Part shown: in pieces, positions 1 through 40,323 of the stretch | Numbering within the stretch: position 1 is the first letter of the stretch | Layout: every line of letters begins with the position of its first letter | Source of the DNA: a virus | IMG/VR virus record: IMGVR_UViG_3300035073_000053 | Coordinates: 1-40,323 of that record | Reading direction: 5' to 3' (one strand) | Length of the DNA: 40,323 bases | The notes under the pieces: generated by a model | Seen by the model: the letters and a program-made list of their open reading frames with translations, nothing else | The model's database searches: none | Told to the model about the DNA's origin: nothing | Translations under genes and position numbers: made by a program

Positions 1-560
1 CGGCCCGAGACGAACTTGTCGATCCCGCGCATCCCGGACGCGCCAGGCACCTTGGCGAGGTCGACGACTTGTCCCGCGGTGTAGCCCTTGCCGATCGCGA
101 ACTCGCCCGAGGCGACGGCTTCCGCGATCATCGTCGGGAGCATTGCGTTGACCGCGGCGACGGCAGCCTCTCCGGCGATGCGCGCGATCTTGGCTTCATC
201 GAACGCGGGCGCGCTCCGCCCCTGCCGCCACGCCATGAAGACGCGGATCAGCATCTCGCGAACGGCCGGCGCCAGTTCCGCATCCGAGCGCATCGCGATC
301 AAGAGCGCCTGCGGCTCGTTGAGCCAGTATTCCTCGACTTCCGAAACGCGCCCCTTGCCGGATACGATTGGAGCCCCGCGGCGGGGCGTCAATCCATACC
401 GCTGGAGTTCCGCGATATTCCGCTCGATCAGCTCGCGGATTTTGCGCGGACGCTCGAAGCCAAGCCGATCCGCGATATCGAGGTCACGGGCGCGGGGCTC
501 GCCCTCCATCTCCATGATGGCGATATCCGCGATGAAGTTGGTCTGCTTTTTGTTTTCCAT
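1..560 (-). CDS. Rha/Bro-N-like phage regulatory (antirepressor-type) protein, 3' end off the window
   Basis: Reading leftward from an ATG at 558-560, the frame stays open to base 1, so about 186 residues are visible and the C terminus is missing. A GGAGG lies six bases before the ATG. An N-terminal helical stretch (RPRKIRELIERN) is followed by a basic segment and then YWLNEPQALLIAMRSD and REMLIRVFMAWRQG. I associate the pattern 'YWLN..QAL......D...A..VR..LI.VF.AW' with phage antirepressor/Rha-type DNA-binding proteins. The later part (FAIGKGYTAGQVVDLAKVPG) may begin a second domain. It would oppose the repressor or act as a late regulator. The family call rests on motif memory only. Confidence 0.7.
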   Translation of the reverse strand, partial: MENKKQTNFIADIAIMEMEGEPRARDLDIADRLGFERPRKIRELIERNIAELQRYGLTPRRGAPIVSGKGRVSEVEEYWLNEPQALLIAMRSDAELAPAVREMLIRVFMAWRQGRSAPAFDEAKIARIAGEAAVAAVNAMLPTMIAEAVASGEFAIGKGYTAGQVVDLAKVPGASGMRGIDKFVSG

Positions 561-778
561 TTTCAGCCTCCATCGGCGCCCGGCCGACCAAGCCCGGAAC
601 GCGCGGGTCCGCTTTTGCGGAACCGGGGCCGACGGAGCCCAGGAATCCGCGTCCTCCCCCTGGTCAGGGGAATTTCGAGATTTCAGTTTGAGGTCTGCGT
701 ATATTCACTGAGCGCGGGCCACTCGACGGGCGCGCCCTGCCCTCGGCAATATCCCCCGGTTCATGAGGGAGATTGCTG

Positions 779-1201
779 ATGAAACGGGTTGCTGCTCTTT
801 TTGTGCCGCTGGCGCTGTCCGCGTGCGGCGGTCAACGGGTTGTCGTCAGCAAGTCGATTGAAGATGAGGTAAAGATCGAAATCCTTCGCATGGCGAAAGA
901 CCCCGATTCGGTCGAGTTCGGAGGCCCCTTCGTCGCCGGCCATCGTCTGAATTTTACGGTGATCTGCGGCTATGTGAATTGGAAGAATGGCTTCGGCGGA
1001 CGTGTCGGATGGACGTTGCTGGCTTTCATGGTCGGTCAGAACGGCGGCCAGCACACATTGCTGCCAGATCCCTTGATTCATTGCGCGCTTGCGAACGCCA
1101 CTCCGCCGCAGCCAAGTGTCTCCGCCGAATTGATGCGGAAGCATGGGATCGATGACCCGTTGGTTGTCCCCTCCGACTACAATTTAAGAAAGCGCCAGTA
1201 G
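779..1201 (+). CDS. Small predicted lipoprotein (moron-like)
   Basis: A 140-aa protein on the strand opposite the tail operon. The ATG at 779 has AGGGAG seven bases upstream; an in-frame TTG at 773 is less likely. Residues 1-16 form a lipoprotein signal peptide (MKRVAALFVPLALSAC) with lipobox LSAC and lipidated Cys16. The body contains DPDSVEF, then VICGYVNWKNGFGG, a pattern I associate with small hypothetical envelope proteins that carry a 'CG.VN.KN.FGGY' signature. Its own RBS, opposite strand and position past the tape measure gene fit a moron expressed from the lysogen, possibly acting at the cell envelope. No function is assigned. Confidence 0.8.
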   Translation: MKRVAALFVPLALSACGGQRVVVSKSIEDEVKIEILRMAKDPDSVEFGGPFVAGHRLNFTVICGYVNWKNGFGGRVGWTLLAFMVGQNGGQHTLLPDPLIHCALANATPPQPSVSAELMRKHGIDDPLVVPSDYNLRKRQ

Positions 1202-1207
1202 GCGCGG

Positions 1208-4200
1208 TCAGAATGGCCGCGCGCTACGCCGCATGCCGAAGCTGGCGCCGAGCTCGCGATCGAGTTCGCCATTCGCCACCATCTTTTTGACCGCGCGCTT
1301 CAACTGGATTTCCAGGCTGACACCGCCATCGCGGCGCCGGGTCTCGCGCACTTCGGCCTCGCCCTGTGCGCCGACGAGCGTCACCTGCGTCTGCGGCATC
1401 TGGCCCGATCCGCCGGCCGGCCGCTCGCCATAGCTCTGCGGCGCCTGCGGCGTCTGCGGTGGGCCGAGATCGCGCTCCCGGCCGATATCCCGGAGCGACG
1501 GGAGCGTCATAGCGCCGCCTGGCGTCATCACGCCGCCCTCGGCGAACGCGAACGGTGTCGCGCCGGCGAGCCGGAGCGCCCTCTCCTCCGGAGAGCCGGG
1601 CCCGGTCAGAACGGCGGGGATTCCGCGCCCGCCGGGAAGCTCGACATGCGCGCCGCCGGCGGGATCGAGCCGGACATGAATCCCGGCCGGGTCGACCATC
1701 GGGATAAAGGCTTCCGGATGACGGCCTTCGCCGAAGAGAGCGATCTGCGGCGAGGTCGCGACTCCGCCGGTCGAATTGCGATGCAATGGCAGCTCGCCCC
1801 CGCTCGTCATCACGCCGCCATCAGCGAAACTGAAGAGCGAGCCGATGCTCGAGAGCAGCCCACCGCCGCCTCCTGAACTCGTGGCCATCGCCGCCGGCAT
1901 GTCCGGGCCCATTCCGCCCTGCGCAACGGTCGGAAGACTGCCGCCCCCGAACAGCGAGGAAATCGCGCCGAGCAACCCACCGCCGCCCGCGCCGGCGCTG
2001 TTTGGAGCGGCTCCAGGAACGCCCCCGGCGACACCGCCATTGACGTTGACGACGCCCGCATTGACGTCCATCTGCGCTGTCGTCCGGTCCTTGCCGAGCC
2101 CGAGGAGATCGCCGAGGAATCCTCCATTTGTCGAGCCCGTCTGCCCGAGCAAAGATTCGGTGAACCTGCTGGTCTGCGCATCGATCAGCCGGTCCATCGC
2201 GGACGACATCGACTGTTCGAGCGCGGCGCCGACATCCTGCCTATGCGCGATCGCTCTGATCCCGCCGCTGAGCGTGTCGTTGACCGTCCCCCGCGCGAGG
2301 TCCAAATTCTCCCGGAGCCTGCGCTGCTCTTCCTGCCGTTTCGTCAAAGCGGCGTAGGCCTGCGCGGTGTCGTGGATCTTGCCGCGCAGCTCGTCGTACA
2401 TCCTGGCGCCATCGGCTCCGAAGCGGTTCACGAGCTCCTGCTTGGTCGCGCCCTGCTGTTGCGCCTGCGTGAGCAGCTCGACCTCTTTCGTCATCTCCGC
2501 CGTCTTCTCGGCGGAGAGCCCGTAGACTCCGTTCTGAGCGTCGAGCAGAACGCGCTGGCGCTCGATCGATTGGTTCTCCTTCTGGAGCGCGTCCGTGAAC
2601 GACGAGATGTATTCGCTCATCCGCAAATCGTTGACGCCGACACCAATATCTCTCGCCGATGTGGAGTCGATCACCGATAGGCTGCCGCCGGGTCCACTGT
2701 AGCCATTGAGGAAGCGCGAGACGTAGGAGGCGCCCGTCGTTCCGAGGTTGTCATTCGCCGCGGCGCCCTGCGCCAGCGGGCGGCCGGTGAACCAGACGGA
2801 CGCAGCGTCCGAGACGCTCCCGTAGCGCGCGACCGACGCGCCGAACTGCCGATCGAAGACCGCATCCTGCGCCGTAGGATCGGCAAGGAATTGCTGCGGC
2901 GTCAGCTCGCGCCCGAGCGCCGCCTGCGTCCACGTCGGGATATTGGCCCCCATGACTTGATAGCGTCCATAGCCGCGATCTCCGCTCGCTGTGCGCGGGC
3001 CGATCGCGGAATAATCGCCCGACCCACGACTCTCGATCGCCGCGATGGCGTCGCGCGCCCTCGAAAGATCGAGCCCGCCGGCGACGAATGCCGGGACGGG
3101 CGCCGCGCGCTCCGGAGAGATGCGCGCGATCACCGCCTCGAGGACCGACGCGAAGCGCGTCACGGCATTGCCGGCGCGATCGAACCCGAGCATGAGCGGC
3201 GTAAGCCGGACATCTTCGGCGCCTGGCACCAAACGCTGGCGCATTTCCCGCTCTTGGATATCGATCCGCCGCATCGCGCGCTCGAACGGCGTTTCGCCCT
3301 GCAGGACATACAGTTGGTCCCTGGCGCTCTTCGCGAACCGGGAAGCCTCCGCATTCGCCGAAGCGACGGCTTCGTTCAGCGCGTTCTGCGCGGCTGTCGC
3401 GGCGGCGAGCACGCTATGCGACCGCTCGATCTCGGCGAGGAACGCGCGCTGCGCCGTGACGGCGGCCATGAGCGAGAAGCTCTGCCGGCTCTGCGCATCG
3501 ATCTCGCGCAGCCGGAGATCGGATTCCAGATTGATCCTATCGACGACGGAGACGCTCGCGAGCGCCATGGCGACATTGAGCCGGGAGATTGCCTCCGTCA
3601 CATCGTTTGCGCGATCCCCGAGCGCCGCGAGCCCGTCCTTGCTGTCGGTCAGCTTGCGAATGGCGTCCAGGGAGTCGCGCAGCCCGCGCAGCTGCGCCTC
3701 CTGCGGCATGGCCGAGTCGATCGCTGAAGTCGCGCTCTGCGAAAGGCGATCGAGCCGCTCCTGCTGGCGCAGCGCCTCGATGCGCCCGGCATCCTGCGGC
3801 GCGCTCTGTTCCCGCAGCCTGCCGTAGCGGATATCGAGCTCGGCCAAGCCGGCCTGCAGCGTCGAGAGTCCGCGCAGCTGCGCCCGGTCATGAGCCTCGC
3901 GCGCCATGTCGTCGAGACGGCGGGCGGATTCGGCGAGCGCCGCATTGCGGGCGCCTTCCGCGGCGATCGCCGCCAGCGTCTCGTCATGGGTCTGCCGAAG
4001 CGTCGCAACGCGCGCCTGCTCCGTCGCGATGCTCGCTCGCTGTTCGAACGAATAGGCGCCGATTGAGCGCACGGCGAGTTCGCTGTCCTGCCGCATCCTC
4101 TCCGCCGGCGTCTGGAAATTGGCGAGCGCCGTGGAGATCTGCGCGACGGCAGTCTTCGCGGCGGCCGCTCGCTCCCCGAGCGCGGCGAGACCATCCGCGG

Positions 4201-6091
4201 TCTCGGTCAGCGGCTTCAGAACCGCGAGCTGGCGCTCTGTCATCCGGCGCTGGACATCGTCCGGGGAAAGCTGATCGATGAGCGGGCCGGCGAGTTCCGA
4301 GCGGCGATTGAGGTCGATCCGATCGCGCTCCCGCTGTGCCGGCGTGATCTCCTGTGAGAGGCCGATCCGGCGCTCATAATCGGACAGCGAGCCCGCGCCC
4401 GGCGCCTGGAGAGCGGCCTGCGCCTGGCGCGGCAACTCGACAGTGCGGAACGTCGGAAGCAAAGCATCGAGCCCGGCGCCGAGGCCATCGAGCGCCTTGC
4501 CCGGAAGCGACGTGAAAGCCTCCCATCCGCGCGCGAGAAGCCCGGTCGAATCCTTTGCCTTTCGGACCTCTTCGTCGAAGAGGCGCGTCTTCATCGCTGC
4601 GGCTTCCGAAAATCGCCCCATTTGCTCCAGCGCGGTCACCGTCTCCTTCGTCGCCAGCGACACCGGGCCGAATCGGCGCTCGAATGCGCCGAGCCCCTGG
4701 TCCCCTACGATCTTCACGATTTCCGCATAGGCGTCGGAAAGCTCGAGCCCGAACGCATGGGAAAAGCGCGGCGCGTCGCTGAGAAGCGTCGGGATATTCT
4801 CGACTCCGATTCCGGCCTGGGCGATTTGTGCCGCGCCGGAGACGGCCTGTCCGCGCGACATCGAGCCGGAGCGCGCCGTCGCATCGGCGATCGCGGAAAG
4901 CTGTCCAGCCGACGCGCCAGCGGCGCGGCCGACGCCATTGAGCGCGCGCTCCAGCTCGGCCTGCTGATCGCGGAATCGCATCACGGCGACGCCTGCAGTC
5001 CCGACGACGGCGGCGAGAATGGTGAGGGGATGCGTCGCGACGCGCAGCGCGGTCGAGCCGACCTCGGCGATAGCCGCCTTGGCGCCGACGCTCGACGATG
5101 CGAGAGCGTCATAGATCTGCCCGGCCTGAGATGTCGCGATCTGAGGGAGCGACGCTCCCATGAACCCCATGGTCAGCACGTCCTGTAGCTGCCTCGACAG
5201 GTTCGTCCATTCGTGGCGCGCGAGCCCGACGGATTTCGCGTTGTCGTTCACGCCTTTCGTCACGCGCTCCAGCGGATCGGCTGTCGTGACGCGGGCGCCG
5301 ACGATCTGCGTCACCGCGTCCTCTGTTGCGGATGTGGTCGCGCCAGCCGCCCCCGCCGCAACGGAGAAGCGCCCCATCGCGTCGCGCTGGCGCTCGACGC
5401 TGCGCGTCACGTCATCGATCGCAGCGGCTTCGGCCGCCGCCTGCCGGGTCACAAGCGCGGCCGCGGCGTCGAATGTCCCCGTCGCCGCCATGATATCGTT
5501 CCCGGCCATCTCATAACCGGCGCCGACCGCCATCGCCGCAGATTCCGCGCGCCCGGCCGCAGCGGAGAGCCGATCGAACGCGACGGTCGCCGCGCCGGCC
5601 CGCGCCGTCGCCAGAGAGACGCCTGCCGCGGCGTCGCCGAGCGCGCCAGATGAAGCGGCCGCGACGGGGTGGGTCATGACGGCGCTATCCGCGGCTCGCA
5701 CGGCAGCGGCGTCACGGCCGACGCCGGCCCCGGCGCCGACATGCCTGTCCAGCCGCATCAGCGCGTCGGTCGCGGCGGCTGCGGAATCCTCCACTTCCGT
5801 CGCCATCTTGTCCGCGGCGCTCCCGGCAGCAACAGCGCCGAGCGCGGCGTCCTTCCCGACTTTCGCGAAGGCGCCGCTCATCTTCGCGGCGTTGTCCTCG
5901 AGCTTCTTCGCCGCCGCGTCGACTCCGCCGCCGATGGTCTTGAACGCGCCCGTCGTTCCGAGCGCCATGCGAGTCGCCTGATCTTCGAACTTGCGCGCGC
6001 TCGCCGCGAGCTTGTCGAGGGTGAGCGCGCCCTTCTCGGCCTGAGAGGAATCGATGGCGAGGCCGAGCGTCGCGACATCAGGCGTTGTCAC
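1208..6091 (-). CDS. Tail tape measure protein with embedded lytic transglycosylase domain
   Basis: A 1,627-aa protein starting at GTG 6091, overlapping the end of the GT chaperone frame. The N-terminal third is Ala-rich and helical; a hydrophobic stretch (PLTILAAVVGTAGVAVM) lies near residues 355-372. Long coiled-coil-like Arg/Glu/Gln-rich regions follow. Around residues 1010-1140 is a lysozyme-like/SLT segment: the putative catalytic Glu1020 (IESRG), then GYGRYQVMG and ASVWFTGRP. The C terminus has Gly-rich runs and the tape-measure signature FADGGVMT...ALFGEGRHPEAFIPM. It sets tail length and probably opens the host murein during DNA entry. At roughly 0.15 nm per residue it implies a tail of up to about 240 nm, an inference. 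Confidence 0.95.
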   Translation of the reverse strand: MTTPDVATLGLAIDSSQAEKGALTLDKLAASARKFEDQATRMALGTTGAFKTIGGGVDAAAKKLEDNAAKMSGAFAKVGKDAALGAVAAGSAADKMATEVEDSAAAATDALMRLDRHVGAGAGVGRDAAAVRAADSAVMTHPVAAASSGALGDAAAGVSLATARAGAATVAFDRLSAAAGRAESAAMAVGAGYEMAGNDIMAATGTFDAAAALVTRQAAAEAAAIDDVTRSVERQRDAMGRFSVAAGAAGATTSATEDAVTQIVGARVTTADPLERVTKGVNDNAKSVGLARHEWTNLSRQLQDVLTMGFMGASLPQIATSQAGQIYDALASSSVGAKAAIAEVGSTALRVATHPLTILAAVVGTAGVAVMRFRDQQAELERALNGVGRAAGASAGQLSAIADATARSGSMSRGQAVSGAAQIAQAGIGVENIPTLLSDAPRFSHAFGLELSDAYAEIVKIVGDQGLGAFERRFGPVSLATKETVTALEQMGRFSEAAAMKTRLFDEEVRKAKDSTGLLARGWEAFTSLPGKALDGLGAGLDALLPTFRTVELPRQAQAALQAPGAGSLSDYERRIGLSQEITPAQRERDRIDLNRRSELAGPLIDQLSPDDVQRRMTERQLAVLKPLTETADGLAALGERAAAAKTAVAQISTALANFQTPAERMRQDSELAVRSIGAYSFEQRASIATEQARVATLRQTHDETLAAIAAEGARNAALAESARRLDDMAREAHDRAQLRGLSTLQAGLAELDIRYGRLREQSAPQDAGRIEALRQQERLDRLSQSATSAIDSAMPQEAQLRGLRDSLDAIRKLTDSKDGLAALGDRANDVTEAISRLNVAMALASVSVVDRINLESDLRLREIDAQSRQSFSLMAAVTAQRAFLAEIERSHSVLAAATAAQNALNEAVASANAEASRFAKSARDQLYVLQGETPFERAMRRIDIQEREMRQRLVPGAEDVRLTPLMLGFDRAGNAVTRFASVLEAVIARISPERAAPVPAFVAGGLDLSRARDAIAAIESRGSGDYSAIGPRTASGDRGYGRYQVMGANIPTWTQAALGRELTPQQFLADPTAQDAVFDRQFGASVARYGSVSDAASVWFTGRPLAQGAAANDNLGTTGASYVSRFLNGYSGPGGSLSVIDSTSARDIGVGVNDLRMSEYISSFTDALQKENQSIERQRVLLDAQNGVYGLSAEKTAEMTKEVELLTQAQQQGATKQELVNRFGADGARMYDELRGKIHDTAQAYAALTKRQEEQRRLRENLDLARGTVNDTLSGGIRAIAHRQDVGAALEQSMSSAMDRLIDAQTSRFTESLLGQTGSTNGGFLGDLLGLGKDRTTAQMDVNAGVVNVNGGVAGGVPGAAPNSAGAGGGGLLGAISSLFGGGSLPTVAQGGMGPDMPAAMATSSGGGGGLLSSIGSLFSFADGGVMTSGGELPLHRNSTGGVATSPQIALFGEGRHPEAFIPMVDPAGIHVRLDPAGGAHVELPGGRGIPAVLTGPGSPEERALRLAGATPFAFAEGGVMTPGGAMTLPSLRDIGRERDLGPPQTPQAPQSYGERPAGGSGQMPQTQVTLVGAQGEAEVRETRRRDGGVSLEIQLKRAVKKMVANGELDRELGASFGMRRSARPF

Positions 6092-6970
6092 TGGCCCCTC
6101 CTTTCTTCCGCTTCACCGTCACAACCTTCGTCATGCGGTGCAACCCGTCCTTGATCTCGCGCTGCTTCTCGGCAAGGCTCGCCGCTTCCGCCGATTGCTT
6201 GGCGAGATAGAGATCGTCGAGCTCTTCGATCAGCTCGATTTCCCACGGCGCCAGCCGGCGCCGCGACATGCGCAGGAACGCATCGATATCCGGCCATTCG
6301 ACGGGAGACGGCCCGGACATCCCCGGCGCCTTACGACGCCTCAGACGAGCCCAGATATCCCAGACATGCCGAAGCGCGTCGGGGAACAGCGGCGTCGCGA
6401 GCTCCGCCTCGAGTTCGGCGACGACATCCTGCCGGTTCTTTCGATGGGCGCGGGCGAGGCGCGATTCCAATCGGTCGCGCCGCGTCCTGCCCTCATCGAG
6501 ATAGTCGAGATAGAAGGTGCGCTCGGCGTAGCCGATCAGGCGTCGGCCGAGCGCGTCGTAAAAGCCTGATCGTCGCTCAGGAATTCGAGCGCCTGGACCA
6601 GGAGAGCGCCCTTCTTCGGATCGGAGAGGAGCTTGCGCGCGTTCTCCGGCGAGAACGGATAGACCGCGCCGCCGAATTTGAACTCGCTCCACCCGAGGAG
6701 GCGATCGACGACGAAGGCGATGTTGCGGTCGCGCACTGCGGCGACGGACTCTTCCGGGGCGGTCCATTTCTTGCCGTTGACGCGGGCCTGCTCCTGCTCG
6801 TGCTCGCGATGTAGCCGTTCGCGAGACATGCGGTTGCGCTGCTCGATCGTCTTCTCGTGGCCGGGCCCGGCGAACGTCCATGTCCAGTCCGACGGCTTGC
6901 CCTTGATGACGACCGTCATCGTCGCCTCGTCGGAATAGTCCAGGTCGGAGAGGTCGAATTCCTTGCTCAT
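6078..6970 (-). CDS. Tail assembly chaperone GT fusion, predicted -1 frameshift product
   Basis: The frame ending at 6078 has no start of its own near its protein-like part. That part begins within the last codons of the upstream 144-aa gene, at FYDALGRRLIGYAERTFYLDYLDEG, and continues through WDIWARLRRRKAPGM and APWEIELIEELDDLYLAKQSAEA to VKRKKGGASDNA. A -1 slip at the TTTT run (6560-6563) would join residues 1-137 of G to 160 further residues, giving about 297 aa. This matches lambda gpG/gpGT, which sits just before the tape measure gene, assembles on the tape measure protein and is absent from the virion. The stop overlaps the tape measure start by 14 bases. The exact slip site is inferred. 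Confidence 0.75.
6536..6970 (-). CDS. Tail assembly chaperone (G-like)
   Basis: A 144-aa acidic protein starting at ATG 6970, 13 bases after the tail tube gene. It opens with MSKEFDLSDLDYSDEATMTV, has a charged Arg/Glu helix (RERLHREHEQEQAR) and a C-terminal FSPENARKLLSDPKKGALLVQALEFLSDD. Its position between tail tube and tape measure is that of lambda gpG and HK97 gp14-type chaperones. It holds the tape measure protein soluble until the tube polymerises. Ribosomes that do not slip stop at 6536-6538 and make this shorter form. Confidence 0.8.
   Translation of the reverse strand: MSKEFDLSDLDYSDEATMTVVIKGKPSDWTWTFAGPGHEKTIEQRNRMSRERLHREHEQEQARVNGKKWTAPEESVAAVRDRNIAFVVDRLLGWSEFKFGGAVYPFSPENARKLLSDPKKGALLVQALEFLSDDQAFTTRSADA
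6559..6566 (-). promoter_or_regulatory. Candidate -1 ribosomal frameshift site
   Basis: On the minus strand the zero frame reads CAG GCT TTT ACG, and the second frame is entered as TTT TAC GAC. The run of four T (6563-6560) lets the Phe tRNA re-pair perfectly after a -1 slip. The P-site Ala codon would re-pair poorly, so this is not a textbook X XXY YYZ heptamer. It is the best homopolymer I see near the end of the G frame, but because the -1 frame is open to 6881 the shift could also lie upstream. Confidence 0.45.
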
Positions 6971-6983
6971 AATTCTTCCCCGA

Positions 6984-7592
6984 TCAGGCGCCGACGGTGT
7001 CGACGGAATAGACGCCGGTGTTGATGCCGATGTTGAAGTTTCGACGCGTGACGTTCGACCCGTTGCCGAGGTTAGCCTGACGCGTCATGACCATTCCGGC
7101 GTAATAGTCGACCGACTCCGTGTAGCTGTCGCCGCGCGCGTCGTCATAGATGACCTTGAAATAGTAGTCGTAATCGGTCTTCTCGGCGTCGATCAGCGCA
7201 TTCTGGCCGTCGTCGAGCGGGTCGCGTCCGACGACGACATTCTGGGTGCCGCCGTTGCGCGGCCCCTTGATCTTGCGGACCCGGCGGTTCTTGAGCGCCG
7301 TGAAGGTGATCTCGTCCGACGAGTCGCCGATCGTGCCGAGGTCTTCGACCTCCTCGACCTCCGTCCAGCCCGTGACCGCTTCGAAATGCGCGATTGCCGC
7401 CGCCTCGCTCATCGCATTGATCGCGTCGACATCGGCCTGTGGACCGATAAAAAACCGCGCGCCCGCGGTGGTTTCTACTGCCATTTTACGTCCCCTTTCC
7501 AGGTTGAGATAGAGTATCTGCACCCCGTTGCTGTCGAGCAGCGGCACGCCGGCGCTGTCCAGGACCGGCGCGATATATCGTGTGATCGCCAC
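6984..7592 (-). CDS. Major tail tube protein
   Basis: The frame gives 202 aa from GTG 7592 (GAGG eight bases upstream, 25 bases after the preceding stop) or 166 aa from ATG 7484 (MAVETTAGARFFIG, with AAGGGGA upstream). The shorter form begins as many tail tube proteins do; the longer adds a 36-residue leader with LDSAGVPLLDSNGVQIL, so the start is unresolved. The core has EVEDLGTIGDSSDEITFTALKNRRVRKIKGPRNGG followed by the DPLDDGQNALIDAEKTDYDYYFKVIYDD region, typical of phage tail tube subunits. It forms the hexameric-ring tube around the tape measure. Neighbours are the tail terminator upstream and the chaperones downstream. Confidence 0.88.
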   Translation of the reverse strand: MAITRYIAPVLDSAGVPLLDSNGVQILYLNLERGRKMAVETTAGARFFIGPQADVDAINAMSEAAAIAHFEAVTGWTEVEEVEDLGTIGDSSDEITFTALKNRRVRKIKGPRNGGTQNVVVGRDPLDDGQNALIDAEKTDYDYYFKVIYDDARGDSYTESVDYYAGMVMTRQANLGNGSNVTRRNFNIGINTGVYSVDTVGA

Positions 7593-7617
7593 TGCTATTG
7601 CCTCGCGGCCGAAGAAA

Positions 7618-8043
7618 TCATGCCGTGAACGCGCGCCAAAGAATGGTTACTGGAGTCCGCGTCCATTTTTCTTCGGAGATAGACGCGCCGACGCTCGGCC
7701 TGCCGTCGATCTTCAGCGTGAAGCTCCCATCGCCCGGCCGCAGCGGCGTTCCCCTCTTGAAGTGCGCCGCTATGGCGGCCCCGATCTGCGCCGGCTTGAT
7801 CGCGCCGGAACCCCGCGGCGTCACGACAGCGACCTGAAAGATCCCGCGCATCAGCGTCGAGGCGCGGTTCCCGATAAAGGGCGAGATGTTCCGGTTCGGG
7901 AGATAATCGACCGCGAGCCATGTCCCCGCCGGCGGGTCGAACGGCACATCGGGCCAAGCGATCGGCAGCGGCGGCGCGAAGGTCATGTCTTCCAAATGCT
8001 TGAAAAGCAACACAGGGATGGCGACTTCCGGCGCCTCGCTCAT
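7618..8043 (-). CDS. Tail terminator-like protein (DUF4128-type)
   Basis: A 141-aa protein starting at ATG 8043. Key segments are IAWPDVPFDPPAGTWLAVDYLPN, an NRASTLMRGIFQVAVVTPRGSGAIKPAQIGAAIAAHFKRGT core, then SISEEKWTRTPVTILWRAF. This is the usual pattern of DUF4128 tail terminator/minor tail proteins (lambda gpU-like) that cap the tail tube and join it to the head. Its place just before the tail tube gene agrees. An HNH endonuclease gene and a plus-strand ORF now separate it from the gp10-like gene upstream. Confidence 0.82.
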   Translation of the reverse strand: MSEAPEVAIPVLLFKHLEDMTFAPPLPIAWPDVPFDPPAGTWLAVDYLPNRNISPFIGNRASTLMRGIFQVAVVTPRGSGAIKPAQIGAAIAAHFKRGTPLRPGDGSFTLKIDGRPSVGASISEEKWTRTPVTILWRAFTA

Positions 8044-8057
8044 CGTGCTACGCTCCC

Positions 8058-8282
8058 ATGATGCGCGATGACGACGCCCCGCCCCTGATGACCGACGCAG
8101 AGATCCATGCTCTGTTCAAACGGTTCATCGAGACGACGGGAGACCGTCACGCCGAGACTGAACTCGGCGAGAAGACGTTGCGCTCCGTCGAGCGGTTCGT
8201 CGTTTGCTGTATGCTGATGATGTTCAAAGAGGTCGATCGCGCTAACGCGAGTTCGAACGAACAGCCGCCTTCGCGCGACTGA
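8058..8282 (+). CDS. Small acidic protein of unknown function, plus strand
   Basis: A 74-aa ORF (ATGATG at 8058) in the gap between the tail terminator and the HNH gene; its last 41 bases overlap the end of the HNH gene on the other strand. The sequence looks like a folded helical protein (MTDAEIHALFKRFIETTGDRHAETELGEKTLRSVERF) with a hydrophobic VVCCMLMMF stretch. No clear ribosome binding site precedes it. It could be a moron that came in with the HNH element, or a chance frame. No family recognised. Confidence 0.45.
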   Translation: MMRDDDAPPLMTDAEIHALFKRFIETTGDRHAETELGEKTLRSVERFVVCCMLMMFKEVDRANASSNEQPPSRD

Positions 8283-9177
8283 CCGCTTCGGCGGCCGCCA
8301 AGTACTCTTCCAACTCAGGCCTTCCGCATCTCTTCACACCGTAGCGCCGGTGGAACTGGGTATGGCACGTCTTGCAAAGCGTTATCCCGTTCGACACCGA
8401 CCACCTGAGTTCCTTGTTCGCGCAATGTGGCTCTACATGATGCGCGTTGAGGTTCCCGCCGCTGTCGTCGCCGCACTTTTGGCACGTGAAACCATCGCGC
8501 TCATATACGGCCATTCGCCAAGCCGACTGTTTGAACGCATCTCGGCGGGCTTCTCGTTCCGCATCTGATATGTCTTCGCGCCAGTTCGGGTTGCTGTCAC
8601 CACTGTATGGGCGAACCTCGCTCAGAGGCTTCATTTTCACCATATTGCTTTTCAGAATGCGCTCAATAACAGCCCGCGACACAGAGAACTTATCCGCGAC
8701 AGAATCGACGCTTCCGCCGTCGGCACGATATGCGGACACGACCTTACGTTCGTTCAGAACTATACGATTCTTGGCCCGCGCTCCGCGCTTCGTCTCATTG
8801 TGATGGCGGATTCTAATCCCGCCTTCTCTCAACCGGCGCAAAACTGTCGAACATTCAACGCCGAGGTCGCTGCCGATATCTGTCGCGTTCATCCGGCAAA
8901 TTTCATAAAGCCACGCGGCCCTAACAAGATTGAATGGCGCTCTCGCCGACCGAACAACCCGCCCCTTCCTGCCGTCTCTCCTGGGTATGCCGAGTTTCTT
9001 TATGATTTGGTTGAGGGTCTCGACACAACACCCGATCTCGGCGGCAATATCTCCCACCGGACGCGCCTTTACCGAATATTGGAGATCGAGCCATTCACGG
9101 TCTACGGCGTATGGCCGCCCTTGTGTGCGCCCACGGTTGCCTACTGTGTCCTGCTGCAATAGATTCGCATCAGCCAT
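8242..9177 (-). CDS. HNH homing endonuclease with NUMOD/HTH modules
   Basis: A 311-aa protein. The N-terminal two thirds contain repeated HTH-like segments (PVGDIAAEIGCCVETLNQIIKKLGIP, NATDIGSDLGVECSTVLRRLREGGI, SVDSVADKFSVSRAVIERILKSN). A NUMOD3-like GDSNPNWR follows, then a C-terminal HNH nuclease with CQKCGD, LNAHHVEPHCANKELRW, NGITLCKTCHTQFHRRYG. The two CxxC pairs bind structural zinc and the HH/N/H residues form the active site. It sits between two tail-completion genes that are normally adjacent, and the DNA is visibly more A/T-rich than the flanks, both signs of a mobile free-standing homing endonuclease. Confidence 0.9.
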   Translation of the reverse strand: MADANLLQQDTVGNRGRTQGRPYAVDREWLDLQYSVKARPVGDIAAEIGCCVETLNQIIKKLGIPRRDGRKGRVVRSARAPFNLVRAAWLYEICRMNATDIGSDLGVECSTVLRRLREGGIRIRHHNETKRGARAKNRIVLNERKVVSAYRADGGSVDSVADKFSVSRAVIERILKSNMVKMKPLSEVRPYSGDSNPNWREDISDAEREARRDAFKQSAWRMAVYERDGFTCQKCGDDSGGNLNAHHVEPHCANKELRWSVSNGITLCKTCHTQFHRRYGVKRCGRPELEEYLAAAEAVSRAKAAVRSNSR

Positions 9178-9240
9178 ATCGAACCTCTGCCGTTCGAGTG
9201 GTTAGGGCGGCACAGGTGTTACCAGCACCGTGTCGCCCGG

Positions 9241-9666
9241 CTATTTTACCGCATTTTTCGCTTCGCGCACTGATTCAGAAACGATTTCTCCCCAATTCTG
9301 CGCGGCGAGTCTAACCATAGCGCGGGGTGCCATCTTCTCCGTTCCGAACTCGACGAAGATCGAGTAACTGGCGGAAAACGACATCCAAATTGTTGCGCTG
9401 AGAGGAGCCCCCGCAATCACGAGATTGATAGGCCCCGCATCGACTGCATATGTCTTTCCTGCCGCTCCTCTCGACTCCGGCATGATTGCCGAGGCACCAG
9501 ACAACGAAGCTGTCCACGAATGAACGAGATATCCGGTGTCGATCGGGGTTCGCGACATGACCTCTTCGTTGAGCTTCTGTGCTGAAAGGCGAAAGACGGC
9601 CTCGATCCGTTCCTTCGTCGCGCGGACCCACGCGTCAACTTCTGCGGAGAATGTCTTCTGCGCCAT
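9241..9666 (-). CDS. HK97 gp10-like head-tail/neck protein
   Basis: A 141-aa protein starting at ATG 9666. It shows the gp10-type pattern: a helical start (VDAWVRATKERIEAVFRLSAQKLNEEVMSRTPIDTGYLVHSW), then the C-terminal FSASYSIFVEFGTEKMAPRAMVRLAAQNW, where 'YS.FVEFGT..M.PRA.V' is the family hallmark. These proteins complete the neck where the tail joins the head. The start overlaps the 68-aa gene before it by 32 bases. Base composition is more A/T-rich than the capsid genes. Confidence 0.88.
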   Translation of the reverse strand: MAQKTFSAEVDAWVRATKERIEAVFRLSAQKLNEEVMSRTPIDTGYLVHSWTASLSGASAIMPESRGAAGKTYAVDAGPINLVIAGAPLSATIWMSFSASYSIFVEFGTEKMAPRAMVRLAAQNWGEIVSESVREAKNAVK

Positions 9667-9841
9667 TCAGCCGCGCCTCCTCCGCCGCGTCGGCCTCCTT
9701 TTCCGCGATGACGCGCTTCGCCATCGCGACATGCTCTTCGGCCCCGTCGATCCTGCCGACGGCGAGTTCCATTTCGCGCAGAAAATCGCGCCATTCTTGA
9801 ATCGGCGCGAAATAGCCCGGCGGATCGATAAACGCCATCAT
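9635..9841 (-). CDS. Small helical phage protein
   Basis: A 68-aa protein whose ATG (9839-9841) overlaps the stop of the MuF gene by four bases (ATGA) and whose end overlaps the gp10-like gene by 32 bases. The sequence MMAFIDPPGYFAPIQEWRDFLREMELA is followed by a Glu/Ala-rich helix (AEEHVAMAKRVIAEKEADAAEEAR). Tight coupling on both sides and good codon use support a real gene. No domain recognised; a role in head or neck assembly is inferred only from position. Confidence 0.7.
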   Translation of the reverse strand: MMAFIDPPGYFAPIQEWRDFLREMELAVGRIDGAEEHVAMAKRVIAEKEADAAEEARLNGAEDILRRS

Positions 9842-11538
9842 CGCAAGACCCTCTCGGCCTCCACCGCGATACTAGATAGGAACGAGCGGGCGACAGGGGA
9901 GGGCTTTCTGGCGTCTGCCAGCTCGTATTTATACGCAGACAGCACGCCAAGATTATGAAGAACGAGGCTCATTGCATGCGAATGCGAGGCGGCAAGCTCG
10001 TCTATCAATTTGTTCCGAACAGCCGGATCGTCGCGGAGTTCGCTAAGCTTCGCCTTCATCCGATCTATGACGAAGCTGCTGGCGGCCTTGATCTTACGCT
10101 GAGCCACCCGATCGGTCAATTTACGCGCCGCCTCGGCATAGTACGATGATCCGTCGTGACCATGCGCCCAAAGTCCTTTCAAACCTGGGAGCGACACGAG
10201 CATGAAGATGTCCTGGTCCGAAAAGGAGGTCGACCCCGGATGATTATGGTGGACCATGATCTCCCGAGACGGATCGCGTAGCGCCGCCCCCGTCTCGGCA
10301 GAGATTCCGACCTTCGATCGCTCTCCAGAATTGTCTTCCAAGACGGCGCCCGTCGACAGATCGAATGCTCGCAAGAACTCCCTGCCTTCGCGCCGCCCGT
10401 TCTCCAAGACGAACGATTTCGCCGCTGCGTCGAGGGAGGGAATGTCGACCTTTGGCTTTTCCGGCGGACGGGGCGGCGGGGCCGGCGACGGCGGCGGCGA
10501 GACTGGCCCGGCGCTCGAGATGAGCTTGCGAACGTAGTTGATCTTCACCTCTTCACGACAGCGGCACTGCACCTCGTCGTAAGGCGCGTGCATCTGCGGG
10601 GCCATGCCGGCAGGCACCGCATAGGCCTGCCGCCATGGCACGCCCTTGCGGTTCAGGCGCTCGACATCGCGGTGATTGTGACGGACCCGCTCATCACCGG
10701 CGGAGTGCGGGATCTTCAGGAGGTCTTGCTCCTGCACCTGCCCCTTGTCGATCGCCTGCTCGTAGGCTTCGATCTTTGCCGCGCCGAGCGCGCGGATCGT
10801 CTCCGTCCGCGAGATCGTGTCGGCGCGATATTTCAGCGAGCGCGATCGATACGCCGCGACCATCTTCGCGCGGGTCTCGGCCGGGATCGGCTTCCCGTCC
10901 CTGATCGCGCGCAGGACGGCGGCATCAAATCGCTTGTCCCTGAGCCCGCGGCCGAGCGCGTTGCGCAGATCGGCGGGATCGGTCGAGACGAGTTCGGCGG
11001 CATAGCGCCTCTGCCATTGCTCCTGAGTCGAGGTCAACCCGATGACGCCGCCGGCGCGCTTCTTCGTCCGCGGGTCGATGCGCCCGACAAGATCCAGCGC
11101 GGTGTCGCGCGGGTTGCGCCCGGCCTCTAAGCCGGCGCGCATGTGCTCGCGGATCATATTCCGCTGATCGTCGACGATCTCCGTCACCAGCGTCGAGGAT
11201 TTGTCACGCGCCCATGCCTCGGCGCGCGGAGATCGGATGTCGAACAAAATCCTGATCAGCGCGCCATCGGAGCCACGCGCCGCTGGGATCGTGTCTGCAA
11301 CCGCCGACCCGCCGGCGCCATAGGCCGCGACGATCTCATTGCGGAGAGGCGCGAAGTCGTTCGGATCGAGTCCAACGGCGCGCAGCGCTCCCTCGATATC
11401 GCCGACGCGCAGCCTGTCTTCGAGCTGCTTGATCGACACCTTGTCGGCTATGCGCTGAATCGCGGCGAGGAACGCATCGCGGATGCGCGGCTCGAATTGG
11501 TCGAGCAGAGCGTCGATGGGGTCGCGATTTGACGGCAT
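9838..11538 (-). CDS. MuF-like minor head protein with JAMM/JAB-like C-terminal domain
   Basis: A 566-aa protein. Residues 1-330 are a MuF/SPP1 gp7-like minor head protein: IGLTSTQEQWQRRYAAEL, YRADTISRTETIRALG, PHSAGDERVRHNHRDVERLNRKGVPWRQ, and a Cys motif (DEVQCRCREEV). A Pro-rich linker (about 341-365) follows, then a separate domain with EIMVHHNHPGSTSFSDQDI: His431, His433, Ser440 and Asp443 match the H-x-H-P-x(n)-S-x-x-D zinc motif of JAB/JAMM proteins (RadC, MPN+), with a shorter P-to-S spacing. DNA encoding this tail end is visibly more A/T-rich than the N-terminal part. MuF proteins ride in the head and can carry toxin-like C termini, so it may be an injected peptidase-like effector; that is inference. 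Confidence 0.87.
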   Translation of the reverse strand: MPSNRDPIDALLDQFEPRIRDAFLAAIQRIADKVSIKQLEDRLRVGDIEGALRAVGLDPNDFAPLRNEIVAAYGAGGSAVADTIPAARGSDGALIRILFDIRSPRAEAWARDKSSTLVTEIVDDQRNMIREHMRAGLEAGRNPRDTALDLVGRIDPRTKKRAGGVIGLTSTQEQWQRRYAAELVSTDPADLRNALGRGLRDKRFDAAVLRAIRDGKPIPAETRAKMVAAYRSRSLKYRADTISRTETIRALGAAKIEAYEQAIDKGQVQEQDLLKIPHSAGDERVRHNHRDVERLNRKGVPWRQAYAVPAGMAPQMHAPYDEVQCRCREEVKINYVRKLISSAGPVSPPPSPAPPPRPPEKPKVDIPSLDAAAKSFVLENGRREGREFLRAFDLSTGAVLEDNSGERSKVGISAETGAALRDPSREIMVHHNHPGSTSFSDQDIFMLVSLPGLKGLWAHGHDGSSYYAEAARKLTDRVAQRKIKAASSFVIDRMKAKLSELRDDPAVRNKLIDELAASHSHAMSLVLHNLGVLSAYKYELADARKPSPVARSFLSSIAVEAERVLR

Positions 11539-11774
11539 CAGGCCGCAGCGGTCTCGTCAACGAGGATTTTGACGATACCGCGAAGCATCTCGATCTTGAA
11601 CTCGTCCCCTTCGACGAGCACATGACCCGCTGCATCGACCGCAAGGACACGTACGACGCCCGCCTCTTCATCCGCGCAGACGACATTCTTCAAGAGCGAG
11701 CCGTCCAGATAGACGCGCGCATTTATGAGACCCGGACGATAGTCCGGGTCGTTCGGATCGGCTGAAACGCGCAT
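11538..11774 (-). CDS. Small hypothetical phage structural-module protein
   Basis: A 78-aa protein from ATG 11774 (the frame is open further upstream, but that part is antisense to the preceding gene). Sequence: MRVSADPNDPDYRPGLINARVYLDGSLLKNVVCADEEAGVVRVLAVDAAGHVLVEGDEFKIEML. It alternates beta strands with Gly/Asp turns. It begins 11 bases after the previous stop, and its last base is shared with the MuF start codon. Probably a small head-tail protein; no family recognised. Confidence 0.7.
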   Translation of the reverse strand: MRVSADPNDPDYRPGLINARVYLDGSLLKNVVCADEEAGVVRVLAVDAAGHVLVEGDEFKIEMLRGIVKILVDETAAA

Positions 11775-11785
11775 CGTCTCGCCTA

Positions 11786-12304
11786 TCAAGCCGAGCGCGC
11801 GAGAATCGCCAGCAAATATTTCGCCGTCGCGCCCGCCGAATTTGCGACGCGGATGATGTCGCCGGTGCCGGCCGTCACGGTCGCGAGGCCCGACGCGGTG
11901 CGATTGATTTCGACGCAGAAATCTCCGGGGCCGATCGGACACCGCGCATTGGCATAGCCGGGCACGGTGTTCGTTCCGCCGCCGGGCGTCAGACTCGTGG
12001 TGTTCGCCGCCGCAGCGGGGTCGAGCGGCTTGTTGATGATGGCGAGGGCGATCAGCTTCGCGGCGGTGAAGGCGGCGCCGAGCGCATCGGTCAGAACGCC
12101 GGCGAGGTCGATGTCATCGTTCGCGCCGCTCGCGACCGTGCGCTCGGTGACATGGAGCTTGTCGAACTGGTTCGCGCCGGTGCCGTTCGCGAGCAGCAGC
12201 GATTGCGCGATGTCCATCCGGATGTAGGGCCCGCCGAAGGCGTTGGCTCCGGACTGCGACGTGGTGAGGGAGAAGTCGATCTTCGCGGAAACGCCCATCT
12301 TCAT
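11786..12304 (-). CDS. Putative virion structural protein
   Basis: A 172-aa protein. I chose ATG 12304 because it overlaps the upstream stop as ATGA; AGGAG lies just before it and would also serve ATG 12298 (MGVSAKID). The text SAKIDFSLTTSQSGANAFGGPYIRMDIAQSLLLANGTGANQFDKLHVTERT is followed by DDIDLAGVLTDALGAAFTAAKLIALAIIN and then NTTSLTPGGG. I associate the 'DLAG.LTDAFG...TF.K..A' pattern with minor structural proteins of other phages. Position among head-completion genes suggests a capsid decoration or tail-related role. Function not established. Confidence 0.75.
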   Translation of the reverse strand: MKMGVSAKIDFSLTTSQSGANAFGGPYIRMDIAQSLLLANGTGANQFDKLHVTERTVASGANDDIDLAGVLTDALGAAFTAAKLIALAIINKPLDPAAAANTTSLTPGGGTNTVPGYANARCPIGPGDFCVEINRTASGLATVTAGTGDIIRVANSAGATAKYLLAILARSA

Positions 12305-12720
12305 GTTCTCCTGTTTCGCGCCCATTTCGGGCGGCGGGATTGCTCATAGGCGGCTCCGAGCCGCAGAACGATGTCTTGTATCGCGTAGGCTTCGAATTCG
12401 ATGGAGGGCTCGCGCTCGCCCATTTCCTTGCGGATCGTCTGCCAGACGTGAACGGCTTCGTGCGCGAGCATCGCCATCACAGCGACGGCGGACTTCGCGT
12501 CGTGGCGCTCATGCAGGCAGACGATGGCCGTGACATCTCCGGTCGTCTTGTTCGCGAAGGTGGTCGCGCTCGCATCCGTCTCCGGGAACTGCTCGCCTGG
12601 GCAGCCGAGCCGCTTCATCTCGCGGTTCCACGCCGCCTCGGATGGACAGAACCCATAATGGACGGGAAAGAAACCGGGGTCGCACCATATGATGCGGTCT
12701 GCTTCCTCGCGCTTCTTCAT
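12301..12720 (-). CDS. Small HExxH (gluzincin-like) phage protein
   Basis: A 139-aa protein coupled by ATGA overlaps to both neighbours. Residues 81-94 read VMAMLAHEAVHVWQ: a classic HExxH zinc motif (His87, Glu88, His91), with a downstream Glu in EPSIEFEAYAIQDI that could be the third ligand. An N-terminal WCDPGFFPVHYGFCPSEAAW and CLHERHDA segment adds possible metal-binding residues. Similar short proteins occur among head-completion genes of other siphophages as conserved hypotheticals. It could be a structural metalloprotein or a maturation protease; the sequence shows the motif, not the activity. Confidence 0.8.
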   Translation of the reverse strand: MKKREEADRIIWCDPGFFPVHYGFCPSEAAWNREMKRLGCPGEQFPETDASATTFANKTTGDVTAIVCLHERHDAKSAVAVMAMLAHEAVHVWQTIRKEMGEREPSIEFEAYAIQDIVLRLGAAYEQSRRPKWARNRRT

Positions 12721-13073
12721 ATGCGGGCCTGGATCTCCCAGAACACGACCGTTCCGGCGGGAGAGAGCGGCGCGACGCGAACGATCTCATGCGCGACGCC
12801 GCCGATAACGAGCGCATCGGATTCTGTCGGCGTGATCGAGAGGCCTGCGGTCGAGACGAACAGCCGTTTGTCGCCGGCCATGATGCGCGTCCCGTCGATC
12901 TGCTGAATCGTGTAGCCGACCTCGACGACGAGGCAGTCATGATCGGTCGTCGTGATGATCGGATCATAAGCCGTGCCAGAGCGCGATGACCTGCGGATCT
13001 GTGCCGTCTGTCCGGCTTCCGCGATGGCGATTTCGGCCTCGGCCCTGATCTCTGCGTAGTCGATGGCGCTCAT
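12717..13073 (-). CDS. Head completion / head-tail stopper-like protein
   Basis: A 118-aa protein from ATG 13073, which overlaps the upstream stop (ATGA); the longer open frame before it is antisense noise. A short N-terminal helix (IDYAEIRAEAEIAIAEAG) leads into beta-rich sequence: YDPIITTTDHDCLVVEVGYTIQQIDGTRIMAGDKRLFVSTAGLSITPTESDALVIGG, ending in VVFWEIQARI. This arrangement (VGD/AGDKRLFV, then D.LVIGG..Y/HEIV) resembles small phage head-tail stopper proteins. Context between the connector and the HExxH protein agrees. Confidence 0.72.
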   Translation of the reverse strand: MSAIDYAEIRAEAEIAIAEAGQTAQIRRSSRSGTAYDPIITTTDHDCLVVEVGYTIQQIDGTRIMAGDKRLFVSTAGLSITPTESDALVIGGVAHEIVRVAPLSPAGTVVFWEIQARI

Positions 13074-13594
13074 GCCCGATACAATCGCCCCGCGACCGAC
13101 GACTGCCCGCCGCTGCATGTGAAGGGTCGGATAAGCGCCATGACCGCCGCCGACTCCGGCCGGCTTTCGTTCACACCCGCGAGAGGATTCGCATATTCGG
13201 TCTCGATCGGGCCGATGACGCGGCGCTTGACGGCCTTGCTCGGCGTCACGACCGGCGACAGCGCGCCGGGCGTCGCCAACTCGATCAGCGCGAGCTCGCA
13301 GCACGCATCCTTGATCTCGCCCGGTATTTCGTCGGACGCGATTCCCCACCCCTCGCCATCGACGACGCCGGCACGTGGCCAAGCGAGCGCCTGATCGCGG
13401 CCATGGGTGCGGACGCCCGTCCATGTGATGGAGCGCGAGAGATGGGCCGTGGCGCGCCTGATCGCCGACTCCTTGTCTGCGTCGTCGCCGGTCCACGCCG
13501 CAGCGCCGCGCGCCGCATGATAGGCGTCGCACTCGGCGAGGGAGACGAGGGCGTCCGCGTCGGCAAGCCCGGCCCCGGTTTCGACGGTCAGCAT
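13070..13594 (-). CDS. Head-tail connector-type protein with DnaT-like domain
   Basis: A 174-aa protein starting at ATG 13594, right after the stop of the broken zinc-ribbon gene. The pattern ADADALVSLAECDAYHAARGAAAWTGDDADKESAIRRATAHLSRSITWTGVRTHGRDQALAWPRAGV is that of phage proteins labelled 'DnaT-like ssDNA-binding domain', which occupy the head-tail adaptor position (HK97 gp6-like). A helical middle (EIKDACCELALIEL) and a C terminus with KAVKRRVIGPIETEY complete it. It probably forms the adaptor ring below the portal. Confidence 0.8.
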   Translation of the reverse strand: MLTVETGAGLADADALVSLAECDAYHAARGAAAWTGDDADKESAIRRATAHLSRSITWTGVRTHGRDQALAWPRAGVVDGEGWGIASDEIPGEIKDACCELALIELATPGALSPVVTPSKAVKRRVIGPIETEYANPLAGVNESRPESAAVMALIRPFTCSGGQSSVAGRLYRA

Positions 13595-13885
13595 TCAGTT
13601 CGCCCAATCGCTCGAGATGACGCCGCAGCGCCGGCATTGCGCGCCCTTCGGCGTCAGCCAAAACAAGAATTCGCCGCACTTGCAGCGCCAATGCACGTCC
13701 GGCTCGACGACGTTCTTGGGGGCTCCCCACATGCGCCCGCACTTCGGGCAATCGACATGCAACGAGCCGACCGGAGCTACGCCGGTCCACTCATGATGGC
13801 AGGCGCCGCAAATGAAGGTCCCGGCCAGATGCGGGACCTCGACTTACTCGCACTTCCCCGGCCGGAGATCGACGACGTTGCTCAC
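13595..13885 (-). pseudogene. Zinc-ribbon protein gene interrupted by an in-frame TAA
   Basis: From GTG 13885 (overlapping the upstream stop as GTGA) the frame reads VSNVVDLRPGKCE, then TAA at 13844-13846, then continues in the same frame as VEVPHLAGTFICGACHHEW, LHVDCPKCGRMWG, WRCKCGEFLFW, AQCRRCGVISSDWAN to TGA 13595-13597. Four Cys pairs suggest two zinc ribbons. I recall phage proteins of the form 'NVV.LRP....VEVPHLAG...C..C.HEW...APVG....CP.C', so both halves look like one gene. No good start follows the TAA. Either a nonsense mutation, a sequencing error or stop readthrough. Confidence 0.7.
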
Positions 13886-14070
13886 TCGCGTCTCCCTCGC
13901 CCCAATTTCAGATTTTCAGAGGTCGCGTCGATATAGGCCCGCACGATGGTCATCACTTCGGCGCAAGTCAGAGGCGCGCTCGTATGCGCGAGCTGCCAGA
14001 CGATCATGCGGGGATGGTCGTCAGCCCGCCACTGGGCGATGATCCACTCGCCGACCTCGCGCGGGGTCAT
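13882..14070 (-). CDS. Small hypothetical phage protein
   Basis: A 62-aa protein from ATG 14070: MTPREVGEWIIAQWRADDHPRMIVWQLAHTSAPL then TCAEVMTIVRAYIDATSENLKLGRGRRE. It is largely helical and its stop overlaps the start of the zinc-ribbon gene by four bases. Good codon use and coupling support reality. No domain recognised. Confidence 0.65.
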   Translation of the reverse strand: MTPREVGEWIIAQWRADDHPRMIVWQLAHTSAPLTCAEVMTIVRAYIDATSENLKLGRGRRE

Positions 14071-14088
14071 GATCGCGCCAGAGGCTCG

Positions 14089-14697
14089 CTATTTCTGACC
14101 GCCGGCGGCGATCTCGGCCAGCGCGGCATTGGCCGCTTCCTCGGTCGGGAAGCCGGGAGAGACGATCACTCCCCCGGACTTCACGAACCAGAGGCCCTTG
14201 GGGCCCTTGCTGACGGTCGGGGGAGGCGGCTCCGAGCCCGATGCGCCGTTGCTGCCATCCGCGCTCACGGGCGCGCCAGCGGCGCTCTCTGCCGGTCCAG
14301 TGCCCTGCCCCGCGGCCGCGGCGTCGGGCGGTGTCTCCTGCTTGCCGGAGCCGGCCCGCTCCGGCGCCGCGATATCTTCGCTCTCTGCCCGCTCGGGCGC
14401 CGCGCCGCCCTGCCCTTCCTGCGCAGCCGGCGCGCCGTCTGCCTGCGCCTGTCGCGCGGCCGCAGCGGCGTCCTCTTCCGCCTTGCGCATGGCGTCCTCT
14501 TCCGCCACCTTGCGCTCGGCCTCGGCGCGGGCCTTCTCCTCGGCTTCGCGCTTGAGGCGCGCCGCCTCTTCCGCCTGCGCCTGAACGCGAGCCTCATCGA
14601 TTTCCCATCCGTGCGGCCGCCAATTCTCGACCTCGTCGGGATGGACATCCGCCGTCTTGCCGTCGTCGGCGCGGATCATGGGGACGGTTCGGATCAT
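14089..14697 (-). CDS. Ala/Glu-rich head-module protein
   Basis: A 202-aa protein from ATG 14697, with AGGAGG seven bases upstream; the longer open frame is not needed. An N-terminal module (MIRTVPMIRADDG, DVHPDEVENWRPHGWEI) matches short phage proteins that follow the capsid gene. A long charged helix (residues about 35-90, rich in Ala, Glu, Lys, Arg) and a low-complexity Ala/Gly/Pro/Ser linker follow. The C-terminal module is KGLWFVKSGGVIVSPGFPTEEAANAALAEI. It may be a capsid-associated fibre or assembly factor; that is inference from position and architecture. Confidence 0.78.
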   Translation of the reverse strand: MIRTVPMIRADDGKTADVHPDEVENWRPHGWEIDEARVQAQAEEAARLKREAEEKARAEAERKVAEEDAMRKAEEDAAAAARQAQADGAPAAQEGQGGAAPERAESEDIAAPERAGSGKQETPPDAAAAGQGTGPAESAAGAPVSADGSNGASGSEPPPPTVSKGPKGLWFVKSGGVIVSPGFPTEEAANAALAEIAAGGQK

Positions 14698-14755
14698 ATT
14701 CTCGCCTCCTGGATAGCCGCCGGCGGCGCAAGGCCGCCGGCCACGCAAACGTCGC

Positions 14756-15910
14756 TCAGCCAAGCAGCACGGCGATATGCTCGGACTTGACGCCCGCCGT
14801 GCCCCAGGCGAGGCCGACCTCGATTTTGATCCGGCGATACTGCCGATACAGCGCAACCTGAAAAGTGAGCCCCGAAAGCGGATCGGTAACCGCCATCACG
14901 TCGTCGGCAGCATCTCCCCCCTCGGGCATGGCCGGCTGGCGCGCCGCGAGCACCAGCGCATTCGGGGAGAAGCCGAAATTGGGCGTGAAGCTGTTGCCGA
15001 CGGTGATCGCATTGCCATCGGCGACGGCGACCCGGAGACCGGGGTTGCCGATCTTCAGATTGCCTCCAGACAGCGCCGTCTTCACCATGTATTTGTTCGC
15101 GGCATCGGCCGCGAAGGTGACGACGTCGCCGGCAAGGATCGTCCCGGCTCCGGTATCGGCCGGGATCGTCACGTCGCCGATGGCGTTCGTGGTGCCCGAG
15201 TTGGTGAAGTAGCCGGCGCCCGTGCCCTTCGTGTGAAGGGAAATGCCGCCGGAGTAGCCCATCACAAAGCCCTGGAGCATTCGCATCTGGCGCTGTCGCA
15301 GCATCGCGCCGGCGTCGCCGGCTTCGTTCACCTTGAACAGCACGGGCTGCTTGCCTTCGAGCTTCGCTTTCGCGGCCGAATTCAGAACCATGACGCGGCC
15401 CGTCTTCGGCGCGCCGTTGTCATCGAGAATTCGGTTGGTCTCGGACAGGTCCGTGAGATCATCGGCCGTCGCAAACGGAGTGGTGCCGGCCGTTCCATAT
15501 GCCCGCGATGCATTCGCGAGAGCGGTCACAGCGAGGTCCGCCTCCACCGCATTCGAGAGCATGCGGAAGGCTTGCTCGAACTGATTGGCCAGGATCACGT
15601 TGTACTGGCCGAACTGGGAAACCGACTTTTGCTCCTCGCCGGTCCAACGGATCGGATAGGCTTTCGACTTGGTGATCACGACATCGGCGTAATCGAGCAC
15701 ATGATCGCCGCTGTCGCCCGGATTGACGCCGGGCGTGATGTCCTCGAGCGATCCGGGCGGGACGATCGGGGAGCGGACGGTCTGGCCGACCGCCCCGGAT
15801 TCCGCCGTGGCGTCGCGGCTGACGTTCGGGATGAAGCCGATCTGCTCGCGAGAGACGACATCGAGCGCGGTATAGATGGTCGGGACGAGACCCGTGAGGG
15901 TATTCGCCAT
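14756..15910 (-). CDS. Major capsid protein (P22 coat-like)
   Basis: A 384-aa protein from ATG 15910 with AGGA eight bases upstream. The N terminus MANTLTGLVPTIYTALDVV, then SREQIGFIPNVSRDATAESGAVGQTVRSPIVP, is the recognised P22-coat-type start. Later RVMVLNSAAKAKLEGKQPVLFKVNEAGDAGAMLRQRQMRMLQGFVMGYSGGI and a C-terminal DPLSGLTFQVALYRQYRRIKIEVGLAWG complete the family pattern. It forms the icosahedral shell around the scaffold encoded just upstream. Length is in the usual range. Confidence 0.93.
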   Translation of the reverse strand: MANTLTGLVPTIYTALDVVSREQIGFIPNVSRDATAESGAVGQTVRSPIVPPGSLEDITPGVNPGDSGDHVLDYADVVITKSKAYPIRWTGEEQKSVSQFGQYNVILANQFEQAFRMLSNAVEADLAVTALANASRAYGTAGTTPFATADDLTDLSETNRILDDNGAPKTGRVMVLNSAAKAKLEGKQPVLFKVNEAGDAGAMLRQRQMRMLQGFVMGYSGGISLHTKGTGAGYFTNSGTTNAIGDVTIPADTGAGTILAGDVVTFAADAANKYMVKTALSGGNLKIGNPGLRVAVADGNAITVGNSFTPNFGFSPNALVLAARQPAMPEGGDAADDVMAVTDPLSGLTFQVALYRQYRRIKIEVGLAWGTAGVKSEHIAVLLG

Positions 15911-15997
15911 CGGATGGTCCTTTCAATGCTGAGGGTGCGTGATTGGGCCATCCGGCCCGCAACGCCGCTCCTCATCCGAGGCGCGGCTGGTATTCGG

Positions 15998-16795
15998 TCA
16001 GTCGACCAGAGAGACCTTGTCGACCGTCATCGCCTTCATCTGCGCCGCGGCGTCGAGGCGACCGAACTCGGCGCGCGTCATGGTTTTCGCGCTGCCGGCG
16101 CTGCCGGCGCTCGGGCGCGCCCCGGTGCCGCTGGCGCCGGTGCCCTTGAGGATGTGATCCTTCTGCGGATAGGCGGCGACGAGCGAGGCCATCGCTTCGT
16201 CGAAATCGGCGATCTCGCCGGGGCGCGCAGACGAATAGATCACGTTGCCGGCCTGATCGTAGGCAACGACTCGGCCGTCCTCGAGCTTGAAGTTCTGCTC
16301 GAAACGGGCCTGGACGAGATCGACGGGGATGGACAGCTTGTCCTTGATGAACTGCGACCGTGCGAAAGCGCCGCCGATCTTCTCGGAATGGAGCGCGTCC
16401 TCGAGCTTCGCGACCTTCGCGCGCTCGGCGGAGAGCTGCGCCTCGAACGCCTTCTGCGCTTCCGCCGCCTTGCTCTCGAGCGCGCGCGAAATGCCTTCCT
16501 TGACCTTCTCGACCTCGCCGGCGTCGATCAGCTTCTTCGCGTCGATATTGGCGATCTTGTCGAGCGCGTCGCGCGCGGCGGCGGGATCGATTCCCTCGAA
16601 CGCCTTCAGCTTTTCGAGCGCTGCCTCTTTCGCTTCTCGATGGGTCTTCGCCTCGCCATTGAGCCGCGAGATCGTCGCGGCCGTGCCGGGGAGATCGATA
16701 GCGGCCTCGACGCCATCGTCATTCACATAGACCGGGCGGCCGTCCTTCACCTCGGCATAGGTGGCCCCGTCCTTCTCGATCGTCTTCAGTTTCAT
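15998..16795 (-). CDS. Capsid scaffolding protein
   Basis: A 265-aa protein from ATG 16795. The N-terminal module MKLKTIEKDGATYAEVKDGRPVYVNDDG is followed by a long helical region rich in Lys, Glu and Ala (residues about 40-140: AKTHREAKEAALEKLKAFEGI, KKLIDAGEVEKVKEGIS). Next comes SQFIKDKLSIPVDLVQARFEQNFKLEDGRVVAYDQAGNVIYS, and a Ser/Gly/Ala tail. Composition, coiled-coil character and position between portal and major capsid identify the internal scaffold that guides procapsid assembly and is removed before packaging. Confidence 0.88.
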   Translation of the reverse strand: MKLKTIEKDGATYAEVKDGRPVYVNDDGVEAAIDLPGTAATISRLNGEAKTHREAKEAALEKLKAFEGIDPAAARDALDKIANIDAKKLIDAGEVEKVKEGISRALESKAAEAQKAFEAQLSAERAKVAKLEDALHSEKIGGAFARSQFIKDKLSIPVDLVQARFEQNFKLEDGRVVAYDQAGNVIYSSARPGEIADFDEAMASLVAAYPQKDHILKGTGASGTGARPSAGSAGSAKTMTRAEFGRLDAAAQMKAMTVDKVSLVD

Positions 16796-16824
16796 TTGCT
16801 GTCCTCTGGCTCATCCGAGCCCTG

Positions 16825-18378
16825 CTATGGTGCATCCGCACCGGGCGCCGGCGGCGCGACGCCGCCGGCCTGGGTTGCCGCGCCGGGGACAATCCCCGCC
16901 GCCGCGTCTGCTTCCGCAGCGGTCGGGTCGCCGGGCGCTTCGTCGAGAAGGCGCTGGCGCTCCTGTTCCGCATCGAAATTCGATGAGAGCTTCCCGCGCC
17001 TCTTCAGCTCCGACCACAGCGTCTCTTGCGAGAGATCACCGTTCTCGCGGGCCTTGATGAGGTCGCCGCTCCCGTCGTCGTCGCGAAGATCGAGCGAGTC
17101 GTCGGACGCCATCTCGACCTCTATCGAGTCCGCTTCGCCGAGCCACATCGCAGTCAGGGCGAGCGCGTTTTCGAGCGTATCCTTGAAGTTCAGCTTCAGC
17201 GCTTCGATGACGCTGATCGCTTTGTCGCCGGCAAATGCTGCCGTGACCGTCGTGATGTTGCCGCTCTGCGCCGTCAGCGGTTGCCGGCCCAACTCGCGGA
17301 GCGCTTCCTCCGTCGCCTTCACCTGATCGGCGAGGAATCGCAGCGACTCGGCGCTCGGCTCGATGAACTGCCATTCGCCGTGATTCCCATCGGAATCCAT
17401 CGGCGCATAGAGGACCGTCTTCGGCCCGACGGGAACCGCTATCGGCTTCCCGTCTTCATCCTTGGGCGGCGTGACTCCATTGCCGGCGAGCATCGGGAAC
17501 GCGGTCAGCTCGCGCGCATATTTCAGCGCGCTCTCCTGCTGGAAGTGCTCGACCTGCAGTTCCGCAGCGTCCCGCAGGACCGGCTTGATGCGCCACGACG
17601 CGCCATAACGGCGCCCGGCGACGAAGGGGACGATCGGAATGACGCCGATGCTGATCGGCCCGCCGTCGCGACGCAGCCACTCATCCGCGCCGCCGGCGCT
17701 CGCCTTCTCGACACGCTCCCAAAGCTCCCATGTCGCCGGCCCGGCGGAGAGCGCGTTGCCGAGCTCGTCGCGCTCGACCTCGCGGTCGAGGACGCGGACG
17801 AACTGGCGCTTCTTTTCTCCCCATCCGTCGCGCTCGACAGAGCATTCGGCGATGCGGGCATGAACGAAGGTCTCGACTCCGCCGATCATCTCCGAATAGA
17901 CGGCGAGCATCTGTTGTGCGGGGACATGAACCCAATAGGGGCGCGCGCCGATTTCGGCCTCTTGCGCGACCGTCGCGCCCTCAGGGACGCCCTTGGTGTA
18001 GTCGACAAAGATCCAGTCCAGCGCATAAGCGACGCCGGCATAGAACGACTGCGCCGCGAATTGATGGAGGTGCGAGCCGTGCCCGTCGATGCTTTCGATG
18101 AACGACCCGACCCGCGAGCTGGCGCCCGTGACCGCGATCTCGCCCCCGAACGGCTTCGACGCCAGCGTCTCGACGATATCGCCGAAGATGTTCGTGAACT
18201 TCGCGTTGGCGAGGCGGAACTTATAATCCGCGTCGGTCTCGTTCGGGAACTTCGGCAGATAGGCCGCTCCGGCCTTTCGCATCGTCTCAGCGCCGCCGAG
18301 GAGCGCGTCGACCAAGCGCCAATAGCGCCCCATGACATCGAAGTCAGAGGAGCGCTGGTCCGGTGTCTTGTTCGTCAT
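16825..18378 (-). CDS. Portal protein (DUF4055-type)
   Basis: A 517-aa protein starting at ATG 18378, three bases past the TerL stop. Portal features: an N-terminal YWRLVDALLGGAETMRKAGAAYLPKFPNETDADYKFRLANAKFTNIFGDIVETLASKPF, the PYWVHVPAQQMLAV segment, IGVIPIVPFVAGRR, and late VFTAQSGNITT-like text (PLTAQSGNITTVTAAFAGDKAISVIEALK). I associate this with the DUF4055 portal family. The C-terminal tail is Ala/Pro/Gly-rich. Twelve copies would form the DNA channel at one capsid vertex and dock the terminase. Confidence 0.9.
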   Translation of the reverse strand: MTNKTPDQRSSDFDVMGRYWRLVDALLGGAETMRKAGAAYLPKFPNETDADYKFRLANAKFTNIFGDIVETLASKPFGGEIAVTGASSRVGSFIESIDGHGSHLHQFAAQSFYAGVAYALDWIFVDYTKGVPEGATVAQEAEIGARPYWVHVPAQQMLAVYSEMIGGVETFVHARIAECSVERDGWGEKKRQFVRVLDREVERDELGNALSAGPATWELWERVEKASAGGADEWLRRDGGPISIGVIPIVPFVAGRRYGASWRIKPVLRDAAELQVEHFQQESALKYARELTAFPMLAGNGVTPPKDEDGKPIAVPVGPKTVLYAPMDSDGNHGEWQFIEPSAESLRFLADQVKATEEALRELGRQPLTAQSGNITTVTAAFAGDKAISVIEALKLNFKDTLENALALTAMWLGEADSIEVEMASDDSLDLRDDDGSGDLIKARENGDLSQETLWSELKRRGKLSSNFDAEQERQRLLDEAPGDPTAAEADAAAGIVPGAATQAGGVAPPAPGADAP

Positions 18379-18381
18379 AGG

Positions 18382-19698
18382 TCAGCGAGAGCCCGCGTAG
18401 GTTCCGAAGATCGGGGAAGGCGCGACGTTCCCGAGCATCAATTCCGATATCGCCCACACCAGCGCGTCGGCGCGGTCCGGCGAGCCGTCCCCCGCATATC
18501 CATCCCCCGTCATCATGCAGAGTTGATCCTCGAGCGCCGGGAACGTCCCGACATGAGAGACGCGATTTTGCTCATAGAGCGCTGCGACAGGCTCCGCCCG
18601 AGCGACCTTGCTCCGGCTCGCCGTCACTTCCTTGTAGGGGATGCTCCGATCGACAGCGCGAATGACATTCTCCACCATCGCGCCGCCGAAGTTCCGCTCC
18701 GCAATGATGCGGTCGGACTTGAACTCGCGATAGGCGGTCACGGCGCGCCGCCCCCAGCCATCCGGGGAGAGCTTGCAGGATCGATCGGCGAGCACATAGG
18801 CCCTGCCATCGACTCCCTTCCCGGCGACCACGATTCCCACTTCGTCGCCATCGTCGCCAGCGCCGCGCGTCCCGCTCGGGTCGATCGCGACGACGACACG
18901 CTGCATCTCCGGAGCCGACTGCGTCCTCGCGCCATCGATCGCGTCGCGCGCCCAAAGCGCGCCGGGAACGTCATCGAGAAGCTCGGCGTTCAGCTCCTGT
19001 CGGCCGAGGCGCGTTCCCTCGTAACGGCTGATGATCTGCTTGAAGAATCCTTCCGCAAGATTGGCGCGGTTGTCGTACGTCGAGCCCCGCGTGACGACGG
19101 CGGCGGGGTTCGCCAGCAGCGCCTTCAAGACCTGCAGCGGCTTCGGCGTCGTGGTGATGACGCATTGCGGGTTCTGCCCGAGGCGCAATCCGAACTGCAG
19201 CATGTCCCAGGTCTCCTGCGCATATTGCCAGGCGCACAGCTCGTCTGCCCATGCCGCCCCGAATTGCGGGCCGCGGAGCGCCTCGGGGTCCTCCCCAGAA
19301 TAGAGCGTGGCGATGGCTCCATTCCGCCAAGTCAGGCGGCGCTTCGACGGCTCATAGGTCGGTCGATCCCAGGGCGGGGAGCAAGCGAGGATCCCCGAAA
19401 CGCCCTCGACCATCACGTCTCGGCCATCGGCCGCGGTCGGCGCGACGAGCGCGATGCGCCCGCAGGACTCTTTCAGCTCGCGCACCCACTCGGCGCCCGT
19501 CCGGCTCTTGCCGAACCCGCGACCCGCGAGAACGAGCCAAAACGCCCAATCCCCTGGCGGAGCGAGTTGCTCCGGGCGTGCCCAAAAGCGCCAATCGAAT
19601 TCGAGCGCAGCAAGCTCATCGTCGGTTAAGTCAGCCAGTATCGCCTTCCGCTCCGCCTCGGGGAGCGAGGCAAGCGAGGCGGCGAGCGATTCTGTCAC
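18382..19698 (-). CDS. Terminase large subunit (DNA-packaging ATPase/nuclease)
   Basis: A 438-aa protein from GTG 19698. Walker A is AGRGFGKSRTGAEWV, the Walker B-like AAWADELCAW follows, and TTTPKPLQVLKAL is the coupling motif. The C-terminal nuclease half has VVVAIDPSGTRG, AERNFGGAMVENV and DRADALVWAISEL, supplying acidic residues of the RNase H-like fold. It cuts concatemeric DNA and pumps it through the portal using ATP. Its start overlaps the small-terminase candidate by 68 bases. Confidence 0.95.
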   Translation of the reverse strand: MTESLAASLASLPEAERKAILADLTDDELAALEFDWRFWARPEQLAPPGDWAFWLVLAGRGFGKSRTGAEWVRELKESCGRIALVAPTAADGRDVMVEGVSGILACSPPWDRPTYEPSKRRLTWRNGAIATLYSGEDPEALRGPQFGAAWADELCAWQYAQETWDMLQFGLRLGQNPQCVITTTPKPLQVLKALLANPAAVVTRGSTYDNRANLAEGFFKQIISRYEGTRLGRQELNAELLDDVPGALWARDAIDGARTQSAPEMQRVVVAIDPSGTRGAGDDGDEVGIVVAGKGVDGRAYVLADRSCKLSPDGWGRRAVTAYREFKSDRIIAERNFGGAMVENVIRAVDRSIPYKEVTASRSKVARAEPVAALYEQNRVSHVGTFPALEDQLCMMTGDGYAGDGSPDRADALVWAISELMLGNVAPSPIFGTYAGSR

Positions 19699-19981
19699 GC
19701 GGGCTCACCTGGGCGGTTTCGATCGGGCCGCCGTTCGGCCCGGAATGCTCGACCGATGCGAGCCTGGGGTGCATGTAAGGGGCCGCCGCTTTGGCGGCGT
19801 CCAGCGCCATGGCGTCGTCTTTCTTCCGCTCTGCCCGACGCATGATGGTGATCATCACCTCGAGGGGCGTCTTCCCTCTCGCGGCGATCTTCTCGGCGAC
19901 CTCGCGGGTTCGCCCGGTCAATCCGCCTTTCTTGCGTCCGGCGCCGGGGCGGGCGCCGCCATGGCCGCCAGTTCTCGCCAT
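19631..19981 (-). CDS. Terminase small subunit candidate
   Basis: A 116-aa basic protein. It opens with GGHGGARPGAGRKKGG, the AT-hook-like 'GGARPGAGRK' often seen at the N terminus of phage TerS-like proteins. A helical REVAEKIAARGKTPLEVMITIMRRAERKKDDAMALDAAKAAAPYMHPRLA segment follows. It lies immediately upstream of and overlaps TerL. It would recognise the packaging site. The DNA just upstream (19982-20106) is the likely start of the late operon. Confidence 0.8.
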   Translation of the reverse strand: MARTGGHGGARPGAGRKKGGLTGRTREVAEKIAARGKTPLEVMITIMRRAERKKDDAMALDAAKAAAPYMHPRLASVEHSGPNGGPIETAQVSPRDRIARRLACLAPRGGAEGDTG

Positions 19982-20067
19982 TCTTGAATACCTTGATTTT
20001 TGACGGCCGATTTTGATTTAGCGGTGTGGCGGTCGTCTCATAGTCCCCAGAGCCGCCCCGGCGACAA

Positions 20068-20104
20068 TCTGTTAGACTTATGCGTCGGGTCTGTTAGACT
20101 TATG
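20068..20104. repeat. Two tandem copies of a 15-bp element, 22-bp period
   Basis: TCTGTTAGACTTATG occurs at 20068-20082 and again, identical, at 20090-20104, separated by CGTCGGG. The 22-bp step places both copies on the same face of the helix. The second copy ends two bases before the ATG of the small plus-strand gene at 20107, and the pair lies between that gene and the divergent TerS gene. This fits a regulator or packaging-protein binding site, but nothing proves it. Confidence 0.6.
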
Positions 20105-20106
20105 GG

Positions 20107-20292
20107 ATGGCCATTCGGTTTGTCCCTTGCACCCCGCCGCGTATCGCAGACGCAGAGCCTGCGACGCCTCCCGAGCCAGAGAAGCCGAAGAGGAAGCGTG
20201 CCCCGAAGGGGAGCTTCGATCGCAACGCGTATCAGCGAGAACTGATGCGGAAGAGGCGCGCGGCGGAGAAAGCCGCGAAGGGCGCGCCATAG
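20107..20292 (+). CDS. Small basic hypothetical protein, plus strand
   Basis: A 61-aa protein, divergent from TerS: a Pro-rich N-terminal half (MAIRFVPCTPPRIADAEPATPPEPEKPKRKR) and a basic C-terminal half (APKGSFDRNAYQRELMRKRRAAEKAAKG). The 'FDR.AYQR.LMR.RR' stretch recalls small phage proteins that I cannot name. No clear Shine-Dalgarno is present; the tandem repeat abuts the start. Probably DNA- or RNA-binding from its charge; function unknown. Confidence 0.55.
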   Translation: MAIRFVPCTPPRIADAEPATPPEPEKPKRKRAPKGSFDRNAYQRELMRKRRAAEKAAKGAP

Positions 20293-20406
20293 GCGCTCCC
20301 GCTCTCTTGGCGGTGTGAGAAAGGGACCGGACGGCGCGATAGCCCCGGATCGCTCGCGGGGCCGCGCTGTCCTTGAACAGGCGCTCCACCCAGCGCCGGC
20401 CGATAT

Positions 20407-20481
20407 TGGAGCCCTAGGCAGGATTTGAACCTGCGACCCGCCCCTTACGAAGGGGCCGCTCTACCACTGAGCTACACGGGC
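20407..20481 (-). tRNA. tRNA-Thr (anticodon CGT) with encoded CCA
   Basis: On the minus strand a full cloverleaf reads: acceptor GCCCGTG, D-arm GCTC/GAGC, anticodon stem GCCCC/GGGGC around loop TTCGTAA (anticodon CGT, reading ACG), a 5-nt variable loop, T-arm GCAGG TTCAAAT CCTGC, acceptor CTAGGGC, discriminator T, then genomic CCA at 20407-20409. Pairs 5:68 (G-A) and 6:67 (T-T) of the acceptor stem are mismatched, the other five pair. It sits between TerS and the early genes and may supplement translation during infection. The mismatches raise the chance that it is degenerate. Confidence 0.87.
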
Positions 20482-20490
20482 AGAATTGAA

Positions 20491-20543
20491 GACCGCCCCG
20501 CGCGTTTCCCGGCCTAGGAAACTGAGAGCGCGCGGGGCAGGTC
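20491..20543. repeat. Large nested inverted repeat next to the tRNA gene
   Basis: The arms GACCGCCCCGCGCG (20491-20504) and CGCGCGGGGCAGGTC (20529-20543) pair almost perfectly with one bulge. Inside them TTTCC and GGAAA form a second short stem. The whole would fold into a long GC-rich hairpin in RNA from either strand, ten bases upstream of the tRNA 5' end. It may act as a terminator without a U tract, a processing signal or a barrier between the early and late operons. Confidence 0.6.
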
Positions 20544-20883
20544 AACCCACCATTCCTGGCAGGGAATGCTTTCGAGACGCCGGGGCCATAATTGCAGCTA
20601 TACGCCCCAGGAGACGCAGCGGCATGCTGCCAGCCATCTGCTTGCCGGCGTCGCCGCCGACTGCCGTCTCGAAACCTTCCTGCCTGCGTCGCGGCTCGGA
20701 GAGTATGGGGGCTCTCCGATCGCCAAAGCCATGGTGCGTTAATTCGCCGGCTCTCGCCGTGGCCGCAGGCACTATATGAATTCTCGCGCTTTCAGCCTCC
20801 TGTGGGAGCGCCTCGCGCGTCGGTTCTTGGGTTCTAGGCAGCTCGTTGAACACCGAAAAACAACGAGGTCCTAGGGGGCGGCT
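20544..20883. other. Stretch without a convincing gene
   Basis: About 340 bases separate the inverted repeat from the first gene of the early run. A 103-codon frame (20542-20853, minus) is open from a GTG, but its third codon positions are much less G/C-rich than in the neighbouring genes and the sequence resembles no family, so I do not call it. Contained structures are a CGGAGAG/CTCTCCG inverted repeat near 20697-20719 and a GGGGCG/CGCCCC hairpin (about 20876-20893) over the stop codon of the next gene. A regulatory or non-coding RNA role is possible. Confidence 0.4.
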
Positions 20884-21198
20884 TTACGCCCCTTGCAAAG
20901 CGTGCGCGCTGCGCGCGCCGGCGGCGATCGGAGCGCCTGGGTTGTTCCGGCAGAAGCTGCGATGTCGCGCCTCGGCTGCATCTTTCGGCGCTGCAGCGTC
21001 GAAGTCCGCCAAGATCGCGGAGCGGTCGAAGCTCGCCTTGTTCCCGTCGGCAAGCAATTCCTCGAGGAGGTCCTTGAGGAGCGGATAGTTCCCAGAGCAG
21101 CCGAGGGTTCCGCAGAGCTCCCGGGCAACCGCGCCGGGGCTGCGCCCGGGCGTCGATTCCAGTTCGATCAGTTCTTCGATCTGCGGCCGCTTGTCCAT
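20884..21198 (-). CDS. Hypothetical phage protein
   Basis: A 104-aa protein from ATG 21198, preceded by GGAG at nine bases. Sequence: MDKRPQIEELIELESTPGRSPGAVARELCGTLGCSGNYPLLKDLLEELLADGNKASFDRSAILADFDAAAPKDAAEARHRSFCRNN. It is acidic and helical in the middle with three Cys residues and ends in a low-complexity Ala-rich tail. A 17-bp GC repeat (GCGCGCTGCGCGCGCCG) occurs at 20904-20920 inside its 3' end and again at 21223-21239 just upstream. No family recognised. Confidence 0.6.
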   Translation of the reverse strand: MDKRPQIEELIELESTPGRSPGAVARELCGTLGCSGNYPLLKDLLEELLADGNKASFDRSAILADFDAAAPKDAAEARHRSFCRNNPGAPIAAGARSAHALQGA

Positions 21199-21255
21199 GT
21201 GGGGGTGCTCCTGCTGTGTCGGGCGCGCTGCGCGCGCCGCCCACCCGGCCCTACA

Positions 21256-21402
21256 TCAGAGCTCCGCGAGGGTCGCGAGGTTTCGGGCCGGGCAGGCGAA
21301 GGGAACGAGCGGTTCAGCTTCCTGTCCGGGGTCGACGACCGTCCAGGTGCCATGGCTTTGTGACGTTGCCCGGAAGACGCAGAGCGTCCGGGGCGTAGCC
21401 AT
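21256..21402 (-). CDS. Possible 48-aa protein
   Basis: From ATG 21402 the frame reads MATPRTLCVFRATSQSHG, then TWTVVDPGQEAEPLVPFACPARNLATLAEL and TGA 21256-21258. Codon use is G/C-rich at third positions and the text looks protein-like (TWTVVDPG, CPARNLATLAEL). An in-frame TGA lies two codons before the ATG, fixing the start; GGAG lies directly against it, which is too close to be a good ribosome site. It fills an otherwise empty 320-base gap. No family recognised. Confidence 0.4.
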   Translation of the reverse strand: MATPRTLCVFRATSQSHGTWTVVDPGQEAEPLVPFACPARNLATLAEL

Positions 21403-21518
21403 CTCCGATCAAGCTCTCGCGCGAGGGGCGCATTCTTTGAGGCTTCGCTGGCACCCTCAATCGCTGAACCGCTCGAAACTGATGGGGCGCTCCGCGCCCG
21501 CGGGGTTCTGGCCGCCTC

Positions 21519-21890
21519 TCAGTGCCTCAGGCACAGCGGTGACCTTATCTCGGGCGCGAGAATTGCCGTTTTTGTCTCGCTCCGGCAACGAGTTTTTCCC
21601 GCGATATCTTCGGCGCGGCCGCGCTGCAGGGGCCGAACGACCTCGGATTTCGGGGATATTGCGGGCCGTTCGATATCTTCGCGGAATCTGAGTTCAAGTC
21701 GCTGTTTTTCCCGCGGCGCCCAACGCGCTTCGAATCCGCCGGCGTCGGGAGGGAGCGCCCCGCGCTTCCGCAGGATGGCGGCGGCATAGAGGCAGGCATG
21801 CAGCGCCATGAGATCGCCGGCGGCGACGCGCGGGTCTCCCACCATGCGCTCGTCGAGGCGGTGTTCGCGGATGATGGCGGCGCGCGTCAT
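21519..21890 (-). CDS. Hypothetical phage protein
   Basis: A 123-aa protein from ATG 21890, which overlaps the upstream stop (ATGA); the longer open frame is antisense to that gene. The N-terminal half (MTRAAIIREHRLDERMVGDPRVAAGDLMALHACLYAAAILRKRGALPPDAGGF) is convincing. The C-terminal half (EKQRLELRFREDIERPAISPKSEVVRPLQRG, then a Cys/Arg-rich end) looks less constrained, so the true end may have been altered. No domain recognised. Confidence 0.6.
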   Translation of the reverse strand: MTRAAIIREHRLDERMVGDPRVAAGDLMALHACLYAAAILRKRGALPPDAGGFEARWAPREKQRLELRFREDIERPAISPKSEVVRPLQRGRAEDIAGKTRCRSETKTAILAPEIRSPLCLRH

Positions 21891-22231
21891 TTCCTGCCGC
21901 CCCTCTCGCGCCCATAGGCCGCGCGGACGCGCCGATTGATCTCGACGAGCAGCATGGCGTCTTTGAGCGCTCCCGTGAACCCTCGATGCTCCATCGCGTC
22001 GAGAGCGACCTTCAGCCATCCGCGGACAAAGATGTCGCTCTCCTTTTCGAGAGCAGCCGAGATGATGCGCCTCGCCTTGGCGTAGCCGGCGCCCTCGCGG
22101 CCGAAGCAGAACCCTTCCTTCGCGCATTCCCCGGCGTCTGAGCACGCCGGCGGATAGCCATGGCAGAGCGCCATCGCCGCGCCGTAGGCTTCTGGCTCCG
22201 CATCGTGCGAGATATCGGGGCCGGCGCTCAC
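21887..22231 (-). CDS. Hypothetical phage protein
   Basis: A 114-aa protein from ATG 22231, overlapping its upstream neighbour by four bases and its downstream neighbour by four. It has a Cys cluster (CHGYPPACSDAGECAKEGFCFG, residues about 23-44) that could bind metal, then a helical ARRIISAALEKESDIFVRGWLKVALDAMEHRGFTGALKDAMLLVEINRRVRAAYG. Coupling and codon use make it a real gene. No family recognised. Confidence 0.68.
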   Translation of the reverse strand: MSAGPDISHDAEPEAYGAAMALCHGYPPACSDAGECAKEGFCFGREGAGYAKARRIISAALEKESDIFVRGWLKVALDAMEHRGFTGALKDAMLLVEINRRVRAAYGRERGGRK

Positions 22232-22875
22232 GGGCGCACCCCGTCTCTAATCACGCCCTCGAGGATGACGCGCATCGCCGCGTCGACACGGCGGTTCGCC
22301 GCCGCGCGCGAGCAATTCAGCGTCAAGCATTCTCGGCTGAAGGCCCAATTTCTGGCCTCGCACTCGATCCATAGGCGGAGCGCTGTTCGCGCGTTGTCAT
22401 GTTCTGGTGCGCCGAGATAGCGCATCGGCCAATAGATCGCCTCTTCGATGCGGGAGATTTCTCGATCGCCGCCGACCCCCATGTGCGCCAGCGGCGCGCC
22501 GCCGGCGCGCGCCTGCTTTGCGCCGGCCTGCAACGCCGTCACCTGGTCCGAAAACTCGACCTCCGTCGCGTAGAGCGCGGGGTCGGGCCAGAAGCTGCGC
22601 ATTGCGCCAGGCCCGACACGGCGGACCAATCGCTCGCACCCGCGCGCGGCCTCACGCAGCCGGACCCGGACATGCTCGACCGTCCATTGGAGCTCCGCAG
22701 TCCTGATCACAGACGACGCCAGCAGCCGCGCCGCCCGTTCCGGGCTGAAGCGGCCGTCAGCGTCTTCCGAAAAGTCTGACATCGCGGCCATGTCAGATGA
22801 CATTTCTGACAGGACGCCATCATCACGCTTGGCGCGCTCAAATCCGCGCATTGTGGATTTCGCTTTTCCTGCCAT
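22228..22875 (-). CDS. Putative DNA-binding phage protein (DUF6362-like)
   Basis: A 215-aa protein from ATG 22875. The C-terminal part, RIEEAIYWPMRYLGAPEHDNARTALRLWIECEARNWAFSRECLTLNCSRAAANRRVDAAMRVILEGV, has the order I associate with DUF6362 phage proteins: a Trp-Pro helix, then a resolvase/sigma-like HTH ending in 'S...A.RR...A...I'. The N terminus repeats Met-Ser (EMSSDMAAMSDF), which coincides with a cluster of TGTCAG motifs in the DNA. A regulatory or late-control role is inferred. Confidence 0.65.
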   Translation of the reverse strand: MAGKAKSTMRGFERAKRDDGVLSEMSSDMAAMSDFSEDADGRFSPERAARLLASSVIRTAELQWTVEHVRVRLREAARGCERLVRRVGPGAMRSFWPDPALYATEVEFSDQVTALQAGAKQARAGGAPLAHMGVGGDREISRIEEAIYWPMRYLGAPEHDNARTALRLWIECEARNWAFSRECLTLNCSRAAANRRVDAAMRVILEGVIRDGVRP

Positions 22876-22946
22876 CGCTTATCTCGTAATTCCCTGGAGC
22901 GGATCAAAACTCGAAAACTGACATCAGCGCTTTGCCGGCTGTCAGA
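22775..22946. repeat. Cluster of TGTCAG/CTGACA motifs in inverted pairs
   Basis: TCTGACA at 22775-22781, TGTCAGA at 22791-22797, TCTGACA at 22805-22811, CTGACA at 22918-22923 and TGTCAG at 22940-22945: five copies in 172 bases. The middle two form a 7-bp inverted repeat around a 7-base spacer, and the last two form a 6-bp inverted repeat across the gap between the RepA-like gene and the next gene. They could be operator half-sites or iterons near the replication genes. Three copies lie inside coding sequence. Confidence 0.5.
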
Positions 22947-24267
22947 ACAGCGGCTCGTCCATCCGGATCGGCGGCGGCGGTTCCTCCCGCTGTTCGCCGC
23001 GCGCGTTCCCGGCGCTGTCCGGCCGGCGCGCGAATCCGCGCACCTTTTTCCCGGTCAGCCATACGAACGGATTTTGCCGCATGATGATGTTGAGCTGCAT
23101 CAGCCGCTCCCCGTGTCGCTTCATCGCCTGCGACAGCTTGTCCTGCCGCTTCTTCGGATCTGCCTCATCGGCGCCGTCAAACGCCATGCCGGCGAAGACC
23201 TCGCCGAGCCGCTTCCACTTCACGACGCGCGTTCCCGCCGGCAGGCCGAGCGCTGGCGGCGCGTCCTCGCCGTGGTCGCTGAGCGCGCGATAGATCGCGC
23301 GCAAGAAAACCTCGCATTGCGGAGTCAGTCGCGTCCCGGCATCCGTCGCCTTCGCGGTCTCTCCCGGCTCGCCATCCGTGTTCGGCTCCCGGACGACGCA
23401 GCTCGTCACCGCCTCGCCGTCGGAGTCCTTTCCGATCTCGACGGCGGGCAGAACGAAGCGCCATTTCCGGCCGCTCTCGCCGTCCTTCTGCTTCGCCAGC
23501 TCGATCTCTCGAATAGCGCGCCGGTCAACGTCCATTTCATCGAGCTTCTCGACCTTCAGGACCGAGTCCAGATTGGCGAGGATCGAGGTGTGGCCGCGCG
23601 GCTTCTGCCCGCCCGAGTTCATATGGTGGACCAGCATCACAGCGCAGGCGCATTCCTGCGCGATGCGCTCGCAGCGCGCCAAGACGGGCCCGACGTCTTT
23701 CGAGGAGTTCTCATCAGCCCCTGGCGTCGCCGTCGAAAGCGTGTCGATGACGACGAGCTCCAAAGGGCTGTCGAAGGTCGAAGCCCAATGCTTCGCCTCT
23801 GCGATCAGCGCCGTCGTCGCGTCATCGCCGGCATAGAGATCGACCGGCGCCGGGAGGAGCACGAAGGGCAGCTCGACCTGCGACTCGAGCCCATGCTCGA
23901 TGCGATATGCCCTGAGACGTTTCTTGATCCCGCGGCCGCCCTCTCCGGCCTGATAGACGACGCCGCCGCGCCGAACCTTTGCGCCGAACCATGGCACGCC
24001 TCGGACGATCGCCATCGCGAGGTCGATCGCGAGAAAGCTCTTCCCGGATTGTGAGGCGCCGACCATCATCGTGCGCTCGCCTCGCGTGATGACACCCTTT
24101 ACGAGCCATTCATGCTCCGGGCCCGGCATGTCCAGCTCCGTCCAGCGGACGGCACGGAACTTCGACTGATACGGCGGCGGACGCAGGTAGGGCTCGCTTG
24201 TCAGAATAAACTCTTCAAGCGTCTGGGGCTGCGGGAGCGGGTCTAGGACGGTAGGCGCTGCGCTCAT
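22942..24267 (-). CDS. RepA-like AAA ATPase / replicative helicase
   Basis: A 441-aa protein from ATG 24267 with GGGAGG upstream; the longer open frame overlaps the HNH-like gene and is rejected. Walker A is VGASQSGKSFLAIDLAMAI (near residue 70), the Walker B-like strand is LELVVIDTLSTATPG, and AVMLVHHMNSGG follows with the conserved His pair of RepA/DnaB-type ATPases. The C-terminal region (LGLPAGTRVVKWKRLGEVF, MAFDGADEADPKKRQDKLSQAMKRHGERLMQ) resembles a winged-helix DNA-binding part. It would unwind or remodel origin DNA together with the primase encoded upstream. Confidence 0.88.
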   Translation of the reverse strand: MSAAPTVLDPLPQPQTLEEFILTSEPYLRPPPYQSKFRAVRWTELDMPGPEHEWLVKGVITRGERTMMVGASQSGKSFLAIDLAMAIVRGVPWFGAKVRRGGVVYQAGEGGRGIKKRLRAYRIEHGLESQVELPFVLLPAPVDLYAGDDATTALIAEAKHWASTFDSPLELVVIDTLSTATPGADENSSKDVGPVLARCERIAQECACAVMLVHHMNSGGQKPRGHTSILANLDSVLKVEKLDEMDVDRRAIREIELAKQKDGESGRKWRFVLPAVEIGKDSDGEAVTSCVVREPNTDGEPGETAKATDAGTRLTPQCEVFLRAIYRALSDHGEDAPPALGLPAGTRVVKWKRLGEVFAGMAFDGADEADPKKRQDKLSQAMKRHGERLMQLNIIMRQNPFVWLTGKKVRGFARRPDSAGNARGEQREEPPPPIRMDEPLF

Positions 24268-24662
24268 TCTGCCGCCCTCCCGCGCGCAACCTCGCGCGCC
24301 ACCGCCGCGCGCGTCTCCTTGCGCAGCGCCGCCAGCGCATCGGCATGCGCCCGCAGCGTCGCCTCCACGGCTGAGATATTGCCGAATGCGGCGACAAGCT
24401 CGGCGTCGCCGAGATCGGCGAGCATCAGCGCCGCCTGCACGATCATCTCGCGCGAGGCGACCGAATGGCCGCGCACATTGTTGCAGGCCGCATGAGCCGG
24501 AAACACCAGCCCGAGCGCGGTCGCGCGCGGCAGGGCCCGCGAGAACGTTTGCGGCGTGAAATGATCGGCGGTATGCGCCTCGACGATCGCGCCGCCGCAG
24601 ATCACGCAGCGATCGGGGAAGCGCGCGGAGATGCGCCGCGCTGCGCGTCCTTTCGCGCTCAT
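24264..24662 (-). CDS. Zinc-binding HNH-like protein
   Basis: A 132-aa protein from ATG 24662 (the longer frame from 24710 is not needed). The N-terminal half has FPDRCVICGGAIVEAHTADHFTPQTFSR and then FPAHAACNNVRGHS: CxxC, an Asp-His pair and an H-x-x-C-N pattern like an HNH endonuclease or related treble-clef zinc fold. The C-terminal half is a long Ala-rich helix. It overlaps the ATPase start by four bases. Nuclease activity is not certain because the final His of the HNH triad is not obvious. Confidence 0.7.
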   Translation of the reverse strand: MSAKGRAARRISARFPDRCVICGGAIVEAHTADHFTPQTFSRALPRATALGLVFPAHAACNNVRGHSVASREMIVQAALMLADLGDAELVAAFGNISAVEATLRAHADALAALRKETRAAVAREVARGRAAE

Positions 24663-24754
24663 TCGGCCGGGCCCCTCCGTAGCGCCGCATCGAGCCGCGC
24701 GCCGCGGCAAATCGACAGGAACCGGATGGGCTCTATGTCATGGGCTCCCGCCAT
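24659..24754 (-). CDS. Possible 31-aa peptide
   Basis: Frame MAGAHDIEPIRFLSICRG then ARLDAALRRGPAE, ATG 24752-24754 to TGA 24659-24661. Its start shares a base with the stop of the upstream gene (TGATG), and its stop overlaps the next start (ATGA), so translation would pass directly through it. It is short and unmatched, so it may only be a coupling bridge between the two flanking genes. Confidence 0.45.
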   Translation of the reverse strand: MAGAHDIEPIRFLSICRGARLDAALRRGPAE

Positions 24755-25515
24755 CAGAGCAGCGCCCCTGTCGTCGCGGGCGCCCACTTTTCTTTATCGG
24801 CGAGGATCTGCTCCCACGCCGTCGGATGCTGCGCCTTGAAGTCCGGTATGCGAGGCCCTGCGACATAGCCGCCCTCCCCCTTCACCAGCCATCCGGTGTA
24901 GGGATCGGTCCAGCGCGTCGGGGAGAGCCGGAGCGCCTTGAAGTCGTTCCGCGTCACCGGGCGCTCGGAGAGCAAGATCGCGAGCTTGATCGCTTGGATC
25001 TTCCAATGCGTCAGAGCGACCGGAGCGGACGCGCCGGCGACCACATCCGGGACATATTCGGGGAGAGCGAGGCGCTTCGCCGGGCACCAGTCGTGCCAGT
25101 GCTTATCCGTCCATTCCCTCGCACCATCCGGAAGGTCCGGCAACATGGCCGGACCTTGAACCGAATATCGTCTTTCCTCGCGCGGGCGCGGCGGTCGGCA
25201 CGAGATCACCGTGACGCCGAGCGCGGCGCAGATCGGCGCCAGCCCTTTGGTCGCATCCGCCGGCACCAGCACAGCGCGATAATCAGGACCATCGACGCAC
25301 CAATGGTCCGATGCGCCATGCAGCGCCTGGCAGAGCACGGTCGGGTTCAGAGCGAGCTTTGCCTCGATCCCGATCTGAGCGCCGTCCGAAGAGCGAACTA
25401 GAACGATATCGAAGCCGCAGGTCTCGGCATAGGCGACCCACCCATTCTCGCGCCGCGCGACTTCCTCGAGGAACGCGGCGCATAGATCGGTTTCTTTGGC
25501 GAAGAGCTTGCTCAT
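24754..25515 (-). CDS. PD-(D/E)XK nuclease-like protein
   Basis: A 253-aa protein from ATG 25515. Residues 30-55 read AETCGFDIVLVRSSDGAQIGIEAKLA: Asp36, then Glu51-x-Lys53 on the next strand, the D...ExK pattern of PD-(D/E)XK nucleases. An upstream helix (ETDLCAAFLEEV) would carry the first acidic residue. VTVISCRPPRPR follows, and the C-terminal half has HWKIQAIKLAILLSERPVTRNDFKALRLSPTRW, a possible DNA-binding part. It may be a recombination or defence/anti-host nuclease; the substrate is unknown. Confidence 0.68.
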   Translation of the reverse strand: MSKLFAKETDLCAAFLEEVARRENGWVAYAETCGFDIVLVRSSDGAQIGIEAKLALNPTVLCQALHGASDHWCVDGPDYRAVLVPADATKGLAPICAALGVTVISCRPPRPREERRYSVQGPAMLPDLPDGAREWTDKHWHDWCPAKRLALPEYVPDVVAGASAPVALTHWKIQAIKLAILLSERPVTRNDFKALRLSPTRWTDPYTGWLVKGEGGYVAGPRIPDFKAQHPTAWEQILADKEKWAPATTGALL

Positions 25516-25715
25516 GCGCTCTCCTTTGCCTTCGCGCGGCGCCGCTCATTCCGCAGCGCGTGAAGGACTCGCGCGACTTGGCGCTCGTACATGCCCAGCG
25601 CGTAAGCGATCTCGCAGGAATCAAGGCCGAGTTCGAAAAAGCTCGTCTCGATCGCGGCGACACTCGCGCTGCGCCGGTCATCAGGCATGAGCAGATAGGA
25701 ATCGTCGAGCGCCAT
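25512..25715 (-). CDS. Small HTH protein
   Basis: A 67-aa protein from ATG 25715 (TAATG overlap with the upstream stop). Residues about 20-60, VAAIETSFFELGLDSCEIAYALGMYERQVARVLHALRNERR, fit a sigma70-region-4-type HTH ('D..EIA..LG..E..V.R.L'), with a basic C terminus. Probably a phage transcription factor. It overlaps the PD-(D/E)XK gene start by four bases. Confidence 0.68.
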   Translation of the reverse strand: MALDDSYLLMPDDRRSASVAAIETSFFELGLDSCEIAYALGMYERQVARVLHALRNERRRAKAKESA

Positions 25716-26041
25716 TATGCAGTCTCCCTCTCCCGCTTCCTTCGCTTCAACCTCGACCCGGCCCGCATCACCGTGACGAGCGCGTGGTCTCTGAACGCGT
25801 ATTTCACGCCGCCGCTCACCAGACTCCTGGCGCCAGCATTCGCCGCATCGGCGCAGTCCCGCATCAGCGTCTCTTTGACTCGCTCGATGAGCGCAGGCTC
25901 TTCCTGCTCGAGCAAAACGACCAGCGCGGAATCGCTGAACACGCGCACGGTCGCCGGCCGCAGCCGCTGGCGAGCGGCCTCGATATCGAAGCCCTCGACG
26001 CGTTCCAGGTAACGGAGGATGGCGTGTGGCGCGATCATCAT
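25715..26041 (-). CDS. Hypothetical phage protein
   Basis: A 108-aa protein from ATG 26041 (ATGA overlap upstream). It starts MMIAPHAILRYLERVEGFDIEAARQRL, a pattern (HA..R..ER) found in small conserved phage and toxin-like proteins, and ends SGGVKYAFRDHALVTVMRAGSRLKRRKRERETA, two beta strands with 'VTV' and a basic tail. No firm family. Confidence 0.65.
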   Translation of the reverse strand: MMIAPHAILRYLERVEGFDIEAARQRLRPATVRVFSDSALVVLLEQEEPALIERVKETLMRDCADAANAGARSLVSGGVKYAFRDHALVTVMRAGSRLKRRKRERETA

Positions 26042-26187
26042 GGCGCGACTGCCCTCCCCTGCCGGCGTGCCGCCTTGGCGCGCGCTCTGGCGCGCCGAAG
26101 CATTTTCGATGGTGTCCGCACGATGATGACCTCCCGAGTGAATGACCGCCCGTCACGCCGGAACTGAAACCTCACGCGGCTGATCAT
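26038..26187 (-). CDS. Small very basic protein
   Basis: A 49-aa protein: MISRVRFQFRRDGRSFTREV, then IIVRTPSKMLRRARARAKAARRQGRAVAP. The ATG (26185-26187) shares a base with the upstream stop and the end overlaps the next ATG (ATGA), so it is fully inside the operon. About a third of residues are Arg or Lys; nucleic acid binding is likely. It is easily missed because it is short. Confidence 0.6.
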   Translation of the reverse strand: MISRVRFQFRRDGRSFTREVIIVRTPSKMLRRARARAKAARRQGRAVAP

Positions 26188-26945
26188 CAGAATTTTCGCT
26201 CGCGCTCCATGCGCCGCAGGCATTCCTCCGGCGTCTCGTTCGGAAGAAGGTCGTAGCCGCAACCGACGCAGCCACCCTTCCACGATCCCGAGCGTTCGCC
26301 GACCTCGCCGTTGAACGTCACGTCGATGCTGCGCCTGATCCTGCGCGGGAACGAGAGCCACATGAACCAGCGCCACCGGCACTCGTATTCGTCGACCACC
26401 ACCGTCGCGATGCGCTCCTGGATCTCGCCCGAATGCAGGACGTAGCGATAGGGGAGCTCGACGCGCCAGCGCGGCAATTCGCTGATGAAGAACCATCTGT
26501 CCTGATCGCTCGCAGGGAGTCCGATCGGCGGTTCGCCGTGCTTCGCCCGAAGGCTCGCGAGTTCGCTGATCCACGATCGCCCATCCGCAGCGAGGATCGA
26601 ATGACGATAGAACTCCCATGCCCACGGGAAGTGAACGATCTTCGTCCTCGCGCCCCAATGCAGGTGAACGCAGGACAGGTTGTCCTTGTCTAGCGAGAAG
26701 CCCCACGAGTCGGACATATCGTCGACGGGCTTGCGAGGGGCGATCGGCAGGCGAATGAAAAAGTTCGGCCAGCCGATATGGACATGCAGGCTCCAATGGC
26801 CGTCATCGTATTCCCAATTGATGAGATCGAGCGCGATTCCGAATCCGCCGGTGATCTCGACGTTGCGCGACTTCAGCCGCCACGCGCGCCCTCTGTCGAC
26901 AAGGCGGAATCCGGAAGCCTTCAAGAGCGTGTCGACGAATGCCAT
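26187..26945 (-). CDS. Conserved phage protein of unknown function
   Basis: A 252-aa protein from ATG 26945. The order WGFSLDKDNLSCVHLHWGARTKIVHFPWAWEFYRHSILAADG, YRYVLHSGEIQERIATVVVDEYECRWRWFMWL, RRIRRSIDVTFNGEVGERSGSWKGGCVGCGYDLLPNETPEECLRRME is one I recognise from many phages as a conserved hypothetical. The terminal GCVGCGYD may bind metal. The Trp-rich, beta-rich sequence suggests a compact soluble fold. Function unknown. Confidence 0.75.
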   Translation of the reverse strand: MAFVDTLLKASGFRLVDRGRAWRLKSRNVEITGGFGIALDLINWEYDDGHWSLHVHIGWPNFFIRLPIAPRKPVDDMSDSWGFSLDKDNLSCVHLHWGARTKIVHFPWAWEFYRHSILAADGRSWISELASLRAKHGEPPIGLPASDQDRWFFISELPRWRVELPYRYVLHSGEIQERIATVVVDEYECRWRWFMWLSFPRRIRRSIDVTFNGEVGERSGSWKGGCVGCGYDLLPNETPEECLRRMERERKF

Positions 26946-26967
26946 TTCACCTTCTCCTATGTGAAAA

Positions 26968-27243
26968 CTATCGCCGCCGTGACGACGAATAATCGCGCGG
27001 CTGATCGCCCAGATCCTCCAGCGTCGCGCGCATCGCCGCCACGATCTGCGGCTTCCGCGTTTCGAACAGCACGAGCAACCTCACGATCACATCGAGCCGC
27101 ACCTCTCGATGCGAGCCCCATGGCGCGCGATGCTCCGTTGTGTCTTTGTGCATATTCTGCAACTCGTCGAGGATCTGGTCGTAGCTGTAGCGCCTCGGCG
27201 AGGTCGCGACTTCGTGCGCTCGTTCGGCGGGTGTGCTGCTCAT
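26968..27243 (-). CDS. Small hypothetical phage protein
   Basis: A 91-aa protein from ATG 27243, overlapping the DUF4942 gene stop (ATGA); the longer open frame is antisense shadow. Sequence: MSSTPAERAHEVATSPRRYSYDQILDELQNMHKD, then REVRLDVIVRLLVLFETRKPQIVAAMRATLEDLGDQ. It is helical, with a basic, Ser-rich tail. No family recognised. Confidence 0.65.
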   Translation of the reverse strand: MSSTPAERAHEVATSPRRYSYDQILDELQNMHKDTTEHRAPWGSHREVRLDVIVRLLVLFETRKPQIVAAMRATLEDLGDQPRDYSSSRRR

Positions 27244-28802
27244 CGCGCCGCCCTCTTCATCGTCACGATGCATGTATTGACGTTCGTCCCGCTCTCTCGA
27301 AACGAGCCTGCCGGCAAATCTCGGAATGAGCCGCAATACCGCTCGACGAGCGCGCGAAACGCGATAGCCTTGCGCGTCTCGCGGAACTCGGTTCCGGCGC
27401 TCATGATCGCGAAGAGGGAGCCGCCGGGCTTCAGAAATTCGAACGCGTGCGTCACATGGTCGATATCGCGCTCTCGGTCGAATGGCGGATTCATGACGAC
27501 GAGGTCGTAGGGCTCGAACGCGCTCGGCCGCAGCGAGAGGAAATCGGCGCAGATGACGCGGTTGTAGATTCCTTTCGCCTCGAGACCGGCGGCAAGCTCG
27601 GGCTGGATTTCGACGCAATCGACGAGGTTGTCGAAGCGATACTCATTGGCGTAGCGCTCGCGCGTATATTCGTTCCAGCCGTTCATTTCGGCCGCCGAGT
27701 GGACGCAGCGCCGCGCGAGGTTCCCGGTCCCCGCCGATGGCTCTAGGATGCGCAGACGCGGCTCGTCCCTGCGTCGCAGGATCGGAATGCCTGAGACGCA
27801 CCCGCGCCCGTTGAAAAGCTCCTCGACGGCCTCCGGCGGCGTCGGGAAGAATCCGAAGCGCCGGGACGGCGTGAGCTTGCGGTCCTGCAGCGGGTCCGCT
27901 TCCTGTGTCGCGCCGTCCGCAATGACCTCACCGTAATATTCGGCGAGCAGCTTGTTCACCTTCTCGACGAGGTCGTCGCGCGAAAACCAGAGGTGCGCAT
28001 TGCCGTTCTTGTATGCGCGGATGCGGAAGTACGGCGTTTCGTGCTCGCTTTGCGCTCCGCCGAGCTTTGTCTTGCGTCGCGACAATTGATCGATGGCGGA
28101 TTGAAACGAACCCTCGGGATGACCGTCCAGCACGGAAAAGACGCGCTCCACATCGATCAGCTTGTCCCGGATCCAGCCGCTATTGAGATAGCCGTAGCTG
28201 TCGAAAACATAGGTCAGAATGATGCGCGACCCGATCTTGAAGCCGTCGTGCGACTTGAAGCGACGATCGAGTTTCGAGAAGACGTTGGCGATCCCTCGGC
28301 AGAATATCATTCCAGCATCGCCGAAGAATTTTTCCAGCGTCGCATAGACGTTCTCGACCGTGATCGGAGGAAGCCCCTTCTCCATTTCCTTTTGATTGAT
28401 AATCTGCCCGTACCCGTTGACCTTGTCCGGGACGTAGGCCATTTGGGCGCGAAGCTGCTCCTTCGCCTCATTGTCCATGAGCCGCTCGAGTTCCGACATC
28501 TTGACGATGTTCGCCCAGGCGCCGTTCCCTAGCAGCTTGCGCGCGGTCCGCATGTAGCGGTCGCGCGGCGGGAGATTGAGCGCGTTGCGGAACTGCGCGA
28601 TCTCTTCCGCCCCAGCGCCGCCGAATGTGCGTAGCTGGCCCCTGTCCGCGTCGTGCGCGCGCTCGTGCGCGGCGCGCAACGCCTCTTGCGCGATCTCCAG
28701 CGCATCGAAGGCGCGCTCATAGAGCACAAGCGCTTCGTCGTGCGCGCGCACGATATCCTCGACCGTCTGGCGAGGGATCGGGAGGGCCGGCCCTGCGCTC
28801 AT
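27240..28802 (-). CDS. DUF4942-type protein with class I DNA methyltransferase domain
   Basis: A 520-aa protein from ATG 28802 (ATGA overlap with the primase gene). Residues 1-310 match the DUF4942 arrangement: TVEDIVRAHDEALVLYERAFDALE, FRNALNLPPRDRYMRTARKLLGNGAWANIV, PPITVENVYATLEKFFGDAGMIFCRGIANVFSKLDRRFKSHDGFKIG, IDVERVFSVLDG. The C-terminal part is an N6-adenine-type methyltransferase: FFPTPPEAVEEL, ILEPSAGTGNLARRC (SAM motif I), FEPYDLVVMNPPFDRERD (catalytic NPPF). It would methylate DNA, likely to protect the phage from host restriction. The target site is unknown. Confidence 0.88.
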   Translation of the reverse strand: MSAGPALPIPRQTVEDIVRAHDEALVLYERAFDALEIAQEALRAAHERAHDADRGQLRTFGGAGAEEIAQFRNALNLPPRDRYMRTARKLLGNGAWANIVKMSELERLMDNEAKEQLRAQMAYVPDKVNGYGQIINQKEMEKGLPPITVENVYATLEKFFGDAGMIFCRGIANVFSKLDRRFKSHDGFKIGSRIILTYVFDSYGYLNSGWIRDKLIDVERVFSVLDGHPEGSFQSAIDQLSRRKTKLGGAQSEHETPYFRIRAYKNGNAHLWFSRDDLVEKVNKLLAEYYGEVIADGATQEADPLQDRKLTPSRRFGFFPTPPEAVEELFNGRGCVSGIPILRRRDEPRLRILEPSAGTGNLARRCVHSAAEMNGWNEYTRERYANEYRFDNLVDCVEIQPELAAGLEAKGIYNRVICADFLSLRPSAFEPYDLVVMNPPFDRERDIDHVTHAFEFLKPGGSLFAIMSAGTEFRETRKAIAFRALVERYCGSFRDLPAGSFRESGTNVNTCIVTMKRAAR

Positions 28803-30001
28803 GCCGCCGCCCTCTGCCGGCGCGACAGCAAGACGTCGTTCCAATCGGACCCGTCCGGAGCTAAATGAACGAGCACCTCGAGCCCGAGGCGCCGGAACCG
28901 CTCGGCTCCCGTCGCCAGCATCGCGCGTGTCATCGCAGGGTCGCTGTCTCCGTCACCGATCAGGATGAGGCGGCGGACGCCGGCCGGAACCCACATCGCT
29001 CCGCTCGACATGTCCGGGTCGCCGTTGGGAATCGTCGCGTTGGCGTGTCCCCTCGGCGGCCGAGGATGCGGCTTCGTCCCGGTCGCGCTCCCACACATGT
29101 TCCCAAGGCTATAGGCCGCCGCGATCGCCGCGCCGGCGGCAGCCTCCCCAAACTCGCCATCGCGCGCCATCGCGCGCCAGCTGCACGCCGTCTCGATCCC
29201 CTCGGCGACGGCGAGCGTCTCGGCCGGCTCGCTCAACAGGATGAGCCCGCCGCCCATCCTGAACGCGCCCTTCTTCGCCTTGTTGCGCTTCCTGTCGCCG
29301 GGCGGGCGCAGCTTCATCGGTCCCGCCGGGTCGAGATAGGTCCGATGGACGCCCTGCAATGATCCGTCCGGTGCGCGCATCGCCGCGAGCATGCAGTCGA
29401 AGACGCCGAGCTCCACCTCCTCTTGGGAGTCGGAATCGACGAACCCGCGATAGGAGAGATTGTGGACGAACCGCAGATCCGCAGTCGAAAACGTGTGAAG
29501 AAAGATCCCGCGCCTTTCCAAATAATCGTCCGCGGCCGTGAGTTCGATCGGGCGCCCCTGAGAGAACAGCCTCTCGGCGCGCTCTGCCCCGGCCCGCTTC
29601 TCTGCCGCCTCTTGCTCGCGGCGCGCGATCTCTTCGTCCCGGCGCTCTTCTTTGCGCTCCTTATCGATCGCCGGGTCACGCTGGCGCGCGCTCTCCTTCG
29701 GATCGCGATCGGGCGCCGACTCGTCGAGGATCGCTTCGCAGATGCGGATGAAGTCTCTCTTCGGATCGAGCCCTTGTATGTGCGCCGCCATGTCGATGAC
29801 GCCGCCGCCGCCGAAGCCACGGCAATTGAAAACGCGCTCGCGTGTGTTCACGCTGAAGCGATCGGAACCGCCACAGACCGGGCACGGGCCCGCCAGTTCC
29901 GCGGCGCCCGCCTTCTTCAGCTTCGCGCCCATCGCTTCCGCAACGGCGCGGATATCGGCGCTCTTCGCGCGCTCGACGAATGAGTCCCGGTCTTCGCTCA
30001 T
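28799..30001 (-). CDS. DNA primase (CHC2 zinc finger plus Toprim)
   Basis: A 400-aa protein from ATG 30001 (ATGA overlap). The N terminus holds a zinc finger: GPCPVCGGSDRFSVNTRERVFNCRGFGGGGVIDMAAHIQGLD. A charged Glu/Arg helix, a middle domain with LSYRGF and GVHRTYLDPAG, and a Toprim domain follow: LAVAEGIETACSWR (first acidic residue) and LILIGDGDSDPAMTRA (the DxD motif). This is the phage primase/helicase-type layout used to make replication primers; the helicase is probably the separate RepA-like protein. Confidence 0.9.
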   Translation of the reverse strand: MSEDRDSFVERAKSADIRAVAEAMGAKLKKAGAAELAGPCPVCGGSDRFSVNTRERVFNCRGFGGGGVIDMAAHIQGLDPKRDFIRICEAILDESAPDRDPKESARQRDPAIDKERKEERRDEEIARREQEAAEKRAGAERAERLFSQGRPIELTAADDYLERRGIFLHTFSTADLRFVHNLSYRGFVDSDSQEEVELGVFDCMLAAMRAPDGSLQGVHRTYLDPAGPMKLRPPGDRKRNKAKKGAFRMGGGLILLSEPAETLAVAEGIETACSWRAMARDGEFGEAAAGAAIAAAYSLGNMCGSATGTKPHPRPPRGHANATIPNGDPDMSSGAMWVPAGVRRLILIGDGDSDPAMTRAMLATGAERFRRLGLEVLVHLAPDGSDWNDVLLSRRQRAAA

Positions 30002-30927
30002 CGGCGCGGCTCCGGGAATTCTCTGACGAGAAGATCGTCCGGTAGCGGCCTCTTGCCGACGTTCTGTTTGCCAAAGAATGGAACGCCGGCCGCGCGACAT
30101 TGGGAAAGCAAGGCGCGTGCGTTCAGTTCGAAGTCATTGTCGCGCGCGCCTGGGCCGCTCTCGCCGCCGGTGATGACCCAGTCGAGGCCTTCGCACGGAG
30201 CGCCAGTCAGGTCGCACCGCTCGAAGCTCTCGCCGAGAGCGACATGCGTGCTCCCGCATATCGCCTCGCCCATCCACATTCTGAGATCGATTGGCCCGAG
30301 CAACGGCTCGCAGCTCACGCCGCGAACGGCGGCCGGCGTCGCGAGAAGATCGGGAATGCGCTCGTCGGCGCGGGGCTGATCCTCCGCCGTCACGCCGAGC
30401 CATACGTTGGGGAGCGGCCACTTCTCGATCGATAGGCACGGCGACTCGCGGGGCGCGAACGTCAAGCCGAGATGCTCAAGCGGCTGGTTGACCTGAGCCA
30501 TGTCATACACTTGCTGCGCGACACGCGCGTTCGCCGCCTCGAAGTATTCCCGCATCCGCTTCGGCCGCTTTGTCAGCACCTGGAATGTATGCTGCGGCGA
30601 CAGCGCCATCACCGCGAAGACGCGGTCGATCCATTCGTCCGGCACGCTCTCGTGAAATAGATCGCTCATCGAGTTCACGAAGATGCGGCGGGGCTTTTTC
30701 CAGTGCAGCGGCTTCAGCAGCACGCTCTCGGGCGCCTGCTTCAGAACGCCGGTCCACACCGCCTTGCCGTTAAGGACCTGCGTCGTGCCGGCATAATGCG
30801 ACGCAGACGTCATGCGTTCGATCCGCGCGGCCATCACCATCGCGTAGCAGTTCGTGCAGGCCGGGGACACGAGGCTGCAGCCGACGATCGGGTCCCATGT
30901 CTCATCACACCACTCGATCTTTGACAT
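29998..30927 (-). CDS. Phage Gp37/Gp68 family protein (DUF5131)
   Basis: A 309-aa protein from ATG 30927 (TAATG with the upstream HNH stop). The family start is clear: MSKIEWCDETWDPIVGCSLVSPACTNCYAM, with a radical-SAM-like C-x(6)-C-x(2)-C. Then RRIFVNSMSDLFHESVPDEWIDRVFAVMALSPQHTFQVLTKRPKRMREYF, PNVWLGVTAEDQPRADERI, RGVSCEPLLGPIDL and LDWVITGGESGPGAR follow, all typical. DUF5131 proteins are widespread in phages; an iron-sulfur enzyme role is presumed. Confidence 0.92.
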   Translation of the reverse strand: MSKIEWCDETWDPIVGCSLVSPACTNCYAMVMAARIERMTSASHYAGTTQVLNGKAVWTGVLKQAPESVLLKPLHWKKPRRIFVNSMSDLFHESVPDEWIDRVFAVMALSPQHTFQVLTKRPKRMREYFEAANARVAQQVYDMAQVNQPLEHLGLTFAPRESPCLSIEKWPLPNVWLGVTAEDQPRADERIPDLLATPAAVRGVSCEPLLGPIDLRMWMGEAICGSTHVALGESFERCDLTGAPCEGLDWVITGGESGPGARDNDFELNARALLSQCRAAGVPFFGKQNVGKRPLPDDLLVREFPEPRR

Positions 30928-31490
30928 TAGAGCGTCCCCATCGCTGCGAGATATTCGATCATGAGCACTTTTGGCTCCGGCGCATGGTTATCGATCCAAT
31001 CATCAAGATCACGATTGCGCTTGCGGCTATTGCAGCTAGAGCAGGCTGGAACCATGTTCCCGGCTCGGCTTGACCCACCATGCGTTACGGCGATGGCGTG
31101 ATCCCATGTCGTCGCTGGCGCGGGGCAATAAGCGCATTCGCCGTCGAACATTTCTAGAAGCATTTCCGCCGATGATGGCGCGATACGATCTACGGCCCGA
31201 CGGCGAAAGTCGCGCTGGTTCTTCCGATATTCTCGAAAGCCTTCATCAGCGGCATATCTGGCCCGCTCCTCAGCGGCGAGGCAATCGCGGCAGGCGCCTT
31301 GACGGACCGAGTCTGCCACTAGCCATTCACGGCAGCCGCGGCACCATTTAAGACCTTCTGCCGCCTTGCGCCGTCGCTCCTGTTGTCCGGGCCTGCTCGG
31401 CTCGGCGCGGCAATAGAAGCGCGTTCTCCGACCGCCTCTGTCGACCATCGCCGTCGCATCCGTCCATTCGATTCCCGTGGCGTCAGACAT
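30927..31490 (-). CDS. HNH endonuclease with a DUF5131-like N-terminal fragment
   Basis: A 187-aa protein from ATG 31490. Residues 1-13 (MSDATGIEWTDAT) are what one expects at the start of a Gp37/Gp68 (DUF5131) protein, but the text then switches to unrelated sequence. A zinc-binding pair follows (KWCRGCREWLVADSVRQGACRDCLAAE), then a C-terminal HNH: ECAYCPAPATTWDHAIAVTHGGSSRAGNMVPACSSCNSRKRNRDL. The next gene is an intact DUF5131 gene. It looks like a homing-type nuclease that captured the 5' end of a DUF5131 gene; this origin is an inference. Confidence 0.88.
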   Translation of the reverse strand: MSDATGIEWTDATAMVDRGGRRTRFYCRAEPSRPGQQERRRKAAEGLKWCRGCREWLVADSVRQGACRDCLAAEERARYAADEGFREYRKNQRDFRRRAVDRIAPSSAEMLLEMFDGECAYCPAPATTWDHAIAVTHGGSSRAGNMVPACSSCNSRKRNRDLDDWIDNHAPEPKVLMIEYLAAMGTL

Positions 31491-31713
31491 TGGCCGCCTC
31501 CCACCCGTTCCAGGAGCGCCGAGTCAGCGGAACGATCGCGAGCCGCTCCTCATGCCGGACAGACTGCCATCGCCACAGCAGTCGCTCCGCAGCGCGCCAA
31601 CAATCGCGCTCCGACTTCTCGTTCCGCCCATCGAAAGCGACGGTCGAAAGCAGCGCCTCTCCGCCCGTGACGATGCCCAGATGCGTGACGCCTTCCATGC
31701 TCGTGCTCATCAT
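31483..31713 (-). CDS. Small hypothetical protein
   Basis: A 76-aa protein from ATGATG at 31713 (ATGA overlap upstream; its end overlaps the HNH start by eight bases). Sequence: MMSTSMEGVTHLGIVTGGEALLSTVAFDGRNEKSERDCWRAAERLLWRWQSVRHEERLAIVPLTRRSWNG. It looks like a beta-alpha-beta fold with a Trp-rich helix. No family recognised. Confidence 0.6.
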   Translation of the reverse strand: MMSTSMEGVTHLGIVTGGEALLSTVAFDGRNEKSERDCWRAAERLLWRWQSVRHEERLAIVPLTRRSWNGWEAANV

Positions 31714-32015
31714 TTCTTGAATCCCAATGCGAGAAGCGAATGCTCCGGGACATCGTGCCCGGCGCCGACGCGATAGACCGGCTCGCCTGTGCTGCGGACG
31801 TAGGCCACCGGCCACGGGCCTTTCCATCGGACCGGTCCTCCTTCGTCATCGAACGCGATGCGCGACTTCACCAAGTCGATAGTGGCCCGGACGTAAGATG
31901 CGTCAGCCTTGCTTCGGACCTTTAGAAGCTCGATCGCGATCGCCTCGCCCGTCATGCCTTCCCGCAGCATCCGATAGGCGATCTCGCGCATCGTGGAATT
32001 GGTGGGATCAGCCAT
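31710..32015 (-). CDS. Hypothetical phage protein with possible HTH
   Basis: A 101-aa protein from ATG 32015. The N-terminal half (NSTMREIAYRMLREGMTGEAIAIELLKVRSKADASYVRATIDLVKSRI) is helical and could be an HTH. The C-terminal half (WPVAYVRSTGEPVYRVGAGHDVPEHSLLALGFKK) is beta-rich. It overlaps both neighbours by a few bases. Function unknown. Confidence 0.62.
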   Translation of the reverse strand: MADPTNSTMREIAYRMLREGMTGEAIAIELLKVRSKADASYVRATIDLVKSRIAFDDEGGPVRWKGPWPVAYVRSTGEPVYRVGAGHDVPEHSLLALGFKK

Positions 32016-32358
32016 GCTCGACGACTCCTCTCACGATCTCGCGGAGCCGCGCGCTGTCCTTCGCGACATACTCGACGACGCGCGCCGCGATCATCTGCGG
32101 ATCCACCCCATGCGGATCACAGACGCGCTCGATCTCGCTCATCGCCTCACGGGAGACGACGACCACGAATGCGGTTTGAGCATGCGTCTTCGGCACCAGC
32201 CGTATTCCGTGCAGGCGCAGGATTCTGAAAATTCGGCTCGTGTTCATTCCGCGCCCGAGCGCGTCCGCGATCTCCGCCGCAGACGATCCGGTGACCGCGA
32301 GACACGATGCGCGCAGGACCTCGCTGAACGGGTAGCGATGGCGGCGAGGATGTTTCAA
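32008..32358 (-). CDS. Putative HTH regulator, TTG start
   Basis: A 116-aa protein. The best start is TTG 32356-32358, which overlaps the stop of the Dam-type gene (TTGA); earlier codons are antisense shadow. The HTH is RYPFSEVLRASCLAVTGSSAAEIADALGRGMNTSRIFRILRLHGIRL (residues about 6-52), and the C terminus is helical (REAMSEIERVCDPHGVDPQMIAARVVEYVAKDSARL). Likely a DNA-binding regulator. The rare start codon may keep its level low. Confidence 0.65.
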   Translation of the reverse strand: MKHPRRHRYPFSEVLRASCLAVTGSSAAEIADALGRGMNTSRIFRILRLHGIRLVPKTHAQTAFVVVVSREAMSEIERVCDPHGVDPQMIAARVVEYVAKDSARLREIVRGVVEHG

Positions 32359-32870
32359 TTCGTCTGCCCTCCAACGATACGCGGCGCCGCGAGGACTCCG
32401 AGCCCGGCAGATTGCGCCCGCGCCAGCGCGGCGCATGCCCTGTCTCCGGCTGCGAACAGGCACGTCCCTTGCGCTGGCGATTTGCCGGGACGGCCATCCC
32501 GCCCGATGAATTTGAGCTTCGGCGCCACGAACAGAATCGCGTCCGCTCGCCGCGCCGCGCGCTGCCACCACGGCGCCGAGGTTCGATCCGGCGCGAGTGC
32601 GATTCCGTTGGCATGAGCGAAGAAGCGATCGAGCCATGGCTCTATGCCGTTGCGACCGCCAAATGGCGGATTGAGCCAAACGAATCCGAACCATTCAGTA
32701 GTCAGCCCATCAGCGTTGACGCAATGCACGTTCTTGACCGGGATCCACGGCAGCTCTCGGTCGATCGGATATGCGGGGTCGAGATCGAACGTCTCGCCGA
32801 GCGCGACGAACACATGCGGCGGAGTGTACCACTCGCTAGTCGCGCCGACGGATTGCTCGTGAAGCGCCAT
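32355..32870 (-). CDS. Phage Dam-type N6-adenine DNA methyltransferase
   Basis: A 171-aa protein from ATG 32870 (TAATG with the MT-A70 gene stop). It has the phage Dam family layout: SVGATSEWYTPPHVFVALGETFDLDPAYP, then FGFVWLNPPFGGRNGIEPWLDRFFAHANGIALAPDRTSAPWWQRAARRADAILFVAPKLKFIG and a GTCLFAAG strand. NPPF is the catalytic motif for adenine N6 transfer. It would methylate phage DNA. The gene lies beside a second, unrelated adenine methyltransferase. Confidence 0.9.
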   Translation of the reverse strand: MALHEQSVGATSEWYTPPHVFVALGETFDLDPAYPIDRELPWIPVKNVHCVNADGLTTEWFGFVWLNPPFGGRNGIEPWLDRFFAHANGIALAPDRTSAPWWQRAARRADAILFVAPKLKFIGRDGRPGKSPAQGTCLFAAGDRACAALARAQSAGLGVLAAPRIVGGQTN

Positions 32871-33481
32871 TATGCTGCGCTCCCCACGTCGAATTTCCCG
32901 GCCTGGTCGCCGAAGCAATCCCACCCCGGACGCGACTCGCGTGAGAACACCTCGGCGTAAGGCCCGGCGCTGTACTGCTCGATGCGCAGATAAGATTCGC
33001 TCGGCTTTCTCGAATGCTCGCGGCGCGGCGCGATTATGATTTCGCGGACATCGCGCCGGAGACGCTTCGGAGCGCCGGACTTGAAGAGGAGGCAGTCCTC
33101 GCCGTTCTTGCGGGTCGTGTATCCATGGCCGACGAAGAAGGAGTCGCGATGGACGAACATCGCCTCGCCGCCATTCGCGCCGACCTGATGCGTCTTGATC
33201 CACAGGAAGGCGCGCCCCGAATAGCGGACCCCCTGCTTCCGCCATGCCGGCGCGATGACGCGCCAGAACCGCTCGGCGATCGGCGAGGTAATCCAGACGA
33301 AGAAATGACAGCCGTCCGGGCTCGCCAACTGGCCGATCGGAAGCGCCGCGATCTCGTCGTCCGACATGCGCTGGTAATGCTGCGGGCGCCCTTTCGTGCC
33401 GCCGGAAAAGCGCCACGGCGGATCGAGCACAACGGCTCCATAATGACGGCGGCGGAGATTGCCGAAGGGCCACGCGGTCAT
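32870..33481 (-). CDS. MT-A70 family adenine methyltransferase
   Basis: A 203-aa protein from ATG 33481 (ATGA overlap); the frame extends upstream but only as shadow. The MT-A70 signature is YGAVVLDPPWRFSG (catalytic DPPW) followed by HYQRMSDDEIAALPIGQLASPDGCHFFVWITSPI, RYSGRAFLWIKTHQVG, HGYTTRKNGEDCLLFKSG and REHSRKPSESYLRIEQYSAGPYAEVFSRESRPGWDCFGDQ. Bacterial and phage members methylate DNA adenine. It is the third methyltransferase of the module. Confidence 0.92.
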   Translation of the reverse strand: MTAWPFGNLRRRHYGAVVLDPPWRFSGGTKGRPQHYQRMSDDEIAALPIGQLASPDGCHFFVWITSPIAERFWRVIAPAWRKQGVRYSGRAFLWIKTHQVGANGGEAMFVHRDSFFVGHGYTTRKNGEDCLLFKSGAPKRLRRDVREIIIAPRREHSRKPSESYLRIEQYSAGPYAEVFSRESRPGWDCFGDQAGKFDVGSAA

Positions 33482-33846
33482 TGCGCCCCTCCCGCATCCC
33501 GCACGAAATATCCACCGTTCGCGCGCTCGAGCTTCGCGCCGACCATCGCGCAAACGAACAAGACCGCGATCCGGTTCTGCGCCTGAGATTGCGTCGCCAG
33601 TTCCGGCCCGCCGTCCTCATCGTCGCCGTAGCAAAGCTCGATCATCTCGGCGTTCTGGACGACCCGGCCGGGCTCCGCGAAGAGCGCCACGATCATTCTT
33701 CGCTCCGCCGATCGCACCCGGCAGACATGCCCCCGGAACCCGACCCAGAGCATCCGCGTCGAGATCACCAGCGCGTCTTTGCGATCCTCGGAGAGACTCC
33801 GCACGCGGCTCTCCACAAAGTCCCCGATGACGAGCGACGGCAGCAT
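33478..33846 (-). CDS. Winged-helix DNA-binding protein (OmpR-type fold)
   Basis: A 122-aa protein from ATG 33846 (TGATG overlap). The C-terminal two thirds, AERRMIVALFAEPGRVVQNAEMIELCYGDDEDGGPELATQSQAQNRIAVLFVCAMVGAKLERANGGYFVRDAG, match the response-regulator effector domain: a recognition region and the final 'I......GGY.V' wing. There is no receiver domain, so it is a stand-alone regulator within the methyltransferase block. Confidence 0.7.
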   Translation of the reverse strand: MLPSLVIGDFVESRVRSLSEDRKDALVISTRMLWVGFRGHVCRVRSAERRMIVALFAEPGRVVQNAEMIELCYGDDEDGGPELATQSQAQNRIAVLFVCAMVGAKLERANGGYFVRDAGGAQ

Positions 33847-34400
33847 CAGCGCGGCTCCTGGAACATCACGAGCTCGCGTGGCTGCACGCGCGCATGTGTC
33901 GCGCAGGCCCAATCCCAAAGCGCAATTGCGTCCGCTGCATCGGTGTCGCAGAAATCGCGATCGACATAGCCGAGCAGACGGCAGCGATCGAGAACGAGCT
34001 GTTTCGGGTTCTCCGGCCGCGCCCGCCCGAGGAAGTGCTTGCGCACCGTCTGGACGTTCCCATCGACGCATGTCACGCCGTACGGACCGCAGATCGTCTC
34101 GACTCCGCCGACAAGGCGGTGGAGCAGCGAGATCGTCTCGGGCGTCGAGCGGAAGGACGGCTTCTCGCCATCCTTCTTCCAGTCGATCATGGCGCCGATG
34201 TTCACCGGCGCTTCGATGACAACGAGATCGGGGCGCTCGAACGCGAATTGATCCCGCAGCCATATTCCGAGCTTCCGGCAGGCGCGAGAGGAAGGATCGT
34301 GCGGGCTCTTCAGCCGCTTGCTTCCGACGCGCGGCTTTTCCCCGGCGCGGCCGATGCAAAATCCCATTTTCGTCGCGAGATCGAGCGCCATGATCAGCAT
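33846..34400 (-). CDS. RuvC-like Holliday junction resolvase
   Basis: A 184-aa protein from ATG 34400. RNase H-fold catalytic acids are visible: Asp7 (MALDLATKMGFCIG), Glu63 (VVIEAPV), and the C-terminal Asp cluster DTDAADAIALWDWA (Asp152, Asp154, Asp157). FLGRARPENPKQLVLDRCRLLGY precedes it, as in phage RuvC-like resolvases. It would resolve branched DNA before packaging or during recombination. Confidence 0.87.
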   Translation of the reverse strand: MLIMALDLATKMGFCIGRAGEKPRVGSKRLKSPHDPSSRACRKLGIWLRDQFAFERPDLVVIEAPVNIGAMIDWKKDGEKPSFRSTPETISLLHRLVGGVETICGPYGVTCVDGNVQTVRKHFLGRARPENPKQLVLDRCRLLGYVDRDFCDTDAADAIALWDWACATHARVQPRELVMFQEPR

Positions 34401-34405
34401 CGGCC

Positions 34406-34627
34406 TCAGGCCCCCGCCGCCTTGTTCACGATGACGAGCTGCGCCGGATGGAAGAACGCGGCTTGAAGCGTGTCGGAATCATCGAACCAGACGCACTCGA
34501 TCGCGCCGGACTCGTTCTCAGGATCGATCTTGTCGACCGTCATGCGGACGGTCGCGCAATTCAGCCTCACGACATCGCCGACGGTGAAATCTTCGATCTT
34601 CGGATTGAGGTAGTTTTTCGTCGCCAT
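34406..34627 (-). CDS. YodC/DUF2158-type small protein
   Basis: A 73-aa protein: NYLNPKIEDFTVGDVVRLNCATVRMTVDKIDPENESGAIECVWFDDSDTLQAAFFHPAQL. The 'F.VGDVVRL.......MTV......G.IEC.WFD' order is the DUF2158/YodC pattern, a small SH3-like beta barrel. Function in phages is unknown. It lies six bases from the resolvase start. Confidence 0.82.
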   Translation of the reverse strand: MATKNYLNPKIEDFTVGDVVRLNCATVRMTVDKIDPENESGAIECVWFDDSDTLQAAFFHPAQLVIVNKAAGA

Positions 34628-34655
34628 GCTCAGCGCTCCACGGTGATTTGCGTTC

Positions 34656-35372
34656 TCAGACTCGACCGGCGGAGCGCCCTGCCTCCCACGCGCTCACGGC
34701 GACAGGCGCGATCGGCCTCACCAATTCGAGCATCGCCTCGGCATAGACGCGGATCTCGTATTGCGCGTGCGCATCGGCGCGGAGATCGAAGAACCCGAAC
34801 AGGTTCTTGAGATCGACCTTCGCGAACATGTGCGAATAGGTGGCGACGGGAAGGACGGAGCGCGCTAGCTCACGCGGCCAACCCGCGTCCAGCAACTCGC
34901 GATAGGTTTCGAACGCTCTCTCCATTGCGACGCGGGCCTGCCCACACTCGATCTTCCGCACGCGGCAGGCTTCGTCGTCCCATTGTTCGATGAGGCGGCC
35001 TTGCTTGTTGTTCGGAGATTGCGCGCCGATCTGCGAAGGGTCCGGAACATAGAATTCTTCCGGCAGCTCGCGATAGCGCGCGCTCAACTCATTGAACGAC
35101 CATACCCTATGCCGCATCCACTGCCGGAATACGAAGATCGGCGCCTTGACCTCGAATTGCAGCTCGACCGCCTCGAAAGGCGTCGTGTGCTTATGCTTCC
35201 ACAAATAGCGGATCAGCCGCGCGTCAGAGCCTTCGTCTTCCCCGGCGCGCCAAGCCGCATCGAAACTAACCCTCGCCGCGCGCACGATCGAGAGGTCAGA
35301 GCCCATCGAATCGACCAAGCGCACGAATCCATGGTCGAGAACGCAGATCTTTCGATCACCATTCGGCTGCAC
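34656..35372 (-). CDS. thyX: Flavin-dependent thymidylate synthase
   Basis: A 238-aa protein from ATG 35372. The ThyX motif FRQWMRHRVWSFNELSARY (residues 82-100, RHR at 87-89) is complete. The N-terminal RAARVSFDAAW, RYLWKHKHTTPFEAVELQFEVKAPIFV and C-terminal FGFFDLRADAHAQYEIRVYAEAMLELVRPIAPVAV are also typical. It makes dTMP from dUMP using methylenetetrahydrofolate, FAD and NADPH, supplying nucleotides for phage replication. Confidence 0.96.
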   Translation of the reverse strand: MQPNGDRKICVLDHGFVRLVDSMGSDLSIVRAARVSFDAAWRAGEDEGSDARLIRYLWKHKHTTPFEAVELQFEVKAPIFVFRQWMRHRVWSFNELSARYRELPEEFYVPDPSQIGAQSPNNKQGRLIEQWDDEACRVRKIECGQARVAMERAFETYRELLDAGWPRELARSVLPVATYSHMFAKVDLKNLFGFFDLRADAHAQYEIRVYAEAMLELVRPIAPVAVSAWEAGRSAGRV

Positions 35373-35565
35373 TGTCGATCTCCATAATCGCGCGCTTCAG
35401 ATAGTTGGCTGCGTCCAGATGCTCTTCGTAGGCGTGCTGCAGCCAGTCCCGCAGTGACAGGTCCGTGCGCGCGAGCGTCACGCCATATTTCTGGACTCCG
35501 ACCTGAGAGCGCTGAAGGAGATCGGCTCGCACTGCCTCGACGACGGGATCAATCTTCCCAGACAT
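35356..35565 (-). CDS. Small MazG-like/helical phage protein
   Basis: A 69-aa protein from ATG 35565 (TGATG overlap upstream), running 17 bases into thyX. Sequence: VEAVRADLLQRSQVGVQKYGVTLARTDLSLRDWLQHAYEEHLDAANYLKRAIMEIDS. The 'RS..G..KYG..L.R.DLS..DWLQHAYEE.LD.ANYLKRAI' order is a known small phage protein with a MazG-like EE...D helix. A nucleotide-pyrophosphatase role next to thyX is plausible but not shown. Confidence 0.75.
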   Translation of the reverse strand: MSGKIDPVVEAVRADLLQRSQVGVQKYGVTLARTDLSLRDWLQHAYEEHLDAANYLKRAIMEIDSAAEW

Positions 35566-36095
35566 CACGCCTCCACAGCATCTGCGCCAGGCAAGCCCAC
35601 AACCTTGAGCGGCTTGATCCCCTTCTCGATCTTCTCTGCGTTCTCGCGCGCTATCCGATCGGCCTCCATTTCGCGAAGATGGCGGGGCCGGACATCGGAT
35701 TCGTCGTCTGCCGGCGCGCCATCCGCCGGCGCCGCCGCGCCGACCGCCGCCTGCCCGAGCGGAAGATCCTTGAAATCGCCGAGCGCCTCGCAGAGCTGCT
35801 GAAATTTCGCGCGGTCGTCGATATCGTCCGGCACAACAGCTTCGCGGCGCGCCTTCGCTTCGGCGATGCGCTTGTCCTCGATCCATTGCGCGATGCGCGC
35901 CTTGAGAATTTTCGTCGGAATCCCGGAAGACTCAGCCCTCTCATAGACGCCTTTTCGGCGCTGCTTGATCGCGGCACTTTTCCCGCGCCACGACGCGCGC
36001 TCGGTATCCTCGTCTTCATAGGTCCGGCGGACCTCGGCGAAGAACCGCGTCGCGGTTTGCTCATCGATGAACTCGTTCTTGCCCGCGGTCGCCAT
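35565..36095 (-). CDS. Hypothetical helical phage protein
   Basis: A 176-aa protein. I prefer ATG 36095 (MATAGKNEFIDEQTATRFF), which has AAGGG upstream, to ATG 36131. It has a charged helical core (WRGKSAAIKQRRKGVYERAESSGIPTKILKARIAQWIEDKRIAEAKARREA), then DRAKFQQLCEALGDFKDLPLGQAAVGAAAPADG and a helical tail. The order (small-residue helix, 'ESSGIP...LK', 'LGDF.DLPLGQAA') resembles other phage proteins remotely like GapR-type DNA binders; weak. Confidence 0.68.
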   Translation of the reverse strand: MATAGKNEFIDEQTATRFFAEVRRTYEDEDTERASWRGKSAAIKQRRKGVYERAESSGIPTKILKARIAQWIEDKRIAEAKARREAVVPDDIDDRAKFQQLCEALGDFKDLPLGQAAVGAAAPADGAPADDESDVRPRHLREMEADRIARENAEKIEKGIKPLKVVGLPGADAVEA

Positions 36096-36170
36096 GAACT
36101 GCCCTTCCTGAAAAGCCCCCGGCGCCTGCACGCGCCGGGGGAGTCACCCACACTTCGGAGAGAGCCGCCC

Positions 36171-36452
36171 TCAGCCCGGCGGCACAGGCATTCCTCTCTC
36201 GCTCTTCAAGCGCCGCACGAGCGCCGCAGCGTCCTGTTCGCAGGTCCGCGCCGCCTTCTCGCGGTAGATGTGCGTGAGGTCTTCGGGCACCCACGACGGA
36301 ACGCGGACATCGAGCATGCGCTCCCTCACCATTGCGTCGGAATGCTCGCGGGAGCGCTCGCTGGCGCGGTCTCTCTCGCGCTGGTTCGCGTAGCGGCGCT
36401 CCGCCGCTTCCTTCATCCGGCGGCGCGTGTCTTCGCTGAGCTTCCTCGCCAT
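36171..36452 (-). CDS. Small charged hypothetical protein
   Basis: A 93-aa protein from ATG 36452: MARKLSEDTRRRMKEAAERRYANQRERDRASERSREHSDAMVRERMLDVRVPSWVPEDLTHIYREKAARTCEQDAAALVRRLKSE. A long Arg/Glu helix precedes a VP..VPEDL segment and a second helix. The start context 'MARKLSEDTRRRMKEAAERR' is like NUMOD-type or CopG-associated basic helices. Likely nucleic acid binding. Confidence 0.65.
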   Translation of the reverse strand: MARKLSEDTRRRMKEAAERRYANQRERDRASERSREHSDAMVRERMLDVRVPSWVPEDLTHIYREKAARTCEQDAAALVRRLKSERGMPVPPG

Positions 36453-36533
36453 GGTGATCCCCGAAAGAAAAGAAGGCGCCGGCACGCGAAACCTGAGACC
36501 GGCGGGGCGATGCACGCCCAATTCAGTTGCGGC

Positions 36534-36788
36534 CTATGCAGATCCAGCCGGTCCCTCAATCTTCAACCCGGTAGCGAGAACGCTATCTCGAGCATCGCTC
36601 AATATCTTCGCCGTTGGCACGGAGCCGACTGTCGTCGCGAGCACTCCGGCCGATACTTCGATGAACCAGAGCGCTATCCCGACCGCGAGCGCGCGGTCCA
36701 TGATGTCGTCGCTGCAGGCGAGGCTCATGAGTGCGCTCGCCGCGATCTCGCGTCCCTGCGGCGCCCCGTCCTTGATTTTGTCGCTCAT
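36534..36788 (-). CDS. Small hypothetical protein with hydrophobic helices
   Basis: An 84-aa protein from ATG 36788 (ATGA overlap upstream): MSDKIKDGAPQGREIAASALMSLACSDDIMDRALAVGIALWFIEVSAGVLATTVGSVPTAKILSDARDSVLATG. A hydrophobic stretch (ALAVGIALWFIEVSAGVLATTV) could be membrane-associated or a buried helix. No family recognised. Confidence 0.6.
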   Translation of the reverse strand: MSDKIKDGAPQGREIAASALMSLACSDDIMDRALAVGIALWFIEVSAGVLATTVGSVPTAKILSDARDSVLATGLKIEGPAGSA

Positions 36789-37141
36789 GAGCACCCCGTT
36801 GTGGCTCCGCACGTCTCGCATTTGAGACACGTCCCGTTGCGCACCATCGTCATCGCGCCGCAGTCCGGGCACGGGTCGCCTTCGTATCCTTTGAGCCGCG
36901 CTTCCTCGGCCGCAGCGAGCCCCGCAGGCGCGCTGATCGCGCCAACCGCCACAGGGACCGCTCCGCCAGCAGCAGCGCGCGCCAGATCGGCCCGCAGCTC
37001 ATCTGCCAGCGCGTCGAGAGCGCCGACCACGGCCTGATGCTTCGTTGTCGGCGGGAGCGCCTTGACGCGCTCCAGCGCCTTGTCCGCGACGCTCGCCGCC
37101 CATGCGACGCCTTGCGCAAATCCCGCGTCGAATCCACTCAT
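36785..37141 (-). CDS. Stand-alone zinc ribbon like the C terminus of B12-dependent ribonucleotide reductase
   Basis: A 118-aa protein from ATG 37141. The N-terminal half is helical (FDAGFAQGVAWAASVADKALERVKALPPTTKHQAVVGALDALADELRADLARAA). Residues 83-118 are LKGYEGDPCPDCGAMTMVRNGTCLKCETCGATTGCS, with Cys at 91, 94, 105, 108, 111 and 117, the 'GYEGDPC..CG...LVRNGTCLKC.TCG.T.GCS' tail found at the end of adenosylcobalamin-dependent (class II) reductases. Here it has no reductase attached. It might interact with the host enzyme or bind DNA; inference. Confidence 0.78.
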   Translation of the reverse strand: MSGFDAGFAQGVAWAASVADKALERVKALPPTTKHQAVVGALDALADELRADLARAAAGGAVPVAVGAISAPAGLAAAEEARLKGYEGDPCPDCGAMTMVRNGTCLKCETCGATTGCS

Positions 37142-37148
37142 CGTCGAT

Positions 37149-37526
37149 TCACCGTTTCTCGATAAGCGCGTGCAGCGCCGCCAATTCAGTCTCAGCCGCG
37201 CATACTTCGCTCTCACGAGCATCCAGGCCGCATTGGCGGGCCATTTCCAGTTCATGCCGCAGCCTCATCATCTCGGCTTCGAGCTCGCGCATAAAGGCTG
37301 CACGGATGCGCTCGAATACCCCCGCGCGAACGCCTTTCGTCCGCCGGTTGCGAATATTTTCTAACGTCCCCGGCGCAACGCTCATTCTCCGAGCGACGAT
37401 CTTGCGCGCGTCACGGATCGAAACGCCGCTGCGCTTCGACTCGCGGGACTCCAATTCTGCGGCCCAATTACGGGCCGTCTCCTCGATCGCAATCACTGAC
37501 ATTTGATCACCCGATGAATGATGCAC
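37149..37526 (-). CDS. Putative phage HTH regulator
   Basis: A 125-aa protein. I chose GTG 37526 because GGGGAGG lies exactly seven bases upstream; ATG 37502 (MSVIAIEETARN) is the alternative with a weaker site. The core, KRSGVSIRDARKIVARRMSVAPGTLENIRNRRTKGVRAGVFERIRAAFMRELEAEMMRLRHELEMARQCG, has the order of phage regulators with an HTH ('ARK.VA...GV.PGTLENI..GR') and a coiled-coil helix. It is the last gene of its cluster before the 37.5-37.75 kb gap. Confidence 0.75.
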   Translation of the reverse strand: MHHSSGDQMSVIAIEETARNWAAELESRESKRSGVSIRDARKIVARRMSVAPGTLENIRNRRTKGVRAGVFERIRAAFMRELEAEMMRLRHELEMARQCGLDARESEVCAAETELAALHALIEKR

Positions 37527-37697
37527 TTGCATGCCTCCCCATGATCCATTGAGGTCATGGTTAACGACGGCAAGAGCACTGACTTGAACAAAGCGCCTTT
37601 CGACGGAAACTGGCTCTCGTTGGGGAACGTGGCGGCCGGCGTCGTCGAAAAGCTGAAATACGAAATGCAAAATCCGGAACGCGCGCCAACGCGCGCC

Positions 37698-37742
37698 GGC
37701 CGCCCTGCCGAGCCATGTAACCGCGTCGATGGCAGGGCGGCC
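37698..37742. repeat. 12-bp perfect inverted repeat in an intergenic gap
   Basis: GGCCGCCCTGCC (37698-37709) and GGCAGGGCGGCC (37731-37742) are exact inverse copies around 21 bases. The stem ends five bases past the stop of the tiny membrane-protein gene, so on the minus strand it can act as its terminator or as an mRNA-stabilising hairpin. The rest of the gap (37527-37697) shows only the ribosome site of the next gene and two CGCGCGCC repeats near 37679-37697. Confidence 0.6.
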
Positions 37743-37746
37743 AAGC

Positions 37747-37839
37747 TCATTGCAGAGCGCCGACAGAGTGATAGGCGATCGCCATTCTCGCGACAGCGGC
37801 GATCACGGCGAGAGCGACGAAGAGGACGGCTCCATTCAT
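37747..37839 (-). CDS. 30-aa single-pass membrane peptide
   Basis: MNGAVLFVALAVIAAVARMA then IAYHSVGALQ, from ATG 37837-37839 to TGA 37747-37749. GGAGG sits eight or nine bases upstream, overlapping the end of the previous gene. Residues 2-23 form one hydrophobic helix. Too short to appear in normal ORF lists. Strong ribosome site plus one TM helix make a real membrane micro-protein likely; superinfection or lysis control is possible but unproven. Confidence 0.6.
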   Translation of the reverse strand: MNGAVLFVALAVIAAVARMAIAYHSVGALQ

Positions 37840-37843
37840 GTTT

Positions 37844-38071
37844 TCACCCTCCGATGGTCTTGATGGCCGTGATGTCTTCCGCGCGTCTGGTGAGCCCGTG
37901 CGAGACGGTCGGAAGCGCGTCGATCAGAAACAACGCTTGCTCCCGCGTCAGCACGAGAGCGTCCGCGCCGCAGACGACGCGGCCATCGAAGCGCACGAAC
38001 TCGAGCCGGACATCGCCACTGGTCAGGGCAACGACGGAGAGGTTGCGGACCTGATGCGCCGGGCCGCTCAT
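37844..38071 (-). CDS. Small hypothetical protein
   Basis: A 75-aa protein from ATG 38071: MSGPAHQVRNLSVVALTSGDVRLEFVRFDGRVVCGADALVLTREQALFLIDALPTVSHGLTRRAEDITAIKTIGG. A beta-rich first half (LSVVALTSGDVRLEFVRFDGRVV) precedes a helix (LTREQALFLIDALP). The longer frame to 38173 is not needed. It overlaps the preceding minus frame by four bases. Confidence 0.6.
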   Translation of the reverse strand: MSGPAHQVRNLSVVALTSGDVRLEFVRFDGRVVCGADALVLTREQALFLIDALPTVSHGLTRRAEDITAIKTIGG

Positions 38072-38673
38072 TGATGCGCTCCGATCACGACGGCGAAAGC
38101 CAGCAGCGCGAGAATTGCGAGATGCGCGAGAACGATCACGCTCCGCGGCGACCGGACGCCATTGCGAAAACACCCGGTCGCCGCCACCATCGCGGTTGCC
38201 ACACCCACGAGGGAGTTCAGGGAATGTCGAAGCTCACGAAAAACACGACGCGCCGCCTCGATCCGATCGCCGTGGAGCTCGCCGGCACGCGGCTCTTGCT
38301 GCGCGCGCTCATCGCCTATCTGCTCGTCGACGACCCCGACGAGGCTGACCATGCGGTCGCTGCCTTGGTCGCCAAGGTCGACAGAATGTCCGCGTCGTCC
38401 GTCATCATCGGCGACCCCAGCGGGGAGGCCAGAAAGGCCATCCGCGATAGCGCCGTGGTGCTGATCGCCGATTTGGGGCAGGCCAGAGGCCCGGTCCAAT
38501 GAGGTGAGGGGGACGTCCGTCAAAAAAAGCTGAAACGGCTTCTCCAATGCGACCGGCGCCCACCGCAGGCGACCGAGCAAGTACCGGGCGCTTGGGCGCT
38601 GTTTCGGCGCGGCGCTCGCTGCGGCGATCGCCACAGGCGCGACAAGGATCGAGCGGCGGGAGAGGTCGGTCAT
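38068..38673 (-). CDS. Composite open frame: Tat-like N terminus and TM C terminus, middle doubtful
   Basis: The 201-codon frame starts at ATG 38673, coupled to the GIY-YIG gene stop (ATGA). The N terminus MTDLSRRSILVAPVAIAAAS with twin Arg looks like a Tat signal, and the last 40 codons (from ATG 38190: MVAATGCFRNGVRSP, then SVIVLAHLAILALLAFAVVIGA) form a TM helix. The middle, however, is antisense to a well-formed plus-strand gene (38224-38502), and a minus-strand terminator-like hairpin lies at 38522-38543. I suspect two short minus genes (a signal-bearing fragment and a 40-aa membrane peptide) rather than one protein. Confidence 0.35.
   Translation of the reverse strand: MTDLSRRSILVAPVAIAAASAAPKQRPSARYLLGRLRWAPVALEKPFQLFLTDVPLTSLDRASGLPQIGDQHHGAIADGLSGLPAGVADDDGRRGHSVDLGDQGSDRMVSLVGVVDEQIGDERAQQEPRAGELHGDRIEAARRVFRELRHSLNSLVGVATAMVAATGCFRNGVRSPRSVIVLAHLAILALLAFAVVIGAHQ
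38224..38502 (+). CDS. Hypothetical helical protein, plus strand
   Basis: A 92-aa protein from ATG 38224, preceded by GAGGGAG at about eight bases: MSKLTKNTTRRLDPIAVELAGTRLLLRALIAYLLVDDPDEADHAVAALVAKVDRMSASSVIIGDPSGEARKAIRDSAVVLIADLGQARGPVQ. Codon third positions are strongly G/C-biased, as in neighbouring genes. It is an amphipathic, mostly helical protein with a hydrophobic core helix. Being opposite to its neighbours near the immunity region, it may be expressed in the lysogen. Confidence 0.6.
   Translation: MSKLTKNTTRRLDPIAVELAGTRLLLRALIAYLLVDDPDEADHAVAALVAKVDRMSASSVIIGDPSGEARKAIRDSAVVLIADLGQARGPVQ
38522..38543 (-). terminator. Possible minus-strand rho-independent terminator
   Basis: On the minus strand AGAAGC (38543-38538), a 7-base loop and GCTTTT (38530-38525) form a 6-bp stem with one G-U pair, running into a T tract of seven. 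It lies after the signal-like N terminus of the frame starting at 38673. The stem is short, so it is only moderately convincing. Confidence 0.4.
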
Positions 38674-39203
38674 TGCGCAAGCGCTCCCTCATTGGCGGCG
38701 ATCGGCGCCGTCGGAGCGTCCACGGCGAGCAGGAAATCGTTCGGCGTGACGGCGCCGTCGGTCACAACCGCTATCCTCGCCATAATGGCGGGCTGCGGCA
38801 GGCGCGTCCCGCCGATGTAGCGGGTCACAGACACCTCGGAGACGCCGATCGCCTTCGCGAAATCGGCGCGGGACATGTCTTTCTCGGCAAGGAACTGATC
38901 GAGTTTCAACCCGTTACTTGCGCGATTGGCGCAGATCGCGATCTTCTCTGGACGATAGGCTGGCAAATGCTCGAGAAACAGCGACACCACGCGGCCCTTC
39001 GCGAACCACTCGCCGCGAATGCGCTCGCTTGCGCAGAGCCTATGGATTTGCCGTTCGTGGTCTTTGCCGCCGCGCGCAAAGCCGATGAGGCGATGGGTTC
39101 CGGGCGAGCCAACATTCAACTCCGCGAGGCGCCGGAGTGGGTCTTTTGCCCACCCGATTTTCACGGAGTCTCCGCTCTCGATCGCATAGACGTAGCCGGT
39201 CAT
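38670..39203 (-). CDS. GIY-YIG nuclease domain fused to an XRE-type HTH
   Basis: A 177-aa protein from ATG 39203 (ATGA overlap with the Cro-like gene). Residues 3-75 are a T5orf172/MUG113-type GIY-YIG domain: GYVYAI, KIGWAKDPLRRL (conserved Arg), DHERQIHRLCA (His), GEWF (Glu65). Residues 97-160 are an HTH_3-type domain: GLKLDQFLAEKDMSRADFAKAIGVSEVSVTRYIGGTRLPQP, as in Cro/CI-type regulators. It sits where lambda cII would be. It may be an early regulator whose GIY-YIG half binds DNA or cleaves it. Confidence 0.85.
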   Translation of the reverse strand: MTGYVYAIESGDSVKIGWAKDPLRRLAELNVGSPGTHRLIGFARGGKDHERQIHRLCASERIRGEWFAKGRVVSLFLEHLPAYRPEKIAICANRASNGLKLDQFLAEKDMSRADFAKAIGVSEVSVTRYIGGTRLPQPAIMARIAVVTDGAVTPNDFLLAVDAPTAPIAANEGALAQ

Positions 39204-39448
39204 TGGGCGGCCTCGCTCTGGACGACGGGGCGCGCGACGCCAGCGGGCCATTCGGCGCCATCCGGCCAGTTCGCCGAGAACCAGCGGAGCGCGTCGTTGA
39301 AACGACGGAGCGTGATCCCTTTCCCGGATCGGATCGCCGCGAGGCGTTTCGAGTCGGCGAAGACGCGGGAGCTGACGGTCGTCTCCGTCAGCTCTTTGGC
39401 GGATGCGTAGATGTCGGCGAGCCGCACGAGGTCGTGTTCGGTGTGCAT
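39200..39448 (-). CDS. Cro-like early regulator
   Basis: An 82-aa protein from ATG 39448: MHTEHDLVRLADIYASAKELTETTVSSRVFADSKRLAAIRSGKGITLRRFNDALRWFSANWPDGAEWPAGVARPVVQSEAAQ. The 'L..LA..Y.....L...TVSSRVF.D.KRL..I..G..IT..R...AL.WFS..WP' order is that of small HTH proteins placed opposite the repressor in alphaproteobacterial prophages. It is the first gene leftward from the immunity promoter, hence a Cro equivalent. Leaderless transcription is likely (see promoter). Confidence 0.78.
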   Translation of the reverse strand: MHTEHDLVRLADIYASAKELTETTVSSRVFADSKRLAAIRSGKGITLRRFNDALRWFSANWPDGAEWPAGVARPVVQSEAAQ

Positions 39449-39486
39449 ACCGCAATAATGGGTATAGCTACCGGCGTGTCAAGGTA
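39447..39486. promoter_or_regulatory. Operator-like inverted repeats of the immunity region
   Basis: ATACC-N9-GGTAT (39447-39465) and TACC-N10-GGTA (39469-39486) are two inverted repeats with the same half-site, back to back between the Cro-like and repressor genes. A third half-site pair (GGT-N6-TACC, about 39518-39529) lies inside the repressor start. The first site covers the -10 box and start codon of the Cro-like gene, as expected if the repressor silences it. Confidence 0.65.
39455..39482 (-). promoter_or_regulatory. Early leftward promoter
   Basis: On the minus strand a perfect -35 TTGACA (39482-39477), a 16-base spacer and a -10-like CATTAT (39460-39455). The transcript would begin at or beside the A of the Cro-like ATG (39448), leaving no room for a ribosome site. 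Both operator repeats overlap it. Confidence 0.65.
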
Positions 39487-39508
39487 TTTTTAGAAGGGGC
39501 GCGCGCCA

Positions 39509-40276
39509 ATGCCGCCGGTTAAAATACCATTCATGTGGTCAGCCAAGGACTTACTCGCGAGGATCGAAGCCCGAACGAAGTCGCTCGGGCTATCGGACGC
39601 GGACGTCGGCCGGATCGCCGAAAAGCCTGACCTCATGAAAAACATCCGCACTGCGGCGCGGCAGAACAGGACCTATGAGCCTCGGGCTGGCACAATGAAG
39701 GCTCTGGCACGGGCGTTGAGGGTCCAAGAGAGTTGGCTGACCGCAATCGACGACGAGGCGCGACAACCTCCAGACGAGGTTGCTATTTCGTCTGTCGACG
39801 ATGAGATCGGCCGCTCGGCTTCCGCGAACATTCTCGAGATCGATGTGCGAGCCGGCGCCGGTGGCGGCGGAATCCGAATTGACGACGTGGTCGTCTATGA
39901 TGACGCCGGCAACTCCTATGCGGCGGAGAACGTCGCGGGGGAATGGACTCTCCCGGCCGCAGTGCTGTCCGGGGTCCTGAAATCCACGCCCAAGCACATC
40001 AAGGTCTTCGAGATCATGGGCGACTCGATGGAACCACGGCTTTTCGAAGGGGACCGTGTGTTCGTCGACACCCGCTACACTGCCCCGCATCCTGAAGGGA
40101 TTTTCGTCCTTTGGGATGGCTATTCGATCGTGGTCAAGGGGCTGCAAATAGTTCGGGGAACCGATCCGCTTCGGGTGACGATCATTTCTGAGAACCGGCG
40201 CTATCCGCCTTACGAGACGACGATCGACGAGATCAAGATCATCGGCCGATACGCCGGCCGATTCACGACGAGATGA
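39509..40276 (+). CDS. CI-like repressor with S24/LexA peptidase domain
   Basis: A 255-aa protein from ATG 39509 (GAAGGGG nine bases upstream); ATG 39533 is less likely. Residues about 10-80 are the HTH region (SAKDLLARIEARTKSLGLSDADVGRIAEKPDLMKNIRTAAR, MKALARALRVQESWL). The C-terminal half is an S24 peptidase: FEIMGDSMEPRLFEGDRVFVDT with nucleophile Ser173, and IVVKGLQI with Lys210. A possible Ala-Gly cleavage point is in RAGAGGGG (residues 114-121). It maintains lysogeny and would self-cleave on DNA damage. Confidence 0.92.
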   Translation: MPPVKIPFMWSAKDLLARIEARTKSLGLSDADVGRIAEKPDLMKNIRTAARQNRTYEPRAGTMKALARALRVQESWLTAIDDEARQPPDEVAISSVDDEIGRSASANILEIDVRAGAGGGGIRIDDVVVYDDAGNSYAAENVAGEWTLPAAVLSGVLKSTPKHIKVFEIMGDSMEPRLFEGDRVFVDTRYTAPHPEGIFVLWDGYSIVVKGLQIVRGTDPLRVTIISENRRYPPYETTIDEIKIIGRYAGRFTTR

Positions 40277-40323
40277 TTGCATTTGAAATCCTACGGGTTC
40301 GCCCGCAGGTGCGGCGGCCCGCC

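Follow-up and report, generated by a model that had tools for sequence, protein, structure and literature searches.

Three systems described in the literature are among the closest to the gene analyzed here. The origin-directed nuclease Odn (Gp88) of ICP1, which joins a T5orf172 domain to a RepA_N domain, acts against satellite origins; it is aimed by a domain resembling the replication initiator of its target, and its activity is abolished by the E180A mutation (PMC8263062). I-TevI has the same affinity for its operator and its homing site, and cleaves the operator ~100-fold less well (PMC2988022). The T5orf172 homing endonucleases are a major phage family located at the boundaries of genetic exchange, and 200 of 229 carry Zn-finger modules (PMC10448857). 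In the window, by which we mean the whole 40,323-nt stretch of viral DNA that was analyzed (IMG/VR record IMGVR_UViG_3300035073_000053), a nuclease domain of this type is fused to a Cro/CI-type HTH. The fusion gene and its parts are as follows.

38670..39203, minus strand: GIY-YIG-HTH fusion gene P0001, 177 aa, with its ATG at 39203-39201
39000..39197, minus strand: GIY-YIG (MUG113/T5orf172) domain, residues 3-68, from Pfam and the predicted fold
39129..39131, minus strand: codon of Arg25, the presumed catalytic Arg, invariant in 87 sequences
39009..39011, minus strand: codon of Glu65 (GEWF motif), the presumed metal-binding catalytic Glu
38910..38960, minus strand: linker, residues 82-98, predicted to be disordered (pLDDT <50 at residues 82-96)
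38727..38909, minus strand: Cro/CI-type HTH, residues 99-159, ending in TDGAVTPNDFLL, whose kin are standalone Cro-like proteins

The presence of both domains in a single frame, which the preliminary description had proposed, is borne out by Pfam scores above the curated cut-offs. In the N-terminal part, MUG113 matches residues 14-67 (score 32.1 against a cut-off of 22.3, E = 1.7e-7) and T5orf172 matches residues 3-68 (score 26 against 20, E = 1.3e-5), and the order of strands and helices in the AlphaFold model (mean pLDDT of 84 for the protein) is GIY-YIG-like. HTH matches crowded the fold search, which hardly tested the GIY-YIG part structurally, so that this assignment rests on Pfam and the predicted secondary structure; a PDB sequence search with P0001 returned nothing significant. 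The signature residues Tyr6, Gly17, Arg25, His54 and Glu65 are all present, in agreement with the earlier remark that the nuclease residues (Arg25, His54 and Glu65, numbered from the ATG at 39203) look intact. The seven fused forms that were scored all have Tyr6, Gly17, Arg25, Glu50 and Glu65, His54 is nearly invariant in them, and residue 65 is Glu throughout the fused, coupled and other homologues, although this conservation, including that of Glu65, was in part preselected because the search pattern contained GEWF. The second Tyr of "YIG" is replaced by Lys15, as it is in 71 of 72 other sequences, and this is normal for the subfamily. P0001 may cleave DNA in a metal-dependent manner.

In the C-terminal part, HTH_3 (26.7 against a cut-off of 23) and HTH_26 (26.5 against 22) both match across residues 100-147. 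AlphaFold predicts a five-helix HTH, which aligns with P22 c2 (Z 8.9, rmsd 2.2, 60 residues), the N-terminal domain of YdaS (Z 8.2) and 434 Cro (Z 7.3); both the fold and the Pfam matches are those of Cro/CI (XRE) HTH regulators. Homologous HTHs are found in the Cro-like proteins ending in TDGAVTPNDF (such as those of L004, L007 and L018), up to the 60% identity seen with the L004 protein, and RHph_Y25 EVC10_051, which ends in TKGKVTADDL, is a diverged member of this group. These relatives are standalone, lack a nuclease and are mostly encoded by the first gene opposite CI, whereas the HTH of P0001 is fused. The linker contains one Cys, and no Pfam match to a Zn-finger linker or to NUMOD-type binding modules was found in P0001. 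Separately, a defense-system identity of P0001 was rejected, as PADLOC gave weak matches to the HTH part and no model match that covered the protein.

The immunity region around the fusion gene contains the following features.

39200..39203, minus strand: ATGA, the 4-nt overlap between the stop of P0002 and the start of the fusion gene
39200..39448, minus strand: P0002, 82 aa, first gene opposite CI (cro position), matching phrog_7669 (E = 5e-25)
39455..39482, minus strand: sigma70-like promoter TTGACA-16-CATTAT (1 found, 0.2 expected)
39448..39528, no strand assigned: operator-like array with TACC at 39448, GGTA-N4-TACC at 39461-39472, GGTA at 39483 and TACC at 39525
39509..40276, plus strand: divergent CI-like repressor with an S24 domain, 255 aa

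The gene had been delimited as 38670-39455, minus strand. This span is a mechanical TTG ORF of 261 aa, whose codons 1-84 run out of frame across P0002. Since the Glu65 numbering fits the ATG at 39203, the earlier reader had the right protein and the wrong left boundary, and the true start is this ATG. The ATGA overlap suggests, from the sequence, that P0002 and the fusion gene are translationally coupled. The fusion gene is the second gene leftward from the promoter-like site, as had been stated, with P0002 as the first. Its "cII position" therefore stands as a placement and falls as an identity: the Phage_CII Pfam model gave no match to the fusion protein at E ≤ 1. Nor is the fusion gene the first gene divergent from CI, the place of a phage Cro, which P0002 holds. 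P0002 has a small helical predicted fold whose top matches are HTH proteins (Z under 6), and in other alphaproteobacterial phages its homologues likewise hold the first position opposite CI.

The sigma70-like promoter would drive P0002 and the fusion gene, with a probable start point at ~39448 that would leave the P0002 mRNA nearly leaderless. This predicted cro-side start point thus nearly coincides with the P0002 start codon, which an operator half-site overlaps (window 39446-39482). Of the 20 GGTAT/ATACC words in the window, 4 are packed into 82 bp of the operator-like array, and the GGTA-N4-TACC of this array is the single copy in the window (0.01 expected). A 70.8-kb contig that bears an identical region (6.65 kb, no mismatch) encodes a tyrosine integrase, so the phage is temperate. 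On this contig, from L003, the integrase gene is directly followed by another gene of the GIY-YIG (T5orf172) type, the second in this phage (G001:C1:70201-70413), and the same pairing of integrase and GIY-YIG genes occurs in Sphingosinithalassobacter portus (L155:3962-4339) and at L139:5241-5744. Genes for a RuvC-like resolvase and a ThyX thymidylate synthase (window 33846-34400 and 34656-35372) lie downstream in the same leftward operon.

GIY-YIG genes recur at this position in other phages. Scans seeded with the GIY-YIG part alone, and for that reason unbiased for HTHs, gave 80 loci, to which further scans added more; of two genome-collection scans, the first, with the N-terminal 117 aa, recovered no relative, and the second recovered standalone GIY-YIG genes only. 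Fusions with a C-terminal HTH are present in at least six other phages (L077, L122, L161, L079, L151 and L194), and two further ones with weaker HTH support (L227 and L132) bring the total to eight. In all eight, a short first gene directly precedes the fusion gene and overlaps it by 0-4 nt, and a divergent repressor-like gene stands on the opposite side at the inspected fusion loci. The first gene is usually of the HTH type, the calls in L079, L113, L126, L132 and the second L161 pair having been made by eye or on weak scores, with almost nothing from Pfam. Unfused GIY-YIG genes take a similar place: the gene that precedes them is cro-like in L028 and the isolated Rhizobium phage RHph_I1_23, and is another small gene, often HTH-like, in L085, L104 and L113. 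In RHph_I1_23, the GIY-YIG gene EVC28_053 (184 aa) overlaps the cro-like EVC28_052 by 4 nt, as at the window locus; unlike P0001, its product has no fused HTH by Pfam. One short viral contig (L161) carries two GIY-YIG genes (3269-3715 and 4715-5284), each overlapping an upstream regulator-like gene by 4 nt. On the GIY-YIG tree, in which few columns are resolved, the HTH-linked genes require 8 changes, whereas 500 shuffles gave a mean of 14 and none clustered the genes as tightly. A single clade of fused or coupled GIY-YIG proteins was rejected, as at least five of the 8 label changes are forced by well-supported branches.

The fused HTH does not follow the immunity type of the phage that carries it. 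First, the window and L077 share their immunity region, with identities of 37% for the CI N-terminus, 48% for P0002 and 49% for the GIY-YIG part and with GGTA-N4-TACC in both promoters, and differ in the family of the fused HTH, which is of the HTH_3 (XRE) type in the window and of the YdaS/P22_Cro type in L077. Second, the reverse holds for L122 and L194, whose fused proteins are 57% identical across both domains, while their CI proteins give no significant match, nor do their Cro proteins, which are of different types. By these sequence comparisons, the fused HTH and the immunity specificity of the phage that carries it are uncoupled in both directions. Third, L059 and L055 have P0002 and the GGTA-N4-TACC operator type with no fusion in second position, and L059 additionally has a CI homologous to that of the window. 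Fourth, CCA-N3-TGG is enriched in the promoters of the standalone Cro relatives (20 in 4.3 kb, 1.4 expected; 11 of 28 loci) and has no copy in the window's promoter. The link of this motif to the HTH relatives is correlative, and the recognition helix of the window HTH differs; because the recognition-helix residues vary among the relatives, its recognition by P0001 would be a guess. Taken together, these comparisons and the absence of CCA-N3-TGG make the fused HTH seem unmatched to the phage's own operators.

Some further observations concern these motifs. Self-avoidance through depletion of CCA-N3-TGG was rejected (4 in the window, 5.4 expected). CCATAATGG (window 38780-38788) lies inside the 13-bp perfect palindrome CGCCATAATGGCG, within the HTH coding sequence of the fused gene, and may be there by chance, with 4 such cores in the window and 5.4 expected. 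L077 has a second GGTA-N4-TACC pair past the CI gene (L077:2037-2078), which looks like a further operator region. In Thiobacimonas phage vB_ThpS-P1 and Pelagibaca phage vB_PeaS-P1 (L068 and L073), three GGTA-N4-TACC each lie within ~170 bp upstream of the P0002 homologue, which suggests a three-operator switch.

The explanation that we favor, with a probability of roughly 0.4, is that P0001 is a directed nuclease acting on other elements; in it we infer the nuclease activity, the binding specificity and the identity of the target, whereas the domain architecture, the retained active-site residues, the recurrence at this locus and the mismatch of the fused HTH with the phage's own immunity type are observed. 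The gene would belong to the early lytic operon and be expressed, through coupling to the first gene, from the promoter on the cro side. Its product would be a small, modular nuclease whose catalytic GIY-YIG domain is brought to DNA by a C-terminal HTH of the Cro type that can be exchanged. The HTH would most likely steer the cutting or nicking towards sites that resemble operators in heteroimmune phages, prophages or satellites carrying the cognate Cro-type operator, and the mode of working would be that of Odn from ICP1, which is guided by a target-like DNA-binding domain. A narrower version, possible but doubtful, is an operator-directed nuclease whose heteroimmune Cro reader would bring the GIY-YIG domain to the immunity region of competitors or resident prophages early in infection, the reader being swapped as rivals change. 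Several points count against a directed nuclease: no phage with the exact cognate operator turned up, the domain order of Odn is the reverse, and a comparison of P0001 with 385 sampled alphaproteobacterial genomes gave single-domain matches and zero full fusions, so that a large part in competition is not evident. A mosaic exchange of regulators, without a role for the nuclease, could likewise account for the swapping of HTHs.

A free-standing homing endonuclease is a tentative alternative that we consider improbable, though not by far. Such an enzyme would cut immunity regions that lack its gene, and repair would copy the gene, often with neighbours, into the break; the fixed place behind the first gene would be the homing site and the HTH the specificity module. 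The standing of T5orf172 nucleases as a major homing family (PMC10448857), the occurrence of one fused protein behind unrelated Cro genes in L122 and L194, the five or more well-supported label changes on the tree and the related region of L059 without the gene are all consistent with homing. However, the insertion sites behind these unrelated Cro genes have, by eye, no obvious common recognition sequence beyond the start-stop overlap, the Zn-finger domains prevalent among the T5orf172 homing enzymes are missing from P0001 by Pfam, and a fusion to a Cro-type HTH is not among the architectures described in the survey of that family (PMC10448857). The directed-nuclease and homing explanations are not fully separate, as an enzyme that cuts the immunity region of a rival would at the same time favor the replacement of that region.

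It is unlikely that P0001 is a second regulator (Cro2 or CII-like) whose HTH represses or activates phage promoters, with a GIY-YIG domain that is inactive at the operator or serves dimerization, much as I-TevI represses without efficient cutting. The location in the immunity operon, the Cro/CI-like HTH and the behavior of I-TevI, which has the same domain order, at its operator (PMC2988022) would agree with such a role, but the fused HTH varies independently of the CI and operators of its own phage, the active-site residues are retained, and the place of Cro is already taken by P0002. Finally, the preliminary description suggested a lysis-lysogeny switch in which the regulator can nick its own operators, around 39440-39490. 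This is very improbable despite the intact nuclease residues and the adjoining operator array, because the GGTA-N4-TACC type is common to relatives with no fusion in second position (L059 and L055) or with another HTH family (L077), the fused proteins of L122 and L194 are homologous although their CI do not match and their Cro are of different types, the CCA-N3-TGG signature of the HTH relatives is missing from the promoter, and cleavage of its own genome would be costly. What survives of that proposal is a nuclease aimed at DNA, which is also our best reading; its own switch as the target is not supported.

The nuclease family, the modular binding domains and the HTH type are each already known separately. 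In the open-licence literature searched, we found no description of their combination with Cro/YdaS-type readers, of repeated fusion and coupling in the immunity region or of a CI-independent exchange of the HTH. If the directed-nuclease explanation is true, DNA-aimed phage nucleases would extend from the conflict between lytic phages and satellites to temperate phages competing over immunity regions, and the fusions would form a natural series of GIY-YIG enzymes whose Cro-type readers are exchangeable, a resource for deciphering operator specificity and for studying the causes of the strong mosaicism of immunity regions.

Compared with the known systems, P0001 resembles Odn in that a T5orf172 GIY-YIG domain with a conserved catalytic Glu is joined to a binding domain related to that of another element, here the L004 Cro-like protein (60%), and in the modular exchange of this domain. 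The two differ in domain order, as the RepA_N-type binding domain of Odn is N-terminal and the Cro/YdaS-type HTH of P0001 is C-terminal, and in setting, as Odn hits satellite origins whereas the P0001 gene sits behind cro in a temperate phage, with a presumed target. With I-TevI, P0001 shares an N-terminal GIY-YIG domain, a linker and a C-terminal binding domain with an HTH, and I-TevI is a precedent for one protein that cuts one site and represses another (PMC2988022); P0001 differs in having no intron shown, a short linker without a Zn-finger and an HTH of the Cro/CI type. The phage T5orf172 homing endonucleases have the nuclease family and the modular binding domains in common with P0001, but theirs are mostly CapR, DUF723 and DUF4397 Zn-fingers, and no such enzyme is described there from an immunity region with a Cro-type HTH (PMC10448857), the setting in which P0001 is found.
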